This document shows positions 1-64,000 of a stretch of DNA of 64,000 bases, piece after piece. Under the pieces are notes generated by a model that searched no databases, had not been told where the DNA came from, and saw only the letters and a list, made by a program, of their open reading frames with translations. How positions within the stretch are numbered: the stretch's first letter is position 1; every line of letters begins with the position of its first letter. Made by a program: the position numbers and the translations under genes. The DNA is from Cellvibrio sp. PSBB023 (GTDB taxonomy: Bacteria > Pseudomonadota > Gammaproteobacteria > Pseudomonadales > Cellvibrionaceae), in the NCBI RefSeq assembly GCF_002007605.1, contig NZ_CP019799.1, forward strand, positions 3,760,001-3,824,000. Reading direction: 5' to 3'.

Positions 1-711
1 CGGTGCCTCGTCAATCTTTTCATACCATTGCTCCCGAGCCTCAAGAAGATACTGTAGTGTCGTTGCTATAGTTATGCGGAAACTGAGAAAAAGGCGAGAA
101 GGGCTTTCCAGCTGTAGATATTTTGCTTCTCCTAATACTTCGCGTAGCCATGTGATGGAAAACCAATCCGACATGGTGTAGCTTTCCGCGGCAGATCGAA
201 TATTTTTTTTTGTGACCTTTATGAGATTTCGAATATATAGTAAATCATCTTGTAATAGCGATGCAGCGTTCATCCCATGTTTCAGCAAATTTTTTATCGT
301 TGCAGAGTCTGTATTTTTAACTCCTGCAACGCTTATCCTAAACGCACCGTAGTCATCTATACACTCATATCTGTGTTCCTTTTTGCGGTTTACATCAATT
401 TCGTTCATCCAGTTTATGAAAAAGCGAACTCTTGCCAAAAAGGTGGTCTGTGTGTTTTGCTTTAGTTCGTTAAACCAAGTGGTATGCAGCGAAGAAGATA
501 TTGCTCTGTAAATAATCTGATGATCTGGATTCGTCGATGTTAGCTTGGTTAACCTATTAACCTGAGCAGCTAATATGCTAAATACTTCCGATAGATCATG
601 ATCGTCAATTTCTGATTGCTTAGCGAATACGTTATCAAAAGCGGTTTCATCAGAGTGGCAAAACTGCGGCGTTTCGACTTGATCATTTTTGTTATTACCA
701 CGTTCCGTCAT
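1..711 (-). CDS. Unknown protein coupled to a tyrosine recombinase (partial, runs off the window)
   Basis: An open frame of 237 codons runs from an ATG at 711 to the window edge without a stop, so the 3' end is missing. The ATG overlaps the stop of the upstream recombinase gene as ATGA (711-708), which predicts translational coupling and a joint role. The product begins MTERGNNKNDQ and is hydrophilic, with no signal peptide or membrane segment. I see no recombinase catalytic residues in the visible part. Regions such as FLARVRFFINWMNE and SDWFSITWLREVLGEAK are helix-like. I do not recognise the family. By position it could be a helper of the element's integration, as in multi-gene recombinase systems (Tn554 TnpABC, RIT elements), but this is inference. 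Confidence 0.7.
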   Translation of the reverse strand, partial: MTERGNNKNDQVETPQFCHSDETAFDNVFAKQSEIDDHDLSEVFSILAAQVNRLTKLTSTNPDHQIIYRAISSSLHTTWFNELKQNTQTTFLARVRFFINWMNEIDVNRKKEHRYECIDDYGAFRISVAGVKNTDSATIKNLLKHGMNAASLLQDDLLYIRNLIKVTKKNIRSAAESYTMSDWFSITWLREVLGEAKYLQLESPSRLFLSFRITIATTLQYLLEAREQWYEKIDEAP

Positions 712-1913
712 AGTTCGAGCTCCAGCATTTGAAGTCTCATGCGGATGTAGCGTGTAGTAGTTGCAGGAGCGTGGCCGTCCTTTGTAAATTTATGCCCAAG
801 TCGTTGAGCAACAACAATAAGCGCTGCCGACTCAGAGCGTGTCTCCCGTCCGAAATTTCGCGTAATCTCATAGTGGAATAGCTCAGTTGCGAAGGTGTGA
901 CGGAGATCATGAAAACTTAACAGTTTGTTGAGGCCGGCAATCATCGCCCTCTTTCTAAAAACGCGTGAAGCTTGTTCGCGCCCAATTGGCATTCCTACGT
1001 TCCCAGGATCTCTTCTAACAAAAAAGCAATCTTCTGTACGATTTGCCATTTTTAAAATTGCCGCACGCTCACTCTCCACATATCGTCGCATTTCTAAAAG
1101 CAAATCGCGACTCAGATAAATCCAGCGAGATGTTTTCCCTTTTGTATACTTGCCCTTTAATAAGTAGGAAAATTCATCGTGGTGATCGAATTTTGCGTTA
1201 TCCAATTTTGGGAAGAGTTCAGCCAATCCTCCTTTGCCCGATAGTCGTAGTCCAACGAGCTCAGCAGTTCTTAACCCCACTTCGTAACCCATGCGCATCA
1301 TCAGCTTTTCGCTAATAGTAGTGCAGGCCGCTAATAACTTGTTTCTTCCACTTTTTGTTACATATTGGATGTATTGTTGCCTATCGCTTTTTTCTGCCAC
1401 TATTTGCCGTGTGGTTCGATAAGTTCGTAAGCTTAAGCGGGATTTTAATCCGACCGAATCAAGCCAGTTGTAGTATGCAACTAATGCGGATCGATGAGCT
1501 TCAATGGACGCAGCTTTAGTGAGCTCATCGCTAAGGATTTCATTGAGGTAGAAATTGACGACTTTCTCGCTGCAACTTGATGAAGCATGCATCCCTGGAG
1601 TGTTGTGAGTTGCCTTCGTTGCTTCGAGATAACTTAAAAATTTGGCTAAGTTATAGATGTACGCTCTAATAGTGGTGAGTTCTACTTCCCTCTCAACGTA
1701 TGTGCCCATGCGCGTGTCGCTTCTTTCATCTTGCTGAACCTTGTAGTCAAGTGTCATTCCGTACCGGCATAGATGGGTTGTGTAGAGTAGAGGCAGGATC
1801 GGAGGAGACCCTGCTTCATCTACGATTACGTACAAGTCATGGAATTGATGTTCCCGGTATTGGAAATTGGACAGCTTTCGCACTTTAGCAGGCATTGCGG
1901 TCATCTCGAACAT
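708..1913 (-). CDS. Tyrosine recombinase/integrase of an element inserted in comM
   Basis: A 401-residue site-specific recombinase of the phage-integrase (DNA breaking-rejoining) family. The catalytic set looks complete: Arg215 in EVGLRTAEL, a beta-hairpin Lys region (KGKYTKGKTSR), His335 and Arg338 in HDLRHTF, His374 in RLGH, and the nucleophile Tyr389 in TTRYI. The N-terminal about 180 residues would form the arm/core-binding domain. The gene reads away from the comM junction about 65 bases upstream and is the first gene of the inserted DNA. Its stop overlaps the start of the next gene (ATGA). It very likely catalyses integration and excision at comM. No clear Shine-Dalgarno precedes the ATG at 1913; in-frame ATGs at 1904 and 1895 are alternatives. 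Confidence 0.9.
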   Translation of the reverse strand: MFEMTAMPAKVRKLSNFQYREHQFHDLYVIVDEAGSPPILPLLYTTHLCRYGMTLDYKVQQDERSDTRMGTYVEREVELTTIRAYIYNLAKFLSYLEATKATHNTPGMHASSSCSEKVVNFYLNEILSDELTKAASIEAHRSALVAYYNWLDSVGLKSRLSLRTYRTTRQIVAEKSDRQQYIQYVTKSGRNKLLAACTTISEKLMMRMGYEVGLRTAELVGLRLSGKGGLAELFPKLDNAKFDHHDEFSYLLKGKYTKGKTSRWIYLSRDLLLEMRRYVESERAAILKMANRTEDCFFVRRDPGNVGMPIGREQASRVFRKRAMIAGLNKLLSFHDLRHTFATELFHYEITRNFGRETRSESAALIVVAQRLGHKFTKDGHAPATTTRYIRMRLQMLELEL

Positions 1914-1925
1914 GTGGTTCGGCGA

Positions 1926-3122
1926 TCATGCCACTTGGGGCAACATTTTTCCTATATTAAATGTACATAACGAAAAAATGCGATCCAACAGCGGCCCGGA
2001 AATTTTATCGCGGTAGCGTTTTACCTGATCCGGGGTGCAGCGGCAGCGATTGGCATCACTGCCGTGATAACCACAGGGACAAGGATTCATGGCCGCGACT
2101 AACTGGAAGCGTGCGGGGAAGCACGCCTGGCTGCGCGCGCGGGAAATGCGCACCTCGCCGCTTTCCAGCGGTTCGCGCAGCACTTCCAGCACCTGTCGCG
2201 AAAATTCGGGCAATTCATCCAAAAATAACACCCCGGCATGGGCGAGGGAGATCTCGCCCGGCTTGGGGTTTGAGCCACCGCCTACCAGCGCAATCGCGGA
2301 GGCTGTATGGTGCGGTGCGCGAAAGGGGCGCTGCTGCCAGTGGTAATCCTTGCTTTGTGCTGCGACGGAATAAATGGCGGCGACATCGAGCATCTCGCGC
2401 TCATTCAGACGCGGCAAAATGCCGGGCAAGCGGCTGGCGAGCATGGTTTTGCCGGTGCCGGGCGGGCCGTAGAACAGGAGGTTGTGGCCGCCGCTGGCAG
2501 CGATTTCCAGTGCCCGTTTTGCCTGCGATTGCCCTTTGACATCAAGGATGTCCAGTGCGCGCAACAGACTATCGGGTTGGTCGCGTACTGCCTCGGCGCG
2601 GGTTAAGGGCTCGCGACCGTGGAGGTGGGCACAGACTTGTAATAAATTCTCTGCACCAAAAACGCGCGTAATGCTGCTGAAGGCGGCTTCATTGGCATTG
2701 TCGCGGCTGATAATCAAATCCCGTTGCGCATCGCCGGTTGCCAATGCGGCTGGCAGTGCCGCACTTACTGGCCGCAATTCACCGGATAGCGCGAGCTCGC
2801 CCAAAAATTCACAGCGTTCCAGCGGCTCCAGTGGAATTTGCCCCGACGCAGCCAGTATGCCGAGGGCGATAGGCAAGTCGTAGCGGCCGCCTTCTTTGGG
2901 TAAATCGGCCGGGGCGAGGTTGACGGTGATGCGCTGGGCGGGAAATTCGAGGTGGCTATTGATAAGGGCACTGCGCACCCGGTCTTTACTTTCCTTCACT
3001 GCCGTTTCGGGCAGGCCGACGATGGATAAACCCGGCAACCCATTGGAGATATGGACTTCTACGGTGACTGGCGGCGCACTAATACCTAATTTTGCACGTG
3101 AATAGACTATGGCGAGAGACAT
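1926..3122 (-). pseudogene. comM: comM (YifB/Mg-chelatase-like AAA+ ATPase), interrupted by the inserted element
   Basis: ComM is a hexameric branch-migration helicase used in natural transformation. The ORF begins [13 protein letters not shown], the family start; the ATG at 3122 follows AAGGAT at normal spacing, while a TTG at 3128 is less likely. The N-terminal ChlI domain, Walker A (GPPGTGKT), Walker B ([10 protein letters not shown]) and the Cys-rich stretch around NPCPCGYHG are intact. Homology stops after LLDRI, and 16 to 17 foreign residues follow. The product is about 398 residues against roughly 500 usual for the family, so the C-terminal domain is lost. comM is a known integration hotspot, for example for AbaR islands in Acinetobacter. 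Unless the element excises, the protein is probably inactive. Confidence 0.88.
1972..1983. other. Junction between comM and inserted DNA
   Basis: Reading the minus strand, comM homology continues through the codons for GPLLDRI (near 1978-2000) and then breaks. The family normally continues with Asp and a conserved C-terminal part, but here the frame reads [11 protein letters not shown] and stops at 1926. The sequence left of about 1977 is AT-rich and holds an 8-base palindrome (ATGTACAT, 1961-1968). This is one end of the inserted element; the exact crossover cannot be fixed without the other end or an uninterrupted comM. Confidence 0.75.
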
Positions 3123-3254
3123 GAACAATCCTTGTGGTAAGTCTTGGGGTAAATCTCATGAATAAGTAGCGGTCATTGTGGCCGCTACTGGATTACAGCG
3201 GGTTGGACTATAAAACAAGCGTGGCGCTTAGCACAATTGGCACAGGCCACACTT

Positions 3255-3479
3255 TCAGGATTCAAGCTGCGCCAATTGCCGTTCCAGCGCTTCCAGTTTC
3301 TGCCGTGTGCGCAAGAGCACAGCCGTTTGGGCATCAAACTCCTCGCGGGTCACCAGATCCAAGCGTGCCAGTGCCGCTTGCAAGGCGATGTGCAACTCAC
3401 GCTGGGGCAGGCTTTCGCTGCCATTGGGCAGTTGTTGTTGCAGTTCTTCAAACAGGCGTTGCGCCAGATCTTTCAGCAT
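3255..3479 (-). CDS. ubiK: Ubiquinone biosynthesis accessory factor UbiK
   Basis: A 74-residue protein of the YqiC/UbiK (BMFP) family. The family assists assembly of the soluble ubiquinone-biosynthesis complex and has membrane-fusogenic behaviour in vitro. The sequence opens MLKDLAQRLFEEL with an amphipathic helix and ends in a coiled coil containing the family signature VTREEFDAQT..LLRTRQKLEALE. I start at the ATG at 3479, which has GGAG 7-8 bases upstream, rather than at the GTG at 3491. It lies between comM and glnK, as in Pseudomonas, and is transcribed towards comM. Confidence 0.88.
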   Translation of the reverse strand: MLKDLAQRLFEELQQQLPNGSESLPQRELHIALQAALARLDLVTREEFDAQTAVLLRTRQKLEALERQLAQLES

Positions 3480-3653
3480 AGCGTTCTCCACTGGACGGCT
3501 GTGTCGTCGGTAAGCCCCGGTTTTTGGGCTGCACAGTGTACCTTTTTTCCCTTTTTATGGCGCATCGCCATGACTGTCATTCTGGCGTTCAATTCCCTGT
3601 TTGGCGCCAATCTTTTCTTTGTGTGCGTTATTGGTGCTTGATATTTGCGCAGC

Positions 3654-3670
3654 CGCTCCAAGTTGGTGCG
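3654..3670 (+). promoter_or_regulatory. Possible NtrC enhancer site upstream of glnK
   Basis: The 17 bases at 3654-3670 form an imperfect dyad with half sites CGCTCCA and TGGTGCG separated by 3 bases. This matches the NtrC pattern TGCACCA-N3-TGGTGCA at 11 of 14 positions. It lies about 110-120 bases upstream of the expected start of the sigma-54 promoter at 3755, a normal distance for an NtrC enhancer. Confidence 0.5.
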
Positions 3671-3754
3671 ACTGCTTTCGGGGAAGGGTTTTTTTTCCGA
3701 ATGCTGGATAAGTTAAAGCTTTTATCTATTTGTTTTGTAAGGAAATTATGAAAT

Positions 3755-3770
3755 TGGCCTGCTCTATGCA
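3755..3770 (+). promoter_or_regulatory. Sigma-54 (-24/-12) promoter for glnK-amtB
   Basis: TGGCCTGCTCTATGCA carries GG at -24 and GC at -12 with the exact 12-base spacing of the sigma-54 consensus (TGGCAC-N5-TTGCA). It sits about 170 bases before glnK. Together with the upstream NtrC-like dyad it predicts nitrogen-limited expression through RpoN and NtrC, as is usual for glnK-amtB. The rest of the gap 3480-3939 holds no gene I can support. Confidence 0.75.
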
Positions 3771-3939
3771 AAACCGATCCCGAGCAGTTGACGCGAGTAG
3801 AGGTCGCCAATCTGGCCAGGCGGGTTTTGGCAAAGGGTAAGCGCCGCTTTGGCGCATACAGCGGCAAATCTTTACTTGGGCAGTATTTCCGGTGTTGCCC
3901 GCACCCTCCGGTGCGGGGATTTTTTCAGGAGTGCAGTAA

Positions 3940-4278
<339 letters not shown>

Positions 4279-4310
4279 TTCACTTTAATAAACGAAACGG
4301 GGAACAACCA

Positions 4311-5579
4311 ATGGAAGAGAATATTTTTCACCTCCAGTACGCGCTGGACACCTTTTACTTCTTGATATGCGGTGCTCTGGTGATGTGGATGGCGGCGGGT
4401 TTCGCCATGCTCGAATCAGGTTTGGTGCGCGCTAAAAACACCACCGAGATTCTGACCAAAAACGTCGTGCTCTATGCAACAGCCTGTACCATGTACTTGA
4501 TCTGTGGTTACGCCATCATGTACGACAACACCTTCTTCCTGACTGGCATCGCGGATGTGAATGTCGACGAAACCCTGAAAAGTTTCGCAGAGCGCGAAGA
4601 CGGTTTCACCGGCGGTTCAATCTATTCCGGTGCATCTGACTTCTTCTTCCAGGTAGTGTTTGCAGCGACCTGTATGTCGATCGTTTCCGGTGCCGTGGCT
4701 GAGCGTATGAAATTGTGGGCATTCCTGTTGTTCGCCGTCGTTATGACTGGTTTCATCTACCCACTGGAAGGCTCATGGACTTGGGGTGGCAAAGATGTGT
4801 TTGGTTTCTTCAGTCTGGGCGATGCTGGCTTTAAAGACTTTGCTGGTTCAGGCATTGTGCACATGGCAGGTGCGGCGGCTGCTCTTGCGGGTGTGCTGTT
4901 GCTGGGTGCGCGTAAAGGCAAATACGGCCCGAACGGCGAAATCAACGCTATTACCGGTGCAAACCTGCCATTGGCAACACTGGGTATGTTGATTCTGTGG
5001 ATGGGTTGGTTCGGCTTCAACGGTGGTTCGGTATTGAAACTGGGCGATATCGCCAATGCCAATTCTGTTGCTATGGTATTCCTCAATACCAACGCGGCTG
5101 CTGCTGGTGGTTTGTTGGGTGCGCTGGTTGTGGCTCGCTTGTTGTTCGGCAAGGCTGACTTGACCATGATCCTCAACGGTGCCCTGGCCGGTCTGGTTGC
5201 TATCACTGCAAGCCCTGATACCCCGAGCGCCTTGGCTTCTGTAATTATCGGTGTGGTTGCCGGTGTGTTGGTGGTGTTCTCCATCCTCGGTCTGGACAAA
5301 CTGCGTATTGATGACCCGGTAGGTGCGATTTCTGTTCACGGTGCTGCTGGTCTGTTTGGTCTGTTGGTGGTTCCATTCACTGCCGAAGGCACCACGTTCC
5401 TTGGCCAGTTGATCGGTGCAGCCACCATCTTTATCTGGGTATTCGTAGCCAGTCTGGTAGTGTGGTATGTGATTAAACTGGTGATGGGCATCCGCGTATC
5501 TGAAGAAGACGAGTTTGAAGGTGTGGACATTGCCGAGTGCGGCATGGAAGCATACCCTGAGTTTACTCGTAGCAAATAA
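4311..5579 (+). CDS. amtB: Ammonium channel AmtB
   Basis: A 422-residue Amt/Mep/Rh channel with about 11 membrane helices, conducting ammonium across the inner membrane. Family features seen are the N-terminal FAMLESGLVRAKN stretch, the pore twin histidines (GIVHMAGAAAA and ISVHGAAGLFG), and the motif WFGFNGGS. There is no cleavable signal peptide. It lies between two glnK genes, and GlnK normally plugs this channel by inserting its T-loop. The C-terminal tail (EDEFEGVDIAECGMEAYPEF) matches the cytoplasmic GlnK-contact tail of the family. A GGGGA ribosome site precedes the ATG. Confidence 0.97.
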   Translation: MEENIFHLQYALDTFYFLICGALVMWMAAGFAMLESGLVRAKNTTEILTKNVVLYATACTMYLICGYAIMYDNTFFLTGIADVNVDETLKSFAEREDGFTGGSIYSGASDFFFQVVFAATCMSIVSGAVAERMKLWAFLLFAVVMTGFIYPLEGSWTWGGKDVFGFFSLGDAGFKDFAGSGIVHMAGAAAALAGVLLLGARKGKYGPNGEINAITGANLPLATLGMLILWMGWFGFNGGSVLKLGDIANANSVAMVFLNTNAAAAGGLLGALVVARLLFGKADLTMILNGALAGLVAITASPDTPSALASVIIGVVAGVLVVFSILGLDKLRIDDPVGAISVHGAAGLFGLLVVPFTAEGTTFLGQLIGAATIFIWVFVASLVVWYVIKLVMGIRVSEEDEFEGVDIAECGMEAYPEFTRSK

Positions 5580-5587
5580 TGCGCAAT

Positions 5588-5619
5588 AGCGACGATCAGG
5601 CCCAAGGCTGATCGTCGCT
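5588..5619 (+). other. Perfect 12-bp hairpin between amtB and the second glnK
   Basis: AGCGACGATCAG (5588-5599) and CTGATCGTCGCT (5608-5619) form a perfect stem with an 8-base loop, 9 bases after the amtB stop. No T-tract follows, so it is not a standard intrinsic terminator. It may stabilise the upstream mRNA 3' end or lower read-through into the second glnK. I found no convincing sigma-54 site in 5620-5758. Confidence 0.7.
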
Positions 5620-5650
5620 GCAATTTGATCTGCTATAAAGTTGTTGTTGA

Positions 5651-6097
<447 letters not shown>

Positions 6098-6123
6098 TGA
6101 TTTTTCACTAAACACCCGTCTGT

Positions 6124-6155
6124 AAAAAAAACGCCACTTCGTGTGGCGTTTTTTT
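6124..6155. terminator. Bidirectional intrinsic terminator after glnK copy 2
   Basis: Stem ACGCCAC (6131-6137) / GTGGCGT (6143-6149) with loop TTCGT. It is flanked by seven A on the left and a run of seven T from 6149 on the right, so it can act on both strands between the convergent glnK and the small membrane-protein gene. Confidence 0.9.
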
Positions 6156-6174
6156 ATGGCAACTCTCTATGCCC

Positions 6175-6498
6175 CTAAGACAAAAATTTTTGCAAGCTGG
6201 TGCGCAGTTGCTGAATAAAACGGCGCTGCTGGATGAAAAAATATACCGGCAAGGCCACCAGCATCAGTAACAATGCGCTGGTCTGTTGCGACATGCCAAG
6301 CAGTGGGCGCAGCACCAGAACAAAGGCAATACACAGACAAGTCATAATTGCGGCACTGATTAAGTTGCTGCGCCAATTGCGCATTTTGTTTTCTGTACTA
6401 AAAACATCTTTATAGGCTTTATCCAGCAGTGCGCGCTGTTCGGCTTCTGGCAAGGCGGCGATTTCGGGGAAGTGTTTTACTAAGCGTTTTGGGTTCAT
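6175..6498 (-). CDS. Small conserved membrane protein of unknown function
   Basis: I start at the ATG at 6498 (MNPKRLVKHFPEIAALP), giving 107 residues; the open frame extends upstream to a GTG at 6594 but has no ribosome site there. The protein has an N-terminal soluble helical part (about 45 residues, EAEQRALLDKAYKDVF) and then two membrane helices (NLISAAIMTCLCIAFVLVL and SALLLMLVALPVYFFI), ending in a basic helix. I do not recognise a named family. It is convergent with glnK copy 2 and shares its terminator. Confidence 0.65.
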   Translation of the reverse strand: MNPKRLVKHFPEIAALPEAEQRALLDKAYKDVFSTENKMRNWRSNLISAAIMTCLCIAFVLVLRPLLGMSQQTSALLLMLVALPVYFFIQQRRFIQQLRTSLQKFLS

Positions 6499-6846
6499 AA
6501 GGCTCGACAACTGTGGGTAAAAAATTCTCAAATTATGGATGTGGCTGCGCGCAAATCCGGCTGGTTTGATACATGGGTTGAGCAGAAGTTGCACAGCGTT
6601 TGTAATGATCCCTGGCTATTTTTTTCAGGCGCTTCTGGCGGTGCTAGACTTGCTCAGGGTTAATAACTAAAATCCGCCGCGATTGGTGATGGTAAGACAA
6701 AAAAAGCCTAAAAATTCATCGCAAATCATCATGACGTTTAAATAAGTCTGCGCTATAAATTAGCCGTGTTGTCAGTGAATGCAGCCTGGCTGACATAGCG
6801 ACTACAACAACCAAGAATTCCATTGTACAAGTTTTCAGGTGACATT

Positions 6847-7155
6847 ATGACTGATGAAGACCCCATTACCGACGAAGAATTAGATGAAACAGGCGTGGAC
6901 GGGGAAGAGGACGCCGATGACGTAGAGGAGGCGCTTGAAAGCGATGAAGTCAGTTATGCCGCTAAAACCAAAGTGGCAGAGACCGAAGCTCTGGAAGATT
7001 TCAGCATCGCATCGCGGCAAAAAGCGCGCGATGAACTGGAGGCGCAAATCGCTGCTTTCCTGGCGCGCGGCGGCAAAATCAATGAGGTTCCGGCGAATGT
7101 CACCGCCGATCCACCGAAAAAGCCGACCCCGGATTACGGTGGTCGTCCTATCTAG
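6847..7155 (+). CDS. sutA: SutA-like RNA-polymerase-binding regulator
   Basis: A 102-residue very acidic protein resembling Pseudomonas SutA, which binds RNA polymerase and raises transcription of housekeeping genes in slow growth. The first about 40 residues are Asp/Glu-rich and probably disordered. A central helix (SRQKARDELEAQIAAFLARGG) and the conserved tail ADPPKKPTPDYGGRPI match the family. I start at the ATG at 6847, preceded by CAGGTG, not the ATG at 6823. Proximity to glnK-amtB agrees with the Pseudomonas order. A strong terminator follows, so it is monocistronic. Confidence 0.85.
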   Translation: MTDEDPITDEELDETGVDGEEDADDVEEALESDEVSYAAKTKVAETEALEDFSIASRQKARDELEAQIAAFLARGGKINEVPANVTADPPKKPTPDYGGRPI

Positions 7156-7164
7156 TTTGCATCA

Positions 7165-7198
7165 CAAATCGGCCCCATTATGGGGCCGATTTGTTTTT
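7165..7198 (+). terminator. Intrinsic terminator of sutA
   Basis: A perfect 13-bp stem, CAAATCGGCCCCA (7165-7177) with TGGGGCCGATTTG (7181-7193), with a 3-base loop and followed by five T. Confidence 0.93.
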
Positions 7199-7570
7199 GG
7201 GGCTTTATGTGTGATTTAGGCTGTGCGCCGCTGTGTGAAAGGGCTGTGGCGGCGATCAGTTTTTAGGCGCGCGAATGCTGGATTTTTAACTGTTTGATTG
7301 AGTAGAATGGCCTGTCTTTTGCGTAGGCTCCACACCCTTAAATCGTTGCAAGGTTTACTGTGATCCTGTGCCAATCGCACCATTCCAAAGCGGCGCAAAA
7401 GAACGAACATTTTCGAGTAAACCTGGGGCGCTTGCCCGGCAACGAGGTTATGTCCTGACGAGTTCAGAGCGTTCGCCTGCGTTTGTGGGTTATTTGTCCC
7501 TGGTTTGTTCATTACTCCGGCCTGTGTGCATGTACGGCTTTTGTGAAATAACTAGAGGAGCACTGTCTAG
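7199..7570 (+). other. Intergenic leader of the polyamine transporter operon
   Basis: 372 bases without a supportable gene. A 98-codon minus-strand frame here has no ribosome site or recognisable product. The promoter of the pot operon must lie here, but I cannot name a convincing -35/-10 pair. The GAGGAG ribosome site of the first gene is at 7555-7560. Confidence 0.6.
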
Positions 7571-8671
7571 GTGAATGATCCGCGCCCCCTGCTGATTCTC
7601 AATAATCTGTCTAAGACCTATGGCAGTAATCGGGTTCTCGATAACTTCGATCTCACTATTTTTGACGGCGAGTTTTTTACGCTGCTAGGTCCTTCTGGCT
7701 GCGGTAAAACCACCGTGCTGCGCATGATCGCCGGTCTTGAAGATACAGACACAGGTGTGATCACGCTGGATGGGCAGGATATTGGTGTAATGCCTGCTGA
7801 AAAACGCCCCATCAATACCGTGTTCCAGAGTTATGCATTATTCCCCCACATGACGGTATTCGATAATGTCGCTTTTGGTTTGCGCATGAGCGGCGTTGCC
7901 AAAGACGAAATCAAACCCCGTGTTACTGAAGCGCTGGAAATGGTGCGCCTGGGGGATTTTGCCGAGCGTAAACCGGCGCAACTGTCCGGTGGCCAGCAAC
8001 AGCGTGTGGCTATTGCGCGCGCGGTGGTGAATCGCCCCAAATTATTGCTGCTGGATGAATCCCTCTCTGCGCTGGACTACAAATTGCGCCAGCAGATGCA
8101 AATCGAACTCAAGCGCTTGCAGCGTAAGCTCGGCATTACCTTTGTGTACGTGACCCACGATCAGGAAGAGGCCTTGTCCATGTCTGATCGCGTTGTGGTC
8201 ATGAACAAGGGCAAGGTGCAGCAATTGGGCACACCGCGTGAAATTTATGAGCAGCCAGCCAATTTATTTGTGGCCAAATTCATTGGTGAAATTAATCAGC
8301 TTGATGGTGTCATCGTCGAAGTCGATGGCAACCATGAATACGAAGTAAAAGTAGAAGGCTTGAAGTGGCGCTTGCACGCTGAGCATAACTTCAAGGTGGG
8401 CGACAAAGTGAATGTCTTGTTGCGCCCGGAAGATGTGCGCGTGGAATACATCGACGACCCGCACCCCGACCAGTATTTGGTTGGCACTGTGGTTGAACGC
8501 AACTACAAGGGTAAAACCCTGGATTCCCTGATTCGCCTGCCCTCCGGCATTGAAGTGATCGCCAGTGAATTCTTCGATGAAGATGATCCCTCATTCGACT
8601 ACAGCTTGAACCAGAAGGTAGCCATTAAATGGGTGCCAGGTTGGGAAGTGGTGTTGCCTTATGAAGTCTAG
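7571..8671 (+). CDS. potA: Spermidine/putrescine ABC transporter ATP-binding protein
   Basis: A 366-residue ABC ATPase powering polyamine uptake. Visible are Walker A (GPSGCGKTT), Q-loop ([18 protein letters not shown]), signature (LSGGQQQR), Walker B with the PotA-typical [16 protein letters not shown], the H-loop ([16 protein letters not shown]) and a C-terminal TOBE domain ([10 protein letters not shown]). It starts with GTG at 7571; GAGGAG lies 10 bases upstream. Its end overlaps potB by 11 bases. It is first in a four-gene operon, ATPase-permease-permease-binding protein. The exact substrate among polyamines cannot be read from the sequence. Confidence 0.93.
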
Positions 8672-9533
8672 TGTCAGCCAATTTCGTTTTTGGGCAATTG
8701 GCCTCGCCAGTGTCTGGCTGACGCTGTTTGTCTTTTTCCCTAACTTGCTGGTGATTTTCACCAGTTTCCTGACGCGCGATCCACAGGCGACGGTGAGTTT
8801 GCCGGTAAATGTTGACAGCTATGTCCGCACCCTGGATTTCCTGTATTTAAAAGTCCTGTGGGATTCGCTGCGCATGTCCTTGTTGGCGATGATTGTGTGC
8901 CTGCTGATTGGCTACCCTTTTGCCATGGCGATTGTGAGCCTGCCCAAGCGCTGGCAGCCGGTCATTTTGTTTCTGGTGATCCTGCCGTTCTGGACCAACT
9001 CGCTGGTGCGCACCTACGCTATCCAGTTTATTTTGGGCAATCAGGGCATTATCAATAAATCCCTGATTGCGGTCGGTTTTATCGATAAGCCAATCCAATT
9101 GCTCTATACCCAATTTGCCGTGATTTTGGGGCTGGTGTACATCCTGCTGCCGTTTATGGTGCTGCCGCTCTATTCGGCCCTGGAAAAGCTCGATGTGCGC
9201 TTGCACCACGCGGCAAAAGATTTGGGTGCTGGCCCGCTCAGCCGCTTTTGGCACATTACTGTACCCCTGACATCGCCCGGTATTGTGGCAGGTTGCCTGA
9301 TGGTGCTCTTGCCAGCGATGGGCATGTTCTACATCTCTGACTTGCTCGGCGGCGCCAAGAACCTGCTGCTGGGTAACGTGATTAAAACCCAGTTCCTGCA
9401 CACTCGCGATTGGCCCTTTGGCTCGGCGTTCAGTGTCATCCTGATCGTGCTGCTCGGCTTTATGCTGTGGCTCTATTTCCGTGCAGCGCGCTTTGTGAAC
9501 AAACAAGGAGGACTCAATGGCTCCGATTTTTAG
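8661..9533 (+). CDS. potB: Polyamine ABC transporter permease PotB-type
   Basis: A 290-residue inner-membrane permease with six predicted helices. The binding-protein-dependent transport signature that docks to PotA is present ([22 protein letters not shown]). The gene overlaps potA by 11 bases and potC by 17 bases, so translation is probably coupled. With PotC it forms the heterodimeric pore. Helices near [20 protein letters not shown] and [17 protein letters not shown] are typical of PotB. Confidence 0.92.
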
Positions 9534-10284
9534 ATGGGGTTTTATGGGGCTGATCCTGACCCTGATTTATATCCCCATTTTGGTGCTGGTCGTGAACTCA
9601 TTTAATGCATCCAAGTACGGCATTAAATGGGGCGGCTTTACCTTCAAATGGTATGAGAAGTTCTGGAATAACGATGGTTTAATGACCGCTGCACTGAATT
9701 CGCTGACCGTTTCCATTGTGGCAGCAACAGTCGCGACAATTATTGGCACGCTTGCTGCTGTGGCATTACATCGCTATCAGTTCAAAGGCAAGGCGTTGCT
9801 GTCGTCGATGGTGTTCGTGAGCATGCTGACGCCCGAGATAGTCATGGCGATTTCACTGCTGATTGTTTTTATGGCGCTGGGCATCAAACTGGGTTTTGTC
9901 TCCCTGGTCATCGGGCACATCACCTTTTGTTTGCCGTTTGTCATAGTGGCGGTTTATTCGCGCCTCAAAGGCTTTGACATGAAAATGCTGGAAGCGGCGC
10001 GCGATTTGGGTGCCAGTGAAAGCAGGATTTTCTGGAAGATTATCCTGCCCTTGGCATTACCGGCAGTAGCAGCAGGTTGGCTGTTGAGTTTTACCCTGTC
10101 ATTGGATGACGTGATTGTCAGCGCATTTGTCACCGGGCCCGGTTATGAAATATTACCGCTCAAGGTTTACTCCATGGTGCGTGTGGGTGTATCCCCGGAA
10201 GTGAATGCGATATCAACAATCTTGCTTGTGGTATCTCTGGTTCTGGTTATTGTTTCCCAACTTCTTTTACGTGAGGATAAATAA
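9517..10284 (+). CDS. potC: Polyamine ABC transporter permease PotC-type
   Basis: A 255-residue permease that partners PotB. It has six membrane helices and the EAA-type ATPase-contact loop (LEAARDLGASESRIFWKIILPL). AGGAGG-like sequence inside the end of potB serves as its ribosome site, and the two genes overlap by 17 bases. The stop is one base before the start of the substrate-binding lipoprotein gene, so all four genes should be one transcript. Confidence 0.92.
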   Translation: MAPIFRWGFMGLILTLIYIPILVLVVNSFNASKYGIKWGGFTFKWYEKFWNNDGLMTAALNSLTVSIVAATVATIIGTLAAVALHRYQFKGKALLSSMVFVSMLTPEIVMAISLLIVFMALGIKLGFVSLVIGHITFCLPFVIVAVYSRLKGFDMKMLEAARDLGASESRIFWKIILPLALPAVAAGWLLSFTLSLDDVIVSAFVTGPGYEILPLKVYSMVRVGVSPEVNAISTILLVVSLVLVIVSQLLLREDK

Positions 10285-10285
10285 G

Positions 10286-11362
10286 ATGAAAAAATGGTTG
10301 GCCTTGGCCGCAGCCCTAGTAATCACCGGATGTTCAGAAAAATCCGACACCCCGGCAACTGCCGATACTGCCGCCGCCGCACCGGCCGGCCCGCAAAAAG
10401 TGGTGATTTACAACTGGACTGAATATATCCCGGCAGAAGTGTTAGACGCCTTCACCAAAGAAACCGGTATTCAGGTGGAATATGCCACTTACGAAAGCAA
10501 CGAGGCGATGTACGCCAAAATCAAATTGATGGACGGCAAGGGTTACGATATCGCCGTACCATCCACCTTCTATGTAGAGAAAATGCGCAAAGAAGGTCTG
10601 ATCCAGCCGATCAAAAAAGACTTGTTGTCCAATTACGGCAACCTCGACGCCAACATGATGAACAAGCCTTACGATCCCAACAATGACTTCAGCGTTCCTT
10701 ACCTCTGGGGTGCTACGTCCATTGCAGTTAATGGCAACGATGTTGATGCCAGCCAAATCACCAAATGGGCCGATTTGTGGAAGCCGGAATACGCTGGCAA
10801 ATTGATGATCATGGATGACGTGCGCGACAACTTCTATGTGGGTCTGCGCGTTGCTGGTTTCCAAAACAACAGCACCAATGAAGAGGAAATCAAAGCGGCT
10901 TACGAGAAGTTAAAAGCCCTGTGGCCAAGCATCAAGGTGATTAACTCTGACTCGCCCAAAACGCCATTGATCCAAGGCAACGTGAGCATTGGCGCCATCT
11001 GGAACGGCGAAGCCTATATGGCTCAGCAAGAAATGGACAACCTCCAGTACATCTATCCTGAAGAGGGTGCGGTATTGTGGGTAGATAGCTTTGTTATTCC
11101 AAAAGGCGCTGCCAACTTGGAAAATGCGCACAAGTTCATCGATTTCATGCTGCGCGCGGAAAGTGCCAAAGCCGCTATCGAAGAATTGGGCTATGCCGCA
11201 CCGAACACGGCGGGTATCGCACTGCTGGATGAAGATTTGCGCAACAATAAAACCGTATTCCCCGCCGCGGAAGATATTGCCAAAGGCAGTTTCCACCAAG
11301 ACCTGGGCGACACGGTATTGATCTACGAAAAATACTGGGAACTGTTGAAAGCCGGCCAATAA
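10286..11362 (+). CDS. potD: Polyamine-binding lipoprotein PotD-type
   Basis: A 358-residue extracytoplasmic solute-binding protein. I start at the ATG at 10286, which follows GAGGATAAATAAG and begins MKKWLALAAALVITGC, a lipoprotein signal with Cys16. The E. coli PotD is soluble, so membrane anchoring here is a difference. A short Ala/Thr/Pro linker leads to the conserved fold start KVVIYNWTEYIPAEVLDAF. Other PotD-like stretches are YDIAVPSTFYVEKMRKEGLI and NGEAYMAQQ. It could bind spermidine or putrescine. A terminator 27 bases after the stop ends the operon. Confidence 0.92.
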   Translation: MKKWLALAAALVITGCSEKSDTPATADTAAAAPAGPQKVVIYNWTEYIPAEVLDAFTKETGIQVEYATYESNEAMYAKIKLMDGKGYDIAVPSTFYVEKMRKEGLIQPIKKDLLSNYGNLDANMMNKPYDPNNDFSVPYLWGATSIAVNGNDVDASQITKWADLWKPEYAGKLMIMDDVRDNFYVGLRVAGFQNNSTNEEEIKAAYEKLKALWPSIKVINSDSPKTPLIQGNVSIGAIWNGEAYMAQQEMDNLQYIYPEEGAVLWVDSFVIPKGAANLENAHKFIDFMLRAESAKAAIEELGYAAPNTAGIALLDEDLRNNKTVFPAAEDIAKGSFHQDLGDTVLIYEKYWELLKAGQ

Positions 11363-11389
11363 CAGGCGGTTTTCAACCCAACCCTGCAA

Positions 11390-11417
11390 ACGCCAGCCTT
11401 GTGCTGGCGTTTTTTTT
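11390..11417 (+). terminator. Intrinsic terminator of the pot operon
   Basis: Stem ACGCCAGC (11390-11397) / GCTGGCGT (11403-11410), 5-base loop, followed by a run of T to 11417. Confidence 0.93.
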
Positions 11418-11509
11418 ACGGCAGATATAGCCCAAGGCAAGATCGCCAAACCCCGAGCGGTTTTCATAGTGGTATGATTGCGGCTACTTTTTTTACCGCG
11501 TGATTTGCC

Positions 11510-12454
11510 ATGTCTTATTCTTTATCGCGCCCATTGCGCATTGCTACCCGTAAAAGCCTGCTGGCGCTTTGGCAGGCTGAATATGTCAAAGCCGAATTGG
11601 AAAAACACCATCCGGGCCTTGTGGTTGAGTTGGTGCCCCTTACCAGTCGGGGTGACAAAATTCTCGACGTTCCCCTCGCTAAAGTGGGCGGCAAGGGCTT
11701 GTTTGTCAAAGAGCTGGAAACCGCGCTGCTGGAAGGTGATGCCGATATTGCCGTGCACTCCATGAAAGATGTGCCTATGGAGTTCCCGGAGGGCTTGGGC
11801 TTGCCGGTGATCTGCCCCCGCGAAGATGCGCGCGATGCCTTTGTCTCCAATCGGTTTGCCTCGCTTGATGCGCTGCCGCAAGGTGCGGTGGTGGGAACAT
11901 CCAGCTTGCGTCGCCAATGCCAACTGCTCGCGGCTCGCCCCGATTTACAGATCAAATTCCTGCGCGGCAATGTGCAGACGCGCCTGCAAAAACTAGATGA
12001 TGGTGAATACGATGCGATTATCCTCGCTGCCGCTGGCTTGATCCGGCTTGCATTGGGCGAGCGCATCCGAAGCTATATTGAGCCCGAACTCAGCTTGCCC
12101 GCCGGTGGGCAAGGGGCGGTGGGGATCGAATGCCGTATGGATGACCTTGCGGTTATTGAATTGCTCAAACCCTTACACCATCGCACTACCGCAGAGCAGG
12201 TCAGTGCTGAGCGCGCCATGAATCGTCGCCTGCAGGGCGGCTGTCAGGTACCTATAGCCTGTTATGCACTGCATCGCGCTGACCAATTGTGGCTGCGCGG
12301 TTTGGTGGGCGCACCCGATGGCAGCCAGATGTTATTTGATGAGATCAGTGGCCCGGTGGCCGACGCCGAGCAAATGGGCATTGCCCTTGCCGACCGACTG
12401 CTCGCCGCCGGTGCCGATAAAATCCTCGCTGCCGTCTACGCCGACGCTGAATAA
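11510..12454 (+). CDS. hemC: Porphobilinogen deaminase (hydroxymethylbilane synthase)
   Basis: A 314-residue enzyme that polymerises four porphobilinogens to hydroxymethylbilane in haem synthesis. Seen are the start [15 protein letters not shown], the active-site region [11 protein letters not shown] with its catalytic Asp, [19 protein letters not shown], and the dipyrromethane cofactor cysteine in [13 protein letters not shown]. Length is normal. It is followed after 3 bases by hemD, then hemX and hemY, the usual order in Pseudomonas relatives. Confidence 0.97.
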
Positions 12455-12457
12455 TCT

Positions 12458-13282
12458 ATGCTGTTACCATCTGCCCCCTGCGTTGTGATTACCCGCCTGC
12501 AAGCGCAAGCGGATGTTTGGGCGGCCGAGCTGCAGGCCCTGGGTTTTAGCAGCCGCCGTTTGCCGTTACTGGAGTTGCGTCCGGTGCAGGGCGAGACGCA
12601 GCAGCGCGCGATTAAAAACCACATTCTGGATTTCGATTTGTACCAGAAGGTCATTTTTGTCAGCCAAAACGCGGTGGAGTATGGCATGGCATGGCTGGAT
12701 GATTACTGGCCCCAATTGCCTATCGGCATCGACTATTTTGCTGTGGGTGCAACAACGGCCAAAAAGCTCGCGAGTTACGGTATCGCTGTTACCGATCTGG
12801 CGGTGAGCGAACAGGGCGGCATGACCAGCGAGGACTTATTGCGCGCACCGCAGTTACAGGCAGTAAACGGCGATAAAATACTGATTTTTCGCGGTATGGG
12901 CGGGCGCGGCCATCTCGCTGAAGCCTTGCGTGAGCGCGGTGCCTGGGTGGAATATTGCGAGCTTTATGAACGCTTGATTCCCGCCGACGCAAGCGCAGAC
13001 TTACAGCAATTAGTGGCGGATGTAGGAGCAAATCATTCCGCAATACTGGCGCTGCACAGCGGCGAAAGTTTGCAAAACCTATTAACCTTGGCCGCAGAAG
13101 CCAATGCGTTGACACAGCTGCAAACACTGCCAGTGTTGGTGCCCAGTGCGCGTATTGCCCAGGCTGCCAGCGCCGCTGGTTTTCACACAGTGATCACCGC
13201 AGAAAACGCAACCGATCACGCCATGAGCGCGGCATTACTTAACTATTGTGGTGTTCCTGATGGCGCTAAGCCCTTGCCGTAA
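12458..13282 (+). CDS. hemD: Uroporphyrinogen-III synthase
   Basis: A 274-residue HemD-family protein that closes and inverts ring D of hydroxymethylbilane. The family is poorly conserved. Support comes from the start VVITRLQAQADVWAAELQALG, the motif VIFVSQNAVEYG, FAVGATTAKKLASYGI, the RGMGGRGHLAEALRERGAWVEYCELYER segment (two motifs), and its place 3 bases after hemC. No transmembrane segment, so it is not a HemD-HemX fusion. Confidence 0.9.
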   Translation: MLLPSAPCVVITRLQAQADVWAAELQALGFSSRRLPLLELRPVQGETQQRAIKNHILDFDLYQKVIFVSQNAVEYGMAWLDDYWPQLPIGIDYFAVGATTAKKLASYGIAVTDLAVSEQGGMTSEDLLRAPQLQAVNGDKILIFRGMGGRGHLAEALRERGAWVEYCELYERLIPADASADLQQLVADVGANHSAILALHSGESLQNLLTLAAEANALTQLQTLPVLVPSARIAQAASAAGFHTVITAENATDHAMSAALLNYCGVPDGAKPLP

Positions 13283-13356
13283 AGGATGAATGGTTCGCCG
13301 TTGAACTCACCGCTGTTGCTTCACTCAAACGTGTAATTTATTACAGGATTAATCCA

Positions 13357-14460
13357 GTGACTGATATCGAAACCCCAAGCCCAGCCGCACCTGTCAATGC
13401 CGCGCCCCTCAACCCAGCGCCAGTGCCAGCCAAAAAACACACGGTCAATTTTGCATTCCTGTGGCTGTTTGTGCTGTTGATTGTGGCTGCGCTCTGCGCA
13501 GGTGCCTGGCAATTATTGCAGCAGGGGAAAAATCAGCAGCAGTTGGTGGATAGTTTGCGCGTGCAATTGGAAGAGCAGGTGAAGTTATTTGATGATCGTC
13601 AGCAAGCGCTGGAAGATTCGCTGAATAAAGAATTTATCGAGCAGCAATCCGCCATTCAGGCAAATCTGAATGAATTGGCGGAACAAGTAGATAGCAATAA
13701 TGCGCGTGTGCTGGCGCTGTCCAGTGCCAATCGCGATGAATGGAAATTGCAGGAAGCGCAATATTTATTGCGCTTGGCCGATCAACGTATCCTGCTCGAA
13801 CAAGACAGCCAAAATGCCCTGGCACTGGCAATTTCAGCGGACGATGTACTGCGCGATATAGACCAGGCTGATTTGGTGGGCGTACGCAAATTGTTGGCCG
13901 AGGAAATTGCCGTATTAAAAGTAGCGGGCATTATTGATCGCGAAGGCATCTACTTGCGTTTGTCCGCACTGGCCAATCAAATTGAAGCCATTCCTTTCAT
14001 TGAGCCTCTGGGCACTCAGGCAGATGTGTTTGAAGATGATGTAGTACCAGAGAATGAAACGCTTAAACAGCGCATCACGCGCGGATTTTATGACTTGCTG
14101 CATAAGCTGGGTTCCTATGTGCGCGTACGCGACCACGGCAAAACCATCAACGCAGTATTGCCACCTGCGGAGCAAAAATATTTGCAGCAAAATTTGCGTT
14201 TGATGTTGGAGCAGGCGCAAGTCGCACTCTTGCGCAATGAAGCGGGCATCTATCAAGAGAGTTTGGTGAAGGCGCAAAATTGGATTAACCAGTATTACAC
14301 CCTTAATGAAAAAGCCTCGGCTGTTCTACAAGAATTAAAAGCCTTGGAAACAGAAGTGATTGCCCCTGAGCTGACGAACTTCAGTAACTCGTCTGCAGCG
14401 CTGACAGAATATATTGCCAAGCGCGAAAAAATGGCTGCTGCTCGTCGCGGGGTGCGCTAA
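13357..14460 (+). CDS. hemX: HemX-like membrane protein (uroporphyrinogen-III C-methyltransferase-like name)
   Basis: A 367-residue protein with a Pro/Ala-rich N-terminal tail, one membrane helix near residues 30-50 (FAFLWLFVLLIVAALCAGAW) and a long coiled-coil periplasmic part (SLRVQLEEQVKLFDDRQQAL). This is the HemX family that follows hemD. Although often annotated as a methyltransferase, no SAM-binding motif is visible. The start is GTG at 13357, chosen because it places the Pro-rich tail before the helix; hemY starts on its stop codon (TAATG). Confidence 0.87.
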   Translation: MTDIETPSPAAPVNAAPLNPAPVPAKKHTVNFAFLWLFVLLIVAALCAGAWQLLQQGKNQQQLVDSLRVQLEEQVKLFDDRQQALEDSLNKEFIEQQSAIQANLNELAEQVDSNNARVLALSSANRDEWKLQEAQYLLRLADQRILLEQDSQNALALAISADDVLRDIDQADLVGVRKLLAEEIAVLKVAGIIDREGIYLRLSALANQIEAIPFIEPLGTQADVFEDDVVPENETLKQRITRGFYDLLHKLGSYVRVRDHGKTINAVLPPAEQKYLQQNLRLMLEQAQVALLRNEAGIYQESLVKAQNWINQYYTLNEKASAVLQELKALETEVIAPELTNFSNSSAALTEYIAKREKMAAARRGVR

Positions 14461-15668
14461 TGAGATTGCGTCTGCTTAAAGCCCTTGTCTTTCTATTACT
14501 GGCGGCCGGACTGTTATTTTTACTCTGGCGTGGCGATGGTTATCTGCTTATTGCCTACGGCACCAAAACCATTGAAATGACGCTCTGGGTTGCGGCTCTG
14601 GCGGTAGTTGCACTCTATGCCGTGTTATGGTTCGCGCGTAAAGTATTGCTCGGCAGTGCAGAAATGGTACGCCGTTTCCGCGAAATATTTTTGTTTGGCA
14701 GTGTGGAGCGCGCCCAAAAACGTGCCGCTACCGGTATGGTGGATTACCTCACCGGCGATTGGTTGGAAGCGCGCAAAAAATTATTACGCACCCTCGATAA
14801 AGTGGAATACCCGCTGGCGAATTATATTGCCGCCGCGCGCAGCAGTTTTGAAATGGGCGATGAAGCTGAAGCCGATAATATCCTGGATAAAGCCCTCACG
14901 ATTAGCAACAGTGAATTGCCCGTGGCACTCACTCGCGCACGTTTGCACGTACAGGCGCAGCGTTACGAAGAAGCAATCAATATTCTCAAACCAATCGATA
15001 TAAAAATGCCGCGCCAGGCGGCGGTGCTGGATTTAATGCATCACATTTATATTGCGCAAAAAAATTGGCGTGCCTTGGAAGATATGTTCCCGGCGATGCG
15101 CAAAGCCAAGGTGTTATCCAATACTGAGTTTGAAGCCTTGGAACAACTGTTGGCCTGCGAAAAAATGAACGCCTTGAGCGAACAGGTTAAATCCTTGTTG
15201 GTCGCTGAGCGCTTGCCAGCATTGCAAGCGCTGTGGAAATCCTACGCGCGTAGCTTGCAAAAAAATTCAGCGGTGATTAATGCCTATGCTGAAGCCTTGG
15301 CGACACACTATCAGGATCAGGAAGCCGAGGTATTGGTGCGCAAAGCACTCAATAACCAGTGGTACGATCCGCTGGTCAATCTCTATGGTCGCTTGCAGGT
15401 GAAAGAAATTCACAGCCAAGTTCGCACCTTGGAAACCTGGCTTAAACACAGACCTCAGGATGCCACGCTGCTGCGCAGCATGGGGCGCGTCATGTTGCGC
15501 AACCAGCAGTGGGATCTGGCCCGCGATTATTTCCAGCGCAGCATGAATTTACAGGCCTGTGTTGAAACAGCCATGGAAATGGCGCGGCTGATGGAAAAAA
15601 TGGGCGACCATAAAAAGAGTTCGGATTTATACCAACAAGGTTTGCTGTTAGCCGAACAGAAAAAATAA
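14460..15668 (+). CDS. hemY: HemY-like TPR membrane protein
   Basis: A 402-residue protein with two N-terminal membrane helices (about 5-24 and 38-58), the HemY_N region, and then helical tetratricopeptide-like repeats (for example MGDEAEADNILDKAL and RNQQWDLARDYFQRSMNL). The family sits with hemCDX in proteobacteria and is linked to late haem synthesis, but its biochemical role is unclear. It is not the protoporphyrinogen oxidase also called HemY in Bacillus. It overlaps hemX by one base. Confidence 0.88.
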   Translation: MRLRLLKALVFLLLAAGLLFLLWRGDGYLLIAYGTKTIEMTLWVAALAVVALYAVLWFARKVLLGSAEMVRRFREIFLFGSVERAQKRAATGMVDYLTGDWLEARKKLLRTLDKVEYPLANYIAAARSSFEMGDEAEADNILDKALTISNSELPVALTRARLHVQAQRYEEAINILKPIDIKMPRQAAVLDLMHHIYIAQKNWRALEDMFPAMRKAKVLSNTEFEALEQLLACEKMNALSEQVKSLLVAERLPALQALWKSYARSLQKNSAVINAYAEALATHYQDQEAEVLVRKALNNQWYDPLVNLYGRLQVKEIHSQVRTLETWLKHRPQDATLLRSMGRVMLRNQQWDLARDYFQRSMNLQACVETAMEMARLMEKMGDHKKSSDLYQQGLLLAEQKK

Positions 15669-15766
15669 TTTCCGCAGCAAGCTGATTACCAACAGGCTGC
15701 GACGCAATCCATAGCACGCTAAAAAAGACCGGCGTGCTGTGATCCTGTATTTAAAGGAGTTGGACT

Positions 15767-18148
15767 TTGCATCGCGCGCGTATGGTTTTCAGTTCTCTGG
15801 TAGGCGCGCTAGTGCTTGGCGTGTTGGCATTGCACTATTGGCCGCTCCCCCAATCCCTCACCCAAACACCCTATGCAACCATGTTGCTCGCACGCGACAA
15901 GAGTTTGCTGGGTGCCAGTATCGCCACTGACCAGCAGTGGCGTTTTGCTCCGGTCGAAAACTTGCCGGACAAATACAAAACATCACTGCTGTTATTTGAA
16001 GACCAATATTTTTACCAACACCCGGGCATTAATCCGTTTGCATTGTTGCGTGCGTTACAGGGGAATTATGCCGCAGGAAAAGTGACCAGTGGCGGCAGTA
16101 CACTCAGCATGCAGTTGGCGCGTTTGCTGCGGCAGGCGGATTATCAACAGCATGATTTACCCTTGCCAATGCGCAATGTGCCGAGTAAAGCCATTGAAGC
16201 GGCGCGTGCGCTGCAATTGGAATGGCATTTCACCAAAGACGAGTTATTAATTCACTACGCGAGCCATGCGCCCTTTGGCGGCAATATTGTGGGCTTGCGC
16301 GCGGCGGCCTGGCGCTACTTTGGGCGTGCGCCGGAAAATCTTTCCTGGTCTGAGTCGGCACTGCTGGCGGTGCTGCCTAATAGTCCCGCGTTAATTCACC
16401 CCGGTCGCCAGCGCGATAAGCTATTGCACAAACGCAACCGCTTGTTAACGCGCTTGCATCAACAAGGGCATTTTTCCGCGCTGGATTTGCAACTCGCGCT
16501 GCTGGAACCCTTGCCCGAGCGACCGGCAGCGCTGCCCAACAGTGCGTCGCATTTATTGGCGACCTTAAAAAAACAACACCATTCTTCTGCACTGCTTGAA
16601 TCTACTATCGACGCCACCTTGCAGCGTTTATTAAATCAAATTGCGGCGCGGCACAGTGCGCGCTTGGCGAATGAGGGCGCACATAATCTCGCGCTGTTAT
16701 TGATTGATCACAGCACTATGGAAACCCTCGCTTATGTGGGCAACCAGCCGTGGAATAATACGGCGCGTTTTGCCCCGGATCTGGATTTAATCCAGCGTCC
16801 GCGTTCCACCGGCAGTATTTTAAAACCCTTGCTCTACGGGTTGATGCTGCAATCCGGCGAGCTAACGCCCACGCGTTTAATTCCGGATATTCCCAGCCAG
16901 TTTGGCGGCTACAGTCCACGCAATTACGATCGCCAATTTCGCGGCGCAGTGCCGGCGCAATTTGCCTTGGCGCATTCGCTGAACATTCCGGCGGTGTATA
17001 TGTTGCGCGATTACGGTATCGGGCGTTTGCAAAAACAATTGCAGTCCATGGGCATGAGTACCTTATTTCGCCCGGCGGACGATTATGGACTGACATTAAT
17101 TTTGGGTGGAGCAGAAGGCACCCTGTGGGATCTCACCGGAATTTATGCGCGCCTCGCGGCCAGCGCACGCGATGGTGATATTCCCCAAGCGCCAGTAACT
17201 CTGGTGAAAACGGCATCGGCTAAAACCCTCGCATTAGCTTCCATTCCACCGGTGATTAAACAGGGCGCGGCCTGGTTGACCTTGCAGGCGCTGATCGATG
17301 TAGCGCGCCCTGGTTACGATAATTACTGGCGCGATTTTTCCGGCAGTCAAACCATCGCCTGGAAAACCGGCACCAGTTACGGCTTGCGCGATGCCTGGGC
17401 GATTGGCAGCAATGGCCGTTATACCCTGGGTGTGTGGGTAGGCAATGCCGATGGTGAACCGGCTACATTTTTAAGTGGGCAGAGCAGTGCTGCGCCGGTG
17501 TTATTTGATGTGTTTGATGCGTTGCCTAAAATTAATTGGTTTGCCAAACCGCAACATGCGCTGAAAACCATTTCCGTCTGCGATGATGACGGATATCTCG
17601 CGGGAGGGCAGTGCACCGCCGTGGACACTGAAGTGCCGCGCACCAGTCATTTTGCTCAGGTCACGCCCTACCATCGGCGCATTCACCTGGATGCCAACGA
17701 ACAATTTCGCGTACACAGCCAGTGCGAAGCGGTGAGTAATATGCAATCCAAAAATTGGTTTGTATTGCCACCGGCGCAGGAATTTTATTGGCGCCAACAT
17801 CACAGCCATTACAAACCACTACCGCCCTGGCGGCGCGATTGCGTCGCCAACCTCAATCAATTGGATGACGATCAGCCTATTGAATTGCTTTATCCGCAAA
17901 CCCAAAGCCGTATTTATATCCCCATGGATTTGGATGGCAAGCGCAGTCGCGCCGTATTAAAAGCCGTGCACCGCGACTCGGCGGCAACCTTGTATTGGCA
18001 TCTGGACGATGCCTTTATTGGCGAGACCAGGATTTTTCACGAACGCGAAGTGGCGCTCGAGCCGGGTTTGCATCAGTTGGTGATTGTGGATCAGCAAGGC
18101 TACCGCCTGCAGCGTCGGTTTCGTGTTGTTGGCAAGAGCGATCAATAA
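15767..18148 (+). CDS. pbpC: Penicillin-binding protein 1C
   Basis: A 793-residue bifunctional peptidoglycan glycosyltransferase/transpeptidase. It has an N-terminal membrane anchor (VFSSLVGALVLGVLALHYW), a GT51 domain with FEDQYFYQHPGINPFALLRA and TSGGSTLSMQLARLL, a transpeptidase domain with SxxK (GSILKP), SxN (HSLNIP) and KTGTS, and a C-terminal BiPBP_C-like domain, which marks the 1C class. The start is TTG at 15767, preceded by AAGGAG at 7 bases; an ATG at 15782 is a weaker alternative. The alpha-2-macroglobulin gene often paired with pbpC is not adjacent here. Confidence 0.93.
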   Translation: MHRARMVFSSLVGALVLGVLALHYWPLPQSLTQTPYATMLLARDKSLLGASIATDQQWRFAPVENLPDKYKTSLLLFEDQYFYQHPGINPFALLRALQGNYAAGKVTSGGSTLSMQLARLLRQADYQQHDLPLPMRNVPSKAIEAARALQLEWHFTKDELLIHYASHAPFGGNIVGLRAAAWRYFGRAPENLSWSESALLAVLPNSPALIHPGRQRDKLLHKRNRLLTRLHQQGHFSALDLQLALLEPLPERPAALPNSASHLLATLKKQHHSSALLESTIDATLQRLLNQIAARHSARLANEGAHNLALLLIDHSTMETLAYVGNQPWNNTARFAPDLDLIQRPRSTGSILKPLLYGLMLQSGELTPTRLIPDIPSQFGGYSPRNYDRQFRGAVPAQFALAHSLNIPAVYMLRDYGIGRLQKQLQSMGMSTLFRPADDYGLTLILGGAEGTLWDLTGIYARLAASARDGDIPQAPVTLVKTASAKTLALASIPPVIKQGAAWLTLQALIDVARPGYDNYWRDFSGSQTIAWKTGTSYGLRDAWAIGSNGRYTLGVWVGNADGEPATFLSGQSSAAPVLFDVFDALPKINWFAKPQHALKTISVCDDDGYLAGGQCTAVDTEVPRTSHFAQVTPYHRRIHLDANEQFRVHSQCEAVSNMQSKNWFVLPPAQEFYWRQHHSHYKPLPPWRRDCVANLNQLDDDQPIELLYPQTQSRIYIPMDLDGKRSRAVLKAVHRDSAATLYWHLDDAFIGETRIFHEREVALEPGLHQLVIVDQQGYRLQRRFRVVGKSDQ

Positions 18149-18246
18149 TCACCGCCCTTCATCGCCCTGTGGCAGATCCAGTTTGCTGTTAATCGCGTAT
18201 AGCCTCACGAGTTTCAATGATTGGTACAGTCGGAGAGGTAGCGAGC

Positions 18247-18936
18247 GTGAGTAACTATTTAATTGTGGGAGGCACCCGTGGCATTGGCCGCGCCCTGGTA
18301 GAACAATTGTTGGCGCAAGGGCACAGCGTGACCCTGTGGGCGCGCACAGCAGTTGATGTGGCTGGTGCAAGTCTGGTGATCAATGACCCCGCCGCGCAAG
18401 TACCGGACACCAACGGATTACCCGAGGTACTGGACGGCGTGGTCTATTGCCCGGGCTCGATTAATCTCAAGCCGTTTGCGCGTCTGTCAGCCGATGATTT
18501 CGTGCAGGATTTTCACATCAATCTACTCGGCGCTGTGCGCACCTTGCAGGCAGTCGCGCCGCTGTTAAAAAAATCATCTAACGCCAGCGTGGTGTTATTC
18601 AGCACCGTTGCTGTCGCTATGGGTATGCCATTTCACGCGAGCATCGCCGCCAGCAAAGGTGCGGTAGAAGGGTTGGTAAAAAGTGTGGCCGCCGAGTGGG
18701 CACCGGCGATTCGCGTCAATGGCATTGCGCCTTCGCTTACCAATACTTCATTAGCAGAAAAATTAATTAATTCACCGGAAAAACGCGATGCTGCGGCTAA
18801 ACGCCATCCCCTCCAAGATTTGGGTGAACCTGCCGATATTGCAGCCATGGCCGCATTTTTATTGTCGCCCCACGCACGCTGGATGACGGGCCAGATTATT
18901 GGGATGGATGGCGGTATGTCGGTGATTAAATCCTAA
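18247..18936 (+). CDS. Short-chain dehydrogenase/reductase-like protein lacking the catalytic tyrosine
   Basis: A 229-residue Rossmann protein of the SDR superfamily. The nucleotide-binding motif is GGTRGIGR (8-15), and CPGS and the helix containing Asn92 (FHINLLGAV) are present. At the active site Ser119 and Lys137 are kept, but the YxxxK tyrosine is Ile133 (SIAASKGAVEG). Family-typical C-terminal elements follow (WAPAIRVNGIAPS, GQIIGMDGG). I start at GTG 18247, which has GGAGAGG 8 bases upstream, instead of the ATG at 18217. A flavin-reductase-like gene follows after 13 bases. Related SDRs with the same change exist as far as I recall, so this may be a subfamily with a different chemistry. 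Confidence 0.85.
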   Translation: MSNYLIVGGTRGIGRALVEQLLAQGHSVTLWARTAVDVAGASLVINDPAAQVPDTNGLPEVLDGVVYCPGSINLKPFARLSADDFVQDFHINLLGAVRTLQAVAPLLKKSSNASVVLFSTVAVAMGMPFHASIAASKGAVEGLVKSVAAEWAPAIRVNGIAPSLTNTSLAEKLINSPEKRDAAAKRHPLQDLGEPADIAAMAAFLLSPHARWMTGQIIGMDGGMSVIKS

Positions 18937-18949
18937 GGGAGCAGGTTTT

Positions 18950-19585
18950 ATGCATGTCAATCTGGATGAAATGGCGCAACTGGAGCAGCGTTATCGCGCA
19001 CACTTTATTAATTCCCTCGGCGGTTTTAAAAGTGTGGTGATGCTGGGCACCCAAAGCCTGCAGGGGCATACCAACCTTGCCATATTCAGCTCGTTTTTTC
19101 ACTTGGGAGCAAACCCGGCGCTTTGCGGATTAATTGTGCGCCCCGACAACGGCAATCGTCATACGCTCAACAATATTATGGCGACAGATTTGTACACCAT
19201 TAATCATGTGCACGAAGCAATTTACCAACAAGCACATCAAACCTCCGCCAGTTATGCGGCAGCACAATCGGAATTTGCAGCGACAGGTTTAGGTGAAGAA
19301 TGGCTGGATGGTTTTTTTGCCCCCTTTGTGCGCGAGAGTCGTATCAAAATGGCGGTGCAATTGGCGCAGCGCATCGACCTGCAAGTGAACGATACAATTT
19401 TGTTGATCGGTAAAATTCTCGATGTCTATCTGCCGGACGCCATTGTCGGCAGCGATGGTTTTGTGGATTTGGAAGCGGCAGGCACACTGACCTTGTCCGG
19501 TCTGGACTCTTACCATCACACGCAAAAAATTGCGCGGCTTTCCTATGCCAAACCGGATGCGCCCTTAGCGGTTATCGGTTCATAA
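18950..19585 (+). CDS. Flavin reductase-like FMN-binding protein
   Basis: A 211-residue protein with the flavin-reductase-like split-barrel fold. Visible family features are NSLGGFKSVVMLGT, the FMN-contact region SLQGHTNLAIFSSFFHLGANPALCGLI, RHTLNNI and YTINHVHE. It lies 13 bases after the SDR-like gene and probably works with it. The substrate and redox partner cannot be read from the sequence. No signal peptide. Confidence 0.82.
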   Translation: MHVNLDEMAQLEQRYRAHFINSLGGFKSVVMLGTQSLQGHTNLAIFSSFFHLGANPALCGLIVRPDNGNRHTLNNIMATDLYTINHVHEAIYQQAHQTSASYAAAQSEFAATGLGEEWLDGFFAPFVRESRIKMAVQLAQRIDLQVNDTILLIGKILDVYLPDAIVGSDGFVDLEAAGTLTLSGLDSYHHTQKIARLSYAKPDAPLAVIGS

Positions 19586-19673
19586 CTAGCCCAAATAAGC
19601 AGCAATTCACTGCTGATGGCTGAGGGCGTTTGAGCAATCAGCCATTTTCCGCTTTAATGGGTGGACATTCCCG

Positions 19674-20963
19674 ATGGATTCCACCATGCCTAGTTTAAAT
19701 ACCCAAATTCTGATCGCTGCATTGCTTGGCCTGTTACTGGGCACAGGCTTGGGCGCACTGGGCGATGCCTCGCTCACCAAAGAATACATGTTGTTTGGCA
19801 CGGGCATTGTGGGCAATCTGTTTGTCGACCTATTAAAAATGGTGATGATTCCGCTGATCTTCACTTCCATTGTTGTCGGAGTTGCCAATTTGCAAGCGCA
19901 CCACCAAGCGCAACGTGTCTGGAAATACACCCTGGTATTTTTTGTAAGCACTATGGCGCTGGCAATGGTATTGGCGTTGGTGGTGAGCAATATAGTCAAA
20001 CCCGGTGCTGGTTTGCACTTGGCGATGTTTGCCGACGCCATGCACAACTTCGAAGCCAAGCAATTAACCCCTGCCGATTTTTTTGCACAGTTCCTGCGCA
20101 GTTTATTTCAGAATCCTTTTGCGGCATTGGCGCAAGGCAATGTATTGCCGGTGGTGACTTTTGCATTATTCCTTGGTGTTGCATTGGTGATGGGTGGCGC
20201 GCGCTACCAGCATATTCTCAAGCTGCTGCAAGAATTTCTGGAATTGATCATGCGCATCGTGGGCTGGATTATGAAGCTGGCGCCGCTGGGTATTTTTGCG
20301 TTGCTAACCACCCTAATTGCTACCCAAAACCTGGAACTGCTCTCTACCGTTGGTGGTTTTATTGTGCTGGTATTTGCCACTACCCTATTTCATGCCGTAG
20401 TTGTGCTGCCGCTGATTTTGTATCTATTTACTAAAAAATCCCCGCTGTGGTTTTGGCGCGGTGCGCGCGAAGCATTAGTCACCGCGTTTGCGACCAGCTC
20501 CAGTTCTGCCACAGTGCCAGTTACCTTGCGTTGCGTGGAGGATAATTTACGCGTACGCAAAAATATTGCCGGTTTTGTGGTGCCGCTGGGTGCAACCATT
20601 AATATGGATGGCACCGCCTTGTACGAAGCGGCTGCCGCTTTATTTGTCGCCAATTTGGTGGGTATTGAATTAACACTGGCACAACAATTAATTGTCTTTT
20701 GCACTGCCATGGTCGCCTCCATGGGTGCACCTGGCGTGCCCAGCGCGGGCATGGTGACCATGGTAATGGTATTGCAGTCGGTTGGTTTACCGGCGGAAGC
20801 TATTGCCATTTTATTGCCAATAGATCGCCTGCTGGACACCATTCGCACCGCCGTTAATGTGCAGGGCGATATGATCGGTAGTGTGGTGGTAGATAGTTTG
20901 GTCAACAACAATATGGCAGAGGATGAGTCAGTCACAGACTCATCCTCTGAAAATATTCGCTGA
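19674..20963 (+). CDS. Dicarboxylate/amino acid:cation symporter (DAACS family)
   Basis: A 429-residue inner-membrane transporter related to GltP/DctA. Features are eight membrane helices, the re-entrant serine-rich loop (ATSSSSATVPVTL), the NMDGTALYE motif, and the second hairpin with GAPGVPSAGMVTMVMVL. It imports glutamate/aspartate or C4-dicarboxylates with Na+ or H+; which one is undecided. The last codons carry a perfect 13-bp inverted repeat (20917-20949). An ATG at 19686 is an alternative start. Confidence 0.9.
   Translation: MDSTMPSLNTQILIAALLGLLLGTGLGALGDASLTKEYMLFGTGIVGNLFVDLLKMVMIPLIFTSIVVGVANLQAHHQAQRVWKYTLVFFVSTMALAMVLALVVSNIVKPGAGLHLAMFADAMHNFEAKQLTPADFFAQFLRSLFQNPFAALAQGNVLPVVTFALFLGVALVMGGARYQHILKLLQEFLELIMRIVGWIMKLAPLGIFALLTTLIATQNLELLSTVGGFIVLVFATTLFHAVVVLPLILYLFTKKSPLWFWRGAREALVTAFATSSSSATVPVTLRCVEDNLRVRKNIAGFVVPLGATINMDGTALYEAAAALFVANLVGIELTLAQQLIVFCTAMVASMGAPGVPSAGMVTMVMVLQSVGLPAEAIAILLPIDRLLDTIRTAVNVQGDMIGSVVVDSLVNNNMAEDESVTDSSSENIR
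20917..20949. other. Perfect 13-bp inverted repeat in the 3' end of the symporter gene
   Basis: CAGAGGATGAGTC (20917-20929) and GACTCATCCTCTG (20937-20949) flank a 7-base loop. It encodes the Asp/Glu/Ser-rich tail of the transporter and sits just before the convergent DUF418 gene end. No T-run follows on either strand, so it may be an mRNA-stabilising or Rho-related hairpin. Confidence 0.7.
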
Positions 20964-20972
20964 GTGATCAGG

Positions 20973-22196
20973 CTAGTGCGCGCGTTTAATCAAGGGCACT
21001 GCGGTGGTCATATAGGTTGCGCTACGCCATAGCCATTCAACAGGGCCATAATAAAAACGTTTGACCCAGGCTTGTGCCACACACATTAAGGCAGCATAAA
21101 AAGCGATGCCGAATAACAAACTGTTTGTTTGGCCAATCGTTTCATACCAGCCTAAGCCAAAAGGATAAAACAAGGGCACACCAATAACAGACTGCAACAA
21201 ATAAATCGTTAAACTGATTTGTCCACAGGGTGCGAGCAGGTTCAAATACCGACCGGTAGGGCGCCAGTAGTAACATTGAATAAATAACAGTACCAGGCTG
21301 GCGGTGATTGCACTGCTCAAATAAGTACCAAGGGCTTGGGTTATATACCACTTGGCCATAGCGCTTTCCTGAAAAGCCGTTGTCGGTAATTCTTGTACAG
21401 ACTTATCCAGCCAATACAATACGGCACTTGCTAGCAGGGCAATGCCCAGTGCGGTTACGCGGCTGCGCTCAAATTTTTCCGGCTGGGTAAAAAAGCCAAT
21501 TCGCCCCAACACTAAACCGACAATAAATAATCCTATCAATTGCAGCCCGCGCCCTGACTCGACAAAAAACATCCATTTCGCATAAATACCTTGTGCACTG
21601 TTAAGCGCAAATAATTCACTCAGGCTTGCACCCTGGATTGCGGCATACACATCGCCAAATAATGAAAAAAAGGCGGGATTATCGTTAGCACCAGGCAGGT
21701 GATTGAGGGCGGCGTAATATTGGTAATAAAAGGGCAATTGCAATAAGCACAGTGTTGCCAGTGCAATTAACCAGCGATTACTGAGTCGCTGCACAAACAA
21801 TAAGCTCAGCCCAATAACACCCAGTACCGACAAAATATCGCCAAGGTACAACAATGTGTGCACATAACCCAGTGCCAGTAAAATCACCAGACGCCACACA
21901 AAGCGATAACGAAAATCCACGCCCTTGCGCGCCTGGTTATCCATAATGATAAAAAAACTCACACCAAACATCAGTGCAAAAATGGCGTAAGCCTTCCCTG
22001 CAAAGAGAAAAAAGATCAGGTTGTGCAATGCTGTCGGGTCCTGCTTGACCCAGTAAAGTTCAAAGTATTCCATGCAGTGCACCAGGCAAATCCCCAAGAG
22101 TGCAAAACCGCGCAGGGCGTCGATCATTTCATGGCGCGGTTTGTGCGTCAGGAGTTTATTGGCGGTGGGTAGGGTGGAGTGTGCGGTGTTATTCAT
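20973..22196 (-). CDS. DUF418 family membrane protein (YeiB-like)
   Basis: A 407-residue multi-helix inner-membrane protein. I start at the ATG at 22196 (MNNTAHSTLPTANK); the frame is open further upstream but without support. The family signature at the N terminus, RHEMIDALRGFALLGICLVH, and the C-terminal DUF418 region (GPVEWLWRSATY) are clear. The function of the family is unknown; it resembles acyltransferase-3-type membrane proteins in topology. It is convergent with the symporter and divergent from the MATE gene. Confidence 0.85.
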   Translation of the reverse strand: MNNTAHSTLPTANKLLTHKPRHEMIDALRGFALLGICLVHCMEYFELYWVKQDPTALHNLIFFLFAGKAYAIFALMFGVSFFIIMDNQARKGVDFRYRFVWRLVILLALGYVHTLLYLGDILSVLGVIGLSLLFVQRLSNRWLIALATLCLLQLPFYYQYYAALNHLPGANDNPAFFSLFGDVYAAIQGASLSELFALNSAQGIYAKWMFFVESGRGLQLIGLFIVGLVLGRIGFFTQPEKFERSRVTALGIALLASAVLYWLDKSVQELPTTAFQESAMAKWYITQALGTYLSSAITASLVLLFIQCYYWRPTGRYLNLLAPCGQISLTIYLLQSVIGVPLFYPFGLGWYETIGQTNSLLFGIAFYAALMCVAQAWVKRFYYGPVEWLWRSATYMTTAVPLIKRAH

Positions 22197-22361
22197 GATT
22201 GTCACTAAGTTGTTATTGGTTTTGTGGATAAAAGATTGCCAGATAGCTGCCATCACTCTAGCAAAAGAACGAGCGGGCGCGTGTCCCTTACCACTTTTTA
22301 ACAATCGCTCGCGCCAAATTGGCTCTATAATGCCAGCACCTTTCTTGCACTGGAGCCAAGT

Positions 22362-23741
22362 GTGCACACGCCCCCCGCATTAATTTCCCTGACCGACAAG
22401 CGCGCGTTTTGGCGCGGTGTGATTTTATTGTCACTGCCGGTCGCCGCGCAGATGTTATTGCAATCCCTGCTCGGCATGGCCGATGTGATTATGGTGGGGG
22501 ACTTGGGTTCCAGCGCCATTGCCGCTGTGGGGCTTGCAGCAAAAATTCATTTTTTATTGCTGGTATTAATGAGTGGCCTGGCTACCGGCTGTAGCATTTT
22601 AGTCGCGCAATACATAGGCGCAAAAGATTTTACCAGCTGCCAGCGCAGCCTCGCTGTCACCTTGTTAGTGGGCACAGTGGTCATGCTGCCATTTGTGATT
22701 GCCTTTGGCTTTGGCTCACGGGTTTGGGTTAATTGGATCAACCCCGATCCACAGGTAGTGGAATTGGCCGCGCAATATCTCATCATCACCGCCCCGGCAT
22801 TATTATTTACCCAGTGGATAGTGATTTACGAAGCATCGCTGCGCGCATTGGGTAATACCACTATGCCCTTGGTCGCTGGTGTATTTGCCGCCGTATTAAA
22901 TATTGCTGGCAACTATGCGCTGATTGGCGGCAATTGGGGTTTCCCCGCGCTCGGCGTTGCTGGTGCAGCTTGGGCCACACTGGGCGCACGCGCGTTGCAG
23001 TTACTGATTGTTGTAGGTTGGGTTTATGCAAAGAAACACGGCTTTGCATTGAGCATTGCGCAATTAAAAATGGGTTGGGATAAAACCCAGATCAATCGCT
23101 ACCTCGCTTTTTCCTTGCCGCTGGTTGCCAACTACGCCATTTGGGCAGTAGGCAATTCCACTTACCATTTAGTTACGGGGTTTGCTGGCACCGAAGCGCT
23201 GGCCGTCATGGGCGTTATAGTGCCTATTGAAAGCGCTTTTTTTGCCTTGTTCGTCGGCCTTGCCAATGCGTCCGCTGTATTAATTGGCCGCGAACTCGGC
23301 GCGGGCAATAATGACACGGCGTGGCAGCTGCATAAGTTTTTTGATCGCATCACCTACATATTATTAATTATTTTTTGCAGTGCCCTCTGGTTCGCCCGCC
23401 CACTCATGTTACAGATATTCGACCAACTGGATGCAAAATCCACCGAATTACTATTTAACACCCTCGGCGTGTTTTGTTTACTTGTGTGGGTAAAAGTCAT
23501 CAACATGATGCGCATTATCGGCGTACTGCGCGCTGGCGGCGACAACCGTTTCACCCTCATCACCGACACCATTGTCATGTGGGTTTTCGGGTTACCGATT
23601 TATATCGCCGCCGTATTCCTCACCAAACCCTCATTCATTTATTTATATGCACTCATGTTCCTTGAAGACGGCTTGAAATTTATCCCTGTCATCAAGCGCA
23701 TTGTGAGCCGTAAATGGATGAATAATTTAACCAAGAATTAA
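22362..23741 (+). CDS. MATE family multidrug/toxic compound exporter
   Basis: A 459-residue transporter with twelve predicted membrane helices in two MatE repeats. The N-terminal LLSLPVAAQMLLQSLLGMADVIMVGDLG is the classic MATE motif, and the second repeat starts near YLAFSLPLVANYAIWAVGNSTY. It exports cationic compounds using Na+ or H+. The start is GTG at 22362 with GGAG 7 bases upstream. It stands alone, followed by two small genes. Confidence 0.93.
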   Translation: MHTPPALISLTDKRAFWRGVILLSLPVAAQMLLQSLLGMADVIMVGDLGSSAIAAVGLAAKIHFLLLVLMSGLATGCSILVAQYIGAKDFTSCQRSLAVTLLVGTVVMLPFVIAFGFGSRVWVNWINPDPQVVELAAQYLIITAPALLFTQWIVIYEASLRALGNTTMPLVAGVFAAVLNIAGNYALIGGNWGFPALGVAGAAWATLGARALQLLIVVGWVYAKKHGFALSIAQLKMGWDKTQINRYLAFSLPLVANYAIWAVGNSTYHLVTGFAGTEALAVMGVIVPIESAFFALFVGLANASAVLIGRELGAGNNDTAWQLHKFFDRITYILLIIFCSALWFARPLMLQIFDQLDAKSTELLFNTLGVFCLLVWVKVINMMRIIGVLRAGGDNRFTLITDTIVMWVFGLPIYIAAVFLTKPSFIYLYALMFLEDGLKFIPVIKRIVSRKWMNNLTKN

Positions 23742-23769
23742 TTGTCCTCACTGGCTGGGAAGTATATCC

Positions 23770-24153
23770 ATGTATATGTTTAACCTTACTGATGCATGGA
23801 TTCTGGCGGCAATTTATTTGGCAGGAGCGAAGGGTGAAAATGCCTACGCACAAATTATCGAAAACCTTCCTGTACTTGATCGACCACTGCCTTCTCACGC
23901 CGAATGCAAAAACGCTTATGATAAATTTTTATACCTTGGTCTTATCGTTGCCGATGGCGATAAGACGTCACTGTCTCTAGTGGCAGAAAACCTGGTAAAA
24001 GAAACGCACGATAAAAATGCCACGCAGTGGATCTGCGCCATTGAAAAACAGCTCGCCCCTTATAAGTTAAAAAGCATGTGCAATCGCTTTGAGTGGCAGG
24101 AGGATCAATATATGCGTGGGGTCGAATTATTTTTTGCTAAAAAAGGAGAGTAA
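23770..24153 (+). CDS. Hypothetical protein paired with a GNAT acetyltransferase
   Basis: A 127-residue soluble protein starting MYMFNLTDAWILAAIYLAGAK, with GGGAAG at the ribosome site. The sequence looks like a small winged-helix or helical domain (ENAYAQIIENLPVLDR, AYDKFLYLGLIVADGDKTSL), but I do not recognise a family. It ends 2 bases before the GNAT start and its last codons contain that gene's AAGGAG, so the two are co-translated. Confidence 0.7.
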   Translation: MYMFNLTDAWILAAIYLAGAKGENAYAQIIENLPVLDRPLPSHAECKNAYDKFLYLGLIVADGDKTSLSLVAENLVKETHDKNATQWICAIEKQLAPYKLKSMCNRFEWQEDQYMRGVELFFAKKGE

Positions 24154-24155
24154 TT

Positions 24156-24614
24156 ATGCTGATAAAAATTGATGACCTGACGAGCAATGAAATTGCAGAG
24201 CTATTAACTGAGCATTTGCAGGATATGTATGCCGCGTCGCCGCCGGAATGTGTGTATGCATTGGATTTGGAAAAATTACGCAAGCCGGAAATTACCTTTT
24301 GGAGTGTATGGGGCGGCAATCAGTTAATGGGATGCGGTGCCTTGAAAGAACTGGACGTACAGCATGCAGAAATTAAATCCATGCGCTCGGCAAACCGATT
24401 TCGCGGGCAGGGTGTGGGTAAGGCGATGCTGGAACATATCCTACAAGTAGCGCGCGAGCGTAATTACACCCGCATAAGCTTGGAAACCGGCTCGCCGGAT
24501 TTTTTCATCCCTGCACGTAAACTCTATGAACGCTATGGTTTTGAATACTGCGGGCCATTCGGCGATTACCGGGAAGACCCTTATAGTATGTTTATGACCA
24601 AAAAACTGGTGTGA
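24156..24614 (+). CDS. GNAT family N-acetyltransferase
   Basis: A 152-residue acetyltransferase with the acetyl-CoA pyrophosphate loop RFRGQGVGKAML and the fold core LLGCGALKEL-like stretch (here LMGCGALKEL). The C-terminal part LETGSPDFFIPARKLYERYGFEYCGPFGDYREDP matches the YsnE-type GNAT subfamily over two motifs. The substrate is unknown. AAGGAG lies 8 bases upstream of the ATG, within the end of the preceding small gene. Confidence 0.88.
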   Translation: MLIKIDDLTSNEIAELLTEHLQDMYAASPPECVYALDLEKLRKPEITFWSVWGGNQLMGCGALKELDVQHAEIKSMRSANRFRGQGVGKAMLEHILQVARERNYTRISLETGSPDFFIPARKLYERYGFEYCGPFGDYREDPYSMFMTKKLV

Positions 24615-24623
24615 TGTTTATTA

Positions 24624-24708
24624 AAAACACTGTGTGAGAAATTACGAGTGACAGGCTGGCTAAATTTGCGTTTCAGGCATTGATTTTCTACCACTGTCGC
24701 TTGTTATA
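24624..24708 (-). repeat. Cassette-end repeat A (attC-like imperfect palindrome)
   Basis: First of three related repeats, each at the 3' end of a minus-strand ORF. On the minus strand it starts with ATATAAC and AAGCGACAG, has the shared core AAATCAATGCCTGAAACGC and TTTAGCCAGCCTGTCACTCG, and folds through arms at 24628-24643 and 24685-24700. The last codons of the adjacent ORF lie inside it. The end proximal to ATATAAC resembles an integron R'' box (RYYYAAC); the opposite end reads GTAATTT where GTTRRRY is expected. Confidence 0.6.
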
Positions 24709-25140
24709 TTTTGACTCAGCGAGAGCTTTAATTTTTAGATTTTGAAAATTATATCTGTGCTGGTAAGAAGTGATTAGTTTGCGGTTAACCAAACGACTAA
24801 GAGCACCAGAAAATGTTTCTTCTTGTATTAATTTGCAGCAGGATTCCGATACTTCAAACAAAGTAAATTTTCTGATGCCACTAAGCAAGCTGCCGATTAT
24901 TGGAAGTGTCCCGGTCCATTCCAGATGCCTACGTTCTACAATTTTTACTTTATTTAGATTTATTCTTAACGGGACACCAGACATTTGAGTTTTAAGTAAT
25001 ACCGGAATCCCATTATTCGTGAGAACCTCAACATCACTTTTATGCCAGTCACTCCATTTGGAGAAGCTTGAAATAATACTCCAAACAGTATCAACACTTG
25101 CCTCGATCTCTGTTTCGACTCTGACATCAGAACTGTTCAT
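24688..25140 (-). CDS. SRPBCC/START-like domain protein in a cassette-like unit
   Basis: A 150-residue protein with the helix-grip (polyketide cyclase/SRPBCC) pattern: VRVETEIEASVDTVWSIISS at the N terminus, FSKWSDWHKSDVEV, and a C-terminal long helix. Such proteins bind small hydrophobic ligands; the ligand is unknown. The gene is visibly AT-rich compared with the genes around it. Its 3' end lies inside repeat A. About 20 bases upstream of its ATG, the minus strand carries CTTCGTTATAA; joining this to the end of repeat A would give arms TATAACAAGCGACAG and TATAACGAGTGACAG (as complement), as expected for an excised integron cassette. Confidence 0.75.
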   Translation of the reverse strand: MNSSDVRVETEIEASVDTVWSIISSFSKWSDWHKSDVEVLTNNGIPVLLKTQMSGVPLRINLNKVKIVERRHLEWTGTLPIIGSLLSGIRKFTLFEVSESCCKLIQEETFSGALSRLVNRKLITSYQHRYNFQNLKIKALAESKYNKRQW

Positions 25141-25430
25141 GGCAGCAATTTCCAGAAATTATAACGAAGCCGTAGAAAAGCCCAATAACTACTGAATTTG
25201 CCTACAGTCAATAGATTAATAATTAATTAGCCAACTTTGCCAAACTGTTCTTGGATTTTCAATTGCTCTTATTCATTAATAACATTGTTCTTTGAAAAAG
25301 CGAATTGTTTGCTTGTATTCGTTCTTATTTTCGCTTTGCTTTGGTCAAACTTCCATAATTCGCCAGCTTTTCGATATTGTGGATCATACAAAACAATTGC
25401 CCCTGATTTTTTGTTTACTACGCAGAAAAA
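25141..25430. other. AT-rich non-coding stretch inside the cassette-like block
   Basis: About 290 bases between repeat B and the SRPBCC gene. Frames of 60-74 codons occur but have no ribosome site or recognisable product. It could be a degenerate or ORF-less cassette. A weak inverted likeness to the repeats (TTAGCCAACTT near 25225) is present but not convincing. Confidence 0.45.
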
Positions 25431-25530
25431 TGATAACGATTTTGAATGCTATGATGGATGATAGTTGCGAGTGACAAGCTGGCTAATTTTTCGACGAATG
25501 TGTTGATTTTTTCCCATGGCATTTGTTATG
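25431..25530 (-). repeat. Cassette-end repeat B (attC-like imperfect palindrome)
   Basis: Second copy. On the minus strand it opens with ACATAAC, shares AAAAATCAAC and ATTAGCCAGCTTGTCACTCG with the other copies, and ends with GTTATCA (25431-25437), which pairs with ACATAAC over its inner bases. Arms at 25444-25457 and 25513-25525 pair (AATGCTATG against AATGCCATG) and differ in sequence from those of copies A and C while remaining complementary, which suggests a selected hairpin. Confidence 0.6.
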
Positions 25531-26043
25531 TATACTTTCTATATACTCATCAACCTTCAAGTCTGTCCAGGTTTCAACACTAAGTATTGAAGAATACGGA
25601 TCTCCAGGAATTTGCAGCAATTGACATATTGCAGGTTCTGTTTTTAACCCCGCTTCCTTGAGCTTCCGAACCTTCTCTGAAAAATCATTTCCTCCAGCTG
25701 CTACAACGCGCTTCATCACTTGATAGTGACGGTAAGCCATCTGTTCTTTCACTGGTGTGTTGGTGGCATATATTTCAAAAATGAAGTTTTGAAAACTAAA
25801 TCTTCCAACCACACGATCTTCATATACCTTCAGATGGTACGAATCATACGCTGATATAGTCAAATTCAGATCATCAGTGAAAACGTTTTGATCAACATAA
25901 TTGCATACGATGTCAATATCACTTTCTGATGTATCAAGATTAACGAATATTGTGCTGACTACTTCTGGTGAGTAGCTCTTGAGTTTATGTAATATCTGAG
26001 TATCTTTTATCGCGTTTTCAGCACGAGTTATCTTGCTATTCAT
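25483..26043 (-). CDS. DUF4269 family protein (nucleotidyltransferase-like) in a cassette-like unit
   Basis: A 186-residue protein that I recognise as DUF4269. It has the opening TQILHKLKSYSPEVVSTIFVN, the acidic pair in SESDIDIVC that resembles a nucleotidyltransferase GS...DxD site, TPVKEQMAYRHYQVM, and VRKLKEAGLKTEPAICQLL followed by GDPY. The molecular function is not established; the fold suggests nucleotide transfer. It is AT-rich and ends inside repeat B. The family is common in mobile cassettes as far as I recall. Confidence 0.8.
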   Translation of the reverse strand: MNSKITRAENAIKDTQILHKLKSYSPEVVSTIFVNLDTSESDIDIVCNYVDQNVFTDDLNLTISAYDSYHLKVYEDRVVGRFSFQNFIFEIYATNTPVKEQMAYRHYQVMKRVVAAGGNDFSEKVRKLKEAGLKTEPAICQLLQIPGDPYSSILSVETWTDLKVDEYIESIHNKCHGKKSTHSSKN

Positions 26044-26104
26044 TCTTGCTATAAGCTCATAAAATGTAATGCGGCCATAGAAAATCCTAAAAATTTTTCA
26101 TTTT

Positions 26105-26195
26105 ACTAATGCAGTGATGCGTGATAATTACGAGTGGAAGGTTAACTAAATTTGCGTTTCAGGTATTGATTTTTTTATCGCATCGCTTGTTGGGA
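26105..26195 (-). repeat. Cassette-end repeat C (attC-like imperfect palindrome)
   Basis: Third copy, starting 1 base after the stop of the adjacent ORF. On the minus strand it opens with TCCCAAC (a good RYYYAAC-type box) and AAGCGATGCG. It shares AATCAATACCTGAAACGC and AAATTTAG with copy A, and its far arm (26111-26125) pairs with the near arm through GATGCG. The matching GTTRRRY box for an excised unit would be GTTAGGC at 26900-26906. Confidence 0.6.
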
Positions 26196-26196
26196 T

Positions 26197-26895
26197 TTAC
26201 CATATATTTGGCCATTTGCTTGACGTAAATAATGTGGCCCACACAGCTAAAACTGGAACAAATAAGATAATAATTTTCTCTATAAAATATAGTGACTTAT
26301 TTCGTATTAATTGCTTATTTCTAAAGTCACGAAAAATAAGCCATAACCGCCAAAAATATAAATATTGGCTATCGAAAGATATGGCGCTAGTAGCAACACA
26401 GTATTTGATATAAGTGTTAAGAATACTTGATATTTTCTTTTCTGTGAGTTCGTGAGGTTCAATATTTAAATGTAAAATTATATTTTCTTCATTGACACTG
26501 GCAATACTTGATTTGTAAGGGTACAAAAATACCATTATTTTCCCGTTAATTCCTTGCGAAAAAACCAGTGCGGATTCCGATTCAAGAACATGCTCTACTT
26601 TCTCTACCCCATCTTTAACAATGCCCTTGTAAACATTAAGACGTCTCCAACCGGTAGAAATTTGAATATGATTAATGAAATTGCTCTTGTATAAATACTT
26701 GATGTTATAGATGGGATTAGACTTTCTGTTATTTATTAAATATAAGCCACCTAAAGCATCAAAGTTATATGCATTGTTTAATGACGAAAAATATTCTTCA
26801 ATTCTTTCCTCAAAGAATATCCAATTTACCCGCCGAATGTATGCTTCGTCTTCTTTTGATTTAAGAAGGGACATTAGCTTGTCAATTTTTTCCAT
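26197..26895 (-). CDS. Unknown C-terminally membrane-anchored protein in a cassette-like unit
   Basis: A 232-residue protein without a family I recognise. The first about 200 residues are soluble and rich in Lys, Ile and Asn, with a possible beta-rich middle (NGKIMVFLYPYKSS) and a Trp/Phe-rich helix (YFWRLWLIFRDFR). One hydrophobic helix near the C terminus (FIEKIIILFVPVLAVWATLF) would anchor it in the membrane. The ATG lies 4 bases after GTTAGGC, the expected layout of an integron cassette, and repeat C begins just after the stop. It is strongly AT-rich. A role in defence or membrane stress is only a guess. Confidence 0.7.
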   Translation of the reverse strand: MEKIDKLMSLLKSKEDEAYIRRVNWIFFEERIEEYFSSLNNAYNFDALGGLYLINNRKSNPIYNIKYLYKSNFINHIQISTGWRRLNVYKGIVKDGVEKVEHVLESESALVFSQGINGKIMVFLYPYKSSIASVNEENIILHLNIEPHELTEKKISSILNTYIKYCVATSAISFDSQYLYFWRLWLIFRDFRNKQLIRNKSLYFIEKIIILFVPVLAVWATLFTSSKWPNIW

Positions 26896-26899
26896 ATTA

Positions 26900-26906
26900 G
26901 CCTAAC
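26900..26906 (-). other. Integron-like core heptamer GTTAGGC before the third cassette ORF
   Basis: On the minus strand GTTAGGC matches the GTTRRRY core site exactly and sits 4 bases before the ATG at 26895. Upstream on that strand is a GC-palindrome (CGCGCATGCGCGCG region, 26912-26930). If real, this is where the cassette block begins. Confidence 0.5.
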
Positions 26907-27047
26907 ATTTGTATGCGCGCGCATGCGCGTTTTTTGCCAAGGTGTTGCGCGTTATCATTCTAGTGTCATTCCAAGTTATTGACCATTCAGACGTTTTGGC
27001 TGTGTCCCTGCGGAAAGTGCGTTGGGAATTGGTGATGGATAAATTTG

Positions 27048-27084
27048 ATAAAACGCCGTGGGAGAAAATCGCACGGCGTTTTTT
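27048..27084. terminator. Terminator at the 3' end of the xylanase gene
   Basis: Stem AACGCCGTG (27052-27060) / CACGGCGTT (27072-27080), 11-base loop, T-runs on both strands (TTTT after each arm). It ends the minus-strand xylanase transcript and separates it from the cassette-like block. Confidence 0.88.
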
Positions 27085-27091
27085 ATGGATG

Positions 27092-27925
27092 CTATTGCGC
27101 GGAGGCATCCCAGACTTTGCCGGAGGCGGTGCCGTCTTTTGGTGGGTTGAACACTTCTACGGCCATGACTTGATAGGTGGGGTCGTCGCTGGCGTTGAGG
27201 TTGTTCATGTTGGGAATAATCCAGCCGCTGTCGGCCCAGGCTTTTACGTGGTCGGCAAAAATAATGACATGGTCTTCACCCAGTGGGCGCTGTTCGCTGG
27301 GTTTGCTCCAGTATTGATAGAAGGTAGAGGGGCCGTTGATGGAGGGTTTTTGTTCGCGAATGGAGCGGTAGGTGGAGTATTCCACGCCGTTGCTGATGAA
27401 GGTTTTGCCGAAGGTGCCGTCTTTGCTTGGGTCGTAGGTCCAGCGCTGCAAAATGTAGTATTCCACCAAGTGGGCTGGGTCTGTATCGGGCATGGTGTTG
27501 TCGTAACCCCAGCCGTATAGGGTGATGTAACTTGCACCGCTGTCTTCATTAAAACGATAGCCAATTTTGCGGGCTTCATCGCCGTAGTGCCAACCGGGGC
27601 CACCCACGTAGTTGTAGCCACCGCCTTGCCAGCTCACGCTAAAGGCGCCATCGGGGCTCATGTCTAATGATGCGGCGCCGCCGTCTTTCCAGTGGGTGAA
27701 GAAAAAGTTACCCACGTGACCGGTGGCGTGGTTTTGGGTGATTTGGGTTGGCTCGTTAAATTGCTGCGTATAGGCTGCAAATTTTTGGATGGCAGTTTCT
27801 GTTGTGGTGTTGGTGTTGATTGCGGGGGCTTGTTGTTGCCCCTCGCTTTGTTGCCCTTCGCCGCAGCCGATGAGCTGGGTAATGGCCAGTAAACCGGCGG
27901 TGATAAGCGCGATAGTATTTTTCAA
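27092..27925 (-). CDS. GH11 endo-1,4-beta-xylanase, lipoprotein
   Basis: A 277-residue glycoside hydrolase family 11 enzyme that cuts xylan. The start is a TTG at 27925 with AGAGGA 8 bases upstream; it gives a lipoprotein signal, MKNTIALITAGLLAITQLIGC (Cys21). The open frame further upstream has no support. After a Gln/Thr-rich linker come GH11 features: SVSWQGGGYNYVGGPGW, LYGWGYDN, the nucleophile Glu155 in HLVEYYI, KPSINGPSTFYQYWS, and the acid/base Glu257 in MAVEVFN. No carbohydrate-binding module. Lipid anchoring suggests action at the cell surface on oligomers, unlike secreted multi-domain xylanases. Confidence 0.9.
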   Translation of the reverse strand: MKNTIALITAGLLAITQLIGCGEGQQSEGQQQAPAINTNTTTETAIQKFAAYTQQFNEPTQITQNHATGHVGNFFFTHWKDGGAASLDMSPDGAFSVSWQGGGYNYVGGPGWHYGDEARKIGYRFNEDSGASYITLYGWGYDNTMPDTDPAHLVEYYILQRWTYDPSKDGTFGKTFISNGVEYSTYRSIREQKPSINGPSTFYQYWSKPSEQRPLGEDHVIIFADHVKAWADSGWIIPNMNNLNASDDPTYQVMAVEVFNPPKDGTASGKVWDASAQ

Positions 27926-28055
27926 GGGTTTTTCCTCTGGTGCGGTTAATGTGCTCAGGTTGTGGCTGTGCAGGACATGGGTGTCGCTTTTTATAGTGTG
28001 AGGAATTAAAGCAGCTATTGCCGGACAAACCAACCACAAGTGTCGGACAAGTCAA

Positions 28056-29981
28056 TCACAACGACTCGGTAGTATTTTTTCCCCATAGCTCGCAAAAAAT
28101 TTCAATTTCTTCGGCAGGCATTGGGCGCGCCCAGTAGTAGCCTTGTGCTTGGGTGCAGCCAAGGCTGCGTAGGAGGGCGGCGGTGGAGGCGTCTTCTACG
28201 CCTTCGGCGATGGTTTTTAATCCGAGGCTGTTGGCCATTTGGATGATGGCGCGGACTATGGCGGCGTCGTTGCTTTGGTCATCCATTTTGCGCACGAAGG
28301 ATTGGTCTATTTTTAGCGCTTCTACTTCAAATTTTTTCAAATAACCCAAATTGGAATAGCCGGTGCCGAAGTCGTCGATGGATAGGTGCACGCCTTCACT
28401 GCGCAGGTGTGAAAGGGTGTTGACCAATCGGTCGCTGTCATCGATTAACAGGGATTCGGTTAATTCCAGCTCCAGGTATTGCGGCGGTAATCCACTGGCG
28501 TCCAGTGAGCCTAATACCAATTGTTCAATGTTGCCGCGCTTGAATTGAATGGAGGAAATATTAATGGCGATGGAAAATTGCAACAGACCCGTGTCGTACC
28601 AGTGTTTGGCTTGGCGACAGGCTTCCTGTATGACCCATTCGCCCAATTGAATAATCAAACCGGAGGATTCGGCGAGCGGGATGAAGATGGACGGTGAAAT
28701 AAAGCCCTGTTCATGGTGGTGCCAGCGCAAGAGTGCTTCAAGCCCGCAGATTTGATTGGTGCGCAAATCAATTTTGGGTTGGTAGTACAAACTGAATTGT
28801 TGTTCTTGCAGGGCTTTGCGCATACCGGAAATTAAACTGATATGGTCGAGCATGTGGCGATTAATGGCGGGGTTAAAAAAGCGAAAGCTGTTGCGGCCAG
28901 AATCTTTGGAGTGATACATGGCGATATCGGCTTTTTTAATTAAGGTGTCCAGGTCTTCGCCGTCTTGTGGGGCGAGGGCGATGCCGATGGAACAAGTGCA
29001 AAAAATTTCAATGTTGCGGTAGAGATAATTCTCCGAGATCAGTTTCAAAATATCCAGGCTGACTTGGGAGGCTTGGTCGGCGGAGGCGATATTGGGTAAA
29101 AAAACAATAAATTCATCGCCACCGTAGCGGCACACAGAATCCACTTTTTTGGTGTAGCTGAGCAGGCGCAATGCAACTTCTTTTAAAATTTGATCGCCCG
29201 CTTGATGCCCGAGTGAATCGTTGATGGGTTTTAAATTATCCAGATCAATAAAAATAATGCCGAACAGTTGCTGTTGTTGTTTGGCGTGGTAATAGGCTTT
29301 GTCAAAATTGCGTTGTGCCAGCGCGCGGTTGGGCAGGCCGGTGAGGGCGTCGTGGGTGGCGAGGTGTTCAATGTGGTTTTTAACATTTTTCATGCGCTCG
29401 TTTTCACGCGCTAACTCTGCCAGCGCGGCGCGGTAGTCCTGCGCGAGTAAACCGACGGCAATAGCGATCACGCAAATAATCACAATGGTGATGCTGCCGG
29501 TAGCGAGGTTGATGGGGGCGATTTTATGTTCATAGAGGTGAAAGTGGTTGGCGTAGCTGATGGCGGCGAGCATGAGCACCATCACAACCACTAGCAGCAG
29601 CAACAGGCGCCGATTGCCGAGCATGGCGGCAAATACCATGACGGCGCAGTAGCCGAGCAGGGAGGCATCGCGGGTGCCGCTGCCAATCCATGCGAGGTAG
29701 GAGAGCATGAGGGTGAGGGCGACCAGGAATAGGGTGGCGCCGAGCAGGGGTTGCTGGCGGTAGATGGCCCAATCCACGGTGAACAGGAAAATGCCGGTGG
29801 CGATCATGACAAAGCTGTGGTCGTAGCCCCCATAGGACATGCTGATAATGCTGATCAACAAGAGTGCTATTTGGCTGGTGCGCAGGATTTGCACCAAACG
29901 TTTGATTTTGGTTTGGGTGAAGCTGTCGCAGGCCTGCGGTACGCCATTGACGAATGATGGTTGCGGTGGTTGATGATCCAC
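28056..29981 (-). CDS. Membrane GGDEF-EAL cyclic-di-GMP protein
   Basis: A 641-residue protein with about six membrane helices (residues 36-180), a GGDEF domain with intact RYGGDEF (GGDEF at 287-291), and an EAL domain with intact EALLRW (415-420), DDFGTGYSNLGYL and IAEGVED. Both synthase and phosphodiesterase sites look competent. The product-inhibition RxxD site before GGDEF is absent (KKVD). No periplasmic sensor of size is visible, so the signal may be membrane-related. The start is GTG at 29981. It lies 17 bases upstream of the xylanase's open frame and in the same direction, but the xylanase start is 130 bases away. Confidence 0.92.
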   Translation of the reverse strand: MDHQPPQPSFVNGVPQACDSFTQTKIKRLVQILRTSQIALLLISIISMSYGGYDHSFVMIATGIFLFTVDWAIYRQQPLLGATLFLVALTLMLSYLAWIGSGTRDASLLGYCAVMVFAAMLGNRRLLLLLVVVMVLMLAAISYANHFHLYEHKIAPINLATGSITIVIICVIAIAVGLLAQDYRAALAELARENERMKNVKNHIEHLATHDALTGLPNRALAQRNFDKAYYHAKQQQQLFGIIFIDLDNLKPINDSLGHQAGDQILKEVALRLLSYTKKVDSVCRYGGDEFIVFLPNIASADQASQVSLDILKLISENYLYRNIEIFCTCSIGIALAPQDGEDLDTLIKKADIAMYHSKDSGRNSFRFFNPAINRHMLDHISLISGMRKALQEQQFSLYYQPKIDLRTNQICGLEALLRWHHHEQGFISPSIFIPLAESSGLIIQLGEWVIQEACRQAKHWYDTGLLQFSIAINISSIQFKRGNIEQLVLGSLDASGLPPQYLELELTESLLIDDSDRLVNTLSHLRSEGVHLSIDDFGTGYSNLGYLKKFEVEALKIDQSFVRKMDDQSNDAAIVRAIIQMANSLGLKTIAEGVEDASTAALLRSLGCTQAQGYYWARPMPAEEIEIFCELWGKNTTESL

Positions 29982-30212
29982 AGTAGTGCCCCGGCGAATG
30001 CTGATAACGCCCCGCCCGCCATTATTCCTCTCGGAATGAAATGCCGCTATGGTGACTGAAAGGTCCGTTTCTGGGGAGGCTGGTGCGTTATGGCTAAGGT
30101 GCTGTTGCCTTGGCTGCGGGTGGTGTTGTGATTATTTCCGACAGCAAATGGCGTTTGCGTACAGTGTATTTATAGTTGATATTCGCGCCATTTGCCTTAT
30201 CGGTGAGGATTT

Positions 30213-30566
30213 TTATCCTGCTAATTTATCCCTAAACATAAAAAATACCGCGCCCAAAAGGCATAAGCCGGCCCAGAGGTAATCCAGCTTGAGCGGTTCT
30301 CTCAGGTAAAAGACGGCGAAGGGCACAAAAACACTGAGGGTGATGACCTCTTGCAGGATCTTGAGTTGGCCCACTGACATCACCGTGTAGCCAATGCGGT
30401 TGGCAGGTACTTGCAGCAGGTATTCAAACAGCGCTATGCCCCAGCTGATAAAGGCGGCGATGATCCAGGGTTTGTTGTTCAGCTCCTTGAGGTGGGCGTA
30501 CCAGGCAAAGGTCATAAAGATATTGCTGCAAAACAATAGGCCTATGGCGATAAGTGATGCCTGCAT
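30213..30566 (-). CDS. DMT-superfamily small membrane protein (DUF486)
   Basis: A 117-residue protein with four membrane helices, matching DUF486 (FMTFAWYAHLKELNNKPW, WGIALFEYLLQVPANRIGY, QLKILQEVITLSVF). The family belongs to the drug/metabolite transporter superfamily as a half-size unit and probably works as a dimer; the substrate is unknown. It follows the next gene upstream in the same direction after about 50 bases. Confidence 0.88.
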   Translation of the reverse strand: MQASLIAIGLLFCSNIFMTFAWYAHLKELNNKPWIIAAFISWGIALFEYLLQVPANRIGYTVMSVGQLKILQEVITLSVFVPFAVFYLREPLKLDYLWAGLCLLGAVFFMFRDKLAG

Positions 30567-30617
30567 CTGGTACTCCGCGGCGGGTAGCTGGGTCTAGGTT
30601 GTCGGGTGGGTTTGGGG

Positions 30618-31001
30618 TTATCGGGTTGACGCGGACTGCTGTTCGTCCAGATCGCGTTTTTTGCCCACCGCGTAGGAACTCATAATACTGAACAGCCAGG
30701 CGGCAAGCAGCAACCATTTGCCATCGGCCCAGTAGGGCGATTCAAATACGGCGCTGTGCAAGGTGTTCCACAGATAGGGAAGGTCCAAACCAAAATCGCC
30801 GCGCTTGGCTTTGGCATCCAGCTCGTTGGACAGTTGCAGGGCAACCTGCATCAGGTTGATAAACAGTAGCCCGATAATCACCGCCGAGGGCACAGCAAAC
30901 ACACAGGCGCGCCAGCGCTGGCCGAGCATAAACAGGCCAGCACCGGGGAAAATAAACGCGGAGGCGATGGCGGCGCGCTTGGCGTGAGTCATGGTACTCA
31001 T
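30618..31001 (-). CDS. Small membrane protein of unknown function
   Basis: A 127-residue protein with helices near residues 10-30 (AIASAFIFPGAGLFMLGQ), 32-55 (ACVFAVPSAVIIGLLFINLM) and 95-112 (WLLLAAWLFSIMSSYAVG), and a charged tail (KKRDLDEQQS). The PGAGLFMLGQRW stretch recalls TM2/DUF-type small membrane proteins, but I cannot name the family. The ATG at 31001 is preceded by GGGAG at about 11 bases. It lies between rlmJ and the DUF486 gene on the same strand. Confidence 0.7.
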   Translation of the reverse strand: MSTMTHAKRAAIASAFIFPGAGLFMLGQRWRACVFAVPSAVIIGLLFINLMQVALQLSNELDAKAKRGDFGLDLPYLWNTLHSAVFESPYWADGKWLLLAAWLFSIMSSYAVGKKRDLDEQQSASTR

Positions 31002-31046
31002 GGTGAATTTTTCTCCCTTGCTGGTTTCAGTTCTCGGCTACAGGTT

Positions 31047-31892
31047 TTACTTTTCGGCGACCAATTGCTCCAGGCGATAAAACCCCTGGCCTTCATCGCT
31101 GAGGTTATCCACCAGCCAGGGCAGGGCCTCTTCCATGGCGCCCCAGAGTGTCCAGGGCGGGTTGATAACAATCATCCCGCTGGAGGTCATGCCGTGCTCA
31201 AGGCTGTCGGGTGCTATGCCAAATTCCATCAATTGGATGTTTTTGATACCGGATTTTTTCAGCGCCAGTTCCATCTCGTCAATACGCGCGCGATTCACCA
31301 CGGGATACCAGATCGCAAAGGTGCCAACGGCAAAGCGTTTATGGGCATGGATTACCTGTTTCACCAAATGCTGGTAGTCGCTTTTGATTTCGTAAGAGGG
31401 GTCAATCAGCACCAGCGCGCGACGCTCCAATGGTGGCAACAGCGCTTGCAGGCTGGCAAAGCCGTCCTCGTCCAGCACTTTGATGCGCTTGTCGCTGCGC
31501 ATGGCATCGCGCAGGAATTGGTAATCACTCGGGTGCAGTTCGTGCAGGAACAGGCGGTCAATCGGGCGCATCAGGGTTTGCGCAATCAGCGGTGAGCCGG
31601 GGTAAATTTGCAGCGGGCCACGCTCATTCAGGGTTTGCACCAGCTCGCGCAGGCGGGCGAGGGCGGCGGGTGGGGTATCGCTGGTCCACAGGCGGCCAAT
31701 CCCCGTATCAAACTCGCGATTCTTCTGTGCTTGCGGGCCATTGAGCTTGTACACCCCGGCACCGGCGTGGGTATCGATAATGCGCAGGGGTTTTTCTTTT
31801 TGCGTCATATACTCCAGCATGTGGATGAACACGGTGTGCTTGAGGATATCGGCGAAGTTGCCGGCGTGAAAGCCATGGCGGTAGCTGAGCAT
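31047..31892 (-). CDS. rlmJ: 23S rRNA (adenine(2030)-N6)-methyltransferase RlmJ
   Basis: A 281-residue SAM-dependent methyltransferase modifying A2030 of 23S rRNA. The start at ATG 31892 gives MLSYRHGFHAGNFADILKH, the family N terminus (an ATG at 31904 is less likely). The SAM motif IIDTHAGAGVYKL and the catalytic motif are visible; the latter reads DPSYE where E. coli has DPPYE. The region PGSPLIAQTLMRPIDRLFLHELHP is also family-typical. It stands divergent from tamA. Confidence 0.93.
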   Translation of the reverse strand: MLSYRHGFHAGNFADILKHTVFIHMLEYMTQKEKPLRIIDTHAGAGVYKLNGPQAQKNREFDTGIGRLWTSDTPPAALARLRELVQTLNERGPLQIYPGSPLIAQTLMRPIDRLFLHELHPSDYQFLRDAMRSDKRIKVLDEDGFASLQALLPPLERRALVLIDPSYEIKSDYQHLVKQVIHAHKRFAVGTFAIWYPVVNRARIDEMELALKKSGIKNIQLMEFGIAPDSLEHGMTSSGMIVINPPWTLWGAMEEALPWLVDNLSDEGQGFYRLEQLVAEK

Positions 31893-32091
31893 AGGGATTT
31901 CCAAGTAGTAACGAGCAAGTAGCGGCTAGCAAACAGAACGGGGCCGGAGACTGGCCAGACAATGTGCCCAATGCAATGGGCAAGGCGCGGAATTATAGCG
32001 GTCCGGGGGGATAAATACCCGAACAAGATTGTCACACGATTAACCTTTTAGCCAGGGACCTAAGCAGTTAAAGTAATGCCTGCCCACAATC

Positions 32092-33933
32092 ATGAAGATA
32101 CCCGCATTGCGATCTAGCCCGATTTTGTTTGTCCATTCCATCTATTCCCACCTTTATTCCGGGTTGGCGCTGCCACTATGGCTGGGTGCCTCGCTGCTGT
32201 TGGCGGTCTGTGGCGCGCGCGCCGCCGATGAGCCGGACATTGAAATTACCGGCGGTACCAAAGCCCTGCGCGAGAATATTCGCTTGCACCTGAGCCTGGT
32301 GGAGGAGAGTTGTAAAACCCCGCTGTGGCGCTTGAACAGCTTGCTCAGCGACAGCGATGCCGAAGTCACCGCCGCCTCCCGCGCGCTGGGGTTTTATGAG
32401 TTGGAGTACGATGCCAAGCTGGTGCGCAATAAAGACTGCTGGGGCCTGAATATCCAGCTCACACCGGGCGACCCGGTATTGGTTACTGAACTGCGTATTG
32501 AAATCCTGGGCGAGGGCAGTCAGGACGCGATTTTCAAACCGCTCTACGACAAGCCGGGCATCAAGGTGGGCAATCGCCTCAATCACGGACGCTACGAAAC
32601 CCTGAAGGCGCGTTTCAGTTCCCTGGCCTCCTTGCACGGTTATTTTGATGCCGAGTTTGTGCAGTCGCAGGTATCAGTGAATGTGGCGGAAAAAAGCGCG
32701 GTAATCGCCCTGGTGTACGATACTGGCAAGCGCTATCGCATCGGCGACATCAACCTCAAGCACGGGATACTCGACGAGGATTTCCTGCGCCGTTACTACA
32801 ATTTCAAATCCGGCGACTATTACGATACCGACGACTTGCTGGAGTTAAAAAACCTCTATAACGCCAGTAACTATTTTACGGTGGCGAGCGTGGCGCCCGA
32901 CCTGCAAGCGCTGAATGACCATGAGGTGCCCATTAATATCGAGCTGGAGGAGCGCAAGCGTCGCGCCTATTCCGTGGGTGCGGGTGTTGAGGCGGATGAG
33001 CCGAGGATATTGCTGGGCTTTGAGGATCGCTACCTCAATCGCCGCGGTCACCGGTTCAACGCCGATCTGGCGGTGTCCGACATCAAAAAAACCGCGCAGG
33101 CGACCTACACAATTCCCATGCGTCGCCCGGCCTATGAATTCCTGCGTTTTTACACCGGCTATCTGGAAGAGGAGACGGTGACCTCGCTCAGTGAGAAATA
33201 TACTTACGGCAGCAGCTATTCCTATTATCAGGACAACAAATGGCTGCAAACCTACGCGCTGGATTACATTCAGGAAGAGTCCACCATTGGACGCATGCTG
33301 CCCCAGCGCACCAACCTGATTATTCCCTCGCTCTCTTTTCTGCGCACCCAAACCGACGGTTCTCCTTACCCCTTGAGTGGTTGGTCGGCGCTGGGGCGTA
33401 TTTCCGGTTCGCCGGAAAGTATCGGTTCGGATTTCAGCTTTGCGCAGTTTTACGGGCGCGCCAAATACGTGAAGGGCTTTTCCTTTGGTCGCCTGCTGCT
33501 GCGCGCCGAGTTGGGTATTACCGAGACGGACAATGTGGATCAACTGCCCGCGTCGGTGCGTTTCTTTGCCGGTGGTGATTCCAGCGTGCGCGGTTATGAA
33601 TACAAATCCCTGGGGCCGACACGCAATATTTATGGCCCGGATTTTGTCGGGCCGCTGGAAGACCCGCGCGCGGCGGAAGAGGTAATTGGTGGTAATAACC
33701 TGTTGGTGACCAGTATTGAGTACGACTATCGCTTTGAGGACTCCAATTGGGTTGCCGCACTCTTTTACGATCAGGGCAACGCGGCAGACGATACCCATAT
33801 CGACGTAAAGCGCGGTGCGGGCGTGGGCGTGCGCTGGATTTCGCCCATAGGCCCGATTCGCATTGACGTGGCCAAGGCACTGGACGATGAGAAGTCGTGG
33901 ATGTGGCACATCAGCATGGGGCCGGATTTGTAA
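32092..33933 (+). CDS. tamA: Outer-membrane translocation/assembly protein TamA
   Basis: A 613-residue Omp85-family protein. It has an N-terminal signal (ending near CGARAAD), three POTRA domains (about 45-290, for example RYRIGDINLKHGILDEDFL), and a C-terminal 16-strand barrel with the VRGY lid motif (FFAGGDSSVRGYEYKSLGP) and a final strand ending in WHISMGPDL. With TamB it forms the TAM complex linking inner and outer membranes, used in autotransporter assembly and phospholipid movement. tamB starts 2 bases after its stop. Confidence 0.93.
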   Translation: MKIPALRSSPILFVHSIYSHLYSGLALPLWLGASLLLAVCGARAADEPDIEITGGTKALRENIRLHLSLVEESCKTPLWRLNSLLSDSDAEVTAASRALGFYELEYDAKLVRNKDCWGLNIQLTPGDPVLVTELRIEILGEGSQDAIFKPLYDKPGIKVGNRLNHGRYETLKARFSSLASLHGYFDAEFVQSQVSVNVAEKSAVIALVYDTGKRYRIGDINLKHGILDEDFLRRYYNFKSGDYYDTDDLLELKNLYNASNYFTVASVAPDLQALNDHEVPINIELEERKRRAYSVGAGVEADEPRILLGFEDRYLNRRGHRFNADLAVSDIKKTAQATYTIPMRRPAYEFLRFYTGYLEEETVTSLSEKYTYGSSYSYYQDNKWLQTYALDYIQEESTIGRMLPQRTNLIIPSLSFLRTQTDGSPYPLSGWSALGRISGSPESIGSDFSFAQFYGRAKYVKGFSFGRLLLRAELGITETDNVDQLPASVRFFAGGDSSVRGYEYKSLGPTRNIYGPDFVGPLEDPRAAEEVIGGNNLLVTSIEYDYRFEDSNWVAALFYDQGNAADDTHIDVKRGAGVGVRWISPIGPIRIDVAKALDDEKSWMWHISMGPDL

Positions 33934-33935
33934 TC

Positions 33936-36900
33936 ATGACCTTACGCAAGTTACGCAATTGGTTTTTTAGTCTTGTCGCCCTGCTGTTGATCCTGTTGGC
34001 GACCCTGAGCGCCCTGGTGGAAACCCAGACGGGCAGCCGCTGGGTGGTCAATCGCCTGGCTGGCTTGGCGGATGTCAGCCTCGGGGCGGTGACCGGCAAC
34101 CTGCGCACCGGTCTGGATATCGCCTCGGTCGATTACCAACAAGGCGAACTGGTGTTCCACGCCGAGCAGGTGTCCTTTCGCTGGCGCCCCATTGACCTGT
34201 TTTACAGCGCCCTGATGATCGATTCCCTCAGTGCCCGGCAGCTCAGCCTGCAGTTGCCGGTAGCTGCTGAAACGCCGCCCGATGCGACCCCTTTTAGCAC
34301 TTGGCCCAGCCTGCGTTTGCCGGTGCGGGTGCAATTGCGCAACCTGGATTTGCACGGCATTCGCTATCGGCAGGGCGATCAGGAGTTAGTGTGGGAGCGG
34401 CTCAGCGGCGATTTGGGGCTGGGCACCTTCAACCTGCGCTATCGCGACTTGAGCCTGATCCACCGCGATTACCAATTGCGCCTGAGCGGCCGCACCGGTC
34501 TGGATTATCCCTACAACAGCGATGCCGAACTGCACTGGCAGTGGCAACAACCTACGGCAGAGGATGGCAGCGACGGGCTGCTCTATCGCGGCCAGAGCCA
34601 GTTGCAGGGCAGCCTGTTACAGCTGCAGGTGGATAACGCCATGGACTCCCCCGTGCAAGCCAAAGCGCTGGTTTCCGGCCCGCTGGTGAACGACAAGCGT
34701 GAACTTAACCTTGAACCCCCTTTGGCCTTGACCCTGGAATGGCCCGCGCAAACCCTGCCGGCGGCTTGGTGGATGGCCGACAAAACCGCCCCCGTTACCC
34801 AAGGCCTGCTGAAAGCCGAGGGCAATTGGCAGGCGTATCGCGCCACCTTGGAAGGCGCAATCCAACTGCCCGATGCACCGACGCTATCACTCGATACCCA
34901 GGTAGATGGCAATTTGGACGGTCTACAGATCCACCATTTGAACATCCGCGAATTGAGCGAACGGCTACAGGCGATAGCGGCCAGCAGTGCATCTAGCGCC
35001 AGCGCGTCATCGACCCCGGAAGTAGAGACAGCAGCAGCTCCCGCATCGGCTGCTGTGGCCAGCGCACCGGCAGAGGCGACTGAACCCTCGCCCAACAAAG
35101 CGGCGCGGCTGGCGATTCAGGGTCGAGTGAATTGGTTGCCGGTACTGGAATGGCAATTGGGGGTGGAGGCGACGGCGTTTAACCTGGCCGGTATTGTCGA
35201 TAACTGGCCCAGCCACCTCAACGCCGGGTTTACCACCAGCGGCAGTTTGAAAGAGTCCCAGTGGCAGGCGGCTCTGCGCGATTTGCGGATTGAAGGCGAA
35301 TTGCGCGGCGTGAATGTGCAGGGCAGCGGGTCAGTGGCGCTGGATGGCAGCACCCTGCGCAGCGATGCCTTGGAACTGATCGTTGGCGCTAACCAGATGC
35401 AACTTAAAGGGGTGGTGGGCGATGACATCAACCTCAACTGGAATATCAACGCCCCGCTGTTGCAGCAGATCGATGAAAGCCTCTCCGGCAGTGTGATCAG
35501 CAAAGGCGAGTTGCGTGGTGATCGCACTCGCCCACGCATTGGGATCACGGCCAGTGCGAACCAATTCCGCTGGGGCGGTAACGCCCTGGAAAAGCTGGAA
35601 TTATCCCTGTCGCCCCAAGCGCCGCAGGCCGAACCCTTGGTTGGTCCGGCGCTGGAGTCCGATTCCCCGGTGCAGCACGCCGCCAGCGCGGCCTCGCCCC
35701 TGGCAAATCCGGTCAATCTACTGACTGGCGAGTTGCTGCAAGAGAACTACCAGCTCAGTTTTGTCGCCAATCGCGTGCAGTTGGCGCAGCAGTATTTCTC
35801 CAGTATCACCCTCAAAGGCGAGGGTTCGGTCGCCAAACATCAGGTGCAAGCCATTGTGCGCAGCCCCAGCCTGGGCCGTGCCGATATAGGTGTGCAGGGG
35901 GAATATGACGATTACGCCTGGCAGGGTTCGCTTAACCAACTGGCGATCAAACTCACCAAAGTGCCGCGCTGGTGGCTCACCTCCAGTAAGCCTATTCGGA
36001 TCAGTGGCAGCGGTGTGGTGCTGGGCGAACAGTGCCTGACGACCCGCACCAACCTGACGGCGGCGGTGGAGCGCGACACAGCGGTAGAGCGCGAACAACT
36101 GCGCGGCGAATGGCAGCCCAATCAATCGCCTGCCCTGGGTAATCGCTACGACTGGCTGGTATCCAAACCCTCGCTACCGGCGAGCAATATTGAAAAGTAC
36201 AATCTGCCGCGCCTGTGTATTCAGGGCGATTGGGCCAGCAGTACCGGTGCTATGTTGGATGCCCAGTTGGATGCGGTGCCATTGCGCCAGTTTTTGTCGC
36301 TGTTTAAAACCGAAGTCTATTTTGCCGGCGTGATGGACGGCAGCCTGACCCTGACATCGCCCGACCTTTCGCTCATGGGCACCCGTGCCAGCCTCAACGT
36401 CACCACCCGCAATGCGGAACTGCGCTACCAATACGAAGGCGGCGTGACGGATATGTACCCCTGGCACGATTTCGCCCTGCGCGCCCAACTGCAAAATGCC
36501 CAGCTCACCGCCACCACCGGTTTGGAGTGGGTGGGTTATGGGCGTATGGACCTGGACACCCAACTGGACCTGCAAAAGCAGGCGATTAATCGCGCGCGCC
36601 TGCAAATCGGATTTCACAACATCGCCCCGCTGGAAACCCTCTTGCCTTTCACCAACGATGTAAAAGGCGAACTGACAGCGGATTTGACGGCGGGCGGTAC
36701 GTTCAGCGCGCCCTACCTGCTGGGTGATATCCACCTGCGCAACGGCAGCGCCAACATGACGCGCCTGGGGCTGGATTTGCAGGGCATCGAACTGAACGTC
36801 AACTCGACCCGCGCCGGAACCATCAGCCTGATGAGCCAGATGCAATCGGGCGATGGCCGCATGACGGTGGTGGGTGACCTGAATGGTTTTGGCTCGCCCC

Positions 36901-37859
36901 ACTGGCGCGCCCAGGCCTTTATCAATGGCACGGATTTCCGTGTGGTATCCCTGCCACAGCTCAAGGCCAACCTGTCGCCCAATATCAAAGTGGTCGCCGA
37001 CGCCAGCGCCATGCACCTCACTGGCGATGCGGAGATCCCTTGGGCGCGCGCCAACATCAAGAGCCTGCCGCCCTCGGCTACCCAGGTCTCGTCGGATGTG
37101 GTGATAGTGGATGAGAAATACCTGCAAGCCCAGGCCGCCTCGCCCTTCGATGTGTACAGCAACCTGAATTTGTCGCTGGGTAAGGATGTTAGTTTCAAAG
37201 GCTTTGGCCTGAGCAGTAAGCTCACCGGCCGGCTGAACCTGCTCAAAGAAGCTCATCGCCCCTTCTTCACTAACGGCTATGTGAGTGTGTCCGAAGGTAG
37301 CTACAAGGCCTATGGCCAAACCCTCACCATCGAGCGCGGCCGTCTCGCGTTCCAGGGGCCCTATGACGATCCGGGGCTGGATATTCGCGCCACCCGCCAG
37401 ATTCGCGACAGCGACAGCACCAAGGTGGGGCTGGATATTGACGGCACCCTGCAGCGCCCCAAAGCCAAAGTCTTCTCCTCGCCCAGCCGCAGTGACAGTG
37501 AGGCGATGATGATGTTGCTCACCGGTAAGCCCATCAAAGACGCCTCCGACGCCGACGCCTCGCTGTTGCTCAGTGCCATGAGTGGCCTGGGTATGGATTC
37601 AGGCGGTTCCATCACCGCCGAGATCAACCGTTTCTTCCGTGTCGATCAACTGGAAGTGAAATCCGACGACGGCATCGACCAGAGCCAGTTGTGGGTGGGC
37701 AAATACCTCACGCCCAAACTGCTGGTGCGCTATGTGGTGGGGATTTTTGATCAGGCTTTCAGCTTTGGCATCGAATACCAACTCACCGACAACTTCCGCA
37801 TCGAAGCCGAATCCGGCGAGACCAAAAGTGTGGATGTGGTCTACAAAATCGAACGCTAA
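33936..37859 (+). CDS. tamB: TamB translocation and assembly module inner-membrane component
   Basis: A 1307-residue AsmA-like/DUF490 protein with one N-terminal membrane helix (WFFSLVALLLILLATLSALV) and a long beta-taco groove, ending in the conserved TamB domain (FSSPSRSDSEAMMMLLTGKP, VGIFDQAFSFGIEYQLTDN). I start at the ATG at 33936, 2 bases after tamA; an upstream frame from 33897 overlaps tamA and is not used. Odd features are two Ala/Ser/Pro-rich low-complexity inserts, near residues 345-390 and 565-590, that interrupt the repeating beta pattern. Confidence 0.93.
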   Translation: MTLRKLRNWFFSLVALLLILLATLSALVETQTGSRWVVNRLAGLADVSLGAVTGNLRTGLDIASVDYQQGELVFHAEQVSFRWRPIDLFYSALMIDSLSARQLSLQLPVAAETPPDATPFSTWPSLRLPVRVQLRNLDLHGIRYRQGDQELVWERLSGDLGLGTFNLRYRDLSLIHRDYQLRLSGRTGLDYPYNSDAELHWQWQQPTAEDGSDGLLYRGQSQLQGSLLQLQVDNAMDSPVQAKALVSGPLVNDKRELNLEPPLALTLEWPAQTLPAAWWMADKTAPVTQGLLKAEGNWQAYRATLEGAIQLPDAPTLSLDTQVDGNLDGLQIHHLNIRELSERLQAIAASSASSASASSTPEVETAAAPASAAVASAPAEATEPSPNKAARLAIQGRVNWLPVLEWQLGVEATAFNLAGIVDNWPSHLNAGFTTSGSLKESQWQAALRDLRIEGELRGVNVQGSGSVALDGSTLRSDALELIVGANQMQLKGVVGDDINLNWNINAPLLQQIDESLSGSVISKGELRGDRTRPRIGITASANQFRWGGNALEKLELSLSPQAPQAEPLVGPALESDSPVQHAASAASPLANPVNLLTGELLQENYQLSFVANRVQLAQQYFSSITLKGEGSVAKHQVQAIVRSPSLGRADIGVQGEYDDYAWQGSLNQLAIKLTKVPRWWLTSSKPIRISGSGVVLGEQCLTTRTNLTAAVERDTAVEREQLRGEWQPNQSPALGNRYDWLVSKPSLPASNIEKYNLPRLCIQGDWASSTGAMLDAQLDAVPLRQFLSLFKTEVYFAGVMDGSLTLTSPDLSLMGTRASLNVTTRNAELRYQYEGGVTDMYPWHDFALRAQLQNAQLTATTGLEWVGYGRMDLDTQLDLQKQAINRARLQIGFHNIAPLETLLPFTNDVKGELTADLTAGGTFSAPYLLGDIHLRNGSANMTRLGLDLQGIELNVNSTRAGTISLMSQMQSGDGRMTVVGDLNGFGSPHWRAQAFINGTDFRVVSLPQLKANLSPNIKVVADASAMHLTGDAEIPWARANIKSLPPSATQVSSDVVIVDEKYLQAQAASPFDVYSNLNLSLGKDVSFKGFGLSSKLTGRLNLLKEAHRPFFTNGYVSVSEGSYKAYGQTLTIERGRLAFQGPYDDPGLDIRATRQIRDSDSTKVGLDIDGTLQRPKAKVFSSPSRSDSEAMMMLLTGKPIKDASDADASLLLSAMSGLGMDSGGSITAEINRFFRVDQLEVKSDDGIDQSQLWVGKYLTPKLLVRYVVGIFDQAFSFGIEYQLTDNFRIEAESGETKSVDVVYKIER

Positions 37860-37862
37860 TAA

Positions 37863-37894
37863 CCGCCGCCAGCGCCTGTCCGCCAGCGCGGCGG
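37863..37894 (+). other. GC-rich hairpin after tamB
   Basis: CCGCCGC (37863-37869) can pair with GCGGCGG (37888-37894) 4 bases after the tamB stop. No T-run follows, so termination efficiency is doubtful. Confidence 0.4.
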
Positions 37895-37994
37895 GGGCGT
37901 AAATTAGCGCAAACATCGTGGCATCCTGCCTTGTGATCGGTTACATAGTGTCCCTCCAACAATAACCTCCCAAAATAACCAACGAGACATAACC

Positions 37995-39086
37995 ATGACT
38001 ACAGCAAAAACTCTCCGACGCCTGCTGGGCGCCGTGTTGGTGCTGCTATTAAGCAGCGCCGCTTTGGCCGACAACGCCTGGGAAACCACCAGCGGCTGGT
38101 GGAATGCCAGCGATATTCCCGCCTTCGACAAAAGCAAAATCACTCGCCAACTTCCGCTGATCAAGGTGGAAGGCAATCGCTTTGTGGATGAGCAGGGCAA
38201 GACCCTGGTATTTCGTGGCGTCAATATTTCCGATCCCGACAAGATCGACAAAGACAAACGCTTTAGCAAAAAGCACTTTGAGGTGATTCGCAGCTGGGGT
38301 GCTAACGTTGTGCGCGTACCGGTGCACCCACGTGCGTGGAAAGAGCGTGGCGTAAAAGGCTATTTAGAGCTGCTGGATCAAGTGGTTGCCTGGAACAACG
38401 AGTTGGGCATCTACACCATCCTCGACTGGCACTCCATCGGCAATCTCAAGTCCGAAATGTTCCAAAACAATTCCTATCACACCACCAAAGGCGAAACCTT
38501 TGACTTCTGGCGCCGTGTGTCCGAGCGCTACAACGGCATCAATTCCGTCGCCTTCTACGAAATTTTCAACGAGCCAACGGTATTCAATGGTCGCTTGGGC
38601 ATAGCCACTTGGGCGGAGTGGAAAGCTATCAACGAAGAGGCCATCACCATTATCCAAGCCCACAACCCCAAAGCCATCGCCCTGGTCGCTGGTTTTAACT
38701 GGGCCTACGACCTGAAAGAAGCTGCCGCCAACCCCATCGATCGCCAGAACATCGCCTACGTCAGCCACCCCTACCCACAAAAAGTAGGCGCGCCTTACCA
38801 AGCCAACTGGGAGCGTGATTTTGGTTTTATGGCCGATAAATACCCGGTATTCGCCACTGAAATCGGCTACCAGCGCGCCACCGACAAAGGCGCCCACATC
38901 CCTGTTATCGACGACGGCAGCTACGGCCCGCGCATCACCGACTACTTCAACAGCAAAGGCATCAGCTGGGTCGCCTGGGTCTTCGACCCCGATTGGTCAC
39001 CGCAACTCTTCACCGACTACCAAACCTACACCCCAACCATGCAGGGTGAACATTTCCGCAAGGTGATGTTGAAGGACAATAAGTAG
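37995..39086 (+). CDS. GH5 endo-beta-glucanase (cellulase), secreted
   Basis: A 363-residue glycoside hydrolase family 5 enzyme. A Sec signal ends after SAALA (about residue 25). The catalytic domain starts around LIKVEGNRFVDEQGKTLVFRG. The acid/base Glu193 is in FYEIFNEPT, the nucleophile Glu289 in VFATEIGY, and HSIGN and the VSHPYP loop are also present. It hydrolyses beta-1,4-glucan or a related glucan/mannan; subfamily specificity cannot be settled here. No cellulose-binding module or serine linker is attached, unlike many Cellvibrio cellulases. A strong bidirectional terminator follows. Confidence 0.92.
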   Translation: MTTAKTLRRLLGAVLVLLLSSAALADNAWETTSGWWNASDIPAFDKSKITRQLPLIKVEGNRFVDEQGKTLVFRGVNISDPDKIDKDKRFSKKHFEVIRSWGANVVRVPVHPRAWKERGVKGYLELLDQVVAWNNELGIYTILDWHSIGNLKSEMFQNNSYHTTKGETFDFWRRVSERYNGINSVAFYEIFNEPTVFNGRLGIATWAEWKAINEEAITIIQAHNPKAIALVAGFNWAYDLKEAAANPIDRQNIAYVSHPYPQKVGAPYQANWERDFGFMADKYPVFATEIGYQRATDKGAHIPVIDDGSYGPRITDYFNSKGISWVAWVFDPDWSPQLFTDYQTYTPTMQGEHFRKVMLKDNK

Positions 39087-39101
39087 TTTCTTCTGCTCCT
39101 A

Positions 39102-39137
39102 AAACAACAAACCCGCCAATTGGCGGGTTTGTTGTTT
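39102..39137. terminator. Bidirectional terminator between GH5 gene and lipoprotein gene
   Basis: A perfect 17-bp stem, AAACAACAAACCCGCCA (39102-39118) with its complement at 39121-39137, closed by a 2-base loop. It serves both convergent genes. Confidence 0.9.
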
Positions 39138-39153
39138 CTGGCCTTTGCCTTTG

Positions 39154-41211
39154 TTAAGGCGGTGGCAAGCGTGTGGCGGTGACGTTGTAGCGGACGGTGC
39201 ACACGGAGACTTCTGGTCCCAGGTTCCAACTGAGTTTGCGGGTTTCTACGATTTCACCAATAGCCAGTGGTTCAGCTTCTGGATCCAGGTTGATATTGGC
39301 TGTCCAGGTGTAGCTGTTGTGGCCGTAGAAAATCACATCGCCTTCGCACTGCGCTTCTCCGGCCGCGCAGAGATTGATTTTGGCGCCGGCGTTAGTGATG
39401 CGCAGCTTGTTGAACACTGGGTCAAATGTGCCGGTATCGCTGTAGGGGTCTTCATTGACATACTTTTCGTCGGTCACATAGCTGGCTTGACCGTAGTTGG
39501 GGTTGATGACCCAGGTTTCAGGAAAGGTTTCTGACTCGCCCACGGTATCGAACTCGCTCGCACCACATTGCATGCTGGCGCCCGGAGCAGTGAAGAGCTC
39601 TCCTTGAACGGCTTGGGTTACGGTGTTGGTCACTGTCACTTCCAGTTCAATACTATCCTGGCCTGCCGGGGCACCAACGGCCACAAAATTGACAGGTTGT
39701 TCTTCACCGTCATTTGCAAGAGTGTCGGCTTGGCTGACAAAGGTGAGGCTGGTGCCGCTGCGGGTCAGGGTTTGTATGATGTTTGCACCATTCGGGCCGC
39801 AGCTCAGGTCGTTGGATTCCTGCCATTGGTTGCCGTTGGTGTCGAGCACGGCACAGGGATGTGAAAAGCCCCATTGGCCATTGGAATCGATCAGGGTTTC
39901 CAGGGTGAATTCACGGGTGTTTGGGCTGTAGTTGTAGGTGCCGTACTCCACACCACTTTGTCCATTTTGGTCCTCGGGATTGGGCGCGTACTGACCGAGT
40001 AAATATTCACTGCCTGTAAACACGGCAAGTGCCAGCACCCCTTGGTCAGCGATGTACCAACCGCCAGTCAAACCGGCTTCACTGCTGAGTTTGGTCATGG
40101 GCGTTGGTGCTTCTGTGTCATTCTCTTCGCTGATCAGCAGTTGATCGCCCGCGATAGTCAACAAATAGTGGCCCTGCGCCGGTTTCAGGCCCAGATCGGT
40201 GTTGCCTGCCTCGCCATCGACTGTGGCGATAATCGCGCCGGTAGCGGCATTCCACTCATAGCTACCCACTTCGATATTAGTGCCTTCATCCTCGGTCACT
40301 TCGATGCTGATGTAATGGGTGCTATCCAAAAAGGCGAGGGCGGCGCGGTAGCCTTCACCACTCATATACCAGGTGCCAACCAAGCGCTCGGCGGTCAAGG
40401 TATTCAGGTTTTCAAGGGTGCTTTGCAGGTGGGATTGGGCGGCTTCGGCGGTTACCAATGTGCCTTGGGCCGCAGTGACTAGGCTGCTGATGGCACTGGA
40501 AAAGCTGTTTGCCGGTTGGTCGAAACTCACCGCGACAGCGGCAGGAGCGGCGGCGGAATAATCAATGCTAATACCGTTGGATGGGTCGCCATCACTGTCC
40601 AGGGACTGCAGCAAAATAGCGATATTGAGCGCTACCTGATTGGTCAGTTCGTCGCTATTGGCCAGATCCAGCGGGGTGATAACCCCTTTGGCATCCACTT
40701 CCGGCAGTTCCAGATCGCCGATGTAAAAGGTGACTTTGTCGCCACTGGCATAGGCATATTCGCCCTGTGCGCTGGTAAAACCGGTATTGCCACTTGGGCT
40801 AGTGCGATAGCCAATGCCGGCGACCGTACTATCCAGAAAGACGCCGGTCAGGGCCGGAGCACTGCTGGCAATACTGCTGCTGGAAGTAGTAGCACTGGAG
40901 GTAGCTGCGCTGGATGTTGTCGCGGTGGAGCTTGGTGCGCTTGAGCTGGCCTCGCTGGATGCACTGCTACTCACACTGGTGGCAACAGAGGATTCCGCGA
41001 CCGAGCTGGGCGCCACAGAGGACGCCGGAGTGGAACTGGCCGTTGTCGCGCTGGAGGATGACTCGCCAAGGGAGCTGGCGGCGACCGAACTGGGGGTGGA
41101 GCTACTCACCGGCGAAGAGGATTTGCTGCCGCCCCCTCCGCCGCTACCACCACAGGCGACCAGACTGGCCACCAATACAGACAATAACCCTTGTTGGAAA
41201 TACTTATTCAT
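39154..41211 (-). CDS. Serine-rich-linker surface lipoprotein of unknown function
   Basis: A 685-residue lipoprotein. I use the ATG at 41211, with AAGG 7 bases upstream, rather than 41217. The signal ends in LVAC with Cys20, followed by a Gly run and a Ser/Thr/Ala-rich linker to about residue 120. The rest holds an opening unit (GVFLDSTVAGIGYRTSPSG...TFYIGDLELP) seen in marine-type lipoproteins and several beta-rich segments with repeated GxWYxxxxG starts (VGTWYMSGEGYRAALAF, TGGWYIADQGVLALAVF). No catalytic motif is recognised. Polyserine linkers are a Cellvibrio-group hallmark of exported polysaccharide-degrading proteins. It is convergent with the GH5 gene. Confidence 0.82.
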   Translation of the reverse strand: MNKYFQQGLLSVLVASLVACGGSGGGGGSKSSSPVSSSTPSSVAASSLGESSSSATTASSTPASSVAPSSVAESSVATSVSSSASSEASSSAPSSTATTSSAATSSATTSSSSIASSAPALTGVFLDSTVAGIGYRTSPSGNTGFTSAQGEYAYASGDKVTFYIGDLELPEVDAKGVITPLDLANSDELTNQVALNIAILLQSLDSDGDPSNGISIDYSAAAPAAVAVSFDQPANSFSSAISSLVTAAQGTLVTAEAAQSHLQSTLENLNTLTAERLVGTWYMSGEGYRAALAFLDSTHYISIEVTEDEGTNIEVGSYEWNAATGAIIATVDGEAGNTDLGLKPAQGHYLLTIAGDQLLISEENDTEAPTPMTKLSSEAGLTGGWYIADQGVLALAVFTGSEYLLGQYAPNPEDQNGQSGVEYGTYNYSPNTREFTLETLIDSNGQWGFSHPCAVLDTNGNQWQESNDLSCGPNGANIIQTLTRSGTSLTFVSQADTLANDGEEQPVNFVAVGAPAGQDSIELEVTVTNTVTQAVQGELFTAPGASMQCGASEFDTVGESETFPETWVINPNYGQASYVTDEKYVNEDPYSDTGTFDPVFNKLRITNAGAKINLCAAGEAQCEGDVIFYGHNSYTWTANINLDPEAEPLAIGEIVETRKLSWNLGPEVSVCTVRYNVTATRLPPP

Positions 41212-41416
41212 AGACATACCTTATCGTGGGTTGGGATCTTGAAGTGGAATCCGGTATGGAAGGCTATTTGGCTGGGTCAATCAGGCGATTCGACTAGCCC
41301 ATCCACGGAAACCGCTGATTCAGCACACCGGTGCGGAGCATGAAAGGTTCAGTCTAAAGTGCAGCAGGGGCCTTGCCATCACCCAAATGAGGGATGGCAG
41401 TGCCTGCATAGCGAGG

Positions 41417-42160
41417 TTATTGCGGCTGGCGAAGTAGCTCAAGCAGTGCGGCGTGGAAACTGGCAGGCTGCTCAAATTGCGGAAAGTGGTGGCTACCGGC
41501 CAGTACCCGGGCGGTGACCACCGGGGCGCAGCGTGCTTGGGCTATCGGCGGTATATGTTCGCCATTAATGGCATGGATGGGGCAGTGGATCCGCGGGAAG
41601 GCATTATCGGGTGACCAGCGCAGCAGGTTGTGCCAGATGGGTAGCATCTTTTCGGGTGAGGCGCTGGCCATGCGGGTTTTGATCCAGTCGCGGGTAGGGC
41701 TATCCAGGGTTACGGGGGTGGTGTTGTCGACCAGGTAATGCATGGCGGCCGCAAAATCCTCGCGGAACGGGGCTTCAATACTGTTGATGGTTGCCACATC
41801 CATATCGCCGTAGGGCAGACCAAAGGTATCAACCAGAATCACCTGCTGTGCGCGGCTTTCCAACTGCGTGGCAGCTTCCAGTGCCACACAGCCGCCCATG
41901 GAATGGCCGACCAAGGTTACTGGCTGCTTGGCGGGCAGTTGTTTGAGCAGCGCTTGGGCCAGCCCCGCAATCGTCCAGTCATGCCAGAGTTGATGGGTAT
42001 TGCTGCCATGGCCGGGCAGGTCGGGGGCGAGGAGTGTGTGGGTGGCACCCAGTATGGGATGCAGTGCGGCGAGGGTGGCATCCCAGTCGCTGCCACGGCA
42101 GCTCCAGCCGTGGATAAACACAATCAAGGGCTTCTCCGTGTGGACGTGGGTTGGTGACAT
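41417..42160 (-). CDS. Alpha/beta hydrolase
   Basis: A 247-residue alpha/beta-hydrolase-fold protein. Visible are the oxyanion region FIHGWSCRGSDWD, the nucleophile elbow GHSMGG and the catalytic His in GSHHFPQFEQP. It resembles BioH/esterase-type enzymes but is not close to biotin genes here, so the substrate is unknown. No signal peptide, so it is cytoplasmic. GAGG lies 5 bases before the ATG. Confidence 0.88.
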   Translation of the reverse strand: MSPTHVHTEKPLIVFIHGWSCRGSDWDATLAALHPILGATHTLLAPDLPGHGSNTHQLWHDWTIAGLAQALLKQLPAKQPVTLVGHSMGGCVALEAATQLESRAQQVILVDTFGLPYGDMDVATINSIEAPFREDFAAAMHYLVDNTTPVTLDSPTRDWIKTRMASASPEKMLPIWHNLLRWSPDNAFPRIHCPIHAINGEHIPPIAQARCAPVVTARVLAGSHHFPQFEQPASFHAALLELLRQPQ

Positions 42161-42320
42161 CGGGGCCTCGGCTTGATGGGTGGCGACAGTTGTGAGAACG
42201 TCACTGTCGATCTATGATTTATAAGCCTATTCTAGGCTGAATAAGGCGCCATTCAAGTCAGTGTTATGGCCTACACCCATCCAATCCCCTGTGTCTGTTG
42301 CCGCATTGCGGTAGGAACCT

Positions 42321-43469
42321 ATGCAATATTCTCTGGCTTCCCGCTCTACTGACCTACTCGACAGTCTCTACAGCGAGACAGGGCGGGGTATTGATTGGCA
42401 GGATGTTCTCGGGCGGCTGGTGGCCTTCACTGACTCCCGCTCGGCGCGCATGTTGCTGACTAATCTATCGGCGGATCAGGTACTGTCCAGCGTCAAGGTT
42501 AATATTGACGATAGTGAGCATCGCCGCTATGTCGATTATTACGTGAATACCTGCCCTTGGCGGCTGGAGCTGGCGCAAAAGCCGAAGGGGCAACTTTACT
42601 CCACCTATCTGGATTTTTCCTGCCACCAACCAGCGTTTTACCGCACCGAGTTTTTCAATGATTGGGCTGGTCCGCAGGATATTCACCACGGCATTTGTGG
42701 CACGGTATTTACCATGGGTGCACACAAGGTACAGTTGCTGGTACAGCGCACCCAGGGGCAGGGGTATTACACCCGTGAGCAACTGGACGAGGTCAACCAA
42801 TTCCTGCCACACCTGCGGCAAGCGCTGCGTTTTGAACAGATTACCGCCGAACTGAGTGGCCGTACCTGCGCCAGTGTAATGGCCAGCGAAGTGCGCCCTT
42901 TGCCGTTTGTGTTATTGGATCAGCAGAGTAAGTTGGTTTATGTCTCACCGCGCGGGGAGCGGCTGCTGCGCCAGAGCGACATGCAGTGCAGTAACGGGCA
43001 ACTGATGTTTCGCGAAGCCGCCGTTGAGCAGCGCTTCCGTCAGGCGTTTGAACGGGTTCTATGCAGTGCTAGCGCGCTGGCAGCGCAGGAACAGGTGGTG
43101 CAGGTCCGCCGCGAACAGCGCGCCGGTTTTAGCTGCTTTCTGGCGCCGGTGTACCCGGCAGTGAATGAGTTGTCGCTTTGGGGGCGGGACGCCTACGTGG
43201 CGGTCTATATCTATGACCCGGAACAGGTAATGGCAATCGACCATGGGCAGTTAATGCGCTTATTTGCGCTCACCGACAGCGAAGCGCGGGTGGCAGCGGA
43301 TATTGCCCTCGGATTGGATCCACAAGTCATTGCCCGGCGCGACGGCCGCTCTGCGCACACAGTGCGCGCCCAGTTGAAAGCGGTATTTACCAAGATGCGC
43401 TGCAATCGCCAAAACCAGTTGGCGGCCATGGTATTGCAGTCGCCTGCGGTCAAGTGGTTGGATAGCTGA
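42321..43469 (+). CDS. LuxR-family transcriptional regulator with N-terminal sensory domain
   Basis: A 382-residue protein with a C-terminal LuxR-type helix-turn-helix (about residues 312-372: LTDSEARVAADIALGL, ARRDGRSAHTVRAQLKAVFTKM). The first about 180 residues form an uncharacterised domain (YYVNTCPWRLELA, FFNDWAGPQDIHHGICGTVF), followed by a PAS-like stretch (PFVLLDQQSKLVYVSPRGERLL). No acyl-homoserine-lactone synthase is nearby and the domain is not the standard autoinducer-binding one. Targets are unknown; the hydrolase gene is divergent from it. Confidence 0.85.
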   Translation: MQYSLASRSTDLLDSLYSETGRGIDWQDVLGRLVAFTDSRSARMLLTNLSADQVLSSVKVNIDDSEHRRYVDYYVNTCPWRLELAQKPKGQLYSTYLDFSCHQPAFYRTEFFNDWAGPQDIHHGICGTVFTMGAHKVQLLVQRTQGQGYYTREQLDEVNQFLPHLRQALRFEQITAELSGRTCASVMASEVRPLPFVLLDQQSKLVYVSPRGERLLRQSDMQCSNGQLMFREAAVEQRFRQAFERVLCSASALAAQEQVVQVRREQRAGFSCFLAPVYPAVNELSLWGRDAYVAVYIYDPEQVMAIDHGQLMRLFALTDSEARVAADIALGLDPQVIARRDGRSAHTVRAQLKAVFTKMRCNRQNQLAAMVLQSPAVKWLDS

Positions 43470-43481
43470 TTTGCCGCGTCG

Positions 43482-43964
43482 TTATTTACGCAGATCTTTC
43501 TGGAACAATCGCTGTTTATCCCGCGCCCAGTCGCGCTCTTTTTCGGTCTCGCGTTTGTCGTGCTGCTGTTTACCTTTGGCGATGGCGATTTCCAGTTTGA
43601 TCAGGTGATCTTTCCAGTAGAGCGCCGTGGGCACAACGGTGTAGCCTTTTTGCTCCACGGCTTCTTGCAGGCGGTTAATCTCGCGGCGGTTCAGCAGCAG
43701 TTTGCGCGTGCGGAAGGGGTCGGTCACAAAGTGGGTGGAGGCGGTTTGCAGCGGCTGGATTTGCGCCGCTAGCAGCCAGGCTTCGTCGTTTTTGAAAATC
43801 ACATAGCAATCGGTGATATTGCCTTTACCCGCGCGCAGGCTCTTTACCTCCCAGCCGGTCAGTGCAATGCCCGCTTCAAAGCGGTCGTGCAGCTCGTAGT
43901 CGAACTTGGCTTTTTTATTGAGGGCAATGGTATTGCCTTGGTTTTTTTGTGCTTTTTTGGCCAT
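43482..43964 (-). CDS. smpB: SsrA-binding protein SmpB
   Basis: A 160-residue protein that binds tmRNA and brings it to stalled ribosomes. Diagnostic parts are [29 protein letters not shown] (two motifs), [29 protein letters not shown] and the basic tail. Length is normal. The tmRNA gene (ssrA) is not visible in this window. smpB stands divergent from the sodium-dependent transporter and upstream of ratA, the usual neighbourhood. Confidence 0.96.
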
Positions 43965-44080
43965 GACGGGACGCTACTTGGAGTGAATCAACAAGGGGCG
44001 GGCATTATGCCCTGCGGGGGAATCTAGGTACAATCACTTATCCGACGCTTAATAACGACAAGACTTCTGGGAGCGCGCCA

Positions 44081-45463
44081 GTGAAACGACTCAAGCAGCA
44101 TGTGATTTGGGGGCAGCGTGGCAGCTTTATCCTGGCGGCTACGGGTTCGGCCGTGGGCTTGGGCAATATCTGGAAGTTTCCCTACATCACCGGTGAAAAC
44201 GGTGGCGGGGCATTTGTGTTGATGTACCTCTGCTGCATTTTGCTGATTGGCATGCCGATCATGATGGCGGAAATCCTGATGGGCCGCCGCGCCCGCGCCA
44301 ATCCCATACTCGCCACCGCCGAATTGTGCGAGGCCGCCAAGGTGAGCAAAGGCTGGACGGTCATTGGCTGGATGGGCGCCCTGGCAGGGTTGGTGATTTT
44401 GTCCTTCTACACTGTGATTGCCGGTTGGACGCTGGAATACCTGAGCGGCGCCCTGCAAGGCCGGTTTGACGGCCTGACCGGGGAGAGCTCCCAAGCGCTG
44501 TTTGATGGCCTGCTCGCCAATACCGACCAGATGTTGCAGTGGCATACCCTATTTACTGCCATGACCGTGGTGATTTTGGCGCTAGGTGTGTCGCGCGGGC
44601 TGGAGTCATCGGTGCGGTTTATGATGCCGATGTTGTTTGTGTTGTTACTGGTATTGCTGGGCTACGCCATGATGGAGGGCGAGTTTGTCACCTCCCTGCG
44701 GTTTATGTTCAGTTTTAATCCGCAGGATCTCTCCTGGGAGGCGGCGCTGACTGCCATGGGTCACTCCTTTTTTACCCTGAGTTTGGGCATGGGTGCGATT
44801 ATGGCTTACGGTGCCTACATGCCCAGCAATCAGTCCGTGGGGCAAACGGTGCTGTTGGTTGCCCTGTTGGATACGCTGGTCGCACTGGTGGCAGGCGTGG
44901 CTATTTTTGCCTTTGTATTTGCCACACCCGGCATTTCTGCCGGTAGCGGTCCGGGGCTGATGTTTGTGACCTTGCCCGTCGCCTTTGGCAATATGAGCGC
45001 CGGTTTGGTGATTGGCTCGGTCTTTTTTGTGATGGTAATGCTCGCCGCCTGGACCTCCACTATCTCGCTGTTGGAGCCGGGCGTGGCCTACCTCAATGAA
45101 CGCTTTGGTCTGCACCGTGTGCTGGCCAGCCTGTTGTTGGGCATGATCGCCTGGACCATGGGTCTGGGTTCCATCTGGTCATTTAACGACTGGGCGGAGA
45201 AGCCTTTCCTGTGGGGCAAAACCTGGTTCGACAGCATGAACTTTATCGCCACCAATATCATGCTGCCGTTGGGCGGGGTATTGATCGCCCTGTTTGTGGG
45301 CTGGAAGCTGCGTGATGAACACCTGCTGCACGAGCTGAAATACGAATCCAGCTGGCTGTTGCGCTGGTGGCGGCCGGTATTGCGTTACATCTCACCGGTG
45401 GCGGTGTTGATTGTATTGATTAACGGTATTTTCCCGGTACTGCGCGGCGTGTTTGTCGAGTAA
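44081..45463 (+). CDS. Sodium-dependent transporter (NSS/SNF family)
   Basis: A 460-residue neurotransmitter:sodium symporter-type protein with eleven to twelve membrane helices. The N-terminal RGSFILAATGSAVGLGNIWKFPYITGENGGG spans the Na1/Na2 and unwound TM1 region (two motifs), and AYGAYMPSNQSVGQT matches TM6-7. It probably imports an amino acid with Na+. The start is GTG at 44081 with TGGGAG upstream. It sits between smpB and ratA. Confidence 0.92.
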   Translation: MKRLKQHVIWGQRGSFILAATGSAVGLGNIWKFPYITGENGGGAFVLMYLCCILLIGMPIMMAEILMGRRARANPILATAELCEAAKVSKGWTVIGWMGALAGLVILSFYTVIAGWTLEYLSGALQGRFDGLTGESSQALFDGLLANTDQMLQWHTLFTAMTVVILALGVSRGLESSVRFMMPMLFVLLLVLLGYAMMEGEFVTSLRFMFSFNPQDLSWEAALTAMGHSFFTLSLGMGAIMAYGAYMPSNQSVGQTVLLVALLDTLVALVAGVAIFAFVFATPGISAGSGPGLMFVTLPVAFGNMSAGLVIGSVFFVMVMLAAWTSTISLLEPGVAYLNERFGLHRVLASLLLGMIAWTMGLGSIWSFNDWAEKPFLWGKTWFDSMNFIATNIMLPLGGVLIALFVGWKLRDEHLLHELKYESSWLLRWWRPVLRYISPVAVLIVLINGIFPVLRGVFVE

Positions 45464-45515
45464 TGATGTGTAGCGGCTGTGGTGTATAGCGTCGCGATGT
45501 TAATGGGTATCCCTT

Positions 45516-45950
45516 GTGGCACATAAAGTAGAGCGAAGCGCGCTGGTGAATTATTCCGCGCAACAAATGTTTGATTTGATCAACGATATAGAGGCCTATC
45601 CGCAGTTTATGGATGGCTGCACTGGCGCCCGGATTCTTGCCCGTGGTGACGACTGGGTGGAGGCGCGTCTGGAGTTGAGCAAGGCCGGTGTCAGCCAGAG
45701 TTTTGTCACCCGCAACCAACTGCAACCGCCCCTGTCCATGACTCTGAATCTGGTGGATGGCCCCTTCAAATACCTGCGCGGTGAGTGGCGTTTTAGCCCC
45801 CTTGGCGACAGTGCTTGCAAAGTGTCGTTTACCCTGGAGTTTGAATTGCAAAACCGCCTTCTGGGGCTGGCCGTGGGCAAATTATTTGAAGCGGTGAGCA
45901 ACCGGCAGGTAGATGCCCTGTGCGCTCGCGCCAAAGCCCTTTATCAATAA
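45516..45950 (+). CDS. ratA: RatA-like START/COQ10 family protein
   Basis: A 144-residue protein of the polyketide-cyclase/COQ10-like family. RatA in E. coli blocks 70S ribosome association, and homologues bind ubiquinone. Motifs seen are RSALVNYSAQQMFDLINDIEAYPQF, the central GVSQSFVTRN and the C-terminal helix LFEAVSNRQVDALCARAK. The start is GTG at 45516. rnfH follows 67 bases later, the standard ratA-rnfH pair near smpB. Confidence 0.92.
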   Translation: MAHKVERSALVNYSAQQMFDLINDIEAYPQFMDGCTGARILARGDDWVEARLELSKAGVSQSFVTRNQLQPPLSMTLNLVDGPFKYLRGEWRFSPLGDSACKVSFTLEFELQNRLLGLAVGKLFEAVSNRQVDALCARAKALYQ

Positions 45951-46017
45951 CCCGGCAGCGCCCGTAAAGACCCAACAACAACCCAATACCCCTAGTAATA
46001 AAGTGGACTGAGTAACC

Positions 46018-46365
46018 ATGGCCGATTTTGACCTTATCCCCGTGGAAGTAGCCTACGCGCTGCCCCATAAACAAAAAATTATCGCCCTGTTAGTGGAGCC
46101 GGGCACCACGGCGTTGGAGGCGGTAAAACGCTCCAGGATGGGCGATCACTTCCCCGACCTGGATCTCTCCAGCGCCAAGCTGGGAATCTTTGGCCAATCT
46201 CTGGGCACCAAGGGGCTGGACACGGCAGACAAGCACATACTGCATGCTGGCGACCGTGTAGAAATCTATCGCCCACTGGCCTCTGACCCGAAAGAAGCAC
46301 GGCGCAAACGGGCGGAAAAAACCGAGGCCGCCAGCGACGAAAAAGCCGCTCCGGCAGCGGAGTAA
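46018..46365 (+). CDS. rnfH: RnfH/UPF0125 family ubiquitin-like protein
   Basis: A 115-residue beta-grasp protein of the RnfH (YfjF) family. It starts with IPVEVAYALPHKQKIIALLVEPGTT and contains LGIFGQSLG and GDRVEIYRPL, the family marks. Its function is not firmly known. An Ala/Glu/Lys-rich tail of about 20 residues extends the usual length. It is directly downstream of ratA; in Pseudomonas bamE/omlA would come next, but here a signalling block intervenes. Confidence 0.92.
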   Translation: MADFDLIPVEVAYALPHKQKIIALLVEPGTTALEAVKRSRMGDHFPDLDLSSAKLGIFGQSLGTKGLDTADKHILHAGDRVEIYRPLASDPKEARRKRAEKTEAASDEKAAPAAE

Positions 46366-46488
46366 ACACCGTGCCAGCGTCGTCCTCCGGCGCTGGCTTA
46401 CACCCGCTCTTCAACCCTGCTTCACCATAAAATTGCACTACACTGGGGTAATGCGCTGTCCGCAATTCCTTCACCCTAGAGATTTTTC

Positions 46489-49400
46489 ATGCCCGTGATT
46501 CGCAAAGGTTGGTATGCATGGCTGCCCTGGCTTGCCGCCGCGGTATTAGCCTTGGCTTTTGCCGGATTTATGCGTGCCGACGTGCAGCTCCACCAGCAGG
46601 TCTGGCAGGAGCGCATCGCCTTGTGGACCCAGCGCCACAACGAAACGGTGATGAATCACAGCCGCGACATGACCCAGCAGGCCATGCTGCTCGCCCAACT
46701 GATTGCGCGCGACAGCGATGTATTGGCGCTGGTGCGCGAAGCCCAGCAGCACTTCGTGGCGGAACGCGGGCGATTATCGGCGCCGCTCACCAGTGCTGCG
46801 CGCGACAAGCTGCGGTTAAAGTTGGATGACTATTGGCTGGGGATGCGCGATTTGGGCGTGCCCCGGCTCAGCATTTATGTGGCGCCGGGTGCTATCAGCT
46901 TTTTGCGTATGCACCTGCCCGAGCGCGCGGGCGATAGCGTTGGCGCCGTGCGCCCCATGATCCAACAAACCTTCAGCTCCGGCCTGCCCTCCTGGGGGCT
47001 GGATATTGCCCGCAGTGGCAGTGGCCCCAGTGCAGTACTGCCCATTATGGCCAATGCCGATCAAACCGGCGCGGTGGTAGCCGTACTGGAAGTGGGCATG
47101 GCCTCACTGGCACAGGGCTCGGCTATCAGCGACATTCACATCGCCACCTTTTTGCAAAAAAATGCCGTGGAGCAACTGCTCTGGGACAGTGCCCGCCAGA
47201 GCCTGCATCGCGCCAACCCCACCACCGTGGAGGATTGGCGCCTGGAAAGCACTAACGACCCACTGCTGCACGACTGGTGGAATCGCGGCAAGATAGCGAT
47301 CAGCCGCCAGGGGCAGCTGCTATACCACGACCAACAGGTATATCTCGCCTCCTGGATACCTATTATGCAGGTGGGCGTACCGCTTGCCGAATCGCCAATG
47401 GCGGCCTTGGTGTGGCATGACATCAGCGCTGACTACAGCCGCTACCATGCAACCATCACCCGCGTGATTGCCAAGTGGAGTGCTGCGCTGGCTGTGGCCC
47501 TGTTGCTGTTGGCGGGGTTTATCTACTTGCAGCGCCGCTATTTGCAGCAGGTCATTCTGGAGCACCGCGAGCAGTTACAAGCCGAGCACAACCAGACCGA
47601 ACAGGCGCGTCAGCGTTTGGCATTGGCGCTGCGCTCCAGCGACTCGGGTTTTTGGGAGTGGGACATAGTCAACGACCGCGCCCGCTTTTCGCCGGAATGG
47701 CGCCAGCTCTGTGGCCTGGGGCCTGAATCCCCTAACTCGCTCGACCTGGATGAGTGGATGAGCCGCGTTCACCCTGCTGACAAACGCGCCAGCTACAGCG
47801 ACATTATTCGCCATATCAAGGGCGAAACGCCCATGTATGAAAACGAGTACCGGCTGCGTATTCACGACGGCAGCTATAAGTGGATTCTCACCCGCGGCAA
47901 GGTGGTGGAGTGGCAAGCCAATGGCCGTGCGGCGCTGGTGCTGGGCGTTTATTCCGATATTACCCAGCGCAAAAACACCGAGCTGATCAGTATTCGCCAG
48001 CAGGCCGCGCTGCACTCGCTCAATGAAATTGCCTCCCTCTCCGGTGTGGACCCCGATGCCCAGCTCAAACGCGCGCTGTCGCTGGGCGCCCGTTATCTAG
48101 GGTTGAGTACCGGAGTGATCAGCGCAATCAAAGAAGACAGCTACAGGGTGCGAGTCGCGTTTTGCTCCCAGAGCCAGCGCGATCTGGTGCCGCTCAGCAA
48201 TCGGTTGATGGATAACTACTGTAGCCTGACTGTGGCCGCTCGCGATGTGGTTGCCGAGGACGACATTCCCACCAGCGACCAGCGCCAACATCCCGCCTAC
48301 CGCCTGACGCAAGTGGAGTCCTACATTGGCGCGCCGCTGTGGATGAATGGCGAGGTCTGCGGCACCTTGGCCTTTAGCTCACGCAAAACCCGCCATCACC
48401 AATACGATGCCCTCGACAAAGACTTTGTGCGCTTGCTGGCGCGCTGGATCAGTTCGGTGGTGGAGCGTTGGCAGCAGGATATCGACAAAAAAGTCATTAT
48501 CGAGCGCTTCCACAAGTTAAGTGAGCGTCTGCCCGGCTTCCTGTTCCAGTATCAAATGCGCCCTGATGGCAGCTCTTTTTTCCCCTATGCCAGTGCGGGC
48601 ATTAAAAACATCTACAACGTGGAACCGGAAGATGTCATTGAATCTGCCGAGTGTGTGTTTTCTGTGATCCATCCGGATGATGTGGGCTGGATCGGCGAGG
48701 CAATCTCTTTATCTGCCAGCAAGCTCACACCATTTGTGACCACCTTCCGGGTGAATCACCCAATACTCGGGATGATCTGGGCGCATTTTGAGTCACTGCC
48801 TGAGCCCCTGCCTGATGGCGGCGTGTTGTGGAATGGTTATGCCTCCGATGTCACCCCGCTCAAAGAGACCGAACTGAAGTTAAAAGAGACCAATGCACTG
48901 CGCAAAGCGATTCTGGATGCCGCCAATATCGCCATCATCTCTGCGGATAGCCAAGGCTTTATCAAGACTTTCAACATGGGCGCAGAGCTGATGCTGGGTT
49001 ATCGCGCCGACGAGATAATCGATCGCCAAACCCCTCTCTTGTTTCACCTAGAGTCGGAAATCGCCGACTATGCCCAGCAGTTGGCCCGGGAGTTGGGCTA
49101 TGCGGTAACACCCGGTTTCGACACCTTTATCGCCAAGGCACGGGAAGGCACAGACGATGAACGCGAGTGGCTTTATGTCCGCAAGGACGGCAGTCGCTTC
49201 CCGGTACTGCTCACCGTATCGGCGCTGCGCGACAGTGAAAACAGCATTACCGGCTACATGGGAATCGCGCGGGATATCAGTGAGATCAAACGTATCGACC
49301 AGATGAAAACCGAGTTTATCTCCACTGTGAGCCATGAATTGCGTACGCCGCTGACCGCTATCAGCGGGGCGCTGGGCATTATCGCCAACGGCATGGCGGG

Positions 49401-50442
49401 CAATTTGTCCGAGCAGGCCCAGCGCATGATCCAGATTGCCTATAGCAATTCCCATCGCCTGATTTACCTGGTGAATGACCTGCTGGATATGGAAAAACTG
49501 GTTGCCGGCAAAATGCACTTTGAAATGCAACCCCATAGCCTGCGCCAGTTGATTATGCAGAGCATGGAGGAGAACACCGCCTTCGCCGAGCAGTACGATG
49601 TGACTTATGTACTGGCCGATGACACTGACGTGCAAGTGGTGGTGGATGAGCAGCGGCTGCTGCAAGTGCTGGCCAACTACCTGTCCAACGCGGCCAAGTT
49701 CTCGCCGGCCAACGAAGTGGTGAGCATCAAGGTGGAGCTGGGGTTCGGGCGAGTCAGGGTTAGCGTCAGCGACAAGGGGCCGGGCGTCAGTGAAGAATTC
49801 CTGCCGCGCCTGTTCCAAAAGTTTTCCCAGGCCGACTCTTCCGACTCGCGCCAAAAAGGCGGCACAGGCCTGGGCTTGGCCATTTGCAAAGAGATTATCG
49901 AGCGCATGGGCGGCAGCCTGGGTGTGGAGCCCTCGGCCGCGCAGGGCGCCTGCTTTTACTTTGAGCTGCCCTGCGAGGATGCCACCCAAAAAGTACCCGC
50001 CAGTCGGATCGAGCCTGTCAAAAACAAACCGCATTTGCTCATTGTGGAAGACGACCAAGCCACTGCGGAAATTTTGAGTGCACTTTTGCCCGGCGAACAT
50101 TACGACATAGATTGTGCCGCCACCGGTCAGGCGGCGCTGGAGCTATTGCAACTGCGCGATTACGATCTCATGACACTGGATCTCAACCTGCCTGATATGA
50201 CCGGTATCGATATTGTGCGCTATGTGCGCGATACCGAATTAAAGCAGGCTGCTACCGGTGCGCCCCTGCCTATTATCATCGTCAGCGGCGATCTGGCCCC
50301 GGCCAAGCAAGCACTGGTGCAATCCGGCTTGCTGACCGATGTCTATTGGCAGAGCAAACCGCTCTCTTACCTCGAATTCGACCGGCTATTGAACCGCGTA
50401 CTGGCGCCGGCTGTCGATAAAACACCAGAGGACTCCTTATGA
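46489..50442 (+). CDS. Hybrid sensor histidine kinase with periplasmic sensor, PAS/GAF domains and receiver
   Basis: A 1317-residue inner-membrane protein. Order: membrane helix 10-28, periplasmic sensor 29-325, helix 328-348, PAS (about 375-495), GAF (about 505-660), PAS (about 672-795), PAS (about 803-935), HisKA with His949 in VSHELRTPL, ATPase domain with N box (NYLSNAAKF), G1 (DKGPGVS) and G2 (GGTGLGLAI), then a receiver with Asp1231 in LDLNLPDMTG and Lys1290. All catalytic residues are present. The stimulus is unknown. Its stop overlaps the next kinase's start (ATGA at 50439), so the two are coupled. Confidence 0.93.
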   Translation: MPVIRKGWYAWLPWLAAAVLALAFAGFMRADVQLHQQVWQERIALWTQRHNETVMNHSRDMTQQAMLLAQLIARDSDVLALVREAQQHFVAERGRLSAPLTSAARDKLRLKLDDYWLGMRDLGVPRLSIYVAPGAISFLRMHLPERAGDSVGAVRPMIQQTFSSGLPSWGLDIARSGSGPSAVLPIMANADQTGAVVAVLEVGMASLAQGSAISDIHIATFLQKNAVEQLLWDSARQSLHRANPTTVEDWRLESTNDPLLHDWWNRGKIAISRQGQLLYHDQQVYLASWIPIMQVGVPLAESPMAALVWHDISADYSRYHATITRVIAKWSAALAVALLLLAGFIYLQRRYLQQVILEHREQLQAEHNQTEQARQRLALALRSSDSGFWEWDIVNDRARFSPEWRQLCGLGPESPNSLDLDEWMSRVHPADKRASYSDIIRHIKGETPMYENEYRLRIHDGSYKWILTRGKVVEWQANGRAALVLGVYSDITQRKNTELISIRQQAALHSLNEIASLSGVDPDAQLKRALSLGARYLGLSTGVISAIKEDSYRVRVAFCSQSQRDLVPLSNRLMDNYCSLTVAARDVVAEDDIPTSDQRQHPAYRLTQVESYIGAPLWMNGEVCGTLAFSSRKTRHHQYDALDKDFVRLLARWISSVVERWQQDIDKKVIIERFHKLSERLPGFLFQYQMRPDGSSFFPYASAGIKNIYNVEPEDVIESAECVFSVIHPDDVGWIGEAISLSASKLTPFVTTFRVNHPILGMIWAHFESLPEPLPDGGVLWNGYASDVTPLKETELKLKETNALRKAILDAANIAIISADSQGFIKTFNMGAELMLGYRADEIIDRQTPLLFHLESEIADYAQQLARELGYAVTPGFDTFIAKAREGTDDEREWLYVRKDGSRFPVLLTVSALRDSENSITGYMGIARDISEIKRIDQMKTEFISTVSHELRTPLTAISGALGIIANGMAGNLSEQAQRMIQIAYSNSHRLIYLVNDLLDMEKLVAGKMHFEMQPHSLRQLIMQSMEENTAFAEQYDVTYVLADDTDVQVVVDEQRLLQVLANYLSNAAKFSPANEVVSIKVELGFGRVRVSVSDKGPGVSEEFLPRLFQKFSQADSSDSRQKGGTGLGLAICKEIIERMGGSLGVEPSAAQGACFYFELPCEDATQKVPASRIEPVKNKPHLLIVEDDQATAEILSALLPGEHYDIDCAATGQAALELLQLRDYDLMTLDLNLPDMTGIDIVRYVRDTELKQAATGAPLPIIIVSGDLAPAKQALVQSGLLTDVYWQSKPLSYLEFDRLLNRVLAPAVDKTPEDSL

Positions 50443-52040
50443 ACGCGGCACTCCCATACAACGAGCTACAGCGCCTGGCCCATCTGCACGCCCTGAATAT
50501 TCTCGACTCCGGGCGCGAGCAAAGTTTTGATGACATAGCTTGCCTCGCCATGTCGCTGTGTCGCACCCCGATTGCCGTGGTCAGCCTGATCGACAGCGAC
50601 CGACAGTGGTTTAAAAGCTGCGTTGGCCTGCATGCCACCGAGACGTCGCGCGATGTTTCATTTTGTGCCCACGCCATTTTGCGGCCCGATGATTTGCTCG
50701 TGGTGGAAGACGCCACTCAAGATCCGCGCTTTCGCGATAATCCGCTGGTGTTGGGCGATGAACATATTCGCTTCTACGCCGGTGCACCGCTGGTATCAGC
50801 CGAAGGTCACGCCTTTGGCACCCTGTGCGTGATCGATCGTGTCCCGCGTCGGCTGGATCAACTGCAACTCAATAGCTTGCAGCTACTGGCTCGCCAGGTG
50901 ATGCAATTACTGCAACTGCGCGAGGCCAATCAGGCGCTGCAACTGTCGCAGCAAAAATTACTCACCCTCTACAATCAGGCTCCTGTCGCCATCATCCTGA
51001 ACCATCTGGACGATGGCCGGTTTATTGAATTCAACCCGGAATTTGTGCGCTTGATTGGCTATAGCGCTGAGGAGATCCTGCGCCTGACCACGGCGGATAT
51101 CACACCGTCAGAATACGCCGAAGAAGACCAGCACAAATTGCAGCGGGTAGCCGCCACCGGGCGCTATGGCCCCTATGAGAAACACTATATCCATAAGGAT
51201 GGCAGCCTGATTCCGGTGCTGCTCAACGGCGTTCTCATCGAGGCTCCCGATGGCGAGCAACAGGTGTGGACGTTTATTCAGGACATCAGCGAGCGCAAAC
51301 GTGCCGAGCAAATCAAGAATGATTTTGTGTCCGCCGTCAGCCACGAACTGCGCACACCGCTCACATCCATCTCTGGCGCCTTGGGGCTGTTGGTGAGCGG
51401 CAAGCTTGGAAGCCTGCCGGAAAAAATGGACAGCATGCTCACCATCGCCCACAAAAATGCGCTGCGCCTGAGCCAGTTGATTAATGACCTGCTGGATATG
51501 GAAAAGCTCATCGCGGGCAAAATGGGCTTTGATTTAAAACGCCAGCCGCTGGTGCCCATCATCGAGCAATCGCTGGAATCCAACAAAGCCTATGCCGATA
51601 GCTTTGATGTCAGCCTGAGCCTGCATATCTGTGCCGACGAGCAGGATATACCGCTGATGGTGGCGATTGATGCCCATCGCCTGCAGCAAGTGCTGGCCAA
51701 CTTTATTTCCAATGCGGTGAAATTTTCGCCCCCCCACGGGCAGGTGGAAGTGCACCTGATCCAGCAATTGCGCGAGATAAAAATCGCCGTGATCGATCAG
51801 GGCCCGGGCATCAGCGACGAATTCCGCGAACACCTGTTCCAAAAATTCACCCAGGCCGATTCCTCGGCATCGCGCCAGCGCGGCGGCACCGGATTGGGGC
51901 TGGCCATTAGCAAAACCTTTGTGGAGCGCATGAACGGGCGTATCGGCTTTGACTCAGTACCGGGGCAGGGCGCCACCTTTTTTGCCATATTCCCGCTCGC
52001 CAACCGCGCCAGCGATCTTTCAGTCACGCCTAACCACTAA
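50439..52040 (+). CDS. Cytoplasmic GAF-PAS sensor histidine kinase
   Basis: A 533-residue soluble kinase: GAF (about 23-160, with FCAHAIL and FYAGAPLVS), PAS (about 172-290, FIEFNPEFVRLIGYSAEEIL), HisKA with His302 in VSHELRTPL, and an ATPase domain with NFISNAVKF, DQGPGIS and GGTGLGLAI. No membrane helix and no receiver. Its kinase core is strikingly like that of the preceding hybrid kinase (both have NDLLDMEKL.AGKM and FQKF.QADSS.SRQ), so one probably arose from the other. Coupled upstream by ATGA and followed after 12 bases by a CheY-like gene, its likely target. Confidence 0.93.
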   Translation: MNAALPYNELQRLAHLHALNILDSGREQSFDDIACLAMSLCRTPIAVVSLIDSDRQWFKSCVGLHATETSRDVSFCAHAILRPDDLLVVEDATQDPRFRDNPLVLGDEHIRFYAGAPLVSAEGHAFGTLCVIDRVPRRLDQLQLNSLQLLARQVMQLLQLREANQALQLSQQKLLTLYNQAPVAIILNHLDDGRFIEFNPEFVRLIGYSAEEILRLTTADITPSEYAEEDQHKLQRVAATGRYGPYEKHYIHKDGSLIPVLLNGVLIEAPDGEQQVWTFIQDISERKRAEQIKNDFVSAVSHELRTPLTSISGALGLLVSGKLGSLPEKMDSMLTIAHKNALRLSQLINDLLDMEKLIAGKMGFDLKRQPLVPIIEQSLESNKAYADSFDVSLSLHICADEQDIPLMVAIDAHRLQQVLANFISNAVKFSPPHGQVEVHLIQQLREIKIAVIDQGPGISDEFREHLFQKFTQADSSASRQRGGTGLGLAISKTFVERMNGRIGFDSVPGQGATFFAIFPLANRASDLSVTPNH

Positions 52041-52052
52041 TACAGGCTATTT

Positions 52053-52442
52053 ATGACCCAGGAACTCACCCGCATTTTGTACGTTGAAGATGACCCGGAT
52101 ATTCAGGCGATTGCCATGATGGTGCTGGAAACCATCCACGGGTTTGTGTTGGAGGCCTGTTCGTCGGGCAGCGAAGCGCTGGAAAAAGCCGTGCCCTTTC
52201 AGCCGGACTTGATCCTGCTGGATGTGATGATGCCGGGCATGGATGGCCCAGAAACCCTGAAACAACTGCGCACCTTCCCCGCCCTGGCCGACACTCCCGT
52301 GGTATTTATGACCGCCAAGGTGCAACCGCAGGAAGTGCAGGGCTACTTGAATTTGGGCGCGCTGGGGGTGATCGCCAAACCCTTTGACCCCATGACCCTG
52401 GCAGAACAGTTGCGCGCTATTTGGCGAATGCGGTTTAACTAA
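52053..52442 (+). CDS. CheY-like single-domain response regulator
   Basis: A 129-residue stand-alone receiver. Acidic pocket Asp13/Asp14 (YVEDDPD), phosphoacceptor Asp57 (LILLDVMMPGMDG), Thr in FMTAK and Lys in IAKPFDP are present. With no output domain it must act by contact or phosphotransfer, perhaps to the Hpt protein at 53918. It follows the two kinases and overlaps the 3' end of the opposing HD-GYP gene by 8 bases. Confidence 0.93.
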   Translation: MTQELTRILYVEDDPDIQAIAMMVLETIHGFVLEACSSGSEALEKAVPFQPDLILLDVMMPGMDGPETLKQLRTFPALADTPVVFMTAKVQPQEVQGYLNLGALGVIAKPFDPMTLAEQLRAIWRMRFN

Positions 52443-53658
52443 TGCCGGACCAGAGGGTATCCAGGTTTTTAAAGCCCCATTCATCGGGGGATTCGCGCCC
52501 GATGATCTTGTCCTTGCCTTTGGCTTGGGCGAGATCAAGGGTTTCCTGAATAATGGGCATCTTGGTTTTAGCGGAAAAAAAGACTTTTACCTTGGGGTTG
52601 AGCAGCGAACCTTCGTTTTGCTCTACCACTACTGCCAGTCGCCCGCTCTCAAGGCGCACCAGCGAGCCGGTGGGGTAAATACCCACGGTTTTCACAAAGG
52701 CCTGAAAAACGGTTTCATCAAAGTGCCCCTTGCTCCACTCCGCCATCTTGCGAATGGAATCGGCAGGCGACCAGCCTTTTTTGTAAGGGCGATTGGAGGT
52801 AATGGCGTCATACACATCGCATACCGCGCCCATCTTGGCAAACAGGCTGATAGTTTCGCCTTTTAACCCATAGGGATAGCCGGTGCCATCCATTTTTTCA
52901 TGGTGATGCAGGCACACATCCAACACCATGGGGCTGACCTGATAGCTCTCCATTAAAATGCGCGCCCCCACTTCGGGGTGGGATTTCACCACAGAAAACT
53001 CTGCATCGGTCAGCTTGCCCGGCTTGTTCAGCACCTTCAGGGGAATGCCGACTTTGCCTATATCGTGCAATAGCCCGGCGAAACCGGCTTCGCGCACCAT
53101 TTCCTCGTCCAGTGCCAACTGGCGGGCGAGGGCAATCATCAGCGCACACACAGCGACCGAGTGCATGTAAGTGTATTCATCGGCATTTTTAAGGCGCGCG
53201 AGGCTGATCAGTGCATGGGGTTGGCGCAGGACGGAATTGGAAATCTCCTCCACCAGTGCACGGGCATGTTCCACTTCAATGGCTTTGCCCATGCGCGCAT
53301 CGGTGAACATTTCAATCACCGCTTCTTTGGCTTTGGCGCAGAGTTTGGCTGCGGTTTGTATCTCCTCATCAAGGGAGACTTTTTCACCGATGATGGCCCG
53401 CTCTGCTGCCATTAGCAGCGCGTCGGTCTCCTGCGCGACTTCCTGTTCGGTTTTGCCGGGAATGGCGGCGCCCACATCAATCCCCTTGGCGATATCAATC
53501 CATAATTCCTTGATACCACTGGCTTGTATGGCGTGCAGGTCTTTTTCGTCATCCAGTAGAAAACGGGTTTTCCAAAAGGGGTGTTCCATCCATGAACCGC
53601 AAAATTCACAGATAAACATGCCTATTCTTATATCTTTAACGGCGATTCTTTTTAGCAT
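52435..53658 (-). CDS. HD-GYP domain cyclic-di-GMP phosphodiesterase with DUF3391
   Basis: A 407-residue protein. The N-terminal DUF3391 region (KRIAVKDIRIGMFICEF) is followed by an HD-GYP domain with HSVAVCALM, the metal-binding LLHDIGKVGIP (His198-Asp199), HHHEKMDGTGYP (GYP at 260-262) and RPYKKGWSP. All expected metal ligands appear intact, so degradation of cyclic-di-GMP is likely. I start at ATG 53658 (MLKRIAVKD); a TTG at 53673 is the alternative. It is convergent with the receiver gene and divergent from the GGDEF gene at 53918. Confidence 0.93.
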   Translation of the reverse strand: MLKRIAVKDIRIGMFICEFCGSWMEHPFWKTRFLLDDEKDLHAIQASGIKELWIDIAKGIDVGAAIPGKTEQEVAQETDALLMAAERAIIGEKVSLDEEIQTAAKLCAKAKEAVIEMFTDARMGKAIEVEHARALVEEISNSVLRQPHALISLARLKNADEYTYMHSVAVCALMIALARQLALDEEMVREAGFAGLLHDIGKVGIPLKVLNKPGKLTDAEFSVVKSHPEVGARILMESYQVSPMVLDVCLHHHEKMDGTGYPYGLKGETISLFAKMGAVCDVYDAITSNRPYKKGWSPADSIRKMAEWSKGHFDETVFQAFVKTVGIYPTGSLVRLESGRLAVVVEQNEGSLLNPKVKVFFSAKTKMPIIQETLDLAQAKGKDKIIGRESPDEWGFKNLDTLWSGIS

Positions 53659-53917
53659 GGGGTCCCGCAGCAACTAACAAAAAGGAGTAGGTGACTCAAA
53701 ATAAATCAGTTCAGGTGAGTATAGTCGGGCTTTGCTGTGATGCTGTTCCTGCTGCCAAGTATTTCTGCTGGCCTCGCGTGTCGGCGCCTGTTCTGGTATT
53801 GGCTATTCATCGCGAACACTCCTACTATTACTCAACGCGCAGGCTTTCACGCGGGCATGCGCGTGTGTTTTTTATAGATACAGGTATACAAATAAGAATA
53901 TCGGGCACTCATTTGCT

Positions 53918-55552
53918 ATGGATAAAAAAGCTGAAATCACCGCGCGCCTCGACGCCTTACGGGCCGATTATGCCGCGCGTTTACCAGCAGAAATCGCGCG
54001 CTTGCGCGAGTTAGTCGCACTGGCATTGGTGCCAGAGAGCCAGTCATCGGCACTGGTTGAACTCGCGCAAAAACTGCACAAATTAGCGGGCTCTGCCGGC
54101 AGTTTCGGTTTTCCCGAACTGGGTAAAAAAGCCAAAAAGCTTGAGCTGCAAGTACAGGAATGGCTGGCCAGCAGCAATGTTGATACCGGCATGCTACGGG
54201 TATTCAGCGTGGCCATAGCTGCCTTGGGGGGCGAATCGCAAAGCGCCAAAAACGGCGGCTACCCTATGCCCTCCGCCAGCGCGTCCGGCGCGGCCAGCAG
54301 TTTGATCTACGTGTTGGAAGACGATCCGGATGTGGCCAATGAAGTCTGTATGACCCTGCGGCATTTTGGGCATCAGGTTGAGCACTTCGCCACGATTGCC
54401 GCGGCGGAAGCGGAAATCCTGCGCCGCCCGCCCGATTTCATGATTTGCGACATCATGTTCAGCGACGAAGGGCGCGAAACGCCCGATGCCATCGCCCAAT
54501 TGCAAGCGCAACTGCCCAGCGCTATCCCAGTGATTTTTGTCTCGACCCGCACCGATTTTGCGGCCTACCACGCCGCCGTACGCGCTGGTGCGGTCGGTTA
54601 TTTTGTCAAACCGCTCGATATCATCCGGCTGGTTGACTGCTTCGAAAACTATCTGGATCGCAACCGCAGTACACCCTACCGGGTGCTGATTATCGATGAC
54701 GACCAATCGCTCGCCGAACACTACAAATTGGTGTTGGGCTCTGCCGATATCCGTGCCGAAGTCATCAGTGATCCGCGTGATATTTTCACCCTGCTCAATG
54801 ATTTTCACCCCGAATTGATTTTGCTCGACATCAACATGCCCGGCTGCAGCGGTATCGAACTGGCGCAGGTGATTCGCCTGAATCAGGATTGGCTGCGCGT
54901 GCCCATCACCTACCTCTCTTCAGAGCAAGACGAAGAAAAACGCGCCCTGGCAATGGGGCGTGCGGGCGATGATTTCCTCAGCAAACCACTCAGCGACCTG
55001 GAGTTGATTACGGCCGTATCGGTTCGCGCCGCGCGCAGCCGACAATTGAGTGATGCACTGGATCGCGACAGTTTAACCGGCCTGCTAAAACACTCGCGCA
55101 TCAAGGAGCAGGTGGATATTGAACTGAGCCGCGCCCAGCGTACGGGCGATAAATTGAGTGTAGTGATGGTGGATTTGGATCACTTCAAACAAATCAATGA
55201 CAGTTACGGTCACCCGGCGGGCGATAAGGTCATCAAAGCCATGGCGCATTTGTTGCGGCAGCGATTGCGCAAAATGGATGCGGTAGGGCGCTATGGTGGC
55301 GAGGAGTTTGTCGCGGTATTGCCGCGTTGCAGTCGCGCTGAGGCGCAGGCGCTGATGGAAGATATACGCAAACGTTTCCGCGATATCAGTTTTACCGTTG
55401 ACCAGAAAACTTTCCATGTCACCCTAAGCGCGGGTATTGCCGCGTTTGAGCCGGATATTGAACGCGCCGATCAATTGTTGCAGGAGGCCGATGCCGCGCT
55501 CTATCGCGCCAAATCCGATGGGCGCAATCGCGTGTGCAGCTTGCGCGGATAA
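53918..55552 (+). CDS. Hpt-REC-REC-GGDEF diguanylate cyclase
   Basis: A 544-residue cytoplasmic phosphorelay protein. Order: Hpt domain with His54 in KLHKLAGSAGSFGF, first receiver with Asp178 (FMICDIMFSDE), second receiver with Asp304 (ILLDINMPGCSG), and a GGDEF domain with GGEEF at 460-464. The inhibitory RxxD site (RKMD) lies five residues before GGEEF, so product feedback is expected. It may take phosphate from the kinases upstream and turn it into cyclic-di-GMP, opposing the HD-GYP protein next door. A terminator follows. The gap 53674-53917 shows no other gene. Confidence 0.93.
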   Translation: MDKKAEITARLDALRADYAARLPAEIARLRELVALALVPESQSSALVELAQKLHKLAGSAGSFGFPELGKKAKKLELQVQEWLASSNVDTGMLRVFSVAIAALGGESQSAKNGGYPMPSASASGAASSLIYVLEDDPDVANEVCMTLRHFGHQVEHFATIAAAEAEILRRPPDFMICDIMFSDEGRETPDAIAQLQAQLPSAIPVIFVSTRTDFAAYHAAVRAGAVGYFVKPLDIIRLVDCFENYLDRNRSTPYRVLIIDDDQSLAEHYKLVLGSADIRAEVISDPRDIFTLLNDFHPELILLDINMPGCSGIELAQVIRLNQDWLRVPITYLSSEQDEEKRALAMGRAGDDFLSKPLSDLELITAVSVRAARSRQLSDALDRDSLTGLLKHSRIKEQVDIELSRAQRTGDKLSVVMVDLDHFKQINDSYGHPAGDKVIKAMAHLLRQRLRKMDAVGRYGGEEFVAVLPRCSRAEAQALMEDIRKRFRDISFTVDQKTFHVTLSAGIAAFEPDIERADQLLQEADAALYRAKSDGRNRVCSLRG

Positions 55553-55587
55553 CGCCATCTGCAGTGAAAATTCGACTGCCACAAAAA

Positions 55588-55620
55588 AATAACGCCCGAC
55601 AATGCGGGCGTTATTATTTG
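55588..55620. terminator. Terminator between the GGDEF gene and bamE
   Basis: Stem AATAACGCCCG (55588-55598) / CGGGCGTTATT (55605-55615), 6-base loop. It is preceded by an A-run and followed by a short AT-rich tail, serving both convergent genes. Confidence 0.85.
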
Positions 55621-55644
55621 CGATGCTTATCGGTATTAGCGCTG

Positions 55645-56100
55645 TTACTCCAGCTCTTCCGGCTTAGGCAGCTCCGGTTCGATAGTGTCCTCGGTGGGAA
55701 CTGGCACGTCGCGCTTCATATCTTCCAGGTAGCGTTTGGATTGTTCACCGCTCATAGGCGCTTTACCTGGCAGGTAATCGCCTTCAGTTTTTACAAGCTT
55801 ATCGTTCTCAAAATACACGGTGTAAAGGTATTGGGTAATTTCGCCTTGTGAGCCGCGACGCACGCTGTAAGGGTAATCCCAGCGGTCATCGTTAAAGGTA
55901 TCGGGTAGCAAGGTGTTGCCGAGTACAAAGCGTACCTGACGTTTGCTCATACCCAACTTTAATTGATCAACCATCTCCTGGGTGATGATATGGCCTTGCT
56001 GAATGCCAATCTTATACACACCGGGAAAGCGGAAGCTGGAGCAGGCAGTGAGGCCTGCAATAAACACAAGGGCCAGGAATACTCGGCTGGCTAATTTCAT
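55645..56100 (-). CDS. bamE: Outer-membrane assembly lipoprotein BamE (OmlA/SmpA)
   Basis: A 151-residue lipoprotein of the BAM complex. The start at ATG 56100 gives MKLASRVFLALVFIAGLTAC with Cys20; the frame upstream is not used. BamE marks: FPGVYKIGIQQGHIITQEMVDQLKLGMSKRQVRFVLG (two motifs), TLLPDTFNDDRWDYPYS and YFENDKLVKTEG. A C-terminal extension after residue 110 is rich in Pro and Glu. It is divergent from fur, as in Pseudomonas. Confidence 0.95.
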   Translation of the reverse strand: MKLASRVFLALVFIAGLTACSSFRFPGVYKIGIQQGHIITQEMVDQLKLGMSKRQVRFVLGNTLLPDTFNDDRWDYPYSVRRGSQGEITQYLYTVYFENDKLVKTEGDYLPGKAPMSGEQSKRYLEDMKRDVPVPTEDTIEPELPKPEELE

Positions 56101-56178
56101 ACTAGGGCTTCCACTAACGAAAATGAACGCGGATAATACCCGAACCACAGGAACACTGAGAAGGGTTTGGGGGAAATA

Positions 56179-56586
56179 ATGGCAGACGGTAACCACGAAC
56201 TGCGCAAAGCGGGTCTTAAAGTGACCTTGCCTCGTGTGAAAATTTTGCAAATGCTGGAATCCTCTGAACAGCATCACATGAGCGCGGAAGACGTTTATAA
56301 GGCGCTGATGGAGCAGGGTGACGATGTTGGTTTGGCAACTGTGTATCGGGTATTAACCCAATTCGAGTCAGCCGGTTTGGTAGTGAGGCACAATTTCGAT
56401 GGCGGTCACTCCGTATTTGAAGTGGCGCGCGGCGAGCATCATGATCACATGGTGGATATAGATGCCGGCACCATCATTGAGTTCCATAACGATGAAATTG
56501 AAGCATTACAAAAACGCATCGTTGCGGAATACGGCTATGAACTCACTGATCACAGCTTGGTGCTGTACGTTAGAAAAAAGCGCTAA
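56179..56586 (+). CDS. fur: Ferric uptake regulator Fur
   Basis: A 135-residue metal-dependent repressor. The start at ATG 56179 has GGGGGA 6 bases upstream. It contains the winged helix (RKAGLKVTLPRVKILQML, DVGLATVYRVLTQFE) and the metal-binding dimer domain (GEHHDHMVD, HNDEIEALQKRIV). It is the short form ending VLYVRKKR, like Pseudomonas Fur. It contains no cysteine at all, with Asp where E. coli has Cys92, so a structural zinc site of the CxxC type is absent. Confidence 0.97.
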   Translation: MADGNHELRKAGLKVTLPRVKILQMLESSEQHHMSAEDVYKALMEQGDDVGLATVYRVLTQFESAGLVVRHNFDGGHSVFEVARGEHHDHMVDIDAGTIIEFHNDEIEALQKRIVAEYGYELTDHSLVLYVRKKR

Positions 56587-56634
56587 TTACTGCGCGATTG
56601 GCCGCTTGGGATCGTTTTCTACGAGCGGATAAAG

Positions 56635-56664
56635 AAAAGGGCGCCTTGCAGCGCCCTTTTTTAT
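56635..56664. terminator. Terminator between fur and recN
   Basis: Stem AAAAGGGCGC (56635-56644) / GCGCCCTTTT (56651-56660), 6-base loop, followed by TT. Flanking A and T runs make it bidirectional for the convergent genes. Confidence 0.9.
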
Positions 56665-56702
56665 TGTTGATCCTGTCGATTGCGTATGCCGGTCTGTTGC
56701 GC

Positions 56703-58370
56703 TTATATCGCCAACATTTCACGGGCATGGGCGAGGGATTGATCGGTAATTTTCAGGCCGCCCAACATGCGTGCGATCTCCTCGACTTTGCTATCGCCCG
56801 CCAATTCCACCAGGGTGGATTCCGCACTTTTCTTGCTCGCTGTTTTTACCACCTGCAAATGTTGATGCCCTTTGCTGGCCACCTGCGCCAAATGGGTAAC
56901 GCAAATCACCTGTCCGCGCTCCCCCAATTGCCGTAACAGTTGACCAACTACATCACCCGTGGCACCGCCGATGCCCACATCCACTTCATCGAACACCAGT
57001 GTGGGCGTTGCTGAGGTTTTGGCGGTGATCACCTGAATCGCGAGGCTGATGCGTGAGAGTTCGCCGCCCGAGGCAATTTTGGCCAGTGGGCGCGGTGCTT
57101 GGCCGGGGTTGGTGCTGATTAAAAACTCCACCTCTTCCAAACCATTTGGGCTGGGTTTATCGCTTAATGGCAGCAAGCTGATGGTGAGCTTGGCATTTTC
57201 CATCGCCAATAATTTGAGTTGCTCATTAACTTGTTTGGCAAGGTTGGCACCAGCTTTGGTGCGCTTGGCCGAAAGCTGTTCCGCCAGTTGGCGATAGGCT
57301 TTTTCGGCCTGCGCTACTTGCTGCGCCAACTGATCCAGCTTGGCATCACCACCTTGCAGTTGCTCCAGCTCCGCGCTGAGTTTATCGATAAAAGCCGGCA
57401 GTTCTTCCGGTTGGATACGGTGCTTGCGCGCTATGTCGTAAATCGCCGAGAGGCGGTCTTCCACCACAACCAGGCGCGCCGGATCAAGGTTGAAGGTATC
57501 AATGTGACGTTCAATTTCATGCTGCGCTTCTTCCACTTGGATCTGCGCGCTGGTGAGTAATTCTTCGGCGGTTTGCAGGGCAGCAGATTTCTCCGGCAGG
57601 CTGCGCAAAATATGCAGCGCGCGGTGCAGGTTTACACTCAGCCCCTGCTCGTCATCGCCACAAAAGGCCGCTAGTTGCTGGCTGCCGCGCAGTATTTCTT
57701 CGGCGTTGGATAAGCTGCGCTGCTCGGCTTCAAGCTTAGGCAGTTCGCCCTGCTGTAAACCCAGTTGTTCCAGTTCGTTAAATTGATAGCTCAACAATTG
57801 AAAGCGCGCACTCACATCGGCGGCGTTATCGCGCAGGTGAAGAAAGTGCTCAAGGCGACTCTGCCATTCGCGAAAAGCGAGGCGCACCTGCTTGGCCAAT
57901 TCAGTTTGACCCGCGAATTCATCCACCAGTCGGCGATGGGTATCTTTGACCAGCAGCGATTGGTGTTCGTGCTGGCTGTGAATATCAATCAGCATTTCAC
58001 CCAGTGCGCGCAGCTGCTGCAGTGTCGCCGGTTGACCGTTGATGTAGGCCTTGGATTTGCCATCGGCGTTGATAACGCGCCGCAGCAGACATTCTTGCGG
58101 GTTGTCGCTCTGTTGCAAGTCATGGCTTTGCAACCACTCCTGCGCGGCGGGAATCTGGCTGGTATCAAAGCTGGCGCAAATATCGGCGCGGCTCGCGCCG
58201 GTGCGCACACGCTCGCCATCGGCCTTGTCACCCAGCGCCTGACCCAAGGCATCAAGCAGGATGGATTTGCCCGCGCCGGTTTCGCCAGTGATCACTGTCA
58301 TACCGGGTTTGATGTCCAGATCCAGTTGATCGACCAGCGTGAAATTTTGGATATTCAGGTGAGTCAGCAT
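56703..58370 (-). CDS. recN: DNA repair protein RecN
   Basis: A 555-residue SMC-like ATPase acting in double-strand-break repair. The start at ATG 58370 gives MLTHLNIQNFTLVDQLDLD, the family N terminus; a longer frame to 58412 is not used. Walker A is GETGAGKSILLDALG; long coiled coils run between about 150 and 370; the signature is KIASGGELSRISLAIQV and Walker B is TPTLVFDEVDVGIGG. No LexA box was found by eye. Convergent with fur. Confidence 0.96.
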   Translation of the reverse strand: MLTHLNIQNFTLVDQLDLDIKPGMTVITGETGAGKSILLDALGQALGDKADGERVRTGASRADICASFDTSQIPAAQEWLQSHDLQQSDNPQECLLRRVINADGKSKAYINGQPATLQQLRALGEMLIDIHSQHEHQSLLVKDTHRRLVDEFAGQTELAKQVRLAFREWQSRLEHFLHLRDNAADVSARFQLLSYQFNELEQLGLQQGELPKLEAEQRSLSNAEEILRGSQQLAAFCGDDEQGLSVNLHRALHILRSLPEKSAALQTAEELLTSAQIQVEEAQHEIERHIDTFNLDPARLVVVEDRLSAIYDIARKHRIQPEELPAFIDKLSAELEQLQGGDAKLDQLAQQVAQAEKAYRQLAEQLSAKRTKAGANLAKQVNEQLKLLAMENAKLTISLLPLSDKPSPNGLEEVEFLISTNPGQAPRPLAKIASGGELSRISLAIQVITAKTSATPTLVFDEVDVGIGGATGDVVGQLLRQLGERGQVICVTHLAQVASKGHQHLQVVKTASKKSAESTLVELAGDSKVEEIARMLGGLKITDQSLAHAREMLAI

Positions 58371-58410
58371 GAGCGCCTCGCAAATCCGGCATGGGCCACC
58401 AAAGAGTGCC

Positions 58411-58450
58411 AATAAAAAAGCCAGACAATGTGGTGAATAATTGTCTGGCT
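58411..58450 (-). terminator. Terminator of the chemoreceptor gene
   Basis: On the minus strand, AGCCAGACAA (58450-58441) pairs with TTGTCTGGCT (58428-58419) around a 12-base loop and is followed by six T. It lies between the chemoreceptor stop and recN. Confidence 0.88.
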
Positions 58451-58507
58451 ATATATACAGTATTTGCGTTGGCTCAGGCAAGTGGAGTGTGAGCTTGCTG
58501 CCAGTGG

Positions 58508-60127
58508 CTAGAGGCGAAAACCCTCCAACTGGCGACTGAGTTCATCGGAAGCGTCGCGGATTTGTTGTGAGGCCAGCAGCGTACCGCGCGCCGCATCCTT
58601 GGTGCCCAGCGATGACTGCTCAACCTGGCTCACATACTCCAGAATCAAGCTGCTCGCCTGTACGTGTTCAATCAGCGAATTGCCTATATGGGCAACCATT
58701 TTGGCGACCTCGTCGGTCTCCAGTCGTACGCTCTCTACAATCTCGCCGCCCTGACGTGTTTGGTTGATGCCGTCTTTTAACTGCACCACCATGTCATCCA
58801 TATTTTGTTTGGCGATACGGCTGGAGTGCTGCACAGCGGTAATGGTGTCGCCAATTTCGCTGGTGGCCTGGGTGGTGCGCTGGGCAAGTTGACGCACTTC
58901 ATCGGCGACCACTGCAAAACCGCGCCCCTGTTCGCCGGCGCGCGCTGCCTCAATTGCTGCGTTCAAGGCAAGCAGGTTGGTTTGGTTGGCGACTTCGCTA
59001 ATCACCGAAATGACCGCCGAAATACTGTTAATACGCGCTGCGAGGTCGTCGATACTGGTTTGGGTTTGGGTCACGCTGTTATCGATTTCGATAAAACTTT
59101 TCACTGCGCTGGAAATAAATTTCTGCCCTTGATTCGCCGTTTTAGAGGCGTGATCCGTTTGGTTGGTGGCGACTTTTGCCTGCTGCATCGCATCCTTGGT
59201 CTGCATATTAAATTCTTCTGCCGAGGAGGCGATTTTAATGGTATTGGCACTTTGGTCTTCAGCCATGGCGGTGCTGGTTTCCGCCTTGTGGACAATATCA
59301 TCGCTAATGGCGTGCAGGCGCGACACCATCTGCGAAATGCTGCCAATCATCTCGCGCAGGGCGGAGCGCATTTTCACTACCGAGCCGTAAATGCTGTCTT
59401 CGGGTGCTGCGCGTACATCGCGCTCGGTTAAATCGCCGCTGGATACCGCGCGTACCAAGGCCAGCACCTCTTTTAATTCGGCGCCCAGGCCGCGATCCAA
59501 TTTGCGCGCAAACTGCACCACTGGCACCACAATAATCAGCATCACCAGCAGGCAAATACTCAATTGCCATTTGGCTGTCTCCCAAAAGCGCGCGTTGACT
59601 TCATTGAAGCCAATACCTGTGCCCACTACCCAATTCCAGCGCGGAGACAGTTTGGCAATGGAGAGTTTTTCTTCTATCGAGCCGTCGGCTTGACGTTGGG
59701 TCCAGTTATAGCGAGCGGTTTGGCCGCGCGCTTTTTCCACGGCTTTTTGCAGGATTTCACCCACACTGCGACCGTTGCCATCTTTGAATTCATGGAAGCT
59801 GGTGCCGTGGATTTGCGGGTCCAGTGGTGCGGCGACAAAGTTTAATTTGTCATCGGCGACATAGACGTATTCAGACTGGTGATAAATGTTATTGCGCAGC
59901 AATTCCGTCGCAATTTTTTTAGCCTCTTCATCGCTCAACTCGCCGCGTGCCGCCATTTGCTCCATCTGGATCACCGTGGCATAGGTGCTGTTGAGCAATT
60001 GTTCTACGCGTGCAGCATTATCCTGGTTGCTGGAATAGCGCACAGTAAACAGGCCAATCAGCATTATCCCTAGCAGGCCCAACAGAATTTGGGCGGAGAC
60101 TATCCAGATTTTGACGCGTAATGACAT
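58508..60127 (-). CDS. Methyl-accepting chemotaxis protein with Cache-type sensor
   Basis: A 539-residue chemoreceptor. Helix 1 at about 8-30, a periplasmic single-Cache-like sensor (about 31-190, with [23 protein letters not shown] and [15 protein letters not shown]), helix 2 at about 190-210, a HAMP-like linker, and the signalling domain with the conserved hairpin tip [38 protein letters not shown] (several motifs). No C-terminal CheR-binding pentapeptide is present. The ligand may be a small organic acid, as for related sCache_2 receptors, but this is inference. It lies between recN and grpE. Confidence 0.93.
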
Positions 60128-60466
60128 GGGTGCCTCCGAAGGGCGGCTAAGTTGTGATCAGGTCATGTGACAGTAGCTGCGCCAGACAACGTTGTCAAAT
60201 GGAATTTGGTATCTCCAGTGCGGTTTTGATTGTTTTGCGCCGGCGCGGTTATTAGCAGGCAAAAAACCGGTGAAAAGTAAGATAAAAGCCGTCAAATGCA
60301 CGGATTTTGTGCAATTTTGAGCTTCTTAAGTGTGATGATTGGTGCGCCATTTTGGTGCTGGATGCTGTCGGTTTTTCAATGGGGTGGTTAGTGTGTTTTA
60401 TGGCGTTTTAATCCGGGGGGAAATACTGGCAGGCAGGCTGCGTGCTAAAAACTTCGCGCTGCTTCG

Positions 60467-60494
60467 CTTGAATCTTCCCGTAAGGGCCCCATAT
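60467..60494 (+). promoter_or_regulatory. Sigma-32 heat-shock promoter of grpE
   Basis: CTTGAA (60467-60472), a 14-base spacer and CCCCATAT (60487-60494) match the sigma-32 consensus (CTTGAAA, CCCCATNT). It is about 80 bases upstream of grpE. The rest of the gap 60128-60466 shows no gene or other site I can support. Confidence 0.85.
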
Positions 60495-60574
60495 AGCGTC
60501 CACTGGATAACAACGCCGATATGGCGGCCATTCTTGCGGAGAGAGCCCCGCCCAACTGATCATTGGAGAACACT

Positions 60575-61147
60575 GTGTCAACTCAAGATTATTCCGATAT
60601 TCAACAAGCAACCGAGCAACAAGCACAGGAAACCGCTGATGCCCAAGGCCAACCCGAGGCCGCTGCCGAGCTGAGTATTGAAACCTTGCAAGCGCAACTG
60701 GCCACCTTGGCAGCCGCTTACGAATCCGCCAAGGAGCAGTCGTTGCGTGCCCAGGCCGATGCGCAAAACGCGCGTCGCCGCGCTGAGCAGGATGTAGAAA
60801 AAGCCCATAAGTTTGGCTTGGAAAAAATCGTCAATGACTTGCTGCCCGTTGTCGACAACCTGGAGCGTGCGCTGGCCAGTATCGATCCGGCCAATGAAGC
60901 TTTTGCTGCATTTATCGAGGGCATCCAACTTACCCATAAATCCTTCGTGGATGCGCTTGCTCGCCATCAGGTCGCGGTGGTGAGTCCGGAAGGTGAGCCA
61001 TTCGATCCGAATCTGCATCAAGCCGTATCTGCAGTGCCCAATCCGGATGTTGAGCCAAATACTGTGCTCAACTGCTTCCAGAAAGGCTACACGCTGCATG
61101 GTCGCCTTGTGCGTCCGGCTATGGTGGTTGTATCCAAAGCCCCATAA
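60575..61147 (+). CDS. grpE: Nucleotide exchange factor GrpE
   Basis: A 190-residue co-chaperone that releases ADP from DnaK. I start at GTG 60575, with GGAG 8 bases upstream, rather than the TTG at 60563. A Gln/Glu-rich N-terminal tail is followed by the long dimer helix ([23 protein letters not shown]), then [17 protein letters not shown], and the beta domain with [34 protein letters not shown] (two motifs). dnaK and dnaJ follow. Confidence 0.96.
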
Positions 61148-61195
61148 ATGGTGGCGATGTAATCACCAAGCCAGCAGGATTTTTTTTGCGCCGCA

Positions 61196-61223
61196 CTTGA
61201 ATTCATCGTGCTGGCGCCAATAT
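61196..61223 (+). promoter_or_regulatory. Probable sigma-32 promoter of dnaK
   Basis: CTTGAA (61196-61201) and GCCAATAT (61216-61223) are separated by 14 bases, the same spacing as at grpE; the -10 matches the consensus at 6 of 8 bases. It allows dnaK transcription independent of grpE. Confidence 0.6.
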
Positions 61224-61379
61224 AGGAACCAACTACAGGCAAAACCACAAATCCAGCGCGATATGTGTCGATCCAGCCAGTAACTAACCGATTCCTTATT
61301 CAACAATTCGGCGCAAGTCACGCAAGCCCCCGCAAGTGATTACGCGCCCGGCAACACATAGATTTTTAGGAGCAACACC

Positions 61380-63305
<1,926 letters not shown>

Positions 63306-63336
63306 GTTTTCGATCACTGATCAGGAAGTAACAAAA

Positions 63337-63362
63337 ACAAATGCGGGCTTGCCCGCATTTGT
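63337..63362 (+). other. Hairpin between dnaK and dnaJ
   Basis: A perfect 12-bp stem, ACAAATGCGGGC (63337-63348) / GCCCGCATTTGT (63351-63362), with a 2-base loop. No T-run follows on the plus strand, so it is more likely an attenuating or mRNA-processing hairpin that sets a lower dnaJ level than a full terminator. Confidence 0.75.
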
Positions 63363-63425
63363 CATGTAAGAAGTAAACGAATTATTAACTGAAATGTGAA
63401 TGGCATTTCTACTATCGGTGTAACC

Positions 63426-64000
63426 ATGGCAAAACGCGATTACTACGAAGTGCTCGGCGTCAAAAAAGATGTTGATGCAGCAGAATTGAAAAAAGCTTAC
63501 CGTCGTGTGGCGATGAAGTTTCATCCGGACAGAAATCCGGATGATCCCTCTGCGGAAGAAAAATTCAAAGAAGCCAATGAAGCCTACGAAGTACTCTCCG
63601 ACGATCAAAAGCGCGCGGCCTATGACCGTTTTGGTCACGCGGGAGTTGATGGGCAGTCAGGCATGGGCGGTGGCGGTGGTGCCGGGTTCAATAATTTCAG
63701 CGATATCTTTGGCGATGTGTTCGGCGATATTTTTGGTGGTGGTCGCGGTGGTCGCGGCGGCCCCAGTCGCGGTTCCGATCTACGCTACAACCTTGAGCTG
63801 AGTTTGGAGGAAGCGGTAAAAGGCACTAATGTACAAATCAAAGTGCCCACGCTTGTCAGCTGTAAAACCTGTGACGGTTCCGGAGCAAAAGCGGGCAGCA
63901 AACCTGTTACCTGTTCAACCTGTGGCGGTCATGGCCAAGTGCGCATGCAACAGGGTTTTTTCTCGGTGCAGCAAACCTGCCCAACCTGTCGTGGGCGCGG
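63426..64000 (+). CDS. dnaJ: Chaperone protein DnaJ (partial, runs off the window)
   Basis: The first 191 codons of the Hsp40 co-chaperone. The J domain has [12 protein letters not shown] and the HPD motif ([10 protein letters not shown]). A Gly/Phe-rich region follows ([18 protein letters not shown]), then the start of the zinc-finger domain with [18 protein letters not shown] and CPTCRGRG. The window ends inside this domain. It stimulates DnaK ATPase and delivers substrates. Located 120 bases after dnaK, beyond a hairpin. Confidence 0.97.

Follow-up and report, generated by a model that had tools for sequence, protein, structure and literature searches.

The window, by which we mean the whole 64-kb stretch of DNA analysed here, contains three AT-rich open reading frames (ORFs) in a row on the minus strand, with a GC content of 0.30-0.38 versus 0.43-0.59 in the flanks. 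Cassette 3 (26197..26905), which begins with TTAGGC, carries ORF3 (26895-26197; 232 aa), a protein that belongs to no Pfam or NCBIfam family and for which a single further homologue passes E <= 0.001 (87%). The ORF of cassette 2 (25483..26043; 186 aa) encodes a DUF4269 protein (Pfam PF14091, E 6.2e-47), whose occurrence is patchy across phyla, and that of cassette 1 (24688..25140; 150 aa) a SRPBCC or polyketide cyclase-like protein (Pfam PF10604, E 2.4e-10). A GNAT acetyltransferase gene recognised with Pfam (24156..24614, plus strand) forms the chromosomal flank on one side. This gene is present in 14 of 21 genus genomes, that of the window included (E <= 1e-20), and in all 13 relatives that have it the three ORFs are absent from the adjoining 1.5 kb, which rules them out as syntenic core genes.

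Each ORF is closed at its 3' end by one of three same-strand repeat copies (A, 24640-24687; B, 25463-25510; C, 26126-26173), with B and C sharing 75% and 88% of a 48-nt stretch with A. The original prediction had described this array, with complementary repeat arms and no integrase in sight, and proposed integron cassettes without an integrase (CALIN), either degenerate or with an unusual attC family. The array, the arms and the missing integrase in the window were borne out; the identification of A, B and C as attC sites was not.

Cassette boundaries and the attI-like site

The consensus boxes of attC are RYYYAAC (R'') and GTTRRRY (R'). R''-like boxes read from the minus-strand sequence precede all three repeats: TCCCAAC in cassette 3 (26189..26195), ACATAAC in cassette 2 (25525..25531) and ATATAAC in cassette 1 (24703..24709). 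One clear R' box, GTTATAA (25159..25165, minus strand), stands at the start of cassette 1, and proper R' boxes are missing at the far ends of the repeats, where C has no GTT, B has GTT 8 nt off and A has GTTTTTA. A covariance model of attC (R1), trained on nine long-stemmed attCs of the genus and possibly blind to an odd attC, recovered 12 minus-strand sites in the genome's true integron (46-129 bits; 2 of the 12 in the training set) and rejected all three copies. With filters off, its best score at 20-32 kb of the window was 6.2 bits (E 4.8), and with default filters it gave no match at E <= 1 in the whole window. We could recognise no attC centre anywhere in the window, and an Rfam scan of 24-28 kb returned four matches, every one under its gathering score.

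At the proximal edge of the array, an attI-like site (26906..26945, minus strand) ends at the G|TT before ORF3, and the GTTAGGC noted earlier lies at its edge (26906-26900), 4 bases before the ORF3 ATG. A 33-nt stretch of the site is 97% identical to a composite query built from other copies. The genus-wide search gave 35 places, reduced to 30 loci, 21 of them with a pattern match and 19 aligned (L248 and L256 were omitted as weaker); the alignment took G|TT as its anchor, and divergence after it was judged by eye. An IntI gene adjoins six of the aligned loci and an N-terminal IntI remnant two, while the 1.5-kb flanks of the remaining 11, the window locus included, contain no IntI. The window site is homologous, as far as the cut at G|TT, to the intI-adjacent sites, one of whose integrases (IntI-B) scored 403 bits with TIGR02249. 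We rejected scattered palindromes as an account of the array-left-end sequences: most reverse-strand matches merely count one palindrome from both strands, and those sites that have the complete motif are attI-like.

No integrase gene adjoins the site in the window. The 64-kb window contains no trace of a lineage-B integrase and none of the genome's eight TIGR02249 matches, so that the earlier remark on the missing integrase holds for the window. The genome does encode an integron integrase, at a distance of about 1.2 Mb on the assumption of a circular contig. A GH11 gene (27092-28039) occupies about the place where an integrase gene would be. One source passage (PMC12444791) describes a CALIN as attC sites that are clustered but have no integrase; the locus resembles one in its row of cassettes with no integrase nearby, and differs in that the genus attC model accepts none of its sites and in the attI-like site at its proximal end.

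Insertion sequence ends within the array

The core shared by the repeats matches an IS110-family right end, comprising 39 nt of non-coding sequence and up to about the last 20 transposase codons. By sequence homology, we assign A, B and C as right-end relics of an attC-targeting IS110-family element, not as an attC family. Model R2, for which seven IS110 right ends from five genomes were used, all of them outside the window, gave exactly three matches over both strands of the window, all on the minus strand: repeat A (24614..24702; 55.6 bits, E 3.1e-16), repeat B (25425..25524; 60.1 bits, E 1.2e-17) and repeat C (26089..26188; 59.4 bits, E 2.1e-17). Genome-wide blast gave A and C and not B, which was found by R2 and by tblastn as a match to the transposase C-terminus (E 0.001). 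The distal part of A (about 24614-24635) is perhaps a piece of the region that follows the GNAT gene, to judge by a by-eye likeness to that region in one relative (L172). The final ~14 codons of the DUF4269 ORF, whose close relatives stop near 172 aa, lie within an IS relic, as do the final residues and stop of the SRPBCC ORF, the stop falling 12 nt beyond the junction. No complete IS110 element was found at A, B or C, which are right-end relics only, and no IS110 left end was found within the window.

The transposase of the element belongs to the IS110 family (NF033542, 211 bits against a cut-off of 140; PF01548 and PF02371), and copy L005:10123-11082 has both the DEDD_Tnp_IS110 and the Transposase_20 domain. 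Its left end measures 207 nt and its right end 39 nt, the layout of the IS110 group. We found 64 genus sites, 11 with full or internally deleted elements and 53 solo. In the genus, copies immediately follow the R'' box of attC (YAAC|RA), with precise junctions. The pattern search located the left end in 10 of the 11 fuller copies (blast did show it in the eleventh); YAAC, itself part of the search pattern, stood on one side in all ten, and AA (nine) or GA (one) on the other. Among the 53 solo sites, two of which are cut by a contig end, the IS match spans at least 28 nt in 21 (up to 215), 15-26 nt in 25, and nothing beyond the pattern in seven. An upstream frame of at least 60 aa ends near the junction in 56 of the 64 copies, in line with repeats at ORF ends, although this is a weak test because the longest of three frames was used. 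Right ends are kept more often than left ends among the relics, an excess that random deletion would not predict. Their retention as stop-codon donors was rejected, the stop falling within the first 20 bases in 2 of the 53 solo sites and at or before R'' in 48.

The long left end of the element looks like a bridge RNA that would read the R''/L'' sequence of attC. A consensus structure of ten left ends contains 43 predicted pairs, in 11 of which both partners vary, and GTTAACAAGC and AACAGTCG each occur in nine of the ten; at the level of predicted pairs, this agrees with the IS110 group, which has a structured RNA in its longer left end. The target of one copy is masked by N, leaving nine testable; parts of the G004 sequence also read N. 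In six of the nine, 7-8 of 8 positions on the 5' side of the loop agree with the right flank of the target (single p 0.007-0.08; four of the six share one genome), and the other three lie in attCs that mismatch the proposed guide. An attC-associated IS1111 group (ISKpn4, ISPst6) has reportedly been treated by Tetu and Holmes in 2008 and by Post and Hall in 2009, and its members, like the element here, have DEDD transposases. IS1111-group elements carry the guide RNA in the right end, according to a passage of PMC11208160, whereas the element here has a long left end with the predicted guide and a short right end. With RNA-like sequence in the left end and 39 non-coding nt in the right, we rejected A, B and C as IS1111-type ends with a guide RNA.

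A second insertion sequence family abuts the R' side. The segment before the SRPBCC ORF, where CGTTATAA is present as previously reported, is an IS1182-family 3' end (25166..25406, minus strand) that consists of a transposase C-terminus and the right terminal repeat and directly abuts the R' box GTTATAA. Aligned with positions 1570-1815 of IS1182, it shows 73% identity along 251 nt (E 7e-35), and its transposase part matches over 26 aa at 85% (E 1.6e-8). A short decayed end at 26071..26087 (minus strand) resembles the IS1182 terminal repeat (GGATTTTCTATGGCCGC) by pattern match to other IS1182 ends, was not recovered by blastn, and has ATTACAT beside it where R' would stand. The IS1182 terminal repeats read GAAGCYGTAGAAAAACC. 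No IS1182 left end was found within the window, only the 3' end. We also considered whether the 87-nt repeat before the SRPBCC ORF forms a single long attC with the IS110 end, and rejected this, since their inverted likeness was weak (p 0.012-0.92 in 25 comparisons) and the repeat turned out to be the IS1182 end.

Assignment to IS1182 rests on a transposase above the family cut-off (NF033551, 272.8 bits against 270), encoded by a full element in genome G001 that has GTT on both sides. In the genome of the window, an internally deleted element (L021, 8819-9271) has both ends at the GTT of an attC R'. What sets these elements apart from the known IS1182 family is insertion exactly at this GTT, with both ends seen in two elements; judged by titles, we found no publication on IS1182 with attC.

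Complementary arms of the three repeats

The outer arms of the repeats are complementary within each copy, as the original prediction stated (shuffling p = 0.08 for A, 0.02 for B and 0.0025-0.005 for C), although these p values are not blind, as the complementarity was among the grounds on which the original prediction chose the window. Each copy's arm scores higher with its own partner than with the other two copies. For intact IS110 right ends the same test gave p >= 0.4 in all 6 cases, and for other relics in all 12, so that own-copy complementarity stands at 3 of 3 window relics versus 0 of 18 controls, three of which (L145, L155 and L183a) are too short for a fair comparison, the tested stretch lying mostly outside IS-derived sequence. 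Plain decay of IS ends would not predict such arms. In repeat B, the left arm AATGCCATGG pairs without mismatch with CCATGGCATT, which usually forms the right arm of the IS. Folding of the whole repeats as DNA gave A, B and C no advantage over dinucleotide shuffles (z -1.2 to 1.4). Among the scars tested, self-complementarity is confined to A, B and C of the window.

Origin of the array

Collectively, the attI-like site, the IS110 scars, the IS1182 end and the failed attC model indicate that the locus is very probably a fossil chromosomal integron, with an attI-like site and three cassettes, from which the integrase has gone and in which the attCs have been overwritten by IS110 and IS1182 scars. 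The suggestion of integron cassettes lacking an integrase is supported by the R''-like boxes and the one clear R' box around the cassettes, by the attI-like site, by the absence of the ORFs next to the GNAT gene in relatives and by the patchy occurrence of DUF4269; that of a degenerate array was right in spirit. The array would have started as an attI-like site (26945-26906) followed by the three minus-strand cassettes, each of whose attCs would then have been struck by an attC-seeking insertion sequence. The IS110-family element would have entered at the very edge of R'' (YAAC|RA), its right end lying against the cassette, and the IS1182-family element at the GTT of R', clearly at one junction and probably at the second. 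Later deletions would have removed the element bodies together with the attC centre, so that only right-end stubs survive, about 70-100 nt long for IS110 and 240 nt for IS1182. As the window has neither the left ends of these elements nor a recognisable attC centre, this path is reconstructed rather than observed. Having lost both attC and the integrase, the array would have its cassettes locked in place.

Were A, B and C a genuine, unusual attC family, the locus would be an ordinary CALIN still mobilisable by an integrase, and the repeats do each follow a cassette ORF and an R''-like box and do have complementary arms; yet the genus-trained model finds nothing in the window, the core includes transposase codons of an IS110 right end, and the far ends depart from GTT as described, which makes this reading very unlikely. 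We regard it as still more improbable that the repeats are complete, non-autonomous MITE-like IS110 derivatives mobilised in trans by intact copies. The genome does contain fuller IS110 copies, and the junctions at R'' are precise, but no left end follows A, B or C, all three left ends in the genome belong to its three fuller copies, and the varying lengths of the solo sites define no element.

The arms raise an unlikely, though somewhat less remote, alternative, in which selection or templated repair remodelled IS110 ends into attC-like hairpins that serve as replacement recombination sites. It would account for complementarity in the window relics and not in the controls, for arms that pair best with their own partners and for the exact complement in repeat B. 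Against it, A alone is weak and its far arm perhaps chromosomal, R' boxes are missing, whole-repeat folding equals that of shuffles, the window was selected partly for this very feature, and quasi-palindrome correction would yield the same picture without function. We give similarly little credence to the full sequence in which a bridge-RNA-guided IS110 element strikes attC and its one-sided stubs gain self-complementary arms and become attC-like hairpins. If true, insertion sequences would both destroy and regenerate cassette recombination sites, and the stubs would perhaps stem from aborted recombination.

The fossil integron offers a concrete sequence-level route for integron death, in which two unrelated IS families target the two ends of the same attC. 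Such scars would fix cassettes in the chromosome, and attC-based searches would overlook arrays of this kind. Moreover, attC targeting would reach beyond the IS1111 group, given an IS110-group element that an RNA in its left end apparently directs to attC.

Origin of the repeat core

The window covers positions 3,760,001–3,824,000 of one 4.705-Mb contig. The three repeats A, B and C, which the original prediction had placed at ORF 3′ ends, were recovered at the 3′ ends of the minus-strand array ORFs (SRPBCC, the DUF4269 gene ORF2, and ORF3) when the sequence was re-examined, and the computed composition bore out the AT-richness of the cassette stretch. GTTAGGC precedes ORF3, and CGTTATAA the SRPBCC ORF, likewise as described. 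The covariance rejection of all three repeats, named in the prediction as evidence against attC, was obtained with a genus-trained attC model (R1): with filters off, R1, which could miss an odd attC, found no site in window 20–32 kb. The same model scored 12 minus-strand sites in the true integron of this genome at 46–129 bits (two belong to its training set) and further own-genome sites at loci L021, L022, L024 and L026 (one L021 site belongs to the training set), with none in L023.

That integron (G000:C1 about 298,800–309,904; locus L005 8,860–19,904) combines an IntI scoring 425 bits with the 12 R1 sites, and its array also contains a copy of IS110 together with an IS3-family transposase pair. 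A cassette-like stretch at L022 (G000:C1 near 1.83 Mb) has a class A beta-lactamase gene (6349–7251, minus strand; NF033103, 253.8 bits, cut-off 200) between two IS110 right-end relics.

The core common to A, B and C is the right end of an IS110 element. Similarity searching revealed two core copies in the true integron, one of them forming the 3′ terminus of a transposase gene with an open frame (L005:10123–11082) that family profiles match to the IS110 family. The element spans 1206 nt (L005 9916–11121), with 207 nt 5′ and 39 nt 3′ of the gene, and named relatives of its transposase include a Cellvibrionaceae MAG protein (76% identical). A right-end model (R2), built from 7 right ends of fuller (full or internally deleted) copies in five genomes with window sequence excluded, had B, C and A as its only matches in the whole window at E up to 10; the own-genome blast returned A and C among its matches, B being absent. 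The A, B and C matches extend beyond the 39 non-coding bases into the final transposase codons, where B still encodes KMITILNAMMDDSCE against RKMVTILNAMVRDNCEWQAK of the transposase.

Insertion sequences at attC ends

Fuller elements account for 11 of the 64 right-end sites in the genus. Their left end was placed by pattern in 10 of 11 copies, always between YAAC and AA or GA, YAAC itself being part of the locating pattern. This places the IS110 insertion point directly behind the attC box R'', with the right end facing the cassette. Alignment of the ten left ends (three own-genome, seven from other records) revealed an RNA-like structured region with 43 predicted pairs, 11 showing compensating changes. 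GTTAACAAGC, the same as the R''/L'' target, and AACAGTCG, the complement of right-end CGACTGT, each occur in 9/10 left ends. In six of nine testable copies, the opposite loop side agreed with the right flank of the target at 7 or 8 of 8 positions (single p 0.007–0.08), four of the six coming from one genome; the other three showed no match.

In two reports (PMC11208160; PMC11187229), the guide RNA of the IS110 group lies mostly in the left end, the layout shared by the Cellvibrio element with its predicted left-end guide RNA. The same reports assign the named attC-targeting elements ISKpn4 and ISPst6 to the IS1111 group, whereas the attC-inserted Cellvibrio element has the IS110-group layout. 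Among the titles listed in literature searches (IS110 or IS1111 with attC; attC with bridge RNA and integron), none dealt with an attC-inserted element of the IS110 group.

Between B and the SRPBCC cassette, minus-strand segment 25406–25166 is an IS1182-family 3′ end (73% to the last 246 bases of the element, E 7e-35) and also corresponds to 26 residues of the IS1182 transposase C-terminus (85% identical). An IS1182-family element of 1815 nt in the genus genome G001, its transposase frame open, is flanked by GTT and the GTTAGGC of the attC R' box, and a deleted own-genome copy (L021 8819–9271) has GTT on both sides. Pattern matching detected a decayed short form of this end at the C–ORF2 junction, where blastn gave no match. 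Two unrelated IS families therefore attack the two ends of attC sites.

The 64 right-end sites comprise 62 pattern hits, distributed among 15 of 21 genomes, plus B and C; controls gave none of that kind in those 15 genomes, and the reversed pattern gave none throughout. Solo right ends make up 53 of the 64 (21 with an IS match of at least 28 nt, 25 with 15–26 nt, and 7 in which the match does not extend past the pattern). The left end gave 16 matches, spread over 10 of 21 genomes; nine derive from fuller copies, four carry two mismatches (control level also 4), and two or three solo left ends remain, one at a contig edge. The right-over-left excess is a lead and not a measured ratio, because the patterns are unequal in information and short solos may represent another subfamily.

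By eye, four hybrid sites (L127 1430, L142 1070 and L144 1203, minus strand; L145 973, plus strand) join an IS110 right-end stub to the right half or R' of a canonical attC at short shared words, a fusion that points to microhomology deletion. In a second repeat, the likeness to the IS110 right end stops after about the first 20 nt, and the sequence then continues AATCGGTAGATTCGGCATCAAAATC...CCGCAATTGGCCG; matches of at least 55 nt occur at L024 4379, L158 1065 and 10 other positions across the genus, and L026 2899 has a shorter match. In L024 and L026, the two copies whose context was inspected, this repeat closes a cassette array, and it may represent the right end of a different IS110 subfamily.

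The attI-like end and the cassette genes

The array has an attI-like proximal end. Its sequence ahead of ORF3, AACGCGCATGCGCGCGCATACAAATG/TTAGGC, is found again elsewhere in the genus: 21 of 30 loci inspected hold the motif, and the 19 of them that were aligned, anchored on that edge and judged by eye, are similar up to G/TTA and divergent past it. A second-lineage integron integrase adjoins 6/19 sites; five of these proteins share 44.7–47.2% identity with the own-genome integrase and the sixth 29.6%, and the one checked scored 403 bits with TIGR02249. An N-terminal integrase remnant adjoins two further sites, and 11 of 19, the window site included, have no integrase in their 1.5-kb flanks. 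Integrase loss therefore looks common in the genus. In the window, a GH11 gene (27092–28039) occupies about the expected integrase position.

The 19 genus loci include L227 (G000:C1:2316512) and L228 (G001). At four loci (G016:C1:1782443 and 2467619; G011:C1:3778653 and 4397942), a second copy of the palindrome GCGCATGCGC lies ~105 nt from the attI-like motif and possibly belongs to the attI region. A terminator-like inverted repeat with a T-run (27050–27088) separates the array from the GH11 gene, and the distal part of repeat A is similar to this motif as it occurs downstream of GNAT in relative L172. The window also holds a tyrosine recombinase domain at 873–1358 (minus strand; 52 bits, 405-aa frame), which the integron integrase search did not report.

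Relatives of ORF2 occur in Alcanivorax (84%), Myxosarcina (65%), Endozoicomonadaceae, Aliidiomarina and Idiomarina, and its DUF4269 homologues number 32 proteins at E <= 1e-20, ORF2 itself counted; this spread is a mobile-gene pattern. Aligned close relatives stop near 172 aa, and ORF2 runs 14 codons longer, into the IS relic. ORF3 has one other homologue. The GNAT gene forms the chromosomal flank on one side of the array. In 13/13 relatives, all three cassette ORFs are absent from the 1.5 kb adjoining this gene; the nearest relative, G016, has ~340 bp between the GNAT end and the next window match, with array and GH11 gene both missing.

Self-complementary arms and the nature of the array

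Pairing of the first 22 bases with bases 60–90 of the same relic gave p values of 0.08 (A), 0.02 (B) and 0.0025–0.005 (C), the own partner scoring best in all three. Neither the 6 intact right ends nor the 12 other relics showed such complementarity, although three of these relics were too short to be tested fairly. Decay alone does not produce it; it would follow from selection for hairpins or from templated quasi-palindrome repair.

The window array is best read as an integron fossil in which IS elements that target attC have overwritten the attC sites. It is of a known kind; its new features are the predicted left-end guide of an IS110-group element, the IS1182 partner found at R' and the self-complementary, perhaps remade, arms.
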